Assembly (NCBI RefSeq): GCF_040802235.1
Contig: NC_133170.1
Span: 43,099,501 to 43,163,500 of the forward strand
Origin: Manis javanica
Taxonomy: Eukaryota; Chordata; Mammalia; Pholidota; Manidae
Direction: 5' to 3'
DNA: 64,000 nt
Made by a program: the position numbers and the translations under genes. A model generated the notes under the pieces. That model ran no database searches. It was given only the letters and a program-made list of their open reading frames with translations, and was not told the DNA's origin. Positions 1 through 64,000 of this stretch are shown here, piece after piece. Position 1 is the first letter of the stretch, and every line of letters begins with the position of its first letter.

Positions 1-430
1 TGCTGGTAATTTGACTGTTCAGATTTTCTTTTTCTTCCTTGGTCAGCCTTGGAAGGTTGTATTTTTCTGGAAAGTTGTTTATTTCTTCCAGGTTATCCAG
101 TGTGTTACCATATAATTTTTCATAGTATTCTCTAATAATTCTTTGTATTTCTGTGATGTCTGAAGTGATTTTTCCTTTCTCATTTCTGTTTCTGGTTATG
201 TGTGTAGACTCTCTTTTTTTCTTGATAAGTCTGGCTAGGGGTTTATCTATTTTGTTTGTTTTCTCATAGAACCTGCCCTTGCTTTCATTGATTCTATTGT
301 TTTATTCTTCTCGATTTTATTTATTTATGCTCTAATCTTTATCTTGTCCCTTTCTACTGACTTTGGGCCTCATTTGTTCTTATTTTTATAGTTTCATTAA
401 TTCTGAGTTTAGACTGTTCATTTGGGATTG

Positions 431-652
431 TTATTCTTTCCTGAGGTAGGCCTTTATTGCAGCATACTTCCCTCTTAGAACGGCCTTCAGATTTTGCAGT
501 GTTGAACTATTGTTGTCATTTGTCTCCCTATATTGCTTGATTTCTGTTTTGATTTGGTCATTGATCCATTGATTATTTAGGAACATGTTATTAAGCCTCC
601 ATGTGTTTGTAAGCTTTTTCATTTTCTTTGTGTAATTTATTTCTAGCTCCAT
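431..652 (-). pseudogene. L1 ORF2 remnant, region just after the endonuclease
   Basis: A 73-codon open segment on the minus strand matches the intact ORF2 of this window around its residues 250-320, with the shared TNTWRLNN and NNQWIN words. It is the same decayed ORF2 as the 973-1407 segment, separated by stops and frame changes. It is a fragment, not a gene. Confidence 0.8.
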
Positions 653-972
653 GACTTTGTGGTCTGAGAAGATGGTTGGTACGAGTTCAATCTTTTTGAA
701 TTTACTGAGGCTCTTTTTGTAGCCTAGTATATGATCTATTCTTGAAAATTTTCCATGTGCACTTGAGAAAAATGTGTATCCTGTTTCTTTTGGATGGAGT
801 GTTCTTTAGATGCCTGTTAGGAACATCTGTTCTAATATGTTGTTCAGTGCCTCTGTCTTTTTACTTGTTTTCTGTCTGGTTGATCTGTCCATTGTAGTGA
901 GTGGTGTGCTGAAGTCTCCTGTAATGAATATACTACATTCTATTTCCCCCTTTACTTCTGTTAGTATTTGTT

Positions 973-1407
973 TCACATATATATAGGTGATCCTGTGTTA
1001 GGTGCATACATATTTATAACAGTTATATCCTCTTGTTGGACTGACCACTCTATCATTACGTAATGCCCTTCTTTGTCTCTTGTTACTTTCTTTGTTTTGA
1101 AGTCTATTTTGTCTGATACAAGTACTGTAACTCCTGCTTTTTTCTCCCTATTAGTTGCATGAAATATCTTTTTCCATCCCTTCACTTTTAGTCTGTGTAT
1201 GTCTTTAGGTTTAAAGTGAGTCTCTTGCAGGCAGCATATAGATGAGTCTTGTTTTTTAATCCATTCAGTGACTCTATGTCTTTTGATTGGTGCATTCAGT
1301 CTATTTACATTTAGGGTGATTATTGATAGGTATGTACTTATTGCCACTGCAGGCTTTAGATTCGTGGTTACCAAAGGTTCAGGGGTAGTTCCTTTTCTAT
1401 CTAACAA
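973..1407 (-). pseudogene. L1 ORF2 endonuclease N-terminus, decayed
   Basis: A 144-codon open segment on the minus strand covers the N-terminal part of the AP-like endonuclease. It shows LNVN, CCLQETH, KKAGVTVL, DKEGHY and YAPNTG words that align to residues 1-130 of the intact ORF2 at 17788. The frame then closes. Beyond the stop, the minus strand around 905-930 still encodes a GDFSTPL segment, so this copy kept the catalytic Asp (codon at 914-916) although the following Asn is now Ser. It provides a useful comparison for the D-to-Y change in the other copy. Confidence 0.85.
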
Positions 1408-1744
1408 TCTTACTTAATTCACTTAATATTCTATTAGAAACTCAACCAAAGGTTCTTTTTTTTATCCTTTTTTTTCCCTCCTCCATTCTTTATATGTGTG
1501 TATCACATTCTGAACTCTTTGTCTATCTCTTGATTGACTTTAGGGGTAGTTGATTTGATTTTGCATCTGCTTAGTAATTACTTTTTCTCCTTTCTTTACT
1601 GGTTTTATTTCCCCTGGTGGCAGCTATTTAGTCTTTGGAATACTTCCATCTATAGCAGTCCCTTCAAAATACACTTAGAGGTGGTTTGTGGGAGGTACAT
1701 TCTCTCAGCTTTTGCTTATCTGGAAATTGTTCAATCCCTCCTTC

Positions 1745-2480
1745 AAATGTAAATGATAATCTTGCCAGGTAGAGTATTCTTGGTTTGAGGCCCTTTTGTT
1801 TCATTGCATTAAATATATCATGCCACTCCTTTCCAGCCTGTTAAGGTTTCTGTTGAGAAATCTGATGTTAGCCTGATGGCTTTTCCTTTGTATGTGATCT
1901 TTTTTCTCCCTCTAGCTGCTTTTAAAAGTCTGTCCTTATCCTTGATCTTTGCTATTTTAATTGTTATATGTCTTGGTGTTGTCTCTTTGAGTCCATTGTT
2001 GTGGGAGATCTGTGCACCTTAATGGCATGAGAGACTATCTCCTTCTCCAGATTGGGGAAGTTTTCAGCAATTACCTCCTCAAAGACACTTTATATCCTTT
2101 TTTCTCTCTTCTTCTTCTTCTGGTACCCCTATAATGTGAATATTGTTCCATTGGATTGGTCACACAGTTCTCTCAATATTCTTTCATTCCTAGAGATCCT
2201 TCTTTCTCTCTGTGCCTCAGCTTCTTTGTATTCCTCTTCTCTAATTTCTATTCCATTTACTATCTCTTCTATTACATCTAATCTACTTTAAAATCCCTCC
2301 ATTGTATGTTTCATTTAGGTATGGAATTTCTTAATGATTGAATCTCCATCCTAAATTTGTCCCTGAGTTCTTGAATATTTTCTGTACCTCCATGATCATG
2401 TTTGATTTTTATTTTGAACTCTCTTTCGAAAAGATGGTGAGTTCAGTTTCACTTGGTCCTTTTTCTAATGTTTGTGAGAT
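1745..2480 (-). pseudogene. L1 ORF1 remnant
   Basis: The minus strand here is collinear with the 3' two thirds of the intact ORF1 at 16729-17619. It includes the segment encoding the conserved start of the C-terminal domain (SDFSTETLQ in the intact copy) and the AAREK region. Frameshifts and stops prevent a full reading frame. The ORF1 product is an RNA-binding trimeric chaperone in active L1s; none can be made here. Confidence 0.75.
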
Positions 2481-3457
2481 TTTTGTTTGAACCAGGTTCC
2501 TTTGACGTTTCATATTTGTATGTGGCACCCTCTAGTGCCAATAATTTCTAGTCTCTGGAGCTTCTCAGCCCCTGGAGTAATGTCGGGGGTCACAGGGTAG
2601 TAGCCCTGGTGCCTGGGGGAAGGAAAAAGCTGTTTCCTACTTCCCAGCTGCTGTGGCTCTCTCCACTGTCAGAACCAGTGGGCTGAGCACACAGGTGTAA
2701 GCCTCTGTGCTTTGTGTTTGTAGCTGCCATAGACAGGGCCTCCCTATGGCTGGCCTGATGCCATGGCAGGAACTGCCAGTTTACAAGCTGGTGTCAGCAG
2801 GCCAGGAGGAAGGTGCAGCAAGCTGTGTATCCCAGTGGGGGGGTCTCAGAGCTGAGTAGCCAGACAGGGGATGGATCACCTAAAGCCCCTGAAAGTTCCC
2901 AGCCTGCTGGGCAGAGTGCACCCAGACAATTTTGGTCACCTATCAGTTCTCCTGAGCAGCAAGCTCTTGTGCAATCCTTGCACCTTTAGCATCCCTCTCA
3001 CTGTTGGGACGTCTTTCAGACTGCCTACCTTTCTTTTCTACAGAGCAGGCAGATGTGGATCCCTGTTTTCCACAAATGGCTGGAATCTCAGTCTCTCCAA
3101 GTTTTCCCCCTATCCTAGATTTCAAACTCCACTAATCTGCAGAGCATCATGCAATATAGGTTTGTGCTCCTAAAGCAGATCTTCAGGTCTGGATGTTCAG
3201 TAGTCCTAGGCTTTCACCCCCTCCCCGCTCCATTTCTCTTCCTCTTGTGGGTGAATTGGGGTCGGGGGAAGGGCTTGGGTTCTGCGGGATCAAGGCTTTG
3301 GAATGTTACCCTGTTTCCTGAGGTCTGCCCTGTTCTCCAGGTGTATGCAGTCTGGCACAGCCTTCTCTCCTATTGTTCTTTTAGAATTAGTTTTACTAAC
3401 TGTATTTTTGTATTATATGTGGTTTTGGGAGGAGTTCTATGTCTCACCTCTCACGCT

Positions 3458-3465
3458 GCCATCTT
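3458..3465 (-). promoter_or_regulatory. YY1-type motif at L1 5' end
   Basis: The plus strand reads GCCATCTT, so the element's first bases read AAGATGGC, the YY1 consensus core that sets the transcription start in many L1s. It lies at the extreme 5' end of the antisense L1, which fits that role. The corresponding place in the 15113 copy does not preserve the motif. Confidence 0.5.
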
Positions 3466-3784
3466 TAATTTCTTGAGCTATCAAATGCAGTTCTTAAAAA
3501 TTTGGAGAACTTACAATGAATATGATGCTATAGAATATTAACTTGGGTCTCGAACACTTAGAAAAACTGGCCAAAATATAATAACACCAAAATATTGAAA
3601 TGTTTACCCAGCTCCAAACCAGAAAAGGAGGATTGATATGGCAAGAAAATTTGTAAAAATAAACATACTTTGAGCTATTAAAAATTTAACTATTTAGGGG
3701 AAAAGCTTGGTACAGAAGAATGTCAAAGTGGATGCATTTAGAAATAATCATTTATAAGTAATTACATTCCAATTATCCTTTTCC

Positions 3785-4475
3785 TACATTTGTCATTTCT
3801 TTGTGTTTTGTTTTAATTAATAGCCTTATTTTCTAGAGCAGTTTTAAGTTTATAGGAAAGTTAAGCAGGAAATACCAGAAGTTCCCGTATTTTCCCTCTC
3901 CCTGGCCTCCCCACCCCTGCCCCAGTTTCCACTATTATTAACATCTTGCATTAGCATGGTATGTTTAACACAATTAATGAACAAATTGTGATACAACACT
4001 ATTAACTGAAGCCCATGGTTTACATTAGGCCTCACTCTTTGTGTTATACAGTTCTGTAGGTTTTGGTAAAGGCATAACCATGGCAAGTGCACCATTATAG
4101 TGTCCTACAGAATAGTTTCACTGCCCTAAACATTCTCTGTGCTCCACCCATTCAGCCTTCCCTCCTTTCCTTCCTGGAATCCCTGACAACCAGTGATGAT
4201 TTTATTGTCTCTATAGTTTTATCTTTTCCAGAAAGTGATTTAGTTGGAATCATATACTATGTGGCTGTTTTAGGCTGGTTTCTTTCACCTTTCAATATGC
4301 ATTTAGGATCCCTCCAAGTCTTTTAATGGCTTATAGCTCATTCTGTTTTATTGCTTAATAATATTCCCTTGTATGGATATACCAGGGTTGGTTTATCCCT
4401 TCTCTTATTGAAGGACAACAATTGGTTGCTTCCAATATTTAGAATATTTCTCATCCTTTTTTCCTGCCCTTCAGT
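3785..4475 (-). mobile_element. Old L1 3'-region fragment (L1M/L1ME type), antisense
   Basis: The stretch has the recognisable order of antisense old-L1 3' sequence: the GTTTATAGGAAAGTTAAGCAG word, an 'ATTAACATCTTGCATTAG' segment, the 'CAACCAGTGATGATTTTATTGTC' type segment, and the 'ATTGAAGGAC...TTGGTTGCTTCC' word. Identity is by family pattern only; the subfamily cannot be fixed by eye. The next ~100 bases may continue the same element. Confidence 0.6.
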
Positions 4476-7009
4476 GTAAATTGCATTAGTTAATAGGAAA
4501 GGGTGACAATGGGCATCATTGTTATTTTGTTCTTGAACTTAAGAGAAATGTCCCTACTTCATTCAAATACAAATGTTGACACTGTGCTTATGCAATGTGG
4601 TCATTCTTCTCCACACTTTTCTGGATTCTTAAAACTGCATGGTTTAAAAATAAATATATTGCAAATGATCAAAGAGGGGAGAGTCTTCTAGGATCAACCC
4701 TTTCTCTTCATTCAAATCTTGTTTTAAATCTGTCAATAAGGTTTTATAATTTTTTTAAGTCTACACAGTAAGCTATTTTGAATAATATCCATTTTTTACT
4801 GTTTAGATTTTATGTTTTCTTGTACCATTTTATGTATTTGTTTTGAATACTTTAAATGCTTACCAGAGTAAAGTGATATATAATAATCAAATTCAAGTTT
4901 TCCATGATGACTTAGAAAGGAATCTAGTCTGCACTGTTAGTAGAACTCAATTCATATGTATACATGCACACAAACTTATCTATACGTATAGGTACACATA
5001 TATTTGTATCAAAATTTTCTAGTTACTTTATCAAGTACTTCCCTTATTTCTAGTAGAGTTTCTTTTTTTCCCTTTTAATTCTTGTACTATGATAACCCAT
5101 CAGATTAGGGAACTAAAGTCACATCTGCTTTAAAGAAAACGTACTTTTAAAAGCTTCCAGTTTCCAAAATGAGCTTGTAATAATGTCTTTTAGCTTGTTA
5201 AATGTACTATTTATTTTTACATGAATTTAATTTTTTTCTACTATGTCTGTAATAGATTAAGATTAATTAAAATCTAATTTTCCTTTTCTGTGTATTTTAC
5301 ACTATTTGCTGCTGTTATTTCATGCATGTTTTATTTGTACACATATTGGTACATTATTAGTGTTATACATTCATTATCATTATGCCCAGTGTATATTTTC
5401 ATGATTCTCTTTCACTTATATCTTTTATTTTCCATTCTACTCTGGCAGTTGGCTACCCTATTATAGCTTCTGGTCTATTTGCTTTGATAAATATCCTAAA
5501 TGCAACAAATCACTGGGCTTTTTAATAAAAAAAGGAAATCTAAGAAACTGTGTGGTTGATGTATGGATAGAAAATGCTTATATTATTTTTTACATGCATT
5601 TTATGCATTCCTGGAGAAGTACATTTCCTTTTTCTTCCTCTATTTCTGCTAAGCCCTTTAAACATGACCATATACTTTTTCCTTTAGTATTTTTAGTTTC
5701 GTTAGAAAAAGCCAAGTTCTACCTTCACTCCTAATTATGTCCCTTTTTGTATCTCTAAATAGAGTAACGGATCTCAATATTCCTTCCATGTATTTTCCAC
5801 AAACTTCTAAATCCAATCACTTTCTTTTTCTTTTAATTCAATCATTGAAAATCTGAAAATCATCTTTAATGCTATAAGCATTAAAGGTATATTTTATTTC
5901 TGGAAAGCAAATTTTCTGGAATGTGCTGAACTGTACCTCATATAGCAATCGCATCTCGGCTGGCATCATATGCCTATACCACCCCCTTTACTCTGAGAAT
6001 ATTTAAAAATGCTACTTTATTACCTTCTGACTTTGATAACATAATAGAGAAATAGAAACTATCCAAATTCTTATTTCATTGATAATTATCTTTAATTTTA
6101 AGATGAGAAGAGCATAAGGGAAAATTTTATCCTATGAAACATAGGAAATATCCAGAGTGTATCTTGTAGAGTATTTTTGCTTTTTTTATTTACCCAGGAC
6201 AGAGTGAAGCACTGCTGCTTCCTACTTCAGTTATTTTTTAACATTTGTATTTCTTTTTCCTGTATGCTATTGATTATCAATGTGTTCTTTATTCTGACTT
6301 TTCATGCAGGAACTTTTTGTTCTTTCACATAATCTTTTGGATGGTTTATTATGTCTTACCATATTCCATTCCCGGGTCTGCAGCATTGTTTTGCTCACTA
6401 CTATTTTCAGAGATTATGTGAATTAGTCAACAGCAGAATTCTACCTTTTTCTGCCAGAGCTCTCATATCCTCTTTTATCACTGGAAAATAGATAACGGCT
6501 ATTTTCTAATATCCTGCTTAAGATCAATTTCAAGTATTGTTTTCTGAATATTAAGGAAACAATCTCAGGAAATTCGAGGAAACAAAAGTCAATTATCTGT
6601 TCTTGTTCGTAAGTAAATTCTATGCCACAAATGGGAAGGGAAAAGGGGAAAATGAGAAAAATCATAAAAGTTGTTCTTTTTCTCTTTCATACATCTTTCA
6701 TAGGTCATGATGGGTTCATATTCTTAATTTCATTATTAAGCTTAATTCAATGGGCATATCACTGAAGGATAAGCATCCTCTGTGTTGAAAGTCCTGACCA
6801 CTTCTGGGCTTCATCTAGAGACATTGGGATGACTCATCCATCTCCTCGTACCACATAGGTTCATACCCTCAAGGCTGGAGCTGGAGTTCTGGGAGGCCTC
6901 CCTGCAACCCCTTTTTGGAGCAGAGTGCAGCCTGGGACCCCTGAGGAGTGGGGGCTGTTCACCACCAGAGCAAAGCTGACTCACACTATTGGGTTTGGGT
7001 GTATTCATT
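4476..7009. other. No gene seen; AT-rich unassigned sequence
   Basis: This stretch is AT-rich with only short chance reading frames. I see no splice-flanked exon, RNA gene or clear repeat boundary. The last 250 bases before the MLT1 LTR are GC-richer but carry no recognisable domain in any frame. Confidence 0.5.
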
Positions 7010-7447
7010 TATACGTCATTGTCATGACGAAGTGCCACAAGCTGGGCAGCTTACCCAACAAAAACTTATTCCTTGACAGTTTTAGAAGTTAGACGTCCAA
7101 GATCAAGGTGTGGGCAGGGTCAGTGCCTCCTGAGCCTGTGAGCAGGACTCTGTGCCAGGCCTCTCACCTGGCTCTGGGGTCTGCTGGCGATCTTTCATAT
7201 TCCTTGGCTTTCAGCTGCAGCACCCTGACCTTTGCCTCGATGTGTGTGTGTCTCCCTGTGTGTGTCTGTCTCTGTGCCCAAGTTCCCCCTTTTTATAAGG
7301 ACACCAGTCACCCTGGACTAGAACCCACCCTAACGGCCTGATCTTACTTGACCTTGTGCAAAGAGCCTATTTCCAAATAAGGTCACATTCACAGGTACTG
7401 GGGTTAAGAATTCAACATCTTTTCTTAATAGAATTCACCCCACAACA
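7010..7447 (-). mobile_element. MLT1-type MaLR LTR (ERVL-MaLR), antisense
   Basis: The order of words is that of an MLT1 LTR read in reverse: ACAAGCTGGGCAGCTTA, a 'CAAGATCAAGGTG' segment, a 'TGGCGATCTTTCATATTCCTTGGCTT' segment, a TGTGTGTCTGTCTCTGTG run, TTTTTATAAGGACACCAGTC, then 'CAAATAAGGTCACATTC' and the terminal GGGTTAAGAATTCAACAT. It is a solo LTR as far as visible, with no internal sequence on either side. It is old and diverged and carries no ORF. Confidence 0.85.
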
Positions 7448-9506
7448 GAAGGAGACATCAGGTTAACAAAAGATGGAGGAAGGGCTGTAGCGTGTGTCAG
7501 AGCGACTTTCCCACACTTGGTTTCAGTCAGACAGCACCTGTTTAGGGTTTGGACTGAATTAGCTATTACAGGTGTTTTAATCCTGCTCCCTCAATATGCA
7601 GTGCATAGAAATCCCTTCTGTAATTTTAAATATTCTTCAATATTTTTATTTAGGCCAGTAAAAACATTTTCTTTCTTGATTAACTAATCTCCTGTGCTTT
7701 TTCTTGAGAAATTAGAAGACAAAGTCTATTGGTGTTTTCCCTAACTCAGCCTTCTTCCTAAATACAGCCACTAGGGATTATTGTCAGGAAGAACAATTCC
7801 CTGCCAACCTCAATCAAATTAAAGGATATGATGGCAAACATAATGATATCGTTTCTACTTCCAAATACCCAATAGGAATGCATAAGACATTATATCATCA
7901 ATGGTCACCATATGATGATTTTCAATGATTGATCCAATATTTCATTATGCCCTACATTCATTCACACAGATACACACACATGCACGTGCACACACACACA
8001 CACACTCATTTAGTTGGTAGTAGCCAACCCAAGCTAAGTAGGAGAGGTCTGTATTCACCTTTAGTTTTTGTGCCACTTAAAGATAATAATAGGAAACCTC
8101 AAATGTACTCATTCTTTGTTTTCACAATTTTGTTTTGGCATATGGATTCTTTCAAGCAAATACTTTCTTCTATGCCTGAATTTCTAAGGTTTTATCACAA
8201 TAGACTCCAGTATTTTATAGTGCTTCAATTTTAGTAGTTGCTCAGGAAAATGGTTGCAGAATAATAAGTGAATAAATGAATGAACACAGATGAGTTTTAC
8301 TGAAGAATGTGATTTTCAGCCAACATGATCAATTCCCATTATTCCCCCTGATAGCAGTAATTTCTAGGGCCGTCATCATTAAAACACTCCTGATTAAAAT
8401 AAATCAAACTGAAACTTACAAAAATATTAAACTTTTATAAGTGTAGGCTAAATTTATAAATCTTTCTACTATGGTTACACATACTATATTATACATAGTA
8501 CATGTTATATACATACAAAGCTAAAAATAATTCCATAATATATTATATGGAATATTCTGTCATCAAATTTGTATTCTGCCATCAGATTTAACTCTGTGTT
8601 AAAGTATTTTCTCATTGGCCTGAAATCATAGGGACTCACCTCCACCATGGTAAGTGAAATGTATGATGCCATTTACCAATTTTCACACCTCTAGGACCTA
8701 GCAGAAAATTGGATACCGAACAAAGCAGTTTTGGTTCCAAAGTTCCTCCTTTACTGTGCACAAAGATTGGCAGCCCCATTCCATTACCCACAGGCCACAC
8801 TGAGTCTGGAATTTCAAGTACATTCAGAATCGCTGTGTCTCTGGAAATGGTCATTGACATTCAGACAGATAGTCACCTTTTTAGCATTTCTTTCCTTTAT
8901 TCTTTACCTTTAATAAGACTGTCATAGCTCAAAGGAGCTGTGAAAACAAAAAGAATGAGTATGAAGAATGACAATGTGGTAGTGAGAATGAGGGCCGAGC
9001 TTGTCAGAGCACATAATGTCTGAAAGGTTACGTAATGCGGTGATCATCCAGAATTATTTTCTGTGTATGCCAAACTGACTGTCATGCCATTGAGTAGAGT
9101 TTTCACTTACTCTGCTAGTTTTTCTCAAGCTGCCATGTGACCCCATCCTATATCTTAGAGATATTTGCCAGGGATAGTGCAAGGAATGAGAAGGGGTAGA
9201 CATTCAAAGGCAAAGAGAAGAATGTAGAAAACAAACTCAGGATTGAGAGGATTCAGAGAACTCTGACAGTTTAACCAGTACAGAAGAGGCTGTGGAAGGG
9301 CCTGCATCATAGCCAACAGGAAGGAGGGACAAACACATGTATTCATGAGATTGTCTCTGTCTCCCTCGGACAGGGGCCTGCCGTATCTGCACGTTCCTGC
9401 ACCGGACGGCACATCGCTGGACGCCCTTCCCAGGCGATACGGGCCGGTCCCTGCTGTGGTTCCTCCGTAGCTTCTTAAATGCTTATCAGGTCAAAAAACC
9501 TGGAGG
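7448..9506. other. No gene seen; unassigned intergenic sequence
   Basis: No recognisable domain, RNA gene or clear repeat apart from the short CA-rich tract listed separately. The opposing reading frames near 8636-8927 are short, overlap each other and show no family motif. Confidence 0.45.
7963..8006. repeat. CA-rich microsatellite
   Basis: An interrupted (CA)n tract with a short TGCACGTGCA interruption, followed by a pure run of CA dinucleotides. It is short and imperfect. Confidence 0.8.
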
Positions 9507-9772
9507 CTAATAATAATAGCTATAAGATAACACTCTAAGAAAATAAAAACAGTAATAAATGTTATTGAAAGCATACTATGTTCTAAGCACTGTGCCAAGG
9601 GCTTTACATATATAATCTTTCTTAATCTCACAAAAACTCCATGAAGTAGGGACTATTGTCATCTCAGGAACACGAGATGTAGAAAGGTGAGGTACCTTGC
9701 CTGATACCACACACCTAGCATGTGGTGGAAAGGAATTGAAACTCAGCTTTGTCAGATACCAAAGTCCAAGAC
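9507..9772 (-). mobile_element. MIR SINE, antisense
   Basis: The segment follows the MIR consensus in reverse: 'ATAATAGCTA', 'TACTATGTTCTAAGCACTGTGCCAAGGGCTTTACAT', 'AATCTCACAAAAACTCCATGAAGTAGGGACTATT', then 'AGAAAGGTGAGGTACCTTGCC...CACACACCTAGCA' and the degenerate tRNA-derived end. It is nearly full length, and CpG decay is consistent with an ancient insertion. Confidence 0.88.
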
Positions 9773-9779
9773 CAAGAAA

Positions 9780-9830
9780 TAAACACACACACACACACAT
9801 ACACACACCCTTACACACACCCCTCTACAT
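9780..9830. repeat. CA-rich microsatellite
   Basis: A (CA)n run interrupted by a few T and CCC bases, directly after the MIR. Confidence 0.85.
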
Positions 9831-9989
9831 GCATTTTACAAATATACATACATATATTCATATTATTATATACATGAGAGAGAAGAAATATTCTCTGAAA
9901 AAAGATTTTATAAAGCTCTATAATTATCTACTAAATATCTAGTCTCTCTTTCTCCCTTAGTTACCAAAACTCTGGTTTGGTAGGGTGTA

Positions 9990-10340
9990 TCCAACTGAAA
10001 ATCTTGTTTTTCCTGCCTTTCTTACAAACTACCGGTGATCCTGTGACACAGTTTTGGCCCATGAGCCACAACTAGAAATGTGATACCAACTTCAGAAGGA
10101 GGTTTTTCTCTCTTCTGAAAGAGGTGCTGCCTCTTTTTCTTTCTTGCTTCCATTTTCTTTCAGGCTGGGATTTGGACTCAATGCTTAGGGGTGCCAAAAC
10201 CTTCCAGAGAGCATGAGAAGGGAACCTGCGCACTAAGGATGCTGGAGTGGAATGATGGAAGAATCATGAGTCCCTGATGGCGTCTGGGTGCTCCTGAATG
10301 GTTTCTGCACTTTATGTGAAAAAATAACCCTTTACTTGTT
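9990..10340 (+). repeat. Ancient interspersed repeat-like sequence, family unresolved
   Basis: The segment has the feel of an old mammal-wide LTR or DNA element: a 'GGCCCATGAGCCACAACTAGAAATGTGA' start, pyrimidine runs, a 'CTAAGGATGCTGGAGTGGAATGATGGAAGAA' middle and a 'TTTATGTGAAAAAATAACCC' end. I cannot name the family with confidence, and the boundaries are approximate. Confidence 0.35.
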
Positions 10341-12619
10341 CAAGCCCCCATTTGATGGACTTCCTTCTACTTATAGAAGAGCCATTCATTAATATAGAAA
10401 TATTAATGAACATTGGTTTCATATCTCCTAGCTCAAATTTTGTGAGTTAAAAACTCTTCTTCCCTAATTCTTATTGTACGAGGGCTATCCTTGGGAGTGG
10501 GCACTTTTGTGGCAATAACCCTCCCAAACTTCAAAATTTTTATATGCCTCTCCTTACGGTTAAAACACTCACACAATTGTACCAACAAATGCTGTGTCCC
10601 AAGCACATACCTGCTCTGGTGCTGCAACCTGATTAGTTAAACTAAATTACAGGAGGGAAATACTGTGATAGCTCCTGCTGCTCTCCAGCCAATTTGCACA
10701 TTTTCCTAGAATTATTTTAGATGTTATTATCACCCAAACACCTGCTGCTATGTAGACAGGAAAACAAGGCAAAAACCAGGGAAGAAGCAAAACATATTAA
10801 ATTAAGAGCAAGCATGTACACTACCTAAGTATAGGGTACAAATCAGAGCCTGCAAGCTTGAGGGCCAGTAGGCCTGATCTCTAACCTGACTCTCAGCCAC
10901 CGTAAGTGCCCAAGCCCAGAAAAGGAGAAAAAATAATCCAGATAATTTCCATGTTGTTTTCTCTTCTTTTCGCTCTATGCATTCCGCAGAATGGAAGAAA
11001 AAAAAAAAACATTTCAAAGGGTACATTCTTTTCTCAGCAAATTCAGCTGCAACTTAAATACATCCACATTTCTACCCAAAATGTAAAAGACCTTCTTTAC
11101 TCAAAAACCACACAGACACAAAATCATAGGTAGTAGGGAAGAAATGCTGATATTAAATGTAACTGCATCTGATTTGAACATTGAAAATTGTTGATTTTTT
11201 TAGCTCTGAAGACTTAGTGAATAGGGGTAGGGAGTTGGGAGAACAACCTGCAGCTTCTGAACTGAATAATTTAAGGTTGGTTCTGAGAATAAATATCACA
11301 TTTCCAGAGCCCGTTCATTACTCCTAAAACTGCCCCCAGAAAAGGTTTTCCCTTCATTTTCTGCTTAATTGAGTTTGGGAGAAAGGCACCAAAGGAGACA
11401 TGAAAGCCGCAAGGACACAGAACCAGACCACCTTCCCTGGGGTCACATACACACAGCCCTTCTGGGGGAGTGTGCTGGGCATGGTGTACAACTGGAACAG
11501 AGAGAGTCTGTGGGACCAGGGAAGTGGTGGCCGGACTATATGAATTAGGGGGAAGGGTCTTTAGCAGTTGCCATAAGTAGTAAAATCCTCAAGGACAGAG
11601 AGATCTAAGAGGATATTTAAAGAATGCTTTCTGATTTGGATGAAAATGCTGGTGCTGCCCTTTGAAAAGCTGTTTTTTTTTTAATGCACCAGGAATCATT
11701 AGGGGGCTGGGGTTGAACTCTTTGCATATTAGGGGCCACCATGCGAGTGGTGGGAACACGGGGGCAGGGCAGGCCTGTGTTGAAACACAAGCATCAAGAA
11801 CCAAGCCCAGAACTTCAGGCTGAAGAGGAATGTGGCTAAACCAGCCATGCTGGCTCAGCTCACAAAATAGTGTCAGATTGTCACAGACACAGGACTCTTG
11901 ATTAACTGTGATGGTTCTTGGAACATTATTGCAAACCCAGAGAGACAATGTGGGGAAGATTACCATTTAAAATTTCATATTCTAGACAGAAAACTAGATG
12001 TAAACAGCATTATATGAATTCTCTAAATTTATAGAAGACTAAAAACTTGCTCATTAAATTACCTCCTGGAAACTGGTTTTTAACCCAGACTTAATGATCT
12101 CTCAGTTTCTTAAGAAATTATTCTTTTTCTTCTCTGGAAGAACTGAGAGAAAGTGCAGATACCTGGACCCAAATCCAGGCTATGGCCCTTCCTAGCATAC
12201 TTACAGCCTGCTCTGTCAGACTTTACTTTTCCTCCAGTCATTGCAATTAAGGAGACTTGAAATACTGATCTTATCTGACCTTTACCAGAAACTGGAGAAA
12301 AAGATTTTGAGGTGTGGTTAAAAGATGGAGAACCAAGAACAGCCTGAGGTCCCTGCTTCCTTTATGCCCTTCTGCAGTTTTCCGCCCTGAATGTAGGCCA
12401 AACTCAGTGACACACTAGTGAATAGGAAATGGCCAGAGCAAACTGATATAATTTTCAAAGGTTGGTTACAGACAAACTGCTGCCACCATCTTGGGAAGCC
12501 TCCCTCGCTCCTGCTAATGTGCTCTGAAGGGTGGTTGTGAACTGTGCTCTGGTGGGGCTTACATGGTGAGGAACCGAGGTCTCCAGTCAACATTCAGGGC
12601 AGACCAGAGCCTGTGAACG
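10341..12619. other. No gene seen; unassigned sequence
   Basis: Moderate-GC sequence with short homopolymer runs and chance reading frames only. The longest frames (near 11589-11966 on the minus strand) show no domain, splice or repeat signature that I recognise. Confidence 0.45.
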
Positions 12620-12832
12620 GCCACGTGAGAGGGCATGAGAGCAGGTTTTCCTCAGTTCAGCCTGAGCTACCTGCACCTGGCTCACACCTGATGCTGGCTT
12701 AAAGGCAGATGCCGAGCCCAGGGCACTCAGCTAAGTTGCACCTGATTCCCAGCCCACGGAGACCGAGAGGTAATAAATGCTCTTTTAAGCTGCTACATTT
12801 GGGGATAAGTTGTCGTGCAGCAATAGACGACA
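12620..12832 (+). repeat. Possible old MaLR/LTR 3' end
   Basis: The 3' part has an AATAAATG signal followed by 'CTTTTAAGCTGCTACATTTGGGG' and 'CGTGCAGCAATAGACGAC', the layout seen at the 3' end of several old mammalian LTR families. The family is not resolved, and the 5' limit is a guess. Confidence 0.35.
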
Positions 12833-13549
12833 AACGTGCTTGTCACGACTCAAAGGCTGAAAAATGCTACAGACTAGATAAGAATGTGCTGAGTTCAAAT
12901 TTTGAGGTTAATTAAGGGCTGAAGTCTTCTCACTAAAACTTTTGGTTCGTTAGCAAGTTGTCTCCACCCTGGGGAGTGTTCCTCATGAGGCAGCAAAAAA
13001 TAAAGATTCAGGCCAAGCAGCCAAGGAGAGAAGTCTTGCCTTTGGTTCCTATGTTTAAACCTCTACAGTGAGCACTCCAACAGGACCCTGCGACAGAGCT
13101 TACGGAATCAGAGCAGCACAGATCCAGTCCAGGCCCAAGTGATGTATGGCCAGTGGGTGTGATTGCTGGGCACATGGGCACGGTACAGTCTATTGTGCAC
13201 ACCTCTCTTACCTCCACATTCAGTGCAGTGAAGTTAAAATTGGCTATGGTAGAGGTATGGACACCCAGAAAATCAGCCAGTGCTGCAAATGAGGACTTGT
13301 TCCCCAAAAGGTCACCTATCAAATATTTACCAGCACATCACTGTGTAACCAAGAACTGCTCATTATCACAGACCCAAGGAGCCGCGTGGATTCAATTTCT
13401 GACAAAGTTAATGAGAGCTAAGGACGACAAGAAGGCGGTTGTGGCTGCCCTCAGGGAGGAAGACAAAATGGAGAGTCAGGATGGGCTTGGAAGCATCAGT
13501 GCAGACATGGGGAACCTAAACTGCTGCCAATATATCTCAGGCCCTTGAC

Positions 13550-13737
13550 TTTGGATTCATATGGGCCAAATCCTAGTGGCCATTATTATTATCACCATAT
13601 AGTAGATATAGAAACTAATGAAGGGCATTAAATAGTATTCCAGGAGCACAGAGGTAGTGAGGGCAAAGCCTACACCTGGACCAGGCCTGTGCGGCCCCAC
13701 AGGATATTAACGACATGCTCTACCGCCTCCCACTCTG
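13550..13737 (-). mobile_element. MIR SINE fragment, antisense, diverged
   Basis: The 'CCATTATTATTATCACCATATAGTAGATATAGAAACT' segment, the 'GCACAGAGGTAGTGAGGGCAAAGCC' segment and a final 'GACATGCTCTACCGCCTCCC' correspond in order to an antisense MIR ending in the tRNA-derived head. It is heavily decayed. Confidence 0.5.
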
Positions 13738-14137
13738 CTTTGTCTTCTGACCCTTTGGCTTTTAAATGTCATTTAAATGACTGTGGATTTAATAAGAAAT
13801 GCTTAAGGTGAAAGACTCTTTAAAAAAACTGGGAATATACCTGGATATGTGATACAAAAATTAAAGAATTCCATCCAAGATGTTTTATAAAAATATAGTG
13901 TAAAGTCCACTGCACAGGAGAAAGCTTTGCACAGTAAGCCCGCACAACAGGTCTAATATTGTTAGGGTCCCATGTTCTCAAAATAAGAAAGTGACAGAGA
14001 GTGTGGCACTATCTCTGAAGTCATTAGAATCTGGACCACATTTTGTAAGGCTCAGTCCCCCCATCATTTAGAGGCCTCCCTAGGGAATTTGCATGAGGTG
14101 AAATGCATAAGCTAAACAAATATAAAACTATTTTTTG

Positions 14138-14152
14138 AAAATCGAACAATCC
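14138..14152. repeat. Upstream TSD of the U1 retrocopy
   Basis: The 15-base AAAATCGAACAATCC stands directly before the U1 sequence. It recurs with one G-to-A difference after the A-rich tail at 14339-14353. The difference falls in a CpG, so simple decay explains it. Confidence 0.85.
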
Positions 14153-14316
14153 ATACTTACCTGGCAGGGGAAATACCATGATCACGAAGGTGGTTTTCCC
14201 AGGGCGAGGCTTATCCACTGCACTCCGGATGTGCTGACCCCTGCAATTTCCCCAAATGTGGGAAACTCGGCTGCAGCATTTCTGGTAGTAGGGGACTGTG
14301 TTTGCACTTACCCCTT
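14153..14316 (+). pseudogene. U1 snRNA retropseudogene
   Basis: The 164-base segment aligns end to end with U1 small nuclear RNA. It begins with the ATACTTACCTG 5' splice-site recognition sequence, has the GATCACGAAGGTGGTTTTCCC and GCACTCCGGATGTGCTGACC blocks (stem-loops I and II), and ends in CCCC. U1 normally pairs with 5' splice sites in the spliceosome. Differences are scattered, many at CpG sites. The Sm-site region AATTTGTGG reads as a diverged CATTTCTGG, so a functional snRNP is unlikely. An A-rich tail and a 15-bp TSD (14138-14152 and 14339-14353) show L1-mediated retroposition. No U1-type proximal promoter element is evident upstream. Confidence 0.95.
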
Positions 14317-14338
14317 TAAAAAAGTAAAAAACAAAAAA

Positions 14339-14353
14339 AAAATCAAACAATCC
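14339..14353. repeat. Downstream TSD of the U1 retrocopy
   Basis: AAAATCAAACAATCC follows the A-rich tail of the U1 copy and matches 14138-14152 at 14 of 15 bases. Confidence 0.85.
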
Positions 14354-15097
14354 AGAAAAACATTCAAAGCCATAAAAAAGGTAAACATTGTTTTTTTGCA
14401 TGGCCTGCAGGTCATACTAACTTGAAGGTAAAGTAAAATGCAGAAAAGAAATCAGACAATATTTAGCCTTTCTGGTTGCATTTGAACTATGGATTAAGCA
14501 GAACTCTCTAATTCCAACCCTAGTGATGAGAAACATGTAATATATAAACCTGAATCAAGATTTCCAGGGACTGCTGTGTGAGTAAGTGTGTTGCCTAGGT
14601 GACTTGCTGAAGGGCTAAAAGCTAAAGACAGGAGTTCCAGATGTTATATTTATACAGGAAACACTAGAGATTCCATAAGTAGTTATGAAATTAAAAAGGA
14701 GATTGTAGTAGGGGAAGAGTATTGCTGGGAAAAAAAATCATAGGAAGACACCAAAAATAAAATGAAAAATCCCTTACCCAATCAGATAAAACACAGAAGA
14801 ATGCCCACTTTCTGTTGAGCCACAGTGATCCCAGTTACAGGCCAGAAGATGACTTAGTCTGTGTTCAAGCCCCTTCCAGAGCTAGGTGACCTGCACAGCT
14901 TTAACGTCCTCTCACGAGTGCATTCCTGGCTCAACATCTCATTAGATTTTTATTCCTTGCTAGATTCTGCCCTGCAGCACAGCGTTAGAAAATATCAAAG
15001 GTTACATGGTGGGGGTCTTCTGAGAGCATTGACGTAGGGTTTTTATATCATTGAGAGTACATTTAAAAGAAATGGACCTTTATTAGACATTATTTAA
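14354..15097. other. No gene seen; flank of the L1 insertion
   Basis: No domain, RNA gene or clear repeat. The sequence resumes after the L1 composite at 23849 with what looks like an old L1 3' end, so part of this flank may belong to that older element. Confidence 0.4.
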
Positions 15098-15112
15098 AAA
15101 AATAAGCATCTT
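15098..15112. repeat. Upstream TSD of the composite L1
   Basis: AAAAATAAGCATCTT lies immediately before the L1 5' end and is repeated without mismatch at 23834-23848, after the distal poly(A). A perfect 15-bp duplication around the whole 8.7-kb unit indicates one target-primed insertion. Confidence 0.9.
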
Positions 15113-15379
15113 GGGGGGCGGAGCCAGGAAAGCGGCGTGAGTAGAGCAGTGGAAATCTCCTCCCAAAAACACATAGAGCTATGAAAATATAACAAAGAAA
15201 AATCTTCCTAAAATAGAGACCACAGGACACAGGACAACATCCAGACCACATCCACACCTGCAAGAACCCAGCGCCTTGCGAAGGGGGTAAGATACAAGCC
15301 CCGGCCCGGCGGGACCTGAGCGCCCCTCCCCCCGGCTGCCGGCGGGTGGAGAGAAAACCGAGCGGTTTTTTTTTTTTTT

Positions 15380-16370
15380 TTTGGCGAGCGCTTTTTGGAA
15401 GCCTTAGAGGGACGGGCCCCCGTTGCTGGGGAGGCAGGGTGGCGGGACCAAGCAGGTGCCTGGGAACGGCACTGGAGGACAAAGAATATCCCGCGTTTCT
15501 CCCTGCGGGACCGGCAGACGGGTGCCTGAAACCGGTGCCTGAGGACGGAGGAGGTCGCGCGTTTTTCCCCCTTTTTTTTTTTCTCTTTTTGGCGAGCGCT
15601 TTTTGGAAGCCTTGAAGGGATGGGGACCCCAGTGCTAGGGAGGCAGGGTGGTGGGACTGGTGAGCGGGTACCTGGGACTGGCGACTGAGGACAAAGAATA
15701 TCCCACGTTTTTCCCTGCGGGACCGGTGGGCGGGTGCCTGAGGCCGGCACTTGAGGACAGAGGAAATCGTGCGTTTTTCCCCTTTTTTTTTCTCTTTTCT
15801 GCGAGTGCTTTTTGGAAGCCTAAAAGGGACAGGGACCCCGGTGCTAGGGAGGCAGGGTGGCAGGACTGGTGAGCGGGTGCCTGGGACTGGCACCTGAGGA
15901 AAAAGAATATCCCGCGTTTTTCGCTGTGGGACCGGTAGGTGGGTGCCTGAGACCGGCACCTGAGGATGAAAGAAATCGCGCGTTTTTCCCCTTTTTTTCT
16001 CTCTTTTTGGCGAGTGCTTTTTGGAAGCCTTGAAGGGACAGGGACCCCGGTGCTAGGGAGGCAGGGTGGCGGGACTGGTGAGCGGGTGCCTGGGACCAGT
16101 GCCTGAGGACAAAGAATATCGAGCGTTCCTTCCCTGCGGGACCGGTGGGTGGGTGCTTTTTGGAAGCCTTGAAAGGACAGGGACCCTGGTGCTAGGGAGA
16201 CAGGGCAGCAGGACCAGTGAGCGGGTGCCTGGGACCGGCACCTGAGGACAAAAAAAAAAAAAAAAATCGCTTGTTTTTTCCTTTTTTTTTTTTTTTTCTT
16301 TCTTTCTGTTCCCTCTCTCATTGTTGCTGTTGTTGTTTTGGTTTGGAGAGTGCTTTTTGGAAGTCTTAAA
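15380..16370 (+). promoter_or_regulatory. L1 5' UTR tandem monomer array (putative promoter)
   Basis: The word CTTTTTGGAAG recurs at 15391, 15599, 15808, 16017, 16156 and 16353, giving spacings of 208, 209, 209, 139 and 197. Between copies the same order recurs: GGGACCGG-type segments, 'GAGGACAAAGAATATC' and a pyrimidine tract ending in CTCTTTTTGGCGAG. These are head-to-tail monomers, the last ones shortened. Mouse L1 families carry comparable tandem monomers that act as an additive promoter; promoter function here is inferred from that parallel. Confidence 0.8.
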
Positions 16371-16728
16371 GGGGCAGGACAGGTCACTTAGACCAGAGGC
16401 AGGGAATCTGGGGATCTCTGGGCACTCTAACCCCCTGGGCAGCAGGGAGCACAGAGGCCCCTTATGGAGATAAATAGCCTCCTGGCCGCTCCCCCTCCAA
16501 TTGGGCTCCACCATTTTGGAGGAACAGCCCCAGCCAGGCCAAGCCCACAGCAACAGCGGAGATAAACCCCAAAGCAACTGGGCAGGAAGCAGAAGCCCTG
16601 TCTGCACACAGCTACCCAGCACAAGCAATTAGAGGTCGCTATTCTCCCAGGAAAAGGCTACAAACCAACAAGAAGGGAAGCTCTTCCAGCGGTCACTTGT
16701 ACCAGCTCTGCAAACTATCTCTATCACC

Positions 16729-17619
16729 ATGAAAAGGCAAAACTACAGGCAGACAAAGATCACAGAGACAACACCTGAGAAGGAGACAGACCTAACTAGT
16801 CCTCCTGAAAAAGAATTCAAAATAAAAATCATGAACATGCTGACAGAGATGCAGAGAAAAATGCAAGAGCAATGGGATGAGATGCAGAGAAAAATGCAAG
16901 AGCAGTGGGATGAAGTCCGGAAGGAAATCACAGATGTCAGGAAAGAGATCACAGAAGTGAAACAATCCCTGGAAGGATTTATAAGCAGAATGGATAAGAT
17001 GCAAGAGGCCATTGAAGGAATAGAAGCCAGAGAACAGGAACGTATAGAAGCTGACATAGAGAGAGATAAAACGATCTCCAGGAATGAAACAACACTAAGA
17101 GAAATATGTGACCAATACAAAAGGAATAACATTCGTATTATAGGGATACCAGAAGAGGAAGAAAGAGGAAAAGGGATAGAAAGTGTCTTTGAAGAAATAA
17201 TTGCTGAAAACTTCCCCAAACTGGGGGAGGAAATAATCGAACAGACCATGGAATTACACAGAACCCCCAACAGAAAGGATCCAAGGAGGACAACACCAAG
17301 ACACATAGTAATTAAAATGGCAAGGATCAAGGACAAGGAAAGAGTTTTAAAGGCAGCTAGAGAGAAAAAGGTCACCTATAAAGGAAAACCAATCAGGCTA
17401 ACATCAGACTTCTCAACAGAAACCCTACAGGCCAGAAGAGAATGGCATGATATACTTAATGCAATGAAACAGAAGGGCCTTGAACCAAGGATACTGTATC
17501 CAGCACGACTATCATTTAAATATGATGGTGGGATCAAACAATTCCCAGACAAGCAAAAGCTGAGGGAATTTGCTTCCCACAAACCACCTCTACAGGGCAT
17601 CCTACACGGACTGCTCTAG
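16729..17619 (+). CDS. ORF1: L1 ORF1 protein (ORF1p), intact
   Basis: This 296-residue frame encodes the L1 nucleic-acid chaperone that trimerises and coats L1 RNA in the retrotransposition particle. The N-terminus is polar. A coiled-coil segment lies at about residues 35-95, with 11-residue direct repeats (residues 40-50 and 51-61) rich in MQ.K and QWDE. An RRM-like domain follows, with RNNIRIIGIPE near residues 130-142. The C-terminal domain has AAREK, PIRLTSDFSTETLQARREW and a YPA.LSF segment, all typical of the family. Length is somewhat below the human protein (338 residues). The start follows the 5' UTR, and no upstream in-frame extension is needed. ORF2 begins 168 bases after the stop. 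The ORF is open throughout, so it could be translated if transcribed. Confidence 0.93.
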   Translation: MKRQNYRQTKITETTPEKETDLTSPPEKEFKIKIMNMLTEMQRKMQEQWDEMQRKMQEQWDEVRKEITDVRKEITEVKQSLEGFISRMDKMQEAIEGIEAREQERIEADIERDKTISRNETTLREICDQYKRNNIRIIGIPEEEERGKGIESVFEEIIAENFPKLGEEIIEQTMELHRTPNRKDPRRTTPRHIVIKMARIKDKERVLKAAREKKVTYKGKPIRLTSDFSTETLQARREWHDILNAMKQKGLEPRILYPARLSFKYDGGIKQFPDKQKLREFASHKPPLQGILHGLL

Positions 17620-17787
17620 ATGGGAGCACCCCTAAAAAGAGCACAGAACAAAACACACAACATATGAAGAATGGAGGAGGAGGAATAAGAAGGGAGAGAA
17701 GAAAAGAATCTCCAGACAGTGTATATAACAGCTCAATAAGCGAGCTAAGTTAGGCAGTAAGATACTAAAGAAGCTAACCTTGAACCT

Positions 17788-20700
17788 TTGGTAACCACAA
17801 ATCTAAAGCCTGAAATGGCAATAAGTACATATCTCTCAATAGTCACCCTAAATGTAAATGGACTTAATGCACCAATCAAAAGACATAGAGTAATAGAATG
17901 GATAAAAAAGCAAGACCCATCTATATGCTGCTTACAAGAAACTCACCTTAAACCCAAAGATAAGCATAGACTAAAAGTCAAGGGATGGAAAAACTTATTT
18001 CAGGCAAACAACAGTGAGAAGAAAGCAGGGGTTGCAGTACTAATATCAGACAAAATAGACTTCAAAACAAAGAAAGTAACAAGAGATAAAGAAGGCCACT
18101 ACATAATGATAAAGGGCTCAGTCCAACAAGAGGATATAACCATTCTAAATATATATGCACCCAATACAGGAGCACCAGCATATGTGAAGCAAATACTAAC
18201 AGAACTAAAGAGGGAAATAGACTGCAATGCATTCATTGTAGGATACTTCAACACACCACTCACCCCAAAGGATGGATCCACCGGGCAGAAAATAAGTAAA
18301 GACACACAGGCACTGAACAACACACTAGAACAGATGGACCTAATAGACAGCTATAGAACTCTACATCCAAAAGCAACAGGATATACATTCTTCTCAAGTG
18401 CACATGGAACATTCTCCAGAATAGACCACATACTAGCTCACAAAAAGAGCCTCAGTAAATTCCAAAATATTGAAATTCTACCAACCAATTTTTCAGACCA
18501 CAAAGGCATGAAAGTAGAAATAAATTCTACAAAGAAAACAAAAAGGCTCACAAACACATGGAGGCTTAACAACATCCTACTAAATAATCAGTGGATCAAT
18601 GAACAAATCAAAATAGAGATCAAGGAATATATAGAAACAAATGACAACAACAACACTAAGCCCCAACTTCTGTGGAATGCAGCGAAAGCAGTCTTAAGAG
18701 AAAAGTATATAGCAATCCAGGCACACTTGAAGAAGGAAGAACAATCCCAAATGAATAGTCTAACATCACAATTATTAAAACTGGAAAAAGAAGAACAAAT
18801 GAGGCCTAAAGTCAGCAGAAGGAGGGACATAATAAAGATCAGAGAAGAAATAAACAAAATTGAGAAGAATAAAACAATAGCAAAAATCAATGAAACCAAG
18901 AGCTGGTTCTCTGAGAAAAAAAACAAAATAGATAAGCCTCTAGCCCAACTTATTAAGAGAAAAAGAGAGTCAACACAAATCAACATAAGCAGAAATGAGA
19001 ATGGAAAAATCACGACAGACTCCACAGAAATACAAAGAATTATTAAAGACTACTATGAAAACCTATATGCCAACAAGCTGGAAAACCTAGAAGAAATGGA
19101 CAACTTCCTAGAAAAATACAACCTTCCAAGACTGACCAAGGAAGAAACACAAAAGTTAAACAAACCAATTACAAGCAAAGAAATTAAAACAGTAATCAAA
19201 AAACTACCCAAGAACAAAACCCTGGTGCCGGATGGATTTACCTCGGAATTTTATCAGACACACAGAGAAGACATAATACCCATTCTCCTTAAAGTGTTCC
19301 ACAAAATAGAAGAAGAGGGAATACTCCCAAACTCATTCTATGAAGCCAACATCACCCTAATACCAAAACCAGGAAAAGACCCCAACAAAAAAGAAAATTA
19401 CAGACCAATATCCCTGATGAATGTAGATGCGAAAATACTCAATAAAATATTAGCAAACAGAATTCAACAGCATATCAAAAGGATCATACACCATGACCAA
19501 GTGGGGTTCATCCCAGCGATGCAAGGATGGTACAACATTCGAAAATCCATCAACATCATCCACCACATCAACAAAAAGAAAGACAAAAACCACATGATCA
19601 TCTCCATAGATGCTGAAAAAGCATTTGACAAAATTCAACATCCATTCATGATAAAAACTCTCAGCAAAATGGGAATAGAGGGCAAGTACCTCAACATAAT
19701 AAAGGCCATATATGATAAACCCACAGCCAGCATTATACTGAACAGCGAGAAGCTGAAAGCATTTCCTCTGAGATCGGGAACCAGACAGGGATGCCCACTC
19801 TCCCCACTGTTATTTAACATAGTACTGGAGGTCCTAGCCAAGGCAATCAGACAAAACAAAGAAATACAAGGAATCCAGATTGGTAAAGAAGAAGTTAAAC
19901 TGTCACTATTTGCAGATGATATGATACTGTACATAAAAAACCCTAAAGACTCCACTCCAAAACTACTAGAACTGATATCAGAATACAGCAAAGTTGCAGG
20001 ATACAAAATTAACACACAGAAATCTGTAGCTTTCCTATACACTAACAACGAATCAATAGAAAGAGAAATCAGGAAAACAATTCCATTCACCATTGCATCA
20101 AAAAGAATAAAATACCTAGGAATAAACCTAACCAAAGAAGTGAAAGACTTATACTCTGAAAACTACAAGTCACTCTTAAGAGAAAATAAAGTGGACACTA
20201 ATAAATGGAAACTCATCCCATGCTCATGGCTAGGAAGAATTAATATTGTCAAAATGGCAATCCTGCCCAAAGCAATATACAGATTTGATGCAATACCTCT
20301 CAAATTACTAGCAACATTCTTCAATGAATTGGAACAAATAATTCAAAAATTCATATGGAAACACCAAAGACCCCGAATAGCCAAAGCAATCCTAAGAAAG
20401 AAGAATAAAGTAGGGGGGATCTCACTCCCCAACTTCAAGCTCTACTACAAAGCCATAGTAATCAAGACAATTTGGTACTGGCACAAGAACAGAGCCACAG
20501 ACCAGTGGAACAGATTAGAGACCCCAGAAATTAACCCAAACATATATGGTCAATTAATATTTGATAAAGGAGCCATGGACATACAATGGCAAAATGACAG
20601 TCTCTTCAACAGATGGTGCTGGCAAAACTGGACAGCTACATGTAGGAGAATGAAACTGGACCATTGTCTAACCCCATATACAAAGGTAAACTCAAAATGG

Positions 20701-21612
20701 ATCAAAGACCTGAATGTAAGTCATGAAACCATTAAACTCTTGGAAAAAAACATAGGCAAAAACCTCTTAGACATAAACATGAGTGATCTCTTCTTGAACA
20801 TATCTCCCCGGGCAAGGAAAACAACAGCAAAAATGAGCAAGTGGGACTACATTAAGCTGAAAAGCTTCTGTACAGCGAAAGACACCATCAATAGAACAAA
20901 AAGGAACCCTACAGTATGGGAGAATATATTTGAAAATGACAGATCCGATAAAGGCTTGACGTCCAGAATATATAAAGAGCTCACACGCCTCAACAAACAA
21001 AAAACAAATAACCCAATTAAAAAATGGGCAGAGGAACTGAACAGACAGTTCTCCAAAAAAGAAATACAGATGGCCAAGAGACACATGAAAAGATGCTCCA
21101 CATCGCTAATTATCAGAGAAATGCAAATTAAAACTACAATGAGGTATCACCTCACACCAGTAAGGATAGCTGCCATCCAAAAGACAAACAACAACAAATG
21201 TTGGCGAGGCTGTGGAGAAAGGGGAACCCTCCTACACTGCTGGTGGGAATGTAAATTAGTTCAACCATTGTGGAAAGCAGTATGGAGGTGCATCAAAATG
21301 CTCAAAACAGACCTACCATTTGACCCAGGAATTCCACTCCTAGGAATTTACCCTAAGAACACAGCAATCAAGTTTGAGAAAGACAGATGCACTCCTATGC
21401 TTATCGCAGCACTATTTACAATAGCCAAGAATTGGAAGCAACCTAAATGTCCATCGGTAGATGAATGGATAAAGAAGATGTGGTACATATACACAATGGA
21501 ATACTACTCAGCCATAAGAAGTGGAAAAATCCAACCATTTGCAGCAACATGGATGGAGCTGGATAGTATTATGCTCAGTGAAATAAGCCAAGCGGAGAAA
21601 GAGAAATACTAA
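17788..21612 (+). CDS. ORF2: L1 ORF2 protein (endonuclease-reverse transcriptase), open but with altered endonuclease active site
   Basis: This 1274-residue frame matches the usual L1 ORF2p length. It would nick target DNA and reverse-transcribe L1 RNA. Residues 1 to about 245 form the AP-like endonuclease: Asn22, Glu51 (CCLQETH), Tyr123 (YAPNTG), Asn155, Asp213 (RIDH) and the SDH near 236-238 are present. The catalytic Asp equivalent to human D145 is Tyr153, codon TAC at 18244-18246, giving GYFNTPL. The RT domain has [22 protein letters not shown] and the FADD box (708-711). The C-terminal zinc-knuckle-like motif has Cys1138, Cys1142, His1150 and Cys1155. The RT and C-terminal parts look complete. 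With the altered Asp, the copy is predicted to be endonuclease-deficient. The start chosen is the first ATG of the frame; a shorter start would still include the active site. Confidence 0.95.
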
Positions 21613-21971
21613 ATGATTTCACTCATCTGAGGAGTATAGGAACAAAGGAAAAACTGAAGGAACAAAACAGCAGCAGAATTACAGAACCCAAAAATGGACT
21701 AACAGGTACCAAAGGGAAAGGAACTGGGGAGGATGGGTGGGCAGGGAGGGATAAGGGGGGGGTAGAAGAAGGGGGTATTAAGATTAACATGCATGGGGGG
21801 GAGGGAGCAAGGCGAGGGTGGGCTGCACAACACAGAGAGGACAAGTAGTGACTCTACAACATTTTGCTAAGCTGATGGACAGTAACCGTAATGTGGTTGT
21901 TAGGGGGGACCTGATATAGGGGAGAGCATAGTAAACATAGTATTCTTCATGTAAGTGTAGATTAAAAATTT
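21613..21971 (+). other. L1 3' UTR with G-rich tract
   Basis: The segment after the ORF2 stop resembles the 3' UTR of the L1 nested at 33071-34980 ('GGAACAAAACAGCAG', 'GGGGAGGATGGGTGG', 'GGACAGTAAC'). Between about 21721 and 21830 it contains many runs of three or more G (GGGGAGGATGGGTGGGCAGG, GGGGGGGG, GGGGGGGAGGGAG), capable of quadruplex formation. A G-rich 3' UTR tract is a known feature of mammalian L1s. Confidence 0.85.
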
Positions 21972-22165
21972 AAAAAAAAAAAAAAAAGAAAAGAAAGAAA
22001 GAAAGGGGGATTACTCCTTAACAGGATAAAACTATTGGTAAATCAAAGATCAACGCATGCTTTAAATATCCTTAATGTTGATCACTTAAAGGGTGTCAGA
22101 TGATCAGCTATGGAGGTACTCTTTTCTGATAATATTCCTTTCTCTTAATTAAAAAAAAAAAAAAA
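21972..22165 (+). repeat. Two internal A-tracts bracketing a 150-bp segment
   Basis: The L1 body ends in A15 followed by GAAA/GAAAG repeats (21972-22003). About 150 bases of non-L1 sequence follow, then A15 at 22151-22165. The second tract looks like a fossil poly(A) inside the composite, as expected if a first 3' transduction (the 150-bp segment) was later followed by a second. No copy of the outer TSD occurs here. Confidence 0.6.
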
Positions 22166-22306
22166 GCAGTTACTGTGTGCTGACCTCCAATGAGTTCTGC
22201 ACAGTGGTATAGCGGGCATGTCAAAGTGTGGGCAAAGGGTCTGTTTGTTTCTACGCAGAAGGTCAAGGCCTAGCTTGGATACCCAGAAAATGAACTAAGA
22301 TACGAT

Positions 22307-22844
22307 ATGAGGAGGAGCTTCCGGCATCAGCACTCTCTGAGGGACTTGTGCCGGGGGATGATCATCAAAAAGCCTCCACAGGGATCCGGACAATGCTGCG
22401 GTTGTGCTGCATCCAGCCCACCGTCTCCTGGACTTGCCATAAGAATGAGGAGGGAGATGTCTAGGCTGGCATGTGCATACAGTGAGACAACAAATTTGAC
22501 CGGATCTGTACTGTTGGAACTCAACCAGGAGTTGGGAGGGGTGCAAGTTGTAGCACTCCAAAATCTCATGACTATAGACTATCTATGGTTAAAAGAACAT
22601 ATGGGATGTGAACAGATCCCAGAAATGGGCTGCTTTAATTTGTCTGATGGTTCAAGTACAGTTGGACAATATCCATCATATCATAGATAAATTTTCACAA
22701 ATGCCTAGGGTGCCTAAATGGTTTTCTTGGCTTCACTGGAGATGGATGGTAATTATAGATTTGCTTTGTTTATGTCACCGTATTCCTATTATGTTAATAT
22801 GTGTGTGCAAATTAGTTAGTAGTTTAAAACCTATACATACTTAA
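22307..22844 (+). pseudogene. Retroviral env transmembrane-subunit remnant, frameshifted
   Basis: Two overlapping frames together resemble the ectodomain and anchor of a gamma-type retroviral TM protein. The first (22307-22690) holds a heptad-like ELNQELGG segment, an LQN-type helix in the place of the immunosuppressive domain (about 22553-22600), and a Cys at 22617 followed six residues later by Gly-Cys rather than the usual Cys-Cys. The reading then switches frame near 22645-22665 and continues (to 22844) with a tryptophan-rich membrane-proximal part and a hydrophobic anchor. The surface subunit is missing. Sequence upstream may contain the degraded end of pol integrase, but that is weak. 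The frameshift and the lost Cys make it non-functional. It sits inside the L1-borne tail. Confidence 0.7.
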
Positions 22845-23471
22845 GGTACTATACAAGAAGATATGTCAGAGAAATAATCAATCCTCCCATGTTTCCTTCA
22901 TATGATACATCTATAGCTTTTCTTCTTCCTTCCTAATTACAACCCTTAAATAGAATTCGTGCCTCATATCGAATTTACCGAGTATCATAATTCCTCCAGG
23001 TGGTAAAGATACCTGGAGACAAGTGCTGGGCATAGAAGCCACAGGGCATAAATCTGCAAAGAAGTAAAAAGCTAACCTTTGCAAACAATATGGCTTCTCT
23101 CTCACTTACCAACTTTACATTTCCCTGTATGGCCCCGGAAGATGAGTGGTTAGCCAGAGACGGGTAAGATTCCTCAAGGGAGGAACTACCTAAGACAGGC
23201 ACAGTCGCAGGGGGGCCATCAGGTGAGAATTTCAGGATCAACAGAGGTGAGGCTCAGAACCTCACCCCCCCGGCTTTGAGAGAAATCTTCTGCATCCGTG
23301 GATGTCTTGCTGCCCTTGTCTAGCCTGGATTAATACTTAGTCCATAGGCACACACCTGATCATCTGATCATCTACATTTGCCTTCTTACAGCACTAAACT
23401 ATGTTTTCTACCTTTATCTTGCATCTACCTACCACTTCAGCATTTTATTAAAAATAAAAATAATAATAATA

Positions 23472-23481
23472 ATAGGAGAAA
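23472..23481 (+). other. Polypurine tract preceding the LTR remnant
   Basis: AATAGGAGAAA-type purines lie immediately before TGTGGG at 23482, the layout of a retroviral polypurine tract next to a U3 that begins TG. An upstream TAA microsatellite (about 23457-23474) merges into it. Confidence 0.5.
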
Positions 23482-23601
23482 TGTGGGATCAACATATAAA
23501 TCAAGTACAAAAATCAAACGAATATTCATATTTGACCTGATTGTTTATAGGTCATATTGCATGATCAAAACCGAAAGTTTCTGTGATGACTGCCCTTGTA
23601 C

Positions 23602-23670
23602 TGTTCACCATGTAAGAATTTACTCACTATGTAAGAATTCGTTCACCATGTAAGAACTTGTTCGTCATGC
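23602..23670 (+). repeat. 19-bp direct repeats in the U3 remnant
   Basis: Three consecutive 19-base units with core TCACCATGTAAGAA (23602-23620, 23621-23639, 23640-23658) are followed by a partial fourth. Tandem repeats in U3 commonly hold enhancer sites; function here is not known. Confidence 0.75.
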
Positions 23671-23780
23671 TTCAGAAGATTGGAGACTGACGAGAATTAG
23701 GCTTGAGATGGATTAATGATTGTACATTGAGCGTTGACCCCCCTATACTGAATTTTATTGTTGTTAACAACCATTTGATC

Positions 23781-23786
23781 AATAAA
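23781..23786 (+). terminator. Polyadenylation signal AATAAA of the composite
   Basis: AATAAA lies 18 bases upstream of the terminal A/(AAAT)n tail, at the correct distance to have specified the 3' end of the transcript that was inserted. Confidence 0.8.
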
Positions 23787-23833
23787 TATGAGAGATGCCC
23801 TCTCAAAAAAAATAAATAAATAAATAAATAAAT

Positions 23834-23848
23834 AAAAATAAGCATCTT
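23834..23848. repeat. Downstream TSD of the composite L1
   Basis: A perfect repeat of 15098-15112 directly after the AAAT-rich tail. Confidence 0.9.
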
Positions 23849-24060
23849 ATAATGGTCACTCCTAAAGAGAGCAGTGATTACAAAGTCTCAAAGGGGCTTC
23901 TGGGGATACTAGCTGTGTTGTTTTTTTCTTATCTTGGCTGATTATATGGGTGTCTTCCAATTTGTGAGACTCCATCAAACTATAAACTTATGATTTGTGC
24001 ACTATTCTGTATGCACCTCATACTTAACAAATCTGTCAAAAAAGCAAATGTACAAATGAT
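23849..24060 (+). mobile_element. Old L1 3'-end-like sequence (L1M/L1ME type)
   Basis: Segments such as 'GCTGATTATATGGGTGT', 'CTATAAACTTATGATTTGTGCACT' and 'TTCTGTATGCACCTCATACTTAACAAA' follow the pattern of old L1 3' ends. The younger composite L1 appears to have inserted into or beside it. Confidence 0.45.
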
Positions 24061-25671
24061 GAGTACTCGAAATCACTCTTTCACCTGTTTTGGGAAGACT
24101 GACCTATCAGGATATTCATGAAGCACTAAGACAGAGCAGTGTGCCACGCTAGGTGCTGTCTGGCAGGACTTCCCTGATTCCAGGAGCTTTTTACTCAATA
24201 AAAGAGAGGAAAAAAAGACACACCACCAATTCAAGCACACTGCAATGTAAACACATAACATGGACTAATAAGTAAAAAGTATTTTAGAAGTAATTGTAAA
24301 CATGGTGTCAGTGTCAAGAAGTTGGAAGAAGTTTGGCGGTAAAAACAATAATATGGAATATTCTGTTGCCCCCCCTCCCCACACAGTACCCTGAAATAAA
24401 TTCCACATTGCTGGGTATTAACTAGGCCAATGGAGGCAGATAGGGAAATAACAAAGGCTTTGGAGATGAAGACAGAAACAGAACTGGTTCCATTCCCAGC
24501 TCCAACAGTTACAGATTGTGTAAGACCATGGGCAAGTCACCCACAGCAATCAGTTACTGGTTTTGTTTCCCTAGCCCTTCTCCCCTTTTCAAACTGAATT
24601 TTTATGAGGTGAATTTCTTCTCTCTTGACCCCAAACCTGAGGCTCTAGCAGATGCAGCCAGTCTTAGTACCCAATCCCCTGCTACATTTATTCCTACAGG
24701 AATGGGCACATGGCCCCACATCAAACTAATCAGAGTTGTTGCCTGTCGAGTGGAAAAACTGAGAGAAGGAGCTGCCAAGAGTCATGTTCCCAACCATATG
24801 GCAAAAACCAACATGAAAGAATGAATCTGGTATGCAGAAAAACACAGGAGAGTCAGAGTGAGCAAGAGAATGGAGCCTGCACTGCTACTCTCCCTTGTTC
24901 CAGAAAACTCTGGTACTCGGCATTGTACCAGCCCTTCTCATGGGTACGTATGCTGATTAACGCCCCATTTTGCCTAAGCTACTTCAGAACAGGTTTTGGC
25001 CATCTGCAATCAAAAAAGCGATGACCAATATATTTCCCCTCCTGAGCTTTGGCTTTCTCACCCAAGAGTAGCCAATGTGTGATACATAAGTTTGTAATTA
25101 ATATTAATTACTTTACTATCTTAAAGATGGTTGTTCAATATCAATTCCTCTCCTGTCAATGCAAGGATTTACATCACCCATTCGAAGACTGTCCAAACTA
25201 GAATCAGTCTACATTGCCTCTGACCTTGCAAAACAGCTGGGCAATGCATAAACCATACTCCCGTCATCCAATAAAGGCAAAGGTAAACTGATGGCAAGTA
25301 TTTTCTGCAACCCTTCTTTCTTTGTCCCCAGTCAGCTCATTCCAGACTCATTCTCCTCTGAGTCACTGGCTTGTTCTCCATCCCAAATTTGAGGCTGCCT
25401 CTGACCTGTTATGGGTTTTCATGTTTCTTCTCCACAGCATTCTACTTTCCAGTATCACAAAACGACTTTTGTTACTTGACATACCCTCAAAACCCCTCTT
25501 CCAGCGTCAAACTTAGCATGTACTTAATTTAGTCCCTTGAATTTTAAACCCTGAGCCCAGCTGTGTGGTGAACACTACTTCTAGTCTAGAAGATAGACCA
25601 TTTTTCACCCTTTTCCAAGGAGGGAATTCCAGTAGCTTCAAGTGATCTCAAGAATACCACTAGGCCTAGTA
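24061..25671. other. No gene seen; probable MIR fragment and an unresolved old repeat
   Basis: The part at about 24440-24570 resembles a sense MIR fragment ('GGCTTTGGAGATGAAGACAGAAACAG', 'GACCATGGGCAAGTCAC'). The part at about 24690-25000 has the look of an old mammalian repeat ('GGGCACATGGCCCCACATCAAACTAATCAGAG'), family not named. No coding signal is seen. Confidence 0.4.
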
Positions 25672-25905
25672 ATTGCAACTAATATTTATCAAACACTTAC
25701 TATATGATAGGTTCTATGTTTCTATAACTTCACTGAATCCTCACTGAAACACTATAATATGGGTATTGTTATTTTCCCCCATTACTAGACAAAGAAACTG
25801 AGACACAGAACATATACATAAATTTTCAATTTTATAGCTAGGAAGCTATAGGGTTCAAATTTGAACTCATGCAGTATGAGACTAGAGGCTACATCCTTAA
25901 TGCTG
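25672..25905 (-). mobile_element. MIR SINE, antisense
   Basis: The order 'ACTAATATTTATCAAACACTTACTATATGATAGG', 'CACTGAATCCTCACTGAAACACTATAATATGGGTATTGTTATT', 'GACAAAGAAACTGAGACACAGA' and 'TTCAAATTTGAACTCATGCAG' is that of an antisense MIR, nearly full length. Confidence 0.85.
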
Positions 25906-27149
25906 TGAAAGGGTATGACATACACCATACACCCCAGATTTCAGCTTCAACTGATGCTCCCTTCCCATACCTCCCACGAAATCCAAGTTAGAATATGAGT
26001 TCCCTAAGCTGGGTGTTCTTATGAATTAAATTAGAGGAACATTAGTACACAAGTTTGCTTATAATTTCATGGTATATAGATTCAACCTAAGAGAGAAGCA
26101 CTCTTTTTTTTACTCCTGCTACCAACTATCATGGTTATTTCTATTCTAGGAAACATAAAAACATGCTCATGTGAGAGGACTATTTAGACATCAAAGCATT
26201 TAGAAAAGAGATTTTCTTAAGGAAAAAGTTGGCAAAAGTCACACTTCAGAAAAATTAGCTTGTTGGATAAAAAAAATACAACATAAATGTAAAGGTGAAA
26301 AAAACTGAAATTACCAAGGTTGTATAGTTTAAATTAACCTATTCATAGTAGGAAAACAACTTTCTCACATAATTATCCTATCCACATAGGATAATACATA
26401 TCCTTAGAAATCAATTTTGTGAAAGTTAGGGTCATAGTTATTTTTCTAGGGAGTGAGTCATTTAAAGGAAATGCTCAAAGTTTCATTTATTTTAGGGACC
26501 TGAACTAGACAGGGTGACCATTTTTTTGGTTTATCCCATTCTGGGACATCGTGTATATGTTTATTCATAATGGTGGCAGGACAAGTGTTCGTTTTCGTTC
26601 CACATTGGCCACGATTGGCATAGCTGGGGTGGCCTCAAACAACAGTTAGGTCATCCGGGTGACCTGGAGGATAATGATAGTGTCTTGTGACTGACTCAGA
26701 AACCATGTCATTGATAAAGTGATCACTACTATTAACACTTCAGGTAAGGAAATGTTACAGGGAAAGCATTGTAATGAGCTGAGATGCCTCTGTTTTTTCC
26801 TCAATTTAAGGAAAATAACATTCCTGCTGAAAGTGCATGGCTCAGAGATAGCAGACATGAGTCTGGACTCCATAAATGACCAGGAGTCTGACCCCAATAA
26901 AGTCACCGTGTTGTGGGTGATGTGGAGCACAATAATTGCATTCATTTTGTCAATGGGGCTGTTACACAAGCCATGTGGAGATTATTTATTAGTCAGTATA
27001 TAATCAGAGAGGCTGATTCCCTAAGAGACATATAATAAAAGACTTTATTGGGGTTTGATTTTACACAGCCATGGCACTGGTTAAGCAGTCTATTTAAGGC
27101 TATTGTTTCTATGTCTCATTCCAGAAATTGAGGGCCGGGCAGTCAGAAA
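25906..27149. other. No gene seen; unassigned sequence
   Basis: Unique-looking, AT-rich. A 94-residue frame at 26719-27003 has no recognisable domain and is opposed by an equally long antisense frame. A short segment near 26513-26560 ('GGGTGACCATTTTTTTGGTTTATCCCATTCTGGGACA') may be a DNA-transposon end. Confidence 0.4.
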
Positions 27150-27650
27150 GGGAAAATGGATATAAAGTGGGGAAAGCAATAGAGAAAATATAAAGAACTC
27201 CTACAATTCAACAACAAAAACCAAACAAGCCATTTTAACAATGGGAAGTGGTCTTGAAGAGACATTGTTCCAAAGAAGATATACAAATAGCCAATAAGCA
27301 CAGGAAAAGATGCTCAAATTTTCTAGTCATTAGGGAAATTCTAGTCAAAACAACAATATGAAACCACTTCACACCCATTAGTATGGCTATTACCAAAAAA
27401 AAAAACAAAATGAAACAAAACAGAAAATAAACAAATGTTGGCAAGGATGTGGAGAAATTGGAGCCCTTACGCATCACAGTGGGAATGTAAAATGGTACAA
27501 CTGCTGTGAAAAATATATGAAAGTTCCTTAAAAAAATTAAACATAAAATTATCATATGATCCAACAATTTCACTTCTGGGTATTACCCCCTCAAATTGTA
27601 CCAGGGTCTCAAAGAGATATATGTTAAGTATGTAAAGGTGTTATCATAAC
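27150..27650 (+). mobile_element. L1 fragment, 3' end of ORF2, sense
   Basis: The stretch is collinear with the ORF2 region upstream of and including the zinc-knuckle segment ('TGTTGGCAAGGATGTGGAGAAATTGG', 'GGGAATGTAAAATGGTACAACTGC', 'TATGATCCAACAATTTCACTTCTGG'). It has many stops. It ends abruptly at about 27650, where an oppositely oriented L1 3' end begins. Confidence 0.85.
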
Positions 27651-27655
27651 ATTTT

Positions 27656-30380
27656 TTTCTAGTTTATTGAAGTATAATTGACATATAACATTGTGCAAGT
27701 ATAAGGTTCACAATGTGATAATTTGATACATGTATATATTGTGATCACTACAATAATGTTAGTAAACATCTCAATCACCATACAAAACTGCCAATTTTTT
27801 TGTATGTGTGGTAAGAACATCTTTTAGCAGCTTCAAGTATGCAACACAGTATTATTAACTATCGCCACCACATTGTACTTTGATCCCCGTAATTACTCAT
27901 ATGATACTTGGAAGTTTGTTCCCTTTCAACAACTCCCTATTTCTGCCACTTCCCAGCTCCAGGCAACCTTCAGTCTGACTCTATGAGTTTGCCTTTTTGA
28001 GATCCCACATATAAGTGATATCTTACAGTATTTGTCTTCCTCTGTCTGACTTATTTCACTTAGCATGTCCCCAAGATTCATCCAAGATTGCAAACAAAAG
28101 GCAGGATTTCCTTTTTTCTTTATGGCTGAATAATGTTCCTCTGAATATAAATATACACCATATTTTCTTATTCATTCATCCATCTATGGACACTTAGGTT
28201 GTTTCCATCTTGACTGCTGTGAATAATGCTGTAATGAGCATGTAGCTGCAGATATCTCTTCAACACTGTGATTTAATTTTCTTCAAATATATACCCAAGA
28301 AAGGAGATTGCTGGATTATATGGTAGTTCCATTTTTCAATTTTTTTTGAGAGACCTTTATACTGCTTTCCAGCAACTGTACCCACAGTGTACATTCCCAC
28401 CCACATGTACAAGGGTTCCCTTTTCTATATATCCTCTCCAACACTTGTTTTTTCTTGTCTTTTTGAAAATAGCCATTCTACCAAGTATGAGGAGATACCT
28501 CATCGTGGTTTTTATTTACATTTACCTTATGATTAATGATGAGCATCTTTTCATATACCTTATGACTACTTGAACTTCTTTAAAGAAATGTCTATTCAAG
28601 TCCTCTGCCCACTTTTTAAATCAGATTGTTTCTTTGCTATTGAGTTATATGAGTTCCTGTATATTTCAGATACAACCCATTATCAGATATATGGTTTATA
28701 ACTACTTCCTCTCATTGCATTTGCATTTTGCTGATTGTTTCTTTTGTTGTACAGAAACTTTTTAGTTTGATGTAGGCCCACTTACTGATTTTTGCTTTTG
28801 TTGCTGGTGTTTTGATGTCATATCCAAAAAATTATTGCCAAGACGAATGCTAAGAAAAATTTTCCCTGTTTTCTTCTAGGATTCTTATAGTTTTGGGTCT
28901 GACACTTAAGTCTTCAGTACATTCAAATTAATTTTTGGAAGTGATGTAAGAAAGCTGTCCAATTTCATTCTTTTGCATGTGAATATACAGTGTTCCAAAA
29001 CACTGTTTATTGAAGAGCTACACATTCCTGTTTGAGTATTCTTGGATCCTTTGTCAATATAAGTTGACCAGATATGTGTGGATTTGTTTCTGACATTTGA
29101 TTCTGTTCCATTGGTCTATGTGTCTGTTTTTCTGCCAGTGACATCCTATTTTGATTCTCATAGCTTTGTGATGTAGTTTGAAATCAGGAAATATGATGCC
29201 TTCAGCTTTGTTCTTCTTTCTCAAAATTGCTTTGACTATCTGAGGTATTTTGTGGTTCCATATAGATTTTAGGATTATTTTTACTATTTATGTGAAAAAC
29301 ATTATTGGGATTTTAATAGTTTCATTCAATCTGTAGATTACTTTGGGTAGTATGGACATTTTAACACTAATCTTTGCAATCTGTGAACATAGGATGTCTT
29401 TCTATTTATTTTTGTCTTCTTCAACTTCTTTCATTAATGACTTATAGTTATCAGATCTTTCATTTCCTATGTTTCCCTAAGTAATTTATTGTTTTTTATG
29501 TTATTGTAAATGTGATTGTTTTCTTTATGTCTTTTTCAGATGGTTTGTTAGTGTATAGATATGCAACTTATTTTTATATGTTAATTTTGTATCCTAAAAT
29601 TTTAATGAATTCATTTATTAGTTCTAAGTTTTTTTGGTGGAATCTTTAAGATATTCTACATACAAGATCATAGCATCAGAAACAGAAAATTATACTTCTT
29701 GTTTTCTGACTTACATTCTTTTTATTTCTTTTTCTTGTCTGATTGCCTGCTAGGACTTCCAGCACTATGATGAATAAGTGGTGAAAGTAGGCACCATTTC
29801 TTATTGGTGATCTTTGAGGGAAAGCTTTCAACCTTTCACCATTGAGTAGGATGCTATCTGTGGGCTTGTCATAAATGATCTTTATTATGTTGAGGTATGT
29901 TTCAGCTATATACAATTTGCTGAGTGTTTTAATCCTGGAAAGATGTTAAACTTGTCAAATGCTTTTTCAGCATTCATTGACATGGTCATATGATTTTTGT
30001 CTTTCATTCCATTATGGTGGTGTAACATTTCTTGACTTGTGTATGTTGATCCATCCCTGCATCCCAAGGATGAATCCCACTAGATCATAGAATGTAGATT
30101 TTTTAATGTGCTGTTGAATTGAGTTTGCTAGTAGTTTGTTGAGAACTTTTGCATCTATACTCATAAGGAATATTGTTCTGTAGCTTTCTTTCCTTATAGT
30201 GTCCTTATCTTGTTTTGGTGTCTGGGGTATCCTGGCTTCATAAAATGAGTTTGGGAATGCTCCTTCCTCTTCAGTCTTTTGAAAGAGTATGAAATAATTG
30301 GCATTAATCCACCTTTTAATGTTTGGTAGAACTCACCAGTGAAACCATCTGGTTCTAAGATTTACTTTGTTGAGAGGTTT
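27656..30380 (-). mobile_element. L1 (L1MA/L1MB-like), 3' UTR and ORF2 RT/C-terminal part, antisense
   Basis: From left to right the sequence is an L1 read in reverse: 3' UTR ('TTTATTGAAGTATAATTGACATATAACA'), the end of ORF2 ('TTATGGCTGAATAATGTTCCTCTG'), and on through the RT. A minus-strand open segment at 29676-29915 encodes IIYDKPT, LNGERLKAFP and VLEVLA words of the RT domain. The last recognisable words near 30340 correspond to the PDGFTGEF region. No intact frame remains. The element is 5'-truncated inside ORF2. Confidence 0.9.
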
Positions 30381-30384
30381 TGAT

Positions 30385-30655
30385 ATCCTGCCAGATAGGC
30401 AATTTAAATAAAAAGTATTGACTCTATAGTTAGACTACTTGAGTTCTAATCATGATTTTGTAATTTATTGGCTTTGTATTTCTGGGTCTTTTAGAACATG
30501 CTTCTTTATCTCTAAAGAGAATATAACAACAGCATAAACTTCATAGTGTTCACTGAGAGAGATAAGTAAAACAACATCTGTAAAGTACTTAGAAAGTACC
30601 TTGCATATATAGCAAGCACTCAGTAAACACTACCCATTGCTATTAATTTTGTAGC
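30385..30655 (+). mobile_element. MIR SINE, sense
   Basis: The order 'ATTGACTCTATAGTTAGACTACTTGAGTTC', 'TTTATTGGCTTTGTATTTCTGGG', 'TTCTTTATCTCTAAAGAGAATATAA', 'CATCTGTAAAGTACTTAGAAAGTACCTTGCA' and 'AAGCACTCAGTAAAC' follows the sense MIR consensus from the tRNA-like head to the 3' end. Confidence 0.8.
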
Positions 30656-32659
30656 TATACAATAACTGCTCCTTAATTGCAAGTTGGAGCTTATAATGTA
30701 ATGAAATCTCAGTATGCAATACCTGAATTAATTAAAAATCAATTTGATAGAACATTAATCATAGGCATATATCTTTACTACATCTTGGTTCATCACTTTG
30801 ACTTTAGATAGTCATTAGCACTAATAATATTTGTGAATATTCAAATAATTTCTCAAAAAAGATATATGTCCTTCATAATTCATAGCTTAATGAAATTTCT
30901 AAGATGTGAGAACTCATCTCTCTAAAATGAGCCATTTTAAATGCTCTCTAAACTGAGCAGCCTCATTATAAAATTGTTGTCAATGGCTAAAAACATTGTA
31001 TAGTTTGCATTTTACTTAGACACGTGCATCATTTTGCTTAGCAAAGAGAATTCCAGAGGAAGTTACCTGTAATGCAAATAATATTATTCTCTTGACTTAC
31101 AATTTTAGAAACATAAAACCATTTCCAATGGCTTGTTAATTGACTATGACTTTTATTCATTAGATTTAAGATCCTCTACATAGTGACTGAGCAGTAAGCA
31201 AGCATTTACCTGCCCAAATAAAATTGTATTAAAGGAAGTCTGTAGGTATTAATTTTAAATGTGGGTCTTTCTACAGATAGCCATCTCTTAATATTTCAAG
31301 TTTGAGTTTTTGTTATTTTTCTCAATAGGACAAATTTCCATCCTATTTTTGACTATTTTCCATCTCCAGGTTAGTAATGGCTCCCACTACAGGGGTCTGA
31401 TGTAGGGATCATTTCACACTGTATGGAAATGCAGCCACCAAAGTGAATTATTTCACATCCATGGGAGGCTGAAATAACGTTCAATCACATAAGCTGTAAT
31501 TTCCCAAAGGGGATTTAATCAGGGCTGAGAGGTTCATGGATCAGGAGAAAACTTAGATTTAAAAGTGATCAAGACCTCAACTTTAGCACCTTATTGTCAG
31601 GACCAAAGTGAAGAAAAGGCTGTGTTAGAGTAAATACAGTCAATTATAAAAAGAAGTTCCATATAGAATTGTCATTTTTACAGCCTCATTGTATTCTTAA
31701 CTCCTTTACATTTAAAATTATCAAGGAAATCCAAAAACTTTTTTCTCTGCAGTCCTATCAATATTTATAATATTGGAAGTGAGAACTGAGAAATATTCAC
31801 TAATTTATACTAAAATACATTATTATATGTTGACTTAAATAACACATTTTATGAAAAATAACTCTATTTCCAAAAGAAACAAAAAATGAAGAAGAATAGC
31901 ATTGTTTTATATATTTGCAAACCCAGTGTCCAGCTTACTAAAAGACAACTGGATTTTCTTACCACTTTATTCATTCAGTAAGGTATTCTTTTTGGATGAA
32001 GTAAATGAAGAAAACCAGGCCTAACATAAATATGTAGCTGGAAAGAGAAAAGTATTTTAATAGCTTTTTCAGATATTTGTAGATTTTTCTTCTTTGATGT
32101 GATGCCTAAACTCAACGAGTGATGGTTTTATAAAAATACGTTGCAATAGAGAATCCAAAACAATTTCAGTGAGCTTTGCATGCTCTGTGACATTAAACTC
32201 CATTGTCTTTCTTGAACTGTGAATAGATCTCTTAAACATGAATGATGTTGTAATATCATGAGATGGTCATTTGGAAAATACTGGTTCACTGAGTCTTGCA
32301 GATATTCAGAACGTAAACACATTTTATAATAGAATCTAAAAATAGAATTGTGTTAATATAACCACTGGTCTCATCATAAAAGTGTTTGGAAAAATGTCAA
32401 GATCACATATAAGATTGTACTTTTTCTGCAATTCTAATTTTCATTTGGAAACCTCAGTGACAGATTACTTCATTTATTTCTAAAAAAATATTTCCCGAAT
32501 ACCCAAGTCTCAATAATCATGTTTGTCTGTTAATAGATCTTTCTAGTAAAATGGAACTTCCAAGTATCATGAAAACAGTTTAAACTCAAAGCACAGAGGT
32601 GCTTTCTGCATTATTTCCATTATGTCATTCCAAATAATTTTAAAGTGTAATCTAGGGTG
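30656..32659. other. No gene seen; AT-rich unassigned sequence
   Basis: No reading frame of note, RNA gene or clear repeat. Some old, unrecognisable repeat content is likely. Confidence 0.45.
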
Positions 32660-33070
32660 ATTTAATAAGATTAAGAAAGAGACTGAACAACTATCCACAA
32701 ACAATTTGAACAACATAAAAAATGAGATAAACATATATCAGGAATGAACCTGAAATCAGGAACAAAATGGAAAACCTGTACAGACCAATAACAAGGAAGA
32801 AGATTGAGTTAGTAATCAAAAACCTTCCAACAAAGAAAACCTTAGGAACAGATAGTTTTACTGGTGAATTCTACCAAACATTTGAAGAATGAATAACACC
32901 AATCCTTGTCAAATCCTTCCAAAAATTGAAGAGCAGGAAACAAACACTCCCAAACTCACTTGATGAGGCCAGTATTAATATGATACCAAGTCAGATAAGG
33001 ATACTATAAGCAGACAAAACTACAGGCCAATATCCTTGATGAATATAGATGTAAAAATTCCCAAGAAACA
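32660..33070 (+). mobile_element. Older L1, 5' part of split copy (ORF2 RT region)
   Basis: The sequence matches the ORF2 region encoding the [21 protein letters not shown] segment and continues to 'CTACAGGCCAATATCCTTGATGAATATAGATG'. It then breaks at the insertion point of the younger L1 and resumes at 34987. Stops are frequent. Confidence 0.85.
33053..33070. repeat. Left TSD of the nested L1
   Basis: AAAAATTCCCAAGAAACA precedes the nested L1; a close copy with small differences (AAAAAGATTCCCAAGACAC) follows at 34981-34999. Both belong to the outer L1's ORF2, which reads on across the junction. Confidence 0.75.
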
Positions 33071-34980
33071 ATAAAAACTAGCAGAAAGAGAAATTGGGAA
33101 AAAAATCCATTTATAATTGCATCAAAAAGAAAAAAATACCTAGAAATAAACCTAACCAAGGAGGTGAAAGACCCATAGTCTGAAAACTACAAGACACTCA
33201 TAAGAGAAATTAAAGAAGACACCAATAAATGGAAATACATCCTGGGCTCATGGATAGGAAGAATTAATATTGTCAAAGTGGCCATCATCCTGCTTAAAGC
33301 AATCTACAGGTTCAATGCAATCCCTATCAAAATACCAACAGCACTCTTCAATGAACTAGAGTAAATAGTTCTAAAATTCATATGGAACCACAAAAGACCC
33401 CAAAGAGCCAAAACAATTCTGAGAAGGAAGAATAAACTGGGGGAATTACACTCCCCAACTTCAAGCTGTACTACAAAGCCACAGTAATCAAGACAATTTA
33501 GTACTGGTACATGAATAGACCTATAGATCAATGAAATAGAAAAGATTTCCCAGATATAAACCCACACATATATGGCCAATTAATATGTGATAAAGGAGTC
33601 ATGGATATACGATGGGGAAATGACAGCCTCTTCAACAACTGGTGTTGGCAAAACTGGACAGCTACATCCAAGAGAATGAAACTGGATCACTGTCTAACCC
33701 CATACACAAAAGTAAACTTGAAATGGATCAAAGACCTGAATGTAGATCATGAAACCATAAAACTCTTAGAAGAAAACATAGATAAAAAATCTCTTGAATA
33801 TAAACATGAGCAACCTTTTCCTGAACACATCTCTTCAGGCAAGGGAAACAAAAGCAAAAAAGAATACTGGGACTACATCAAACTAAAAAGCTTCTGTACA
33901 GCAAAGGACACCATCAGCAGAACAAAAAGGCATCCTAAAGTATAGTATAATATATTCATAGACAACATATCTGATAAGGGGTTAATATCCAAAATATATA
34001 AAGAACTTAAACGTCTTAACACCCAAAAAACACATAACCCAGTTAAAAATAGGCAGAAGATCTGAACACACACTTCTCCAAAGAAGAAATTCAGATGGCC
34101 AACAGACACATGAAAAGATGCCCCACATTGCTAATCGTCAGAGAAATTAAAATTAAAACCACAATGACATATCACCTCACACCAGTTTGGGTAGCCAACA
34201 TCCAGGAGACGAGGAACGAAAAATGCTGGCAAGGATGTGGAGAAAGAGGAACCCTCCTACACCCCCAGTGAGAATGTAAACTAGTTCAACCATTGTGGAA
34301 AGCAGTATGGAGGTTCCTCAAAAAACTCAAAATAGAAATACCATTTGACCCAGAAATCCCACTCCTAGGAATTTACCTGAAGAAAACAAGATCCCAGATT
34401 CAAAAAGACATATGCACCCTATGTTTATTGGAGCACTATTTACAATAGCCGAAATGGAAACCACCTAAGTGTCCATGAGTAGATGAATGGATAGAGAAGA
34501 TGTGGTACATATACACAATGAAATACTATTCATCCATAAGAAGAAAACAAATCCTACCATTTGCAACAACATGGATGGAGCTAGAGGGTATTATGCTCAG
34601 TGAAATAAGCCAGGTGGAGAAAGACAAGTACCAGATTATTTCACACATTTGTGGAGTATAACAAAGCAAAACTGAAGGAACAAAACAGCAGTACACTCAC
34701 AGAACCTAAGAAGGGACTAGCAGTTACCAAAAGGAAAGGGGGTGGGGAGGATGGGTGGAGATGGAGGAAGAAGGGGCTTAAGTGGCATTATGATTAGAAC
34801 ACTTAATATATGGGGGTCATGAGGAAGGCAGTATAGTGACTGTATAGCATCTTACTACACTAAGGGACAGTAACTGCAATGGAGTATGTGAGGGGAAATT
34901 GCTAATATGGGTGAATGTAGTAACCACAATGTTGCTCATGTGAAGCCTTCATAAAGTTGTATATCAATGATACCTTAATA
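33071..34980 (+). mobile_element. Younger L1, 5'-truncated, nested in older L1
   Basis: The copy starts within ORF2 (equivalent to about 20058 of the intact L1) and runs to a 3' UTR of the same type: 'GGAACAAAACAGCAGTACACTCACAGAACC', a G-rich tract, 'GGGACAGTAACTGCAATGGAG', and a short AATAAAAAA tail. It matches the 15113 copy closely but has several frame-breaking changes. The longest remaining open segment (33601-33945) covers the [12 protein letters not shown] to SFCTAKDT region of ORF2. TSD-like repeats flank it. Confidence 0.88.
33601..33945 (+). pseudogene. L1 ORF2 C-terminal-domain remnant
   Basis: A 114-codon frame inside the nested L1 encodes part of the ORF2 region between RT and zinc knuckle. 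It shows [31 protein letters not shown] and [10 protein letters not shown] words matching residues 930-1045 of the intact ORF2. It is closed on both sides by stops. Confidence 0.85.
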
Positions 34981-34986
34981 AAAAAG

Positions 34987-37510
34987 ATTCCCAAGACACT
35001 ACAAGCAAACCAAATTCAATAGCACATCAAAAGGATCATATAACATGATCAAGTGGGATTTGTATCTGGAATGCAAGGATGGGTCAACATACACAAATCC
35101 ATTAATGTGATAGACCACATTAATAGAATTAAAAACAAAAATCATATGACTATCTCAATAGATACAGAAAAAGCATTTGACAAAATTCAACATCCATTAA
35201 TAATAAAAACTCTCAACACAAAATGGGCATAGAAGGACCATATAGCAAATATAATAAATACCATGTATAACAACCCATAGCTATCATCATACTCTGTGGT
35301 AAAAGGTTGAAAGATTTTCCTCTAAGATGACAAATAAGACAAGAATGATCCCTCCTACTACTCCTAATAAATCTAGTAGTGAAAGTCCTAAGTGGAGCAA
35401 TCAGATAAGAAAAAGAAATATACAGCCATCCAAACTGGAAAGGCAGAAGTGAAATTGTCTGTTTGCAGATGACATGATGCTATATATAGACTATTCTAAA
35501 GACTCCACAAAAAAAACCTATACAAACAAATAAATGAATTCAGTAATGTTGAAGATATAAATATCAGCATACAAAAATCAGTTGCATTTCTATACACAAA
35601 GAACAAATTATCTCAAAAATAAATAAATAAATAATCTCATTTACAATAGCATCAAAACAATAAAATACTTAGGAATACTTAGGAAAACCAGGAGGTAAAA
35701 GATCAAAGAATTATATAACATTAATGAAATAAGTTGAAGAAGACAAAAACAAATGGAAATAACCCATGTTCATATATCATAAGAGTTAATGTTGTTATAA
35801 TGTCCATTTTCCAAAGCTATATATAGATTCAATGCAATCCTATCAAGATTTCAATGTATTTTTTCACAAAAATGTCTTTAAAAACCCTAGAATTTTCATG
35901 GAACCACAAATTATCCTGATTAGCCAAAGCAACCCTGAAGAAGAACAAAGCTGTAAGCATCACATATCCTGATTCTTACTCTACTAAAAGATACAGTAAT
36001 AAAATCATTATGGTATTGGAATAAAAAGAGATACATAGTCCAATGGAACAGAATCAAAAGCCCAGAAATAAGCCCATGCAAATGTTACCTAATATTTGAC
36101 AAGAGAGCCAAGAATATACAATGTAAAAAAGATAGTCTATTCAATAAATGGTGTTGGGAATACTGGATAAACCCATGGGAAGGAATGAACATTGAGCCCT
36201 ATCTTATAACAGTCACACACAAAAAAAAAATACCTCAAAATAGGTTAAAGACTTAAACATAAGACGTGAAGCTATTTTTTTAAAAAACTCCTAGGAGAAA
36301 ATACAGGAGAAAAAACTCGTTGACATCAGTCTTGGATATGATTTTTTGCATACGACACCACAGGCAAAGTAACTAAAGTGAAAATACAAAAGTGGGACTA
36401 AATAAAACTAAAAAGCATCAGCAGAGCAAAAGAAACAAGAAAATAAAAAGGCAACTTACAGAATGGGAGAAAATATTTGCAAAGCACATACCTGACAAGG
36501 CGTTAATAACCATATTATATAAGCAACTCAATTGAAAAATACAAATAATTTGCTTTAAAAATTGGCAAAGGACCTGAGCAGACATTATTCTAAATGGCAA
36601 ACAGGTACATGAAAAGGTGCTCAACATCATTAATCATCAGGAAAATGTAAATCAAAACCACAATGAGGTATCACCTCAGGCCTGTTAAAATGGTTATTAT
36701 CAAAAAGACAAGAGAGAACAAATGCTGGTGAGGATGTAAAGAAAAGCCAACATTGTGCACTGTGGGCAGAAATGTAAATTGGTGCAGCCACTATGGAAAA
36801 CAGCATGGAGGTTCCTCAAAAAATTAAAAATAAAACTGCCATATGATCCAGTAATTTCACTTTTGAGCGTATATCTGAAATAAATGAAACCATTATCTCA
36901 AAGAGATACCTGTACTCCCAAGAGCACTGCAGCATTATTTACAATAGCTAGGACATAGAAACAACCTAGGTTAGGTTTCCATCAATGGATGACTAGATAA
37001 AGATGTGCTATATGCACACAGTGGAATATTACTCAGCCATAAAAAAGAAGGAAATCTTGCCATTTGAAAAAATGTGAATGAAACTTGAGGGAATTATGCT
37101 AAGTGAAATATGTCAGACAGAGAAAGACAAATACTGTATGATCTAATTTATGTAGAATATAAAAATCCAAACTCATAGAAACAGAAAAGTATTTTCCAAG
37201 GGGGAGAGTAGAAATGAGTTAAGGTGGTCAAGGGTACAAATTTCCAGTTATGAGATGAGTATGTTCTGGGAATATAATGTACAGCATGATGACTATAGTT
37301 AACAATATTATATTGTACACTTGAAAGTGCTAAGAAAGTAAATCTTAAGAGTTCTTACCACATACACACAAAAAATGTAAATATGTGAGGTGATGGCTAT
37401 ATTAAACTTGTAATCAATTCATAATATATACATATTTCAAATCATTATGTTGTGCATCTTAAATTTACACAATATTATATATCAGCTGTATCTCAGTGAA
37501 AATGGGGCAT
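34987..37510 (+). mobile_element. Older L1, 3' part of split copy, with 3' UTR
   Basis: ORF2 sequence resumes exactly where the upstream piece stopped, with 'AGCACATCAAAAGGATCATATAACATGATCAAGTGGGATTTG' and on through the FADD region near 35460. It continues through the zinc-knuckle region near 36720 and ends in an old 3' UTR finishing 'ATATATCAGCTGTATCTCAGTGAAAA'. Frames are badly decayed. A short AAAT run lies near 35615-35632. Confidence 0.88.
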
Positions 37511-39379
37511 GTGGGAGGAATTAAAGAATCTGAGAAGCCCAGTTTAACTCGTGTCGTTTGTATTATGTGCAATGTCATCTTATAATGTAAAATGAAGAGT
37601 AATAGCACAGAATGGGGAAACTCCCTAATTATAGCTGTATTTGCTCATATACATCATTTGTAATTCATAAGCTGAGGTGCATGAAGATGACATAGATGCT
37701 ATTAGTGCCCATTTGAAAATCACTGCATTTTATTACCCAAAGCATGAATTCTGTATTTGGGATTGATGGCTGTCATTTTCAGAGTAAAGTGAGCATTGCT
37801 TTTTCATGGAATTTAGATTACTTTGTCCACAACCCACCTTCATAATTTATTATCTTTTCATCCTTTGTACACTAAGGTTTCTGTCATTGAGCACTGAATT
37901 TGAATGCATGGTTTTCCCCCTGATGAATTGCATTCATGTATCTATTCATTTATTCATGACTCAAATCATCTCTGTATCCATCCAATCATTCATTAAATGC
38001 TTGCCATATGCTTGTCTCTGGGGATTGAAAGAATAATACAGAGACCCACTAAAGATTAATTTTGTTTTTAAGAAAGGGAGAACCAGTCTTTTTTTTCAAT
38101 AACTTAAATAAAAGAATGAAAGAAAAAATATGCCCAAATAATAATAATGGTTGTTTCAAGTACTATTTATATTAAACTTTTCTGTTCTACCCACATTCTC
38201 TACCAAAACATGCTTACTTTTATAATCAGTAAAATGCAATGAATTAAAAATTTACTAGTTTAAAAAGAGGATATTAATTTTTTGGTCAAGTCATGTGATA
38301 TTACATAGTATGATGAGATGAAAGTCATATATATGGGTCAATATATCTCATAGTGCCCAGTGCTGTATAACTGGGTTGCTCAATGTTTCAACAAGTTTAC
38401 TGATCATATAGAAAATCACGTATGTTTAATCTTTCATGTTGACAACATATTTTTATTTTCTTTTTATAGTTCTTGATGACCACATGTCCAATATTTTTAC
38501 CTCTTCTATGAACACATGATTCCATATTCCCATATAGGAACCAATACTTATCAGATCATGTGATCTGATTTGGCGTTCAAAGAATATGAGCCCAGGGGTT
38601 TAGTTAAATAGCTTTCCCAGGAACATGATTGTAGATCCCAGGGTAGAGGTGGGAGATGGGAAAAAAAAGCAAATGAAGATGAATATGAGACTTCCACCAT
38701 ATTCTCTAGTCTTAATCTCAGATTCCACAGTGGATTAAATGCATCTTGAGTAAGACTATAGGGAGATACTCAAACATTCTCTATCCCAGAGACCAGTCAG
38801 GGAAAGTTACCAGTTACCAGGGTGATTAAGAACATGATGAACTGTGAGATCACTTCATTTATTTCTATACTTTCACAGACAAAACAAGTTGTCATTGGAG
38901 GAATCAGGTATTGTTTTGTAAACTGTCCTTTTTTTTTAACCATCATTATTTCACCTACTTTCTTTTTGCTGCATTTAGTTAATTCAATAAATGTATGGAT
39001 ACTTCCTTTCCCCACTCTTTCAGAGAAAAATAGAGGCTACTCTTAAATTAACATACTTATTGGGGTCTTCACTTTTCTAAGTTTGAAGCTATTCAAGAAT
39101 CCCTCTTCCTGCTGAAAGTGACATTGATCTTAATACCCTTTAACTTTCCACAGAACAATGTATCCACGTTGTCATTGCTGCCTAGAATACTACTCTTACT
39201 TTTTATTCATACACAATTTTTATTCTGCTTTATTTTTATACCTAACAGTTAATTAAAACTGCCAAAATTTTATATTTAATTTCTGTGCTCATTTATTTAT
39301 TTTCTAGTATCTCAATCCCTTCGGAGTTTAATTTTATTCCTGCCAAAGAAAATGAATATTTCTTTCAGTGAGAGACTGT
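37511..39379. other. No gene seen; possible L2-like fragment
   Basis: Unassigned AT-rich sequence. The segment at about 37930-38050 ('TATTCATTTATTCATGACTC', 'AATGCTTGCCATATGCTTGTCTCTGGGGATTG') looks like an old L2/MIR-type 3' end in reverse, at low confidence. Confidence 0.4.
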
Positions 39380-40020
39380 GGCTAAAAAACTCAGTCATTG
39401 TATACCTAAAATATCATTTTTACCTTCTCCTCCCTCTCTCATGATAATCTAGCTGGGTATAAAAGTGTTTGTCACCAGTTATTTTTCCCTCATTACTTTG
39501 AAGATATTCCATCATTGTTTCTGGCATTTCCTGTTAATGATATGATGTTGGCTGTCTCACTAATTGACTTTCTAGGTAGTCTATCCTTTCTGTGTAGTAG
39601 CCTTTTTCATTTTTGATGTTTTGCTGTTCCAATACCAAGTATCAGGTGTAAGGTTTTTTATCTGAGCCAGTATTCAGAGTGTGCTTCCATCCTGAGTATT
39701 CTGTCTTCAGTGCTGCCTCTAATATTTCAAATCTTATTTCTCCAACATTCTCTCCATTCTCTTCCTTCAGAAATCCTAGTAGGCATATATTGAAAGTTCT
39801 CCACTTATTTTCCATAGTCTTTCTCTGCTGTTTTCAAAGTGAATTACTCAAAACTCTTTTCCATTTCTCTAATTCTTTACCTGTGTGAAGTCTAAAGTTT
39901 ACTTCATTGGTTGAGGTTATTTTTTAAATGTATTGATTCCTTTTCTATCTATGTGCACTTCTTTCATATCACCTGTTTTCATAATTTCTTATCTTTTAAT
40001 TAAAGAACTACTTCATTGCT
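39380..40020 (-). mobile_element. L1/HAL1 ORF1-region fragment, antisense
   Basis: Segments such as 'TCTAGCTGGGTATAAAAGTG', 'GAAGATATTCCATCATTGTTTCTGGCATTTCCTG', 'TGTTGGCTGTCTC' and 'CCTAGTAGGCATATATTGAAAG' follow the pattern of old L1 or HAL1 ORF1 sequence read in reverse. No open frame of ORF1 type remains. HAL1 cannot be separated from L1 by eye. Confidence 0.55.
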
Positions 40021-42547
40021 AAAAATATACACATTTTAATGTTTTTGTCACATAGGACTATAATATTAATTTTACCTGGAGTAAGTAGATGTTCCCTATT
40101 TATTATTGTTGGCTGTGTTCCTCCATAACAAGATTAATGGAACATTCCAGAAAATAGGGACATATTTATTATGTGTTCTCCAACACACTCTACTGATAAA
40201 AGAATTTATTCATTCATTAACAAGTAAGTCAAAGATAAAAGCAAAAATCTAAGGTGACATTGGTGGTCCCTTCTGGATGGAATTACTTTCCCCCTAATTT
40301 ATCCTAATTTAAGTTGCATTTTCTTAAAGGAGCTTAGAGAAATTAGTCAATACAGCTCTAAACAATCGTTCCTAGTACTGACATCTGTGAAAACTATTAA
40401 ATCTAAGATTCATGCTACAGAAAGGATCATGCACTTGATCTAAATCATTCATTCTGCAAAATCATTGGATATTGATCATATCCTCATGCCTTTTTCTTTT
40501 TCCTGTAGTAAACACTGCATGATAATATTTTGCTATGCTCTCAGCTTTAAAGACAAACTCTAGGAGTGTAAATATCCATCTGAAGCCATCCTAGTGAAAC
40601 CATTTCCATAAGACATAAAGATCTCTCTACCAGGTGCAGCATAAATTCAGGGGAGGCTTTATGATTGCCAAATAGATTAAGAAATACTGATCAAAGAGTT
40701 CATCCCACAGGCTTCTCTATTCAACCCTCAGATCAGAGTAACATGCCATATCAGTTTCTTATTTTTTACAATGCTCATAATTATGAGTATTGCCATGCTG
40801 GGTTATTTTCTATAATGGTCATATCTGTAACACCACAATGTGTTCAACCACTGTTCAGCAAATAAAATACCTCTACAACTGTAGTATCAAAAGAAGTTAT
40901 ATATGTGGGTTGTAGTTCTTTCTTTAAAATCAGCTGAAAATATTAAACAAATGTTTTAAAAGATTCTGACTTCCCCCTGAAAAACATACTGTAGATTCAT
41001 AATTAATATGTTCATCTACATTTTTATCCTGTATTCAGGTAGATCAATCAATTGCTCATCACTCATTCCATATAAAATGAAACACAAATTCCTTTAATTC
41101 CAAAACTCCCAAGGCACAATACCATATTTGACACTTGTCAATTATATTAAGCATAAATATCCACATCACTGCTTGGATTAATTGTACTGTTCTCAGTCAA
41201 TCTGAAAGAGAATTTTTAAATTATCCATCCAACAAATCTTCTTAGCATTTACTATGCAGCAGACGTCATCTTGGCTCCACCTGGATGCCTCAGATCCCCT
41301 TTACAATTCCCATGCACTTCTTCTCCAACATCAGTGCGTTTGTGTCTAGTGACTGGCTCCTCCTGCCCTTCTCATAAAACTTCCCTGGATTATAGAAGTC
41401 ACTTTGACTGTTCTTCCCATAAGGAAAACAAGGAGTTTATGGCCCCAAGTATGCTCATTTCTAATGACTGACTAATGGAGTGCCAGCTCCTTTAACTTGA
41501 TTGGGAAAAACTTGCAGCACAAGATTCTGGGGCTAACAGTGAGATCAGAGCTCATATTATCCTCCTGTCAGGTGGCATGTCACCTGAAATTACATCTTTG
41601 CTCAGCTTCTTTCCCTCCCCTGACCTGTTTCTCCTGAGAACACTTTCCAAAGAATTCATCTGCACACAAATCCTCACCCTGGTATTTGCTTCTGGGGATC
41701 CCAACCTAAGACATCCCATGCATCACACTTGGGCCTGGATGCTAAGAACATCATTTGCTCACAGTGAGAAAATGAGACACAGAAACTGCCCCTTGGAGCT
41801 CATGGTATAATGAAGATGGGACATTGAATCGGCATTCATGTGGACTGTGAGAAACCCTCTCTCAGGAGACAGACAGTGCCCTGGGAGAGGGGACATGTAC
41901 TCTCTAGGGAGGCATTGTCAGAGATGGCTTACCAGACCAAGTGGCATTGAAACTGAGACCTAAAAGCTAGATGGGAGTTATCCATGCAAAGGGCAATGTG
42001 GAAAGTGCAGAAGGAACATCAAGTGCAAAGGGCCAGACAGGAGAGAGAACACAGCTGGATCACTTAGAGAAGAAATCTACACAGAGACTGTGTCTAACTA
42101 CCTTGTCCTGTGAAACTAAGAAAGAATTATGAGCAAGCCTTAACTGAATAAAACCTTCTGGAATGGTCAGTCTTGCATTCAACAAACACCTCTGTGTATT
42201 CTATTTCAGTACTTCATGTACTTTACAACAGAATAGAAAGGTACTGTGTTATCAAGTACTTATTGAGATCAACAAAACAAACCAAGACCTTTAAAAGTTC
42301 AAAATCACAATCACTTGGGGCTACAGTGATCCAGGTAGGGTTCAGTCATTCAGCTCAAGATAGGGTATTAGTAGGCAGAGAGAAGTGAAGACCACATTCC
42401 AGAGGTAAGTCTCAGAGAAGGGGATGGTCCGGTTATACTCAAAGGTGTAGAAGGACAGATCCCAAGGAAACTTCACCTCTCTGCAAGCATTTCCCTCACT
42501 CATCTAGGTAGCTAATCACCCTTTTCTCTATTTATATATCTACATAA

Positions 42548-42550
<3 letters not shown>
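40021..42550. other. No gene seen; unresolved old repeat
   Basis: Mostly unassigned. The part at about 41850-42050 ('GGAGACAGACAGTGCC', 'AAAGGGCAATGTGGAAAGTGCAGAAGGAACATCAAGTGCAAAGGGCC') resembles a widespread ancient mammalian repeat whose name I cannot fix. Confidence 0.4.

Positions 42551-42584
<34 letters not shown>
42551..42584. repeat. (AC)n microsatellite
   Basis: A nearly pure AC run following an AT-rich TATATA stretch; a potentially polymorphic dinucleotide repeat. Confidence 0.92.
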
Positions 42585-42586
<2 letters not shown>

Positions 42587-42842
42587 TCTACACATTTTTC
42601 TGCATCCCTTTTATTGACTCTGACTTCTTTAATAGACTATGAGCTCTTCACAAAGAAAGAGCTACTTATCTTTAACATGCCTAATGCTCATTAGCACAAG
42701 CACATGTTCAAAAATGTGTACTGGGTGGAATAATTAAAGGATGAATGAAACATCGTTTCTTTTAGCTTTTGTTCCTTTCAATATGTGCAGAATATCTAAT
42801 GTCTAAGATCTCTAACTCATTAGCTCCCCCTTTTCTAGACTA

Positions 42843-43132
42843 GAGCTGTCCAGTGAAAATATGTGAGCCATATATACAACTTTAAATTTTCTAGTAACCA
42901 CAGACAAAAATAAAATAAAAAAGAAATAGGAGAAATTAATATTTATTTTATTTTCTATTTCAAAATTGTAATTTCAACATATAAGCAACTTTTAATTATG
43001 ATATTTTACATGATTTCTTTCATACTAAGAAACCCAGTGTGTGTTTCACACATGCACATCTCAATTCAGATGAGTCATATTTCAAGTACTCAATAGCTAC
43101 ATGTGGCTAATCATTGCTGTATGATGCAATTC
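42843..43132. mobile_element. Palindromic DNA-transposon remnant (hAT-type MITE), copy 1
   Basis: The ends are complementary in pattern: 'AGAGCTGTCCAGTGAAAATATGTGAGCC' on the left, and 'TTTCAAGTACTCAATAGCTACATGTGGCTAATCA' on the right, around an AT-rich middle. The same family recurs at 47385. Transposase sequence is absent; the subfamily is not named. Confidence 0.5.
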
Positions 43133-43239
43133 TACATATTCATATTACCTCAAAATATGAAGTCAACATTTTTCCAATACAGGGTTTTTTCCAGTACAAA
43201 CCTTTCCTAATGAGGAAGAAAGTTTCAGGCACATTATTT

Positions 43240-43440
43240 AGATGAGGATTTCTCAATAGCCACACATCGATATTTTGGCTAGGTAATTCTTTGTTACGGA
43301 AGATTTTCTTGTCCATTGTAGAATATTCTTCAACTTCCTTGGCCTTTACTCATTAGATGCCAGTAGCAACCATCTCCCCTAGTTATAACATCAAACATTT
43401 CTATAGATTGCCAAAGGTCCCCTGGGGGGCACAATTACCC
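43240..43440 (-). mobile_element. MER5A hAT-Charlie element, antisense
   Basis: The order matches MER5A in reverse: 'ATTTCTCAATAGCCACACATCGATATTTTGGC', 'AGGTAATTCTTTGTTACGG', 'CCTTTACTCATTAGATGCCAGTAGCA', and 'AGATTGCCAAAGGTCCCCTGGGGGGCA'. It is a non-autonomous hAT-Charlie DNA transposon, nearly full length and old. Confidence 0.88.
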
Positions 43441-46400
43441 CAGAAGAAAACAAGTGAATTAGTGTCTGTTTTAACTCTCAGCACCAGGAGTTTGGGGACT
43501 CCAGCAATCTAAGAGATCTCACAAAGACTGATCTCCATGAGAATTTTCAAGCCACAGAGGAAACCCTCCACCCCAAGGGGCTTATTCTGGAATTTCTACT
43601 TGCTAAAGCTTTGTAGGTCTGCCAAGAGTATCCACACAGTCCCACCTTGGCCATTGCAGAAGACCGCTTTTGGTTTGACTGGCACTTGTTCAGGGAGTAC
43701 ATCAGAGAAAGTCTTTTCCTGTTTTTTTCTGTCACATTTCATATGACAGTCCCAGATTTCTTACTTGTAAGCAATAGGAATTCATTCTGGGTAAATAGAT
43801 AACGTCCTGGAAGATTACCATGAAGGTTATTCAGAAGATTACACAATCCACAGGAAAACTGAAAAACCAGACTCAGAAAAACAGTTAATAACTAACTGAA
43901 CTCCCTTTCAGCCCCATGCTTTATTACAAGAGCAGTCTGATTAGGATGCAGGTGTTGGGGACACTGGCCAGCACAGTTGCTGGACATTCTTGCTGCCCGT
44001 GGAAACCTGCCCCCAGTGCTGTTGTTATGAATATTTTCCAACTTTATTGTGACTTTCCATCAACTCCCACTGCAATCTCTAACAATTACTCCTTCACTTA
44101 CCAGCCTTTGCTTACAGGATGAAGAAAACCGTCGATGTGCTCATATAACCCTTTATCCATCCTCACACTACTCTTGATCCATTTTCACTGCTTCTATGAG
44201 CTTCTCTCTCTTGCAATCCAAGCTGCTCTAATCCCATTCTTCTCAAAAATCCTCACTGGATTATCCTGTGGTGGAGTGGGTGGAAATCAATCTAATCCTG
44301 GATGATTAGAAGATCTGAATCTTTGGCAGCTAACTGTAGCTGATCTTAGTAGGGAAGAATTCAAGTGGCTTCCGCAGAGCCACTGTCCTTTCTTCTTCAA
44401 CCCTCACCCTTTTCCTTTTCCTCTGAGCAATTCACCTCTAATGGCCCTGGGACTATCCCTGTCCCACAGCAACAGCTGTCTCTTTCTGGACCCTACTGGC
44501 CTGTGCCTACTTGCTAAATTGTTCCCTGCGGTTACCAAATAACAACAAACAAGGACAGTGACTAAGTGAATTTATTGTAATGACATTTCAAGATTCTGGT
44601 CCTGTGCTGACCATGTGCTAAACTCTGTGCCAAACACTGCAGAGAAAAAACCAGCCTTTGTATCTGTGGAGCATATAGTCTGGTAAGGGAGACAGACATT
44701 AACTAATAATCACAGAGGAATTTTTGAATCAAAACCAGAACAAACATGTGAAGGAGAGGTAAATACCATGTGAAAAATCCTGTATTTGGAAGACTGTTGC
44801 AAAGCTGCAAGAGGAAGTCAGCGCAGGTTTCTCTGAGGGAGTGCTGCCTGAGGGCTGAGCAGAAGTGAAGTAGTTGAAGAGGATAAGAAGCATGCAATGA
44901 AAGATAAATAGCAGTGGCAGGAAGAAGTATGGGGAAGTCAAGGGACTAAAAAGGCCGGTGGGGCAGAGGCAGAAAGCGCAAGGGAGACCATATGCATTTA
45001 CATCTCAAATCTCCAGCTTTGTTCCATCACATGTAAGCCAAGGCAGAGGTTTTGATTAACCAAAGAAAGAAGTCCTTTTGTCTGGTTATAAGAAAATCAC
45101 TGAGGCTGACTTGAGAGAGTGGCCAACAGAAAGACCTGGCTGAACATAGCCCCGATTTAAACAAGAAGTTCCGCAGCTGGTCCGCGGAATGCTTCCTCTT
45201 GTAATTGATGGAAAAGTTAAAAGACCTTGGTGGTGTACCCACCTCCGACATACAAACTTCCTTCCGCATTCAGTTGCTTTGACTAGCTGATAACACCTAC
45301 TCCACCAGGGAAAGGGGACTCTGGGACCTTCTAATTAATGTTGTCACTGCCAGCCATACATCTGAGTCCACCAAGTATAAATTTGATGCCAGAATGGTGG
45401 ATGTGGAATTGAAAATGAAGAAAATTTTGCTTCTAAAAATTCCTGTTTCTGAAACAGCCTGAGAAGAAACTGAGTGAACCTTTCACGTGGACACTCATCC
45501 CTAGTCCACGTGACCCAGTCCAGACTAACTTAAAGGAAGGAGGTTGTCCCGGGCAGGATGGCAGCTCTGTGTGTTCACAGTTGAGCATCTGAAAGCAAGG
45601 CCCAGCCAGCTTCCTTTCTTCATTCCCACCTCCGCGGCCCCAGCCCCACCGCCTTCCCTGGGCCTGGCAGGCGCCATGTGAGAGCCAGACGCATCTTCCT
45701 GAAAGCCGGTCTCACCCCTTCCCCTGACCCTGGAAGAGTGGACTCCGTGGAAACTAAAACAAGCAGATGTTTGCCTCTTAGATGCAGCAGGAAATTCCAT
45801 TTTGATCCCCCAGCTTGTTTTCTAAGATTCAAAAGAAGGGCGAGCAAGTAGAAGAAAGCTGCCACGGAGGCTCCTGCTGCCAAAGATCAATGACTTTTTA
45901 AGTGGCCTTCCCCTGATGCTTTTGAGAAAAGATTCTCATATTTGAAAGCTCCTGTCACTCCCTCTCCAACGTGGATCCACACCTGGAAAAGAGGAACAGC
46001 ATGAGAACACCAGATAAAGAAACAATTGGAAAATCAAGGTTGGTGTGTCGGACCTTTTGCTCCCTCAGTGGTGTGGCTGTAAAGCCCTGCTGGCGGGGAG
46101 CAGACAGTCACAGGCAGACAGAACTAGAAACAGTGGGCAGAGGAAGGAGAGAAAGAGAGAGAGATGGAAGCGATTCCAAAGGTGATGAAGAAGTGCCGTT
46201 AGGGAAGGAGTGAGGACAGACAGCAGGGGAAGGTGGGAAGGAAGACGGGGGGAGAACAGGGACAGCCGACAACAGCGAGAGACTGAGAGGAAAATACAAC
46301 GAAACAGCTGGATCTGGAAAGGAAAAAGACACCTGTAATGGGAATGTAAGAGAAAGAATATTCCTTTGACAAGAATCTATCAAGCAGATCCGATGTGAGA

Positions 46401-47384
46401 CTTCTGTGTTGCAGGCTCTGGGACTGTGAAGATCAACCGGTTCAATAAGCCACTGCTACGGAGAGCCGTGTACGCAAAGCGGAGTACTCTCTGCAAAGTA
46501 CACACAGGAACACCCAGAGAGCATAGGTGGTCTGGTGTCCCTTAGGGAAAGATACAGATCTTTTCTTTTAATAAATGTGTAAGAAAAAAGCAGTTCAGAG
46601 TTTACAGTACTGAACTTGATCTGATTTGCAGCCTTCCTAGATACCCCCCCTTGATACTCAGACCTCTCTTTATTAAAGTTGCCACTAGCCCATATGATGA
46701 TATAAAAAGCAAACAGAAAACTTAATTTCTTCAAGGCAATTTATTACCATCTGTTGGAAAATCATCATAAGGTGTGGGCTTTCTTAAAACAAAATACCAC
46801 GATCTGCCAAAACATTATGTGAATAAATACATACATCCTTCATGTGTGCAGTTGAGAGGTAACTCGTGATGAGTGTGTTCTCATGCAGTGCCCAGTCTAT
46901 ACAACTGCACTCAGCAACCCTAAATTGAGTGCTTAATAAAGGTCTTCCCTAGGCCAGGGCCTCGGAATTAAAATAAAGGAAACACATCTGCATCATTCTT
47001 GTTAAGGGGTGTCTGCAGACTGATATGCACCATACTTGATTTTATCTTAAACTTGGAGAAATTGGATGAGTTCAGATAAAGACCCAAATTCCCAGAAACT
47101 CTTGAAAACTTAAATCTGGTAATAATTCTTTGTTCTCTCATTGCAATAACTAGCAGGAGCAAAGGAGCTGTGCCCTTATAGCTGAGGCATACCTTCTGAA
47201 GAACACCCTTCGTCCATTCTCCACTCTCCCTTGTCAGTCAGTGGAACACTGAAACCCAAGAGTCAGAGCCATTCATCATAATTCATCCACTCCTGTCTTG
47301 TTTATATTTGATCAGTTTCTCACATTTATATACCCTGCCTGGCCCCTGTAGGCAACTGAATTTGAAAACTTTGATCTAAAGTTT
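43441..47384. other. No gene seen; GC-richer unassigned block
   Basis: The segment at about 44570-44960 resembles the same ancient repeat type as 41850-42050. The segment at 45540-45900 is GC-richer with a few CpGs, and 46130-46330 is a purine-rich (GA/GGA) tract. Reading frames in both strands overlap and show no domain. I see no convincing exon. Confidence 0.4.
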
Positions 47385-47562
47385 GTGTTTCCAATATGGT
47401 AGCCACTAGCTACATATAGCAATTTAAGTTTAAATAAAATAAAATTTCCATTTCAATTGTACCAGCCACAATTCAGTTGCCAGTGACTACTGGGCCACCA
47501 CCTTGGACAGCACAGATATAAAACATTTCCAACACTGCAAAACGTTCTATTGGATAGGGCTA
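47385..47562. mobile_element. Palindromic DNA-transposon remnant (hAT-type MITE), copy 2
   Basis: 'AATATGGTAGCCACTAGCTACATATAGCAATTTAAGTTTAAATAAAATAAAA' on the left and 'TTGGACAGCACAGATATAAAACATTTCC...GTTCTATTGGATAGGGC' on the right share words with the copy at 42843-43132 ('GCTACATGTGGCTA', 'CTGTCCA'). Confidence 0.5.
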
Positions 47563-47689
47563 ATCTAGGGAAGAAAGAAGAGCTAAGCTAGCATTTTCCC
47601 TAACTTTTGTCCCATATTTGGACACAAGATCCAGGTAATAATAATAGGTGTTCTGTGTTCATATATAAGTTTGGAAAATGTTATGTGTA

Positions 47690-48177
47690 CCAGGGTCTTA
47701 TGGCTGCTGTCACAAATTACCACAACTTTGGTGGCTTTAAACTATACAAATTTATTATTGTACAGTTCTAGTGGACAGAAGTCCAAAGTGGGTTTCTCTG
47801 GGTTAAAAGTTCAAATGTTAGCAGGGCTGTGTTCCTCTGAGGGGGTCAAGGGTGGAATTATTTTCTTGGCTTTTCCAGCTTCTAGAAGTCACCTCTTTTC
47901 ATCTGCACAGCCAGCAATGGCCAGTCAAGTCTTTCTCTGACTCTAAAACTTACTTTTCTGCTTCCCTCTTCCACTTTTAAAGACTCTTGTGAATACATTG
48001 GACCCATACAGATAATCTAGGATAATCACCCCATCTCAAGATCAGCCTTTTAGCAAACTTAATTGCATTTGCAACCTTGATTTCTCCTTGCCATGTAAAC
48101 ATAACATATTCATGGGTTCTGAGGGTTAGAAAATATACATCCTTGGAGACAATTATTCTGCCTACCACTGTGCTGTG
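47690..48177 (-). mobile_element. MLT1-type MaLR LTR, antisense
   Basis: 'GGCTGCTGTCACAAATTACCACAACTTTGGTGGCTTTAAA', 'GTCCAAAGTGGGTTTC', 'AAGACTCTTGTGAATACATTGG', 'GATAATCTAGGATAATCACCCCATCTCAAGATCA', 'CTTGCCATGTAAACATAACATATTCATGGGTTC' and the end 'TTATTCTGCCTACCAC' are in the order of an MLT1-group LTR in reverse. It is diverged and has no internal sequence. Confidence 0.75.
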
Positions 48178-50207
48178 TTAAATAAAATTAAGCAGGGATT
48201 TCTGCAGCGGGATTTCATTGAACTTTTAGTATCCAAGGAACAACATGAATTGCTAGGGACTACATGATCTAGTGTTTACTAAATCAGTTTCATTGCAGAA
48301 CTTTTTTTATAAGGAACAATTATTAGTGTTTCCAGGAACAGAATTGAAAAATGCCACTGTTGGAAGTCAAAAAGAATGACTCAGAGAGAAGTGATCTTTC
48401 TGATTAAAGACTGTGATCTAAGAGCTATCTAAATAGCATATGCAAAGTGTTTTGTAGATACTTAAAGAGTCCTGTTGAGCCTCTGTCCCAGTAAATGAAC
48501 TACTGACATAGAAATATATCTAAGCCTACTTGGTCTGTGTTGTATAAACTTCCAAGGTCATGCCTTTGCCTGGGCCTCCTACTTCCAAATCTAGTAGAAT
48601 AGTCATGGGACATTGTAGCTATAAAGGAACTTAAAGGTAATCTAATCCGAAGGCCTGGAGTAAAAATTGGTCCTAGGTCATACAGCTAATTACATCTAAG
48701 GACGGACTAGATTTACATATTCCCAAGTAAATATTCTTGCCTAAGTATAGAAAGCCTAGTTGTCTAAGTTGTTTGTAACTGAACACCTAAGATAACATCT
48801 TTGTCCTTTCTAGGGATTAAGAGATAAAGGCTTTCATTAGAAAGAATTACGAATTCATTTTGCTGTTGGTTCCGTCCCTCAGAAATTTCCCAAGAATTCA
48901 CATGAAGATTTCAGATTTGGCTTCCGTGTCCACATGGACATTCTAACAAAAGATGATGAGTAAGTAAGATGAGTAAGTCTCTTACCCAGCCTCCCCACCA
49001 AAGTTCCCCTATTGGACCTTCCCTTCGTGAAGCGAGGAACCAGAAGGGTGCAACAAAAAGGAACAGATTAGACGGAGCTGCTGAAGCAGAAAGTCAGTGC
49101 GAGCAAACGTGAACAAGACCATTTATTTCCAAGGATGAGAAGGAAGGATATGTAACTTTGTACACTGCTCCCGGGCTTTGAGTGGGAAATTAATCTGCTG
49201 TTGATGCTTTGCAAAAGGAAAAGATTAATCTTAAAGTTTATACTGAAATGAAATCAGACATATTCAAGAAGTAATAGCCATTCAGGAGGTGAGGGAGATG
49301 GTTAGTTTTTGGCTAATCCTTACTGCTGGAATCATAAAAAGATGCAGAATATTCTCTTGAATACTTTTGAATAAGTTGGCACAGGAAAGTAAGAAACTTT
49401 CCTGTGGGGGGTGGGGAAGACCCCACACTCACTTAGATTAATTTTACAGAATTGAGAGTCCATGTAATTAGGTTAAATATTCAGCTGTAGAGGGATTGGC
49501 CCATTTTTGAAACGTGGTCTGAACGTTCCTCTCACTCCCGAGGACCAAGGCAGCAGTCATCTTTCAGAGGATTCCAGGAGAAAGAAGTGACTCTAAATTA
49601 TGGGAGAGGCTGCCCTAGTGGAAAGATCCTGCACCAGAAAGTCAGTGACATTTGAGTCAAGCTCTACCTTCCCCTTAGTAAAACGCCTCAAAAACATGGA
49701 TATCTATGCATAGAATAATGGGCTACACTAATTCACCTCTAAAATCTCTACCTCTGTGCAATGCAGGAAGTGTTCATGAGGAAACAATGAAAATCAGGGG
49801 TAGCTCCTCTGATAGACTTTCAGTCTCACCTCCAAATAGTAGCTCATCTCACCACAGCCTGAAAAGCTGAAGACAAAGCCAGGAGGAAATTCAGGATTCA
49901 GGACCCCGCCTGTGTCCCAGCTAATAACTGAGGATAGAGAGGGGCTGGGTGTGATGTTCTGAAAATAGAGACGGCAGCTATTGATGTCTGGTGTAAGCAA
50001 CACGCTGCATTAAACAGAATTGTGGAGGCATTTTTTTAAGTGGTAGCTACACTTTTAGGCTTGAAACCTTTGGGTGATACACTAGTATAAGAATAAACTA
50101 CTCTGGATGCCTTTGAATATTTCTAATTTGCCACAGACTTAGGAAGCATGGAACAGTTGATAGCTAAGCTACAGAAATAACATATATGGTACAACCATAG
50201 GGGAGGT
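48178..50207. other. No gene seen; possible MIR-like fragment
   Basis: The segment at 48610-48720 ('GGTCCTAGGTCATACAGCTAATTACATC') looks MIR-like. The rest is unassigned, without coding signal. Confidence 0.4.
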
Positions 50208-50905
50208 GTGAAAAAATTCCAATTTAGTCTGTGTTTTAGATGATTTGGGGCTCCCCCTTAACCACCCATCACATTTACTGGGTCCCAAGTACTTACAGTG
50301 TTGATTGCTAAGAGCTCACAAATATCCTTTTCTCAAGAAAATTGCCCTCTGTTGATCAGAGCCACATGGCTGGAAAGGTTCACCAACCCCAAGACTGCCT
50401 GTAGTTACTGACTTATCAATATGGTGATACAGAAGACGGGGCCCCTGTAGAGAAAATGATAGTTCCTATGGCCAGGATTCTCACCTGACCCTACCCCACT
50501 TGCTTACTGCACACATGTGGGCAATAAGTTTTTATTGACTCTATATAAAGAGCTCCGCCCAGTGCTCTAGGCTGCACGGCTGCAGGATAACAGAGGCTGG
50601 AGTGGTGGCAGTGCCGAGGACAGAGACTGAGATGGCTGAGGGGGCTGAGAGGCCTGGAAGCAGAGACCTGCTTGCAGACTCACTCTGAGGTGAATGGGAT
50701 TCTAGCCCTTGACCTGCCACCACGAGAATAAAGCTGGGTATAAACCCTTTCACCCCAAGAACATTCCATTGTATTTCTCAGTCTCACCCAATCAAGAATG
50801 AACTTGCCCAGGCTGAAACCCCTTGGAAAATCCGCCCCTTGTCTCATAGAGGGAAAACTTTGTGGTGTGGATAATACTGCTCTAGAGGCACCCACACCAC
50901 ACAGT
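50208..50905 (+). mobile_element. ERV LTR (solo or paired), sense
   Basis: A TATATAAAG box near 50542-50550 in TTATTGACTCTATATAAAGAGCTCC, then a GC-richer R-like region. AATAAA lies inside GAGAATAAAGCTGGGTATAAACCC near 50724-50745, followed by U5-like sequence. This is a complete LTR promoter-polyA layout. The 5' limit (TGTGAAAAAATTCC near 50208) and the 3' limit are estimates. A second copy in opposite orientation lies at 51090-51475. No internal retroviral ORF is present. The class is not determined. Confidence 0.7.
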
Positions 50906-51089
50906 ATCAAAGGAAGATACTTTCCCTAAGATAACCTGCTCTTTCCCTTTTTCTGCACAGGTTCCTCCTAGAGCATCTCCACCATAAATTAAATATACCT
51001 GAAAGCTTGCCTCAGACTCTGCTTCTAGAAAATTCCAGGATAGCAGGGGTTAGCAAGACTTCATGGAAAAGGTGACCTTTCAGCTGAGC

Positions 51090-51475
51090 CTTGTTATGTG
51101 GGTAGGCATCTCTCTGGCCTCAGGGATTCAGCCGTGGGCAAGTTCCCTCTGGATTCCATGAGACCAAAAAATAACAACCAAACATTTCAGACAGAAGGGT
51201 TTATACCCAGCTTTATTCTCATGATGGCAGGTCAAGCACTAGAATCCCGTCGGCCTCAGGGCAAGTCTGCATGCAGCAAGCTGATCTCTGCCTCCAGGCC
51301 TCTCCGCTGTCTCACTGCCCCAGATCACTGAGTGGATCTCTTTACATAGAGTCAATAATATCTCACTGCCCACTGTGTGCAAGTCTGCACCTGTGAGCAC
51401 TGCACATGTGGACAAGCAGACCATGGTCAGGTGAGAAACCTGACCATAGAACCTTCCATTTTTCCTACAGATCTA
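51090..51475 (-). mobile_element. ERV LTR, antisense, 5'-truncated relative to its neighbour
   Basis: The reverse complement carries the same landmarks as the 50208-50905 LTR: TATTGACTCTATGTAAAGAG, GCCTGGAGGCAGAGATC, GGGATTCTAG, CTTGACCTGCCATCATGAG and AATAAAGCTGGGTATAAACCC. Similarity stops near 51475, short of the full U3. The spacer between the two LTRs (about 190 bases) has no retroviral sequence that I recognise. Confidence 0.7.
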
Positions 51476-52619
51476 ATGTTTAATGGGTGAAAAAAGACAT
51501 GAGCATTTCATATAGATAGAAAGGGTACAGAACGGCAGTGAAGCATACTTGGGTACCATTAAGTGCCTTCGTGTGACTACAGTAAGAGAAAATTGGACAG
51601 TTAGGGAAAGATATAATCCTTGTAGATAAAAAGATTTAAGACCAGTTAGGAGGTGAACAGAGTAGCTTCATTTAGGGATGATAAGTGCCTGGATTTCAGC
51701 AATAACAGCCAAAATCCAACCCCTGAACACTTCAGTAATTGACACTGGAAAATTATGTAAGTTGCTAGATGAAGATAGATTAAATGTGGTTAAATGTGTT
51801 TTTGTTGGTATGGCATAGAAAGATAGGCTCAGGTTTCAATTTAAAAACACTAAGTTGCAGCAATGTCAGGTTCCTCATCCATGGAACGTAGCCAGATGAC
51901 TAGGCAAAAAGACAAAGCGTGAAATGAAAGTAAGGAAGAAGAACCTGCCAACTCAGCAAGACTTGACAGGTGTTCAACAATTTAGGCTAATTAATTGCCC
52001 ACATGGCTATTAAGACAGTATCCTTGCTTGTGGGGGTTGGTGAGGAGGAGATACAAGGGAGAAGTAATTGAAACTGAGATAAAAAGTAATGAAAAGCATT
52101 AGGAAAGGAAAAAAGTTAAAGAATAATAAGCAAATAGGAAGTCCAGCAGTTTAGATAACCATCCCACAGTAGACTAATATGTGGACCTAAGACCTGGAAG
52201 CCTTACAGGGTCAACAAAAATTGTAGCTTTATAAGGCAACAACAACAAAAAAAACTAAGAAAGTCTTGTAGAGAGAACCATTTGAAAATTATGATGAAAG
52301 CTGGCAGCTAATGGAACCGAAGACGTACTTACCACCCTCCGCACCCTAAGCAAGTACTCTTTGAAATAAGCTTTACCTTGAGAAGCTAAAATAATGCATA
52401 TTTTCCAAGGAAATGTTGACTTTAATAACATAAATGCCCTCTAATAGACTTACTGACATACTCTGATAATGAGCAGAGGAATGCAGGGAGGAGCGTCTAG
52501 CCCAGGAAGCATGGCACAATTAAATCCAACTTGTTTTGAAGTCCTTTCACTTCTTCCAGCCTCTGTTGCTCAGCAAAAATAGAAACAATTCTACCATTTC
52601 AGTTTTCCCAAAGGCAAGA
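51476..52619. other. No gene seen; unassigned sequence
   Basis: No coding, RNA or repeat signal that I can name. Confidence 0.45.
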
Positions 52620-52800
52620 TAGTGTAAGGGAAAGTGCACCATCGTAAACCTCAGTCCTGGCTCTATTTCCATCACTAACCAGCTGTACAACCTTGCATGA
52701 GTTATAACCTTGATGGACTTCTGTTCTGTTATGAGTAAAATGAAAGGTGCTGCACCAGAGCCTCAATACAGCCCTAAAATATTATTGCTATATTTTGAAG
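52620..52800 (+). mobile_element. MIR SINE fragment, sense
   Basis: 'AAGGGAAAGTGCACCATCGTAAACCTCAGTCCTGGCTCTATTTCCATCACTAACCAGCTGTACAACCTTG' and 'TTCTGTTATGAGTAAAATGAAAG' follow the sense MIR order; diverged. Confidence 0.65.
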
Positions 52801-53054
52801 CTTGTAGCTATCCCTCTCAGACACTAAAATGATAAAGGAGGATGGCTCAGTTTATATGGCATAGCAATCAGCTCTATTGATTGCTGTGTCAACTGACTTG
52901 ACTCAAAAGTACTTCACATAAACATCATTTCTGTTGCTACAGAGTACTACTTCTTTCCTTCTGGATCTGACTTGGCATTAGTTCCACTGGCAATGGATCA
53001 TTAGACGTTTTTCTGCAATTATTAAATAACCAGTTAGCCCTTATGGTTATGTGG

Positions 53055-53250
53055 TCTAGGCGAAAGAACATGGCATTTGGGAGCACAGGCCCTGAAATCC
53101 AGTTCCTGCCTTATTGCCATTGGGTTTCAAGGACATTAGAAAAGTCATTAACTCTTAATGGAAAGCAACCATAATTGATTTGTCTTCTTCATAAAATCAG
53201 GGTCAAATGATATGTAAGCGGAGCCATTTGAAAGTGGTGTGTGTTGGTAA
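53055..53250 (+). mobile_element. MIR SINE fragment, sense
   Basis: 'GAACATGGCATTTGGGAGCACAGGCCCTGAAATCCAGTTCCTGCC', 'AGAAAAGTCATTAACTCTTAATGG' and 'TTCATAAAATCAGGGTCAAATGATATG' follow the sense MIR order; diverged. Confidence 0.6.
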
Positions 53251-54689
53251 ACCTGACTCTCAGGCCACAAACTGAGATTTGCCAATATATACCTCTATTT
53301 TTACAACTGAATTTAATTTCTGTTTTGAGGTCTCATTCTTCCAGGTGTGAAAAACTAACCTGAGTCAGTTTAGGTCCTTTCCTTCTGCTGCTGCCTTGCT
53401 GCCTATGGGCCCAGAAGGGCTATGTAGTGCTGAGGTGCTGGGGCAGTCTGCCTGTGTTACTTGCCCCTGCTGATAACTGCTGTGACCGCCTGCCCCACAC
53501 TGGCCCCTCCAAGTCACTGTTGTATCCTCAGTTTCACAACTGCAAAGCCGCTCCGAGTCTGGCAAAACTTGGAAAAGAGAAATAACAAAAAGCAATCAGA
53601 GAGGTAAACGAACTAACATCAAGACATGTTAGAGAAGCCAAGGGAAAGGAAGACACCAAGAAAAATGGTCTTCTGGGGCTTTAACTCAGAAAAGTCCAAG
53701 AGTAAAGAAGCCACAATGGAGCTAAAGGTAACTTGCCAGAAGAGTTTCCATTGAGTGGTAGATCTGCAATCCTAAGTGTTGAGGGAAAGAGGAATACTAA
53801 CAGTGAATGTGACAGTTTTTATAAAAGGTTTTTCCTCAATAAATATGATTGCAATTAAGTTCACTTTGGAGAATGGCGAGAGTCAGACTCAAAGTTTTAA
53901 TTTCAAATGTAATAATTTGCATAAATGAAAGGCGATAACTCTTTGTACTGCTCAGCAAAACCTAACCTCTAGAGTAATTAAAGTCCAGTATTATCAAATT
54001 TTGTCTCCTAAGTAAGATAAAATATTTAAGCCCATAATAATTAGGCCACCACTTCTCTGGACTAGTCTTAGGAATAAATTGCCATTGAAAATTAAATCCC
54101 TTCATCTGCTGTAACAACCTGAGCAACTAGTGAGTAATAAAATAAGCACTATTCTGATGGATGAGAAAGGGGGAAGATAAATGGAATTGCTCTGCTTGCC
54201 ACAACTTTCTACTTTGCACACTTCCGTAAAACCAACATGATTCCACAATTTAAAAAGTACTGTGTAGCATCAAGTTGATCACCTAGGAGTGATCACTATC
54301 AGAACATTAATGCCAGTCCCATCCATCTTGGAGAAATGTTCAGGCAATGACAATAGTCCACCCTAAATTATTCTCCTGGGGTGTGGAATGGAGGGGGACA
54401 TGAAAGGACTCACCATGACTTTCTTATCCTTCCTTTTCAACCCATTAATCCAATAAATACATATTTTTAAAGTTTCAGACATTTAATATAAGAGAATTCA
54501 ATTCAGTTGGTTGATGGAGTGAGTTAAGTAAAACTTTGGTATGTTTTTCTTGCCCCTAATTCTTCTGACTAGCTCAAATCAGTCATCCAGAATAGGAAGT
54601 GACAAAGATATGCCCTGGCAATTCATGTCAAATTGGCTCTGAGACTCATAGAAGAAGTGTGGCTCAGATATGCTTACATACAATCTAGA
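53251..54689. other. No gene seen; unassigned sequence
   Basis: Short chance frames only; the minus-strand frame at 53365-53595 shows no domain. Confidence 0.45.
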
Positions 54690-54880
54690 CCCACTGCATT
54701 ATTTTCAGATGGATAACATGAGGCTCGGTGGGGGGTGGGGGCGGTATATGTCTTACCCAAGATATCGCAATGAGTAGAGCAAAGCCAGGAACAGAACTCA
54801 AATTTTCTAACATTGAGGCTGGTAGTTAACAAACATTTATTGAGTGCTTAGTCTATGCTGAACAGTGTCCTAGTCCCTGA
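54690..54880 (-). mobile_element. MIR SINE fragment(s), antisense
   Basis: 'TTCAGATGGATAACATGAGGCTC', 'TCTTACCCAAGATATCGCAATGAGTAGAGCAAAGCCAGGAACAGAACTCAAA' is an antisense MIR core. A second piece, 'TTAACAAACATTTATTGAGTGCTTAGTCTATGCTG', follows and may be a separate MIR or L2 end. Confidence 0.6.
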
Positions 54881-55585
54881 GGATTAAGAGCTGACAAATA
54901 TCACCTGGGATATGGAAAACAAATTGGTAATTGACACAACCATTTATCATAGCACCAAAAAGCATTAAATACTTGGTTGTAAATCTAAAAACAGCAACAA
55001 AAAAAAACAGATCTTTGCCAAAACCTACAAAAAGCAGATGAAACAAATCATGGAAGACCAAAATAAACAGAATCATATATATGCTCCCAGGTTGGAAGCT
55101 AAATATTGTGCAAGTGTCATTTCTTCCTAACAGGCCTACAAATTCATCATAATTCAATCAAAATCTTAGCAGGATTTTTGGTAGATATTAACAAGGTGAT
55201 TCTAAGATGAGTCTGGAAAAGTAAAGGAACTAGAATAGTCACAAGTTTTTTAAAGAAGCACAAAGTTGGAAGATTCACAATATGCAACTTCTCAAAACCT
55301 GTGGCAGTGGTAAAAGCAAACGTATATCAACAGAATTGTCAATAAATAGACCCTCAAAAATATGGTCATTTGATTTTTGACAAATGTAAGTCAATTCCAT
55401 GGAGAAAAGACAGCCTTTTCAACATATGGTGCTGAAGCAATTCAATATCCACATATAAACAGGGAACCTTGATACATAACTTGTACTATACATAAAAATT
55501 GGCTCAAAAATGTGTCAAAGGCATTCATGTAAAATCTAAAGCTCTAAAACTTCTGTAAGAAATCAGGATAAAATCTTCATGTCCT
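54881..55585 (+). mobile_element. Old L1 ORF2 fragment, sense (upstream part)
   Basis: The sequence tracks L1 ORF2 downstream of the RT active site ('TTATCATAGCACCAAAAAGCATTAAATACTTGG', 'CCAAAACCTACAAAAAGC', 'TTTGATTTTTGACAAATG', 'GACAGCCTTTTCAACATATGGTGCTG'). It is much more diverged than the neighbouring piece and full of stops. Confidence 0.75.
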
Positions 55586-56522
55586 TGTACTGGCACAAAA
55601 AGTAGACACATAGATCAATAGAACAGAATGAGAGCCCAGAAATAAACCCACATTTACATGGTCAATTAATCTACAGCAAAGGAGGCAAGAATATACAATG
55701 GGGAAAAGATAGTCTCATCAATAAATGGTCTTGGGAAAACTGGGCAGGTACATGTGAAAGAATGAAACTGGGCCACTGTCTTATACACAAAATAAACTCA
55801 AAATGTATTAAAGACCTAAATGTTAGACTTGAAACCATAAAACTCCTAAAAGAAAACCTGGGCTGTAAACTCTTGAACATCTGCATTAATAATATTTTCT
55901 GGATATTTCTCCTCAGGCAAAGGAAACAAAAGCAAAAATAAACAAGTGGGACTACATGAAACTAAAAAGCTTCTGCACAGAAGAAGGAAATCATCAACAG
56001 AACAAAAAGGCAACTTACTGAATGGGAGAGTATGTTTGCAAATGATATATGATAAGGGGCTAATATACAAAATATATAAAGAACTCATATAATTCAACAC
56101 CAAAAAAATAAGTAATCTGGTTTAAAAATGGGCAGAGAACCTGAATAAACATTTTTCCAAAGAAGACATACAAGAAGCCAACAGGCACATGAAAACATAT
56201 TCAATATCACTAGAAAAATGCAAATCAAAATCAGAATGTGATATCACTTTACACCTAAAGTGTAAAATGAGACCTCCACCTTACATGTGGAGAAAAGGGA
56301 CCCCCTCATGCAGTGTTGGTGGGAATATAAAATGGTACAACCACTGTGGAAAACAGTACAGAGGTTTCCCAAAAAATTAAATACAAATATAACATATGAT
56401 CCAATAATTCCACCCAAAGAAAAAGGAAACACTAATGCAAAAAGATATATTCAAACCTAGTTTATTGCAGTATTATTTATAATAGCCAAGATATAGAAAC
56501 ACCCTAAGTATCCATCAAAGGA
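55586..56522 (+). mobile_element. L1 ORF2 fragment, sense, less diverged
   Basis: A second pass through the same ORF2 region begins at about 55586 ('TACTGGCACAAAAAGTAGACACATAGATCAATAGAACAG') and runs to 'ATAGAAACACCCTAAGTATCCATCAAAGGATGG'. It overlaps the preceding piece in ORF2 content, so it is a separate insertion or duplication. It stops before the 3' UTR without a poly(A). I found no clear TSD. Confidence 0.75.
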
Positions 56523-56905
56523 TGGAAAACACTCTGGAAAATATTTGGCAGTTTCTTTTGAAATCTAAACATGCTCTTAGCATATAATACAACAATCATA
56601 CTTTTGGGCATTCCCGGGGAAATAAAATGTATTTTCACACAAAAACCTACACAGTACAGTTCATACCAGCTTTTATAATAACCAAAAGCTGGAAACAATT
56701 CAAATGTCCTTCAACAAGTAAGTAGATAAACAAGCTGCCATATACTCATACCACAGAATATACTCAGCAATAAAAATGAATGAACTATTGATACATGCAG
56801 CCACTTTGGTGGAGTTCCAAGGAATTATGCTGAGTGAAGAAAATCCAATCTCAAAAGTATACATACTGTATGATACTATTTATATTACCTATTGATAGAC
56901 ATAAC
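56523..56905 (+). mobile_element. Old L1 3'-end fragment, sense
   Basis: 'TTTCTTTTGAAATCTAAACATGCTCTTAGCATATAATACAACAATCATACTTTTGGGCATT', 'AAAGCTGGAAACAATTCAAATGTCC' and 'GAATTATGCTGAGTGAAGAAA' are the 3' part of a diverged old L1, possibly the continuation of 54881-55585. Confidence 0.65.
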
Positions 56906-57079
56906 TTAAACTTTGGTGGAACTCAGGAGAATTATGCTAAATTTTTTAAAAAGCAATCTTTTTCCCCACCAGGCTCTCAGGCAGGAAACTGAAGAATCTT
57001 GTCTATGGCATCTAGGCAGCCCAGGAGAAAAGCCAAAGAAATTCTTATTATGGACTTCCCAACAAACTTCCGAGCTGAT

Positions 57080-57700
57080 CATCCTGTATTACAGTTCTTA
57101 GTCAACAAGCTCTACATATGTTCTCAGAGCTGCTAAGTCAGAGTTTTTTTCCCTGACTCTAAGGATTACCAACCTCTTGAAGAAAGTCTCTAACACAAAA
57201 GATAAGGAGTAGAACAAACTAGAGGAAAGCAAGACTGTTGGAGAAGAAAACTTCTCCAACAGATACCAATATGCTCAGAGAAATAATGGGATAGACACAT
57301 GGAACAAGAACAGGAGGCTATCAAAAAGGAGTGTTCCAGAAACAAGAAATAAACCACAGGGATGTAACACATGACGACAGAAATAAAGAAACCAAGAGAA
57401 TGTTTGGAAGATAAGGTCAAGGATATATAATTTATGTGAGAGAGCAAAAAAACAAACAATTATCAAATAAAAAATAGGGGAGAAAAGGGAAGAATTTAAA
57501 GTATCAATCCATCCAACACATACAGAACAAAAAAGATTAGAAACAACAGAGTTCAGGAAACCATCAGTGAAACAATTCAAGTAGAAAATAAACATAACTC
57601 CAGGGCAGCAGTATTATAATATACTCTCAGGAAAAAACTCCTAAGGGAAGAATTTATGAGAAATAAACACATTAAAGAAGACAAGATGTGAAAACTTGTC
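57080..57700 (+). mobile_element. L1/HAL1 ORF1-region fragment, sense
   Basis: 'GTTTGGAAGATAAGGTCAAGGATATATAATTTATGTGAGAGAGC', 'AATCCATCCAACACATACAGAACAAAAAAG' and 'ACAGCAGTATTATAATATACTCTCAGG'-type words resemble old L1M or HAL1 ORF1 sequence with a coiled-coil-like purine bias. No long open frame. The assignment is tentative. Confidence 0.45.
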
Positions 57701-60700
57701 TTTTGAGAGTATTAAGGTGACAAAACACACCTTATCATCTCTTGGAAATGCACTGTCATATTATCAATATTGGGTAGGATGGACAGAGAAATTCATAACT
57801 TCTTCTCATCAATCTTCTACTTTCATTTTATTAAAAAAAAAGAACATGTCTGTCTCTGGTTTTAGCCACAATTTAATTTAAAGGAACCAAACAAGTCATA
57901 ACAATGAAATCCAACAACTGACTGTGGTGTTTTATTTTATAGCAAAGTCCTATATTTAAGGAAGAAAATGTATTCTTCAACTTCCAGCTTGAATCTATAA
58001 ATCAAGCTACCTTTGGAGGGTTTATGCTGCTCTTCATGCTGAAAAGGATGTCTTTTCTGATATTCAGAATTCTTACAGTGATGCTGATGCACCTGCTGGC
58101 AGGTCTGTGTTATTCTGCTGTGGCTGCACGGGAACACAACTGTCTCAGCACCTCCACGCCCCTCCACTCCCCCCACCCCAGTTCCATGGCCTCACCAAGA
58201 GACAGAGACGTCATTGCAATGAAAACATGAGTTGGCACGAGAGGCCAGGGTCTCAGTAAGGCAGATCTGGAAAATGTCTTCCTTTTATCACTACAATATG
58301 TTTAAATTTGACTTTTTGGAACAAATCGTTCATAGGCAGCCAAAACTCTGCTCTGTCTTATTTGTCTTACTTGCTCTGAATTATTTGTCTTCAACAACAG
58401 CCCCAGAAAATGCATGCACAGTTCCATACTGCTTGAAGAGGCAGTGTTGTACAAAGAGCAAAAGTTAAGAAAAGCAGCTGAATTAGCAGATAGTGGCTTT
58501 AGAGTTTAAAGTAACAGATTCCTATCACTCTCCCTCTTCAAAATCCTTTGTGTTTAAATTCAATTTTCCTTTGCCTTTTGCTCCTTCTACTTCCTGCCTC
58601 TTGGTCCTTCCCTGAGGACAACTTGTGGACTGCATCTTATAGACCTTGCATTGATAAGAATTACACAGGTACTGTAAATATTTATTCATCAAAAAAAAAA
58701 GTTCCTCTTACATGTCGTACACCATGCTAGGAACTGGACATACTGTGTTAATCAACAAAGGAGTCTTTGTGAGATTCATGATTTAATGTGCATTGAAACC
58801 CGATATTCCTACATCATTGCTAAATCTTCCTCTCTGTGTTCCTCTGTCACCTCCTCTGCATATGTATTTGTCACCCATCATCCTCTCTTGTCACATATAC
58901 ACAGGATATGGAATAATAATCATTTTAATTGATAGATTCAAGAATCAGTAATGCAGAAGCTGTCAAAATTCTGCAAGTGTATATTAAAGCTTCCTGTTCA
59001 CAGTCAAGAATAAAAATAAAATAAAAGATTTAATATCATCAAACCAAAGAGTTTATTTTAAGCACCCAAGTTGGCTATCAGATTAGGTATGACTAGAAGT
59101 AAGAAAAAGGCATGCCAAACACCTGTCCAAACTCCTGAGCACCTGTTTCCCCCAGGCCCTACCAGTTTGGCACTGACAGCATCTCATTTATAGAAACACA
59201 GTAGTTTTCTAATTCTTCCCTTAACTATTATTGACTATCTTTCAGATCCCCTTAAAGCTTGCCAAGCATTACCACATGGCCCTTGGAGATGTCCCACTGG
59301 GACCAAAGGGCAAAGGCCTCTCAGCTACCACTTCCTCCTCTTTTTGCTCTGGCTTCAGCTCAGGCTCCATGCGCCTCTCTCAGCAAGCCTCCCATCTCTG
59401 TGAGACCTGGTGAAGGTGCAGTTTCCCTGATGCTGCCTCTGATGACATCTTTTATCAATGTCATCTGAAGTCCTGCTGTGCTCATGTCATGCTTTGCTGA
59501 AGCTGCCAAATCTCCAGTATGGCTGCTGCCCCTACTACTGATTGCATTGCCCTCAACAGAGCAGCTGCATTCTGTGTTCTCTGTGGCAGTACATAAACCA
59601 GCCACACGCCTGCTACTCTCCACCAAATATACACCTTGTTAGCTGTTTGGAACACCACAACACTCACAAGACAAATGAGAAAGAAAGTACTGGTTTATTT
59701 GTATGGGAATCTCCAGAATTCTGGGCCATTGGAAAGCAGTTAGGAGGCTGAAGATGAGCCTCCCACCTCCCATTCTCCACCTAGGTCATAGAACCTGCCA
59801 GCTCAGGCATGCCCACAGAGGCATAAGAGGAGCTGCAGACCCAACTCCCTTTCACTTACACAAATGGTGCCACCTTACAACTCAGTTACAGAGAACTGGA
59901 CAGCTTGGAGAATGACGAGGTGGAGCCAGTCATGCTGCTGCGTGGAAGCCTCGCCCCAAAGACACAGTAAGAAATCGACTGAGAAACTATGTGTGTGTAA
60001 CACTTCAAGGCAGTCATCTGGGGTCATGTGACTAGCCCATCTTCCTACTACCTTATGCCCCTCAAACCTGGAGGATTCTTTGCTCTACATGGACTGCTGA
60101 GACAAAGATTCTGGTGTGTTTCTATAGGGATCAAGGAGGCATAGGGAGCTGCCTCCATGTGCAGCACAGGGAATCTTTAATATCATGACCAGTCTTCCTG
60201 TTGCTTGCAGAGACCATAGTAAAGCAAAGTGATTGTAACTTTGGACAAGTTAAAGGAATCATCCCTGTTAATTCTATTATCTAGACCCACCTTTTGTGTC
60301 TGGTCTAATTCATAAGATCTTCTTCAGAATATGGGTTGTGGGCACTTCCCAGGCAAAGTGCATGGAGACAAGAAGGCCAGGAAATAGAAGAGTGGAGGTG
60401 TCACCTGTCAGGACCCTTCTCACTAGCAGACAAATCCCAGGGCACAAGTTCTCCCCAGTAATATCAGCTCCTCCACCTCCCTTAGCAAGAGTAAGAGAAA
60501 CCAGTAAGAGTTCCTGAAAGCGGTGTCAGGAACAGAGGTGCATTCAATCCTCAAGCCCATTGTGTACAGATAGGAACTTGAGGAAAGAAGGGCTAACATT
60601 TCTCCCTACAGACCCTCTAAAAGTCACACCAGTCCACCCAGGCAGTGACTGAGGATCACCATCTCCATGCCAATGCTCGGGGGCTGTTACTATACCAACG

Positions 60701-61493
60701 TACACACTCTTCCTTTTCAGGAAGCATCTTTCCAAAGAGGTCTCCTATCACTTAACAGATAGACTCCTGGTAAGCCCAGCCCTCCAGTCTCCCAGACAGG
60801 CCTCAATACACCTTCATCTGGGGTGAGCACAGCTTTGACTCTGCTGCCAAATCAAAGTCCCTCATAAACTAGTTCTTTTGCAAACTAGTTCTTTTGCAGT
60901 TACCTGTATTTTCCATTTTGTCCAGCTTACTCAGTGATTTATGTTGCTGTAGGCATATGTATGACTTATATCTGCCAAAAAGTTGTCTGCCATAAAACAA
61001 ATAACCAAAGCTTTTGGGCTAAAGACTTCATGAACATATAAACCTACATGGGTACATGCAACCCCTTATCCTCTTTCATTAGGACACTGGCTCTTGTTAT
61101 TTTCAGAGTCCAGGTAACTGTCAGCTAGGAAAGTGCCTTTTGTGGGTCTAGGCCTAAATCCTGGACTGCTATCCTTAAAAGAATTTTAGTTGTTTTTAGT
61201 TATATGATATAATTAGTAAAGTTTAGTGGAGACCTGTGCATGTTACCTAAGAACCAAAATATTTGCACATTGTCTTCAATGTGTCTGTAATTGTTGTTCT
61301 TTCATATTACAAGATCTTAACTGCACTTAGCAAAATAAGATTCAAAAACAGCAAGCATTTTGATTAGCGTGCTTTGCAAAGGAGTAAAAACACCCTAGAG
61401 TTAAAGACTTTTACCTAACTCGCTCAAGATGAAGTAGTTCTGAATATAGTAAGAAAATGAAGTTCTAAGTAAACATCATGTAGAAGGAACCGA
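57701..61493. other. No gene seen; unassigned flank of the provirus
   Basis: Reading frames between 58024 and 60735 overlap on both strands and show no recognisable domain. A 16-bp perfect tandem duplication (unit AAACTAGTTCTTTTGC) lies at 60866-60897. The last six bases before the LTR, AACCGA (61488-61493), are the expected left target-site duplication of the provirus; its partner is outside the window. Confidence 0.45.
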
Positions 61494-61687
61494 TGTTGGC
61501 AGCCGCGCTCAGAAAATAGCGCCCAATGCAGGGCAGCCGGAAGGCCCCGAACTTCCTAATGACAAATCATCCCACTCCACTAAACTACATGCTAATTGCG
61601 CCTTGGCATAAGGACCAATGAGACCCACCAAATGGTTATGCTAATAAGGCATATGGAGCCGCACCAACCAGGTCAGAGCATGAGAAC

Positions 61688-61694
61688 TATATAA
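61688..61694 (+). promoter_or_regulatory. LTR TATA box
   Basis: TATATAA in GAACTATATAAGCAAG, about 60 bases upstream of the AATAAA, in the usual place for an LTR core promoter. The CCAAT at 61615-61619 is upstream. Confidence 0.85.
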
Positions 61695-61754
61695 GCAAGC
61701 CTCTCCTTCCCCTCTGGGTCCTGCCCAACTCATTTGTTTCACAAAGAGCTGAAG

Positions 61755-61760
61755 AATAAA
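61755..61760 (+). terminator. LTR polyadenylation signal
   Basis: AATAAA in GAAGAATAAAGCTTTC; the R-U5 boundary is expected some 15-25 bases downstream. Confidence 0.8.
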
Positions 61761-61829
61761 GCTTTCTGCAGAAGAATCCTGCTGTTGTTGCATGCTGTTC
61801 TTGCCGGCGAGGACAGGGCATGCGACAAG

Positions 61830-61847
61830 TGGTGCCGAAACCCGGGA
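61830..61847 (+). other. Primer binding site, tRNA-Phe
   Basis: TGGTGCCGAAACCCGGGA, two bases after the LTR, is complementary to the 3' end of tRNA-Phe, the primer used by IAP elements. It primes minus-strand DNA synthesis. The match appears complete over 18 bases. Confidence 0.9.
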
Positions 61848-61928
61848 ACCAGAACATCACCGGCACAGGGAGGACCCTTCAGACATCTGGAGAGGATTCA
61901 GAACTGCAGGTCAGAAGAAAGCCCGGAG

Positions 61929-61936
61929 GGGTAAGT
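61929..61936 (+). promoter_or_regulatory. Putative retroviral splice donor
   Basis: GGGTAAGT in the leader between primer site and gag, GT at 61931-61932, close to the consensus donor. It would serve a subgenomic transcript; whether an env exists downstream cannot be seen. Confidence 0.6.
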
Positions 61937-61997
61937 TCCGAGAGGCCCCTGCTTTTTAGGATGATGGTTGATAGTTCTCTGTAAATAAGGAGGCACC

Positions 61998-63755
61998 ATG
62001 GGGAATGCACCGTCATTAGTCACGGCGCTGCAGACAGCTCTCAAAGAGCGAAACTTGAAGGTCTCCAGCAAAGTCTTAGGATCTTTTGTGAAGGAGATAG
62101 ACCGTGTGGCCCCCTGGTTCATTTGTTCAGGGTCCCTCTCAATCCCGAGCTGGGACAAACTGGGGAAAGATCTTGATAGAGAGGAGGAGGAGGGTAGCCT
62201 GAGGGGAGGCACCAGGCCCCTCTGGAAACTGATTAGAGCTTGTCTGCAAGATGAGAGATGTGAAAAGGTAATAAAAGAAGGTCAGAGAGCATTGACAGAT
62301 ATCCAAGAGAGTATGTCAGAAACGGAACGGGAAACAGAGAGCGTGCGCGGCCGAAAAAAGGCCACAAAAACGAAGGTAAAGAAACCCCAGAGTGAGGGAG
62401 AAAGCCCGCCTAGGGCAAAAGCGAAAGAGCCCCGAGAAGCGAGTGACGATCGCCTCGGAGAAAATAGTAAATACCCCTGGAAAGAGTTGAGGGACCTCCA
62501 ACTCTCCAATAGGGAATCTGAGGAGGAATTAACGTCCGCAGAGGAAGGGGAAGAAAATAAAACCGCAGAGTGTAGAAGTAAGGGAACCAGCAAAGTTGAA
62601 AAGCGGACCAAGGAAAAAATGAAAGCAGTGTGTCCCCCCATGCCCGTTGCCCCGCCACCTTACGTGAGTGGCGCACTCTCCTTTTGCCACCCAGATACTC
62701 TTCAGGCAATTAGACAAATGTTTCCTGTATTTGAGGATAATGGCGTACGCTCTCACCAGCCCCTGAGCCATAAACAAGTTAAGGAGTTAGCAGAATCCGT
62801 TCGGGCTTATGGAGTCAGTGCCAACTATACCATAGCACAAGTTGAGAGATTAACAGAGACAGCCATGACACCTGCAGACTGGCAATATGTAACTAAGGCA
62901 TGCCTTTCTAGTATGGGGCAATACATAGAATGGAAGGCATTGTGGCATGATATCAGTATGACCCAGGCACGCGCAAACGCGGCCGAAGGACAGCCTGCGT
63001 GGTCATATGATATGCTGACGGGCCAAGGACAGTGGGTAGCCAACCAGACCGCCTTCCCCTTACAGGTATACGCACAAATAAACACGTGCGCCGCCAAGGC
63101 ATGGAAAGCCCTCACCAACAAAGGAGAAGTATCAGGCAATTTGACAAAAATTATTCAGGGGCTGAGCGAGTCATTTTCTGACTTTGTCGCTCGTATGATG
63201 GAGGCTGCAGGCAGAATATTTGGAGATCAGGAACAAGCAATGCCCCTAGTGGAGCAATTAGTATTTGAACAATGTACCAAGGAATGCAGACAGGCGATAA
63301 CACCCTGGAAACAAAAAGGGATACATGCCTGGTTGAAAGCCTGTAGAGAAATAGGAGGGCCACTCACCAATGCGGGCCTAGCCGCGGCCATATTACAGAG
63401 CCACAAACAAGCCAAGATCACTAACAGAAGTATCAAATGCTTTCAATGTGGGAAATTAGGACATATAAAGAGAGAGTGTAAGAGCCCAGCTTCAGAACAA
63501 ACAACCCAAAAGACCCCTGGGTTGTGCCCTAATTGTAAGAAAGGTAGGCATTGGGCCAATGAGTGCCGATCTACTAAAAACTTAGAGGGGAAGCCCTTAG
63601 AACTGCCAAAAAACGCCCAGAGGGGCCCCCGTCACCAGGGCCCGCAAATATATGGGGCAACCAGCACGCAAGTGTCATTCGGGAACAACCAGGCCCCCCA
63701 AGGAGAGCCACTTCAGGTTCCGCGGGATTGGACATCCGTGCCACCACCAGAATAG
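61998..63755 (+). CDS. gag: ERV gag polyprotein, complete
   Basis: This 585-residue frame encodes the structural precursor that assembles the particle. The N-terminus MGNA suits N-myristoylation of matrix. A long charged, Lys/Glu-rich region follows (about 90-205), then a PPPY late-domain motif at residues 219-222. The capsid region (about 225-470) has a major-homology-like segment near 387-406. The nucleocapsid has two CCHC zinc knuckles, C481-C494 (CFQC..G.H...C) and C510-C523 (CPNC..G.H...C). The frame is open from start to stop. The ATG is the first after the leader, and its context (CACCATGG) is strong. Downstream pro overlaps in the -1 frame. Class II (betaretrovirus-like) by the two knuckles and by dUTPase in pro. 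It looks young. Confidence 0.93.
   Translation: MGNAPSLVTALQTALKERNLKVSSKVLGSFVKEIDRVAPWFICSGSLSIPSWDKLGKDLDREEEEGSLRGGTRPLWKLIRACLQDERCEKVIKEGQRALTDIQESMSETERETESVRGRKKATKTKVKKPQSEGESPPRAKAKEPREASDDRLGENSKYPWKELRDLQLSNRESEEELTSAEEGEENKTAECRSKGTSKVEKRTKEKMKAVCPPMPVAPPPYVSGALSFCHPDTLQAIRQMFPVFEDNGVRSHQPLSHKQVKELAESVRAYGVSANYTIAQVERLTETAMTPADWQYVTKACLSSMGQYIEWKALWHDISMTQARANAAEGQPAWSYDMLTGQGQWVANQTAFPLQVYAQINTCAAKAWKALTNKGEVSGNLTKIIQGLSESFSDFVARMMEAAGRIFGDQEQAMPLVEQLVFEQCTKECRQAITPWKQKGIHAWLKACREIGGPLTNAGLAAAILQSHKQAKITNRSIKCFQCGKLGHIKRECKSPASEQTTQKTPGLCPNCKKGRHWANECRSTKNLEGKPLELPKNAQRGPRHQGPQIYGATSTQVSFGNNQAPQGEPLQVPRDWTSVPPPE
63608..63614 (+). promoter_or_regulatory. gag-pro -1 ribosomal frameshift slippery site
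   Basis: The heptamer A AAA AAC is in the correct register with the gag codons (CCA AAA AAC), matching the X XXY YYZ rule. It is followed by a G/C-rich stretch (about 63619-63645) that could form the stimulatory structure. The pro frame is open from here on, while gag continues 47 codons to its stop. Confidence 0.8.
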
Positions 63756-64000
63756 TGTTGACTCCACAGATGGGAGTTCAGCCTATCCCTTCAGACTTTA
63801 AAGGCCCCCTACCACCAAATACCATTGGGTTACTCCTAGGGCGCTCTTCTGCTGCATTGAAAGGCCTGGTAGTTCATCCCAGAGTCATAGATCAAGATTA
63901 TGAAGGACAGGTAAAAATCATGTGTTCGGCCCCTAGAGGAATCTACCCTATATCTCCGGGAGACCGCATAGCCCAGCTCTTAGTTTTACCTAGTCTCCAC
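63614..64000 (+). CDS. pro: ERV pro (dUTPase-protease), 5' part, truncated by window end
   Basis: A -1 frame relative to gag stays open for 129 codons to the window edge. It encodes a dUTPase, the domain that precedes the protease in class II retroviral pro and removes dUTP to keep uracil out of viral DNA. Motif 1 is AGLDI (63722-63736). Motif 2 is a GRSSA-type segment. Motif 3, with the VID.DY.G core, is at 63884-63907. Motif 4 is PGDRIAQLL near the end. All are intact. There is no own ATG; entry is by frameshifting at 63608-63614. The protease active site would lie beyond the window. Confidence 0.88.

Follow-up and report, generated by a model that had tools for sequence, protein, structure and literature searches.

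A LINE-1 lineage of Manis javanica that very probably captured its 3' terminus from an endogenous retrovirus

Introduction

When a full-length LINE-1 (L1) and 1.8 kb of endogenous retrovirus (ERV) sequence share a single target-site duplication (TSD), is the retroviral part an accident of one locus, a mobile module of its own, or the inherited 3' end of an L1 lineage? This question is raised by a locus of the pangolin Manis javanica that lies in a stretch of 64,000 nucleotides of contig NC_133170.1 (positions 43,099,501 to 43,163,500), hereafter the window. In L1 3' transduction, an L1 and the non-L1 sequence downstream of it are enclosed in one TSD after read-through to a later poly(A) signal, and the transduced piece marks the lineage. 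Such transductions are commonly viewed as passing tags and the 3' ends of L1 as conservative. A retroviral 3' part is also known from SVA elements, which consist of an Alu-like region, a VNTR and a SINE-R derived from HERV-K. SVA elements are non-autonomous and are spread by L1, and their SINE-R comes from ERV env and LTR sequence and stops at the LTR poly(A) site.

We conclude, with a probability of about 90%, that the composite represents an autonomous L1 lineage with a captured retroviral end as its 3' terminus, taken up from an ERV env and LTR in a single old 3' transduction. The composite provides a natural test of the requirements on the L1 3' UTR and of the effect, if any, that a poly(A) signal of retroviral origin has on the success of an L1, and it illustrates a route to an SVA-like 3' end on an autonomous element. 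In M. javanica, L1 ends account for thousands of the matches to LTR and env, so that similarity-based counts of pangolin ERVs and solo LTRs call for caution.

Structure of the composite element

One perfect TSD of 15 bp (15098-15112, identical to 23834-23848; all features are on the forward strand) brackets a full-length L1 (15113-22004) and the retroviral sequence (22005-23804); the match stops at 15 bp and base 16 differs. The initial annotation had proposed that such a TSD surrounds an L1 with open ORFs and 1.8 kb of non-L1 sequence comprising an env transmembrane (TM) remnant, a purine tract, and U3 and R up to the LTR poly(A) site. Each of these parts was located, with the non-L1 sequence measuring 1800 bp and starting at 22005 instead of 22004. 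As in 3' transductions, the non-L1 sequence follows the A-rich end of the L1, lies within the same TSD and has a second A-tail. No separate TSD for the L1, which would contradict a composite, was present near 22000: the longest recurring words anchored at the element start were 3 bp past the first A-run and 4 bp past the second, while words found anywhere in the flank reached 5 bp, plus one A-rich word of 9 bp.

The L1 5' UTR (15113-16728) begins directly after the TSD, at the 5' end common to other full-length copies, and includes tandem monomers of ~209 bp between ~15366 and ~16255, detected as self-matches at steps of ~208-210 bp with identities of 82-86%. ORF1 (16729-17619, 296 aa) contains L1 RBD-like and dsRBD-like domains (Pfam PF02994, 3.5e-25, and PF17490, 4e-20), and ORF2 (17815-21612, 1265 aa) contains endonuclease/phosphatase and reverse transcriptase domains (PF03372 and PF00078), a set of domains that assigns the element to LINE-1. 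Despite these open frames, the sequence suggests that the window copy is probably not a live element, because one position of its endonuclease motif sets it apart from the eight other copies (all those in which the motif was found). The 3' UTR (21613-21971) has its own ATTAAA at 21961, and an A-rich/GAAA relic tail of variable length among copies (21972-22004) separates it from the ERV part.

The first section of the ERV part (22005-22306) was read as a degraded pol end and contains a second A-run (22151-22165). It is followed by the TM remnant (22307-22690), the frame of which ends early, and by a directly readable purine tract (23474-23481) that precedes the LTR. The LTR is represented by U3 and R without U5 (23482-23804), with an AATAAA at 23781-23786, and stops at the poly(A) site, after which an A-rich tail of AAAT-type repeats (23805-23833) leads into the right TSD. 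Within the window, a 39-bp piece of this end is found a single time, with none expected by chance.

Identity of the retroviral part

A TM profile built from 22 protein relatives and the window matches the solved fusion TM of ASLV (E 5.7e-15), its best match among solved structures. The break in the TM frame is common to 17 of the 18 young copies that cover the site, and open TM frames of 163-225 codons were found in eight of ten fetched older copies. The section 22005-22306, which has a short open frame at 22005-22100, can be read as integrase-like from its motifs. Pfam returned no match for four short pieces, a result that neither backs nor rules out an integrase, and only sub-cut-off matches for five longer relatives, among them TLV_coat (0.016) and GP41 (0.055). 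Because Pfam matches are absent or below the curated cut-offs, the integrase label remains a resemblance in motifs.

A 23-mer of the LTR end had no match in the viral and prokaryote collections, and none of the 87 pattern stretches in viral contigs that matched the TM alignment was a relative. Three relatives (P0023, P0024 and P0025) were obtained by a protein search over the LTR end. P0024 and P0025 have unrelated flanks and a long F run ahead of the LTR part, corresponding to the A-tail on the opposite strand; P0023 has only two F at that place.

Genome-wide distribution and mode of insertion

Altogether, the exact 25-mer of the retroviral 3' end is followed by A 18,571 times in the genome and by another base 182 times, and all 20 of the latter that were read were A-tailed. 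For the 5' boundary of the ERV part, the corresponding exact 25-mer was counted 4,010 times, with AAA directly before it in 3,980 cases and thus lacking in at most 30. Copies were fetched as best-scoring matches, not as random samples. All 20 young copies fetched in this way stop at the LTR poly(A) site (23802-23804) and carry an A-tail. Of the 21 copies including that of the window, 11 extend to the L1 5' end and ten are truncated at nine different points. The inner junction between L1 and ERV was spanned in all 40 scored matches. When the L1 3' end (21620-21975) was used as a query, all 20 fetched matches, out of 39 found besides the window, ran on into the ERV tail.

These searches with the tail and the junction yielded many A-tailed, TSD-flanked copies with the LTR poly(A) site as their end point and bear out the initial preference for a recurrent family in a pangolin host over a one-off transduction. 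Tails without an upstream L1, predicted for a mobile family, do exist, but those seen are 5'-truncated copies. No account of an L1-ERV composite family was found in the open-licence literature searched.

Both ORFs are full length in four fetched copies (L010, L013, L019 and L026), and ORF2 differs by 0.11% between L010 and L026. Some composite copies are nearly identical and therefore very young.

With one script applied to both sets, TSDs of at least 13 bp were detected in 15 of the 20 loci examined as compared to none of 378 mismatched flank pairs; 14 of these 15 begin with AAA. Five loci (L011, L022, L024, L026 and L027) have no exact TSD of this length, and in L024 a TSD is seen only when it is read as a doubled unit. 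The features of target-primed insertion are thus all present, and target-primed reverse transcription of the whole unit is indicated by the A-tails, the TSDs of 13-20 bp, the AAA target sites and the scattered 5' truncation. From this anatomy, each new copy would arise from a single RNA that contains L1 and tail and ends at the LTR poly(A) site.

Divergence of L1 bodies and tails

The ten older copies, which were picked by score against an intact protein and are 4-13.5% diverged, all have an A-tail at the same end. Eight of them continue into L1, and the two truncated ones (L036 and L041) have TSDs of 19 and 20 bp. Body and tail distances are strongly correlated (r 0.944 for 21 copies, a value reached in none of 2000 permutations), more weakly so among older copies alone (0.72 for eight copies).

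The agreement is not complete. L010 and L026, the most discordant pair and one picked after looking, show 17 differences over 6,819 body sites versus 28 over 1,639 tail sites (Fisher p 3e-10). L010 and L024 lean in the opposite direction (108 of 6,825 body sites versus 9 of 1,637 tail sites, p 6e-4), while L026 and L024 show no discordance (p 0.22). Given L010 and L026, tails appear to have been swapped between copies at least once. Local recombination was perhaps the route, a simple alternative since the 5' flank of L026 is the tail of another copy.

Origin of the retroviral 3' end

The founding L1 would have inserted in the same orientation, either inside an ERV or immediately upstream of one, and this ERV would still have contained the pol end, env TM, purine tract and 3' LTR. 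RNA reading through the L1 end was presumably cut at the LTR AATAAA and then copied elsewhere by L1 proteins, leaving the A-rich tract that separates L1 from ERV as the probable relic of the first A-tail. That body and tail diverge together suggests that the composite became the founder of a later L1 lineage. The env-LTR end was thus apparently acquired a single time and inherited thereafter as the L1 3' terminus, from near-identical to more than 10% diverged copies; none of the copies read was a source ERV carrying U5 or running on upstream into pol. The LTR as supplier of a strong poly(A) signal would fit the anatomy, and L1 may have benefited from it. It is rather doubtful, however, that the retroviral end was no passenger at all, with its strong cleavage site replacing the old L1 3' end and aiding the takeover of the pangolin genome by the lineage, and with the env-TM frame (163-225 codons in eight of ten older copies) kept as a third ORF in earlier subfamilies.

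Capture in two serial transductions, first of 22005-22150 with the tail 22151-22165 and then of the env-LTR part, is unlikely. It would account for the pure A-run at 22151-22165, which has an ATTAAA just ahead and spans 12 to 22 A among copies, but the frame at 22005-22100, read as integrase-like from its motifs while Pfam is silent, is in line with one ERV continuing downstream. The density of singletons in 22004-22150, which bears on this question, was unremarkable. Very unlikely is a non-autonomous SINE-R-like module mobilised by L1 in trans and joined to L1s repeatedly. Tails without upstream L1 (L017, L020, L021, L022 and L027 of the 20 young copies; L036 and L041 of the ten older ones) and the body-tail mosaic of L010 and L026 favour such a module, as does the 4.6-fold excess of the LTR-end word over the 5' boundary word, although truncation and word decay could explain this excess as well. 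However, tail-only copies begin at differing points as expected from 5' truncation, the AAA before nearly all exact 5' boundaries resembles the L1 relic tail, body and tail diverge in step, and none of the 20 fetched L1 3' ends lacks the tail.

The tail is clearly retroviral, and ordinary ERVs or solo LTRs could adjoin L1s by chance or recombination. For the samples examined this explanation is refuted, and we give it hardly any weight: a complete LTR with U5 is lacking, R being followed by an A-tail, L1-sized TSDs surround the whole composite, and this joint is present in all 40 scored matches. A single transduction private to the window locus agrees with the one copy in the window. This explanation is the least credible of all and is refuted by the exact boundary words, each found thousands of times, and by the 20 fetched copies related over the whole unit.

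Comparison with known systems

The nearest known systems are the human L1 transduction families (PMC6425141, PMC4862182) and the primate SVA elements (PMC7353768, PMC4432496). Human transduction lineages also carry a lineage-marking non-L1 3' piece within one TSD. In the pangolin, however, this piece is a retroviral env-LTR end that is found from near-identical to more than 10% diverged copies and at all 20 fetched ends.

SVA elements and the composite share a 3' end made of ERV env and LTR, terminated at the LTR poly(A) site and spread by the L1 machinery. In contrast to SVA, full-length pangolin copies encode L1 ORF1 and ORF2, no Alu-like or VNTR part was recognised on reading, the unit reading as L1 throughout 15113-22004, and the ERV is probably a different one, with a TM nearest to ASLV among solved structures. 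The SINE-R-like plan initially suggested for this L1 therefore holds for the env and LTR end that stops at the LTR poly(A) site, but not for a separate module, since 20 of 20 L1 ends carry the tail, 3,980 of 4,010 boundaries follow AAA and truncation is scattered; in these copies the tail behaves as an L1 3' end. The composite is neither an SVA nor, in the samples examined, a separate module, and resembles the SVA SINE-R in parts.

In Manis pentadactyla, the portions of the source consulted describe class II ERVs, some of them with a gamma-type TM, and one gamma ERV in which an L1 lies downstream of env and ahead of the 3' LTR (PMC12584738). These ERVs are proviruses with paired LTRs and at most 83 copies per lineage, and the same portions contain no description of an L1-ERV composite family (PMC12584738).

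Ordinary L1 lineages of this genome share the ORF order, and an older L1 in the window (33083-34776) is 83% alike over 20058-21758. Unlike the composite, this older L1 lacks the tail and has a plain 3' end of the AATAAA type, and the word at its end has 943 exact copies in the genome.

Structure of the composite element

The composite element of the window (G000:C15:43099501-43163500 in the genome search) is a single 8.7-kb unit that, together with its A-tail, is enclosed by a perfect 15-bp target-site duplication (TSD; 15098-15112 and 23834-23848). The initial annotation was right in placing both an L1 with ORFs and an ERV tail within this one duplication. The L1 body (15113-22004) begins with a 5' UTR, where blastn self-comparison revealed monomers of ~209 bp (15366-16255; 82-86% alike) that are reminiscent of mouse L1 monomer promoters. 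It continues with ORF1 (296 aa) and ORF2 (1265 aa), both containing the expected Pfam domains, and ends in a 3' UTR with ATTAAA at 21961 and an A-rich tract at 21972-22004. Non-L1 sequence starts at 22005. In it, an env TM remnant is followed by non-coding sequence and then by a purine tract (23474-23481) that precedes the U3 and R regions of an LTR (23482-23804) with AATAAA at 23781; the A-tail follows 18 bases past this signal, and U5 is absent from the LTR end of this copy. A separate TSD for the L1 alone, named in the initial annotation as evidence against a single unit, was looked for in the window at the inner joint near 22000 and was not found. The window copy is probably dead, because its endonuclease motif is altered compared to eight other copies.

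We conclude that the element belongs to a lineage of L1s whose 3' ends are retroviral. The proposed SINE-R likeness holds for the construction of the 3' end, which is built alike in SVA SINE-R and the pangolin composite, whereas the composite is not a member of SVA. Searches of the open-licence PMC literature turned up no description of a pangolin family of L1-ERV composites; in repeat databases or subscription journals the parts may already be catalogued under separate L1 and LTR names.

Genomic distribution and linkage of body and tail

The genome search covered 2,559,957,944 bases in 63 contigs. With the LTR end as query, 1,190 first-look candidates were obtained, which, like those of the other searches (including 31,317 for an older TM version), are not equal to copy counts; 40 were scored and all, including the window, matched at 97-100% along almost the full query length. 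Twenty of the 39 non-window scored matches were fetched (L009-L028; every fetched set in this work consists of best-scoring or first-listed matches, not random samples). All 20 stop at 23802-23804 and continue into an A-tail. Among these and the window, 11 of 21 copies reach the L1 5' end (the window, L010, L011, L013, L016, L018, L019, L023, L024, L025 and L026), although L016 has a large internal loss; both ORFs are full length in L010, L013, L019 and L026. The other ten copies have lost 5' sequence, with nine distinct truncation points; L014 and L015 are one shared insertion in an inverted duplicate.

Exact TSDs of at least 13 bp were present in 15 of the 20 loci examined (the window and 19 copies, with L014 and L015 counted separately and L018, whose 5' end was not covered by the interval first retrieved, excluded), and 14 of these 15 start with AAA. 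As a control, none of 378 mismatched flank pairs reached 13 bp, the longest match being 11 bp. L022 has a 12-bp TSD with one mismatch, L011 matches over just 9-11 bp, and no convincing match was found in the flanks of L026 and L027.

Body and tail are closely linked. For the inner junction (21900-22250; 390 candidates), all 40 scored matches span the joint at 93-100%. For the L1 3' end (21620-21975; 1,787 candidates, 40 scored), the ERV part directly continues the L1 in all 20 copies fetched from the 39 non-window scored matches. Of the two options left by the initial annotation, a one-off transduction and a recurrent family, the latter proved correct. In exact-word counts, where old copies are underestimated and segmental duplicates scored repeatedly, the LTR-end word is followed by A 18,571 times in the whole genome, compared to 182 occurrences of the LTR-end 25-mer with C, G or T as the next base. 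Twenty of 100 listed among the latter were read, and in every one an A-rich run begins at most a few bases further on; no shared U5 was found in these 20 LTR ends, and their flanks are unrelated. The ERV 5' boundary word occurs 4,010 times, with AAA in front in 3,980 cases, and control words scored zero in each count. An older L1 in the window (33083-34984), 83% alike over 20058-21758, has a plain AATAAA-type 3' end without the ERV tail; its end word (34957-34984) has 943 exact occurrences genome-wide.

Retroviral origin of the tail

The stretch from 22005 is presumably the end of pol, judging from its motifs; Pfam searches of tail pieces, including this stretch, gave no matches. For the TM frame (22307-22687), the protein collection contains 22 relatives; P0001 is the frame of the window itself, and the others are all on ena contigs. 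A profile built from them matched the ASLV fusion TM of solved structure (E 5.7e-15) as well as a related chain (6.8e-15), with weaker matches including other class I fusion proteins, while Pfam gave sub-cut-off matches only. Based on these matches, we assign the tail to an ERV whose TM was of the alpha/gamma type. Judging from the spacing, the region that separates the pol-like end from TM appears to lack the surface subunit.

Eighteen of the 20 young copies cover the TM frame, and 17 of these share the shifted C-terminus of the window, with point differences in L009, L010, L023, L026 and a few more; the frame of L028 stops ahead of it. Among ten older copies (L032-L041), the frame is uninterrupted as far as the C-terminal motif in eight (L032, L035-L041) and not in L033 and L034, a proportion uninformative on selection because these copies were picked by score to the intact protein.

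Mechanism of insertion

The anatomy shows that L1 and tail are inserted from a single RNA, with its end at the LTR poly(A) site, by target-primed reverse transcription. One founding 3' transduction would have joined the parts, a weak signal of its own would lead the L1 to use that of the LTR, and the L1 proteins would act on their own RNA.

Several copies have additional structure. In L010 (G000:C2:179462020-179472019), the ERV tail is separated from the TSD by ~29 additional bases and another A-run, which we interpret as a further 3' transduction. L018 (G000:C1; with L030 and L031) is a composite that landed within ORF2 of another one, at about 19570. L024 (G000:C8; with L029) contains a composite, an A-run, a second piece (19570-23804) and further flank; taken as a doubled unit it has a 17-bp TSD, and it looks like a retrotransposed unit of about 13 kb. 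Its further flank holds what we take to be a U6-snRNA-like word. L010 and L026 differ at 17 of 6,819 sites in the body and 28 of 1,639 in the tail, and the 5' flank of L026 is the tail of another copy; tails may be exchanged occasionally.

Age and inheritance

With the older TM version P0010 as query, all 150 scored matches were at 85-90%. The ten older copies fetched all have an A-tail at the same LTR position, and eight have an upstream L1; L036 and L041 are truncated inside the tail, with TSDs of 19 and 20 bp. Relative to the window, older copies have diverged by 4.1-13.5% in the env/non-coding part and by 4.7-10% across the LTR, and the L1 3' UTRs of the eight L1-bearing copies by 5.5-17.8%. 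Young copies differ on average by 1.8% in tails (210 pairs) and 1.37% in ORF2 (78 pairs), with L010 and L026 only 0.11% apart in ORF2. Pairwise distances of body and tail are correlated at 0.944 in 21 copies (0 of 2000 permutations) and at 0.72 within the eight older copies alone.

With a mammalian rate of 2.2e-9 substitutions per site per year, a difference of 13.5% between a pair of copies corresponds very roughly to 30 million years. This exceeds the ~16.4 million years quoted for the split of the two Manis species in PMC12584738.

Other observations

An open frame of 585 aa at 61998-63755 resembles, in our view, a retroviral gag that has two zinc knuckles; it probably belongs to a separate ERV, because it has no blastn match to the L1-ERV unit. 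L015 (G000:C12:76675390-76685389) and L014 (76844260-76854259) are in opposite orientation with identical truncation point, TSD and flanks; the two arms of this inverted duplication lie about 170 kb apart. In G000:C2:145792415-146692812, six TM matches that share a strand, with 133-136 kb for three of the gaps, are perhaps a tandem segmental duplication.
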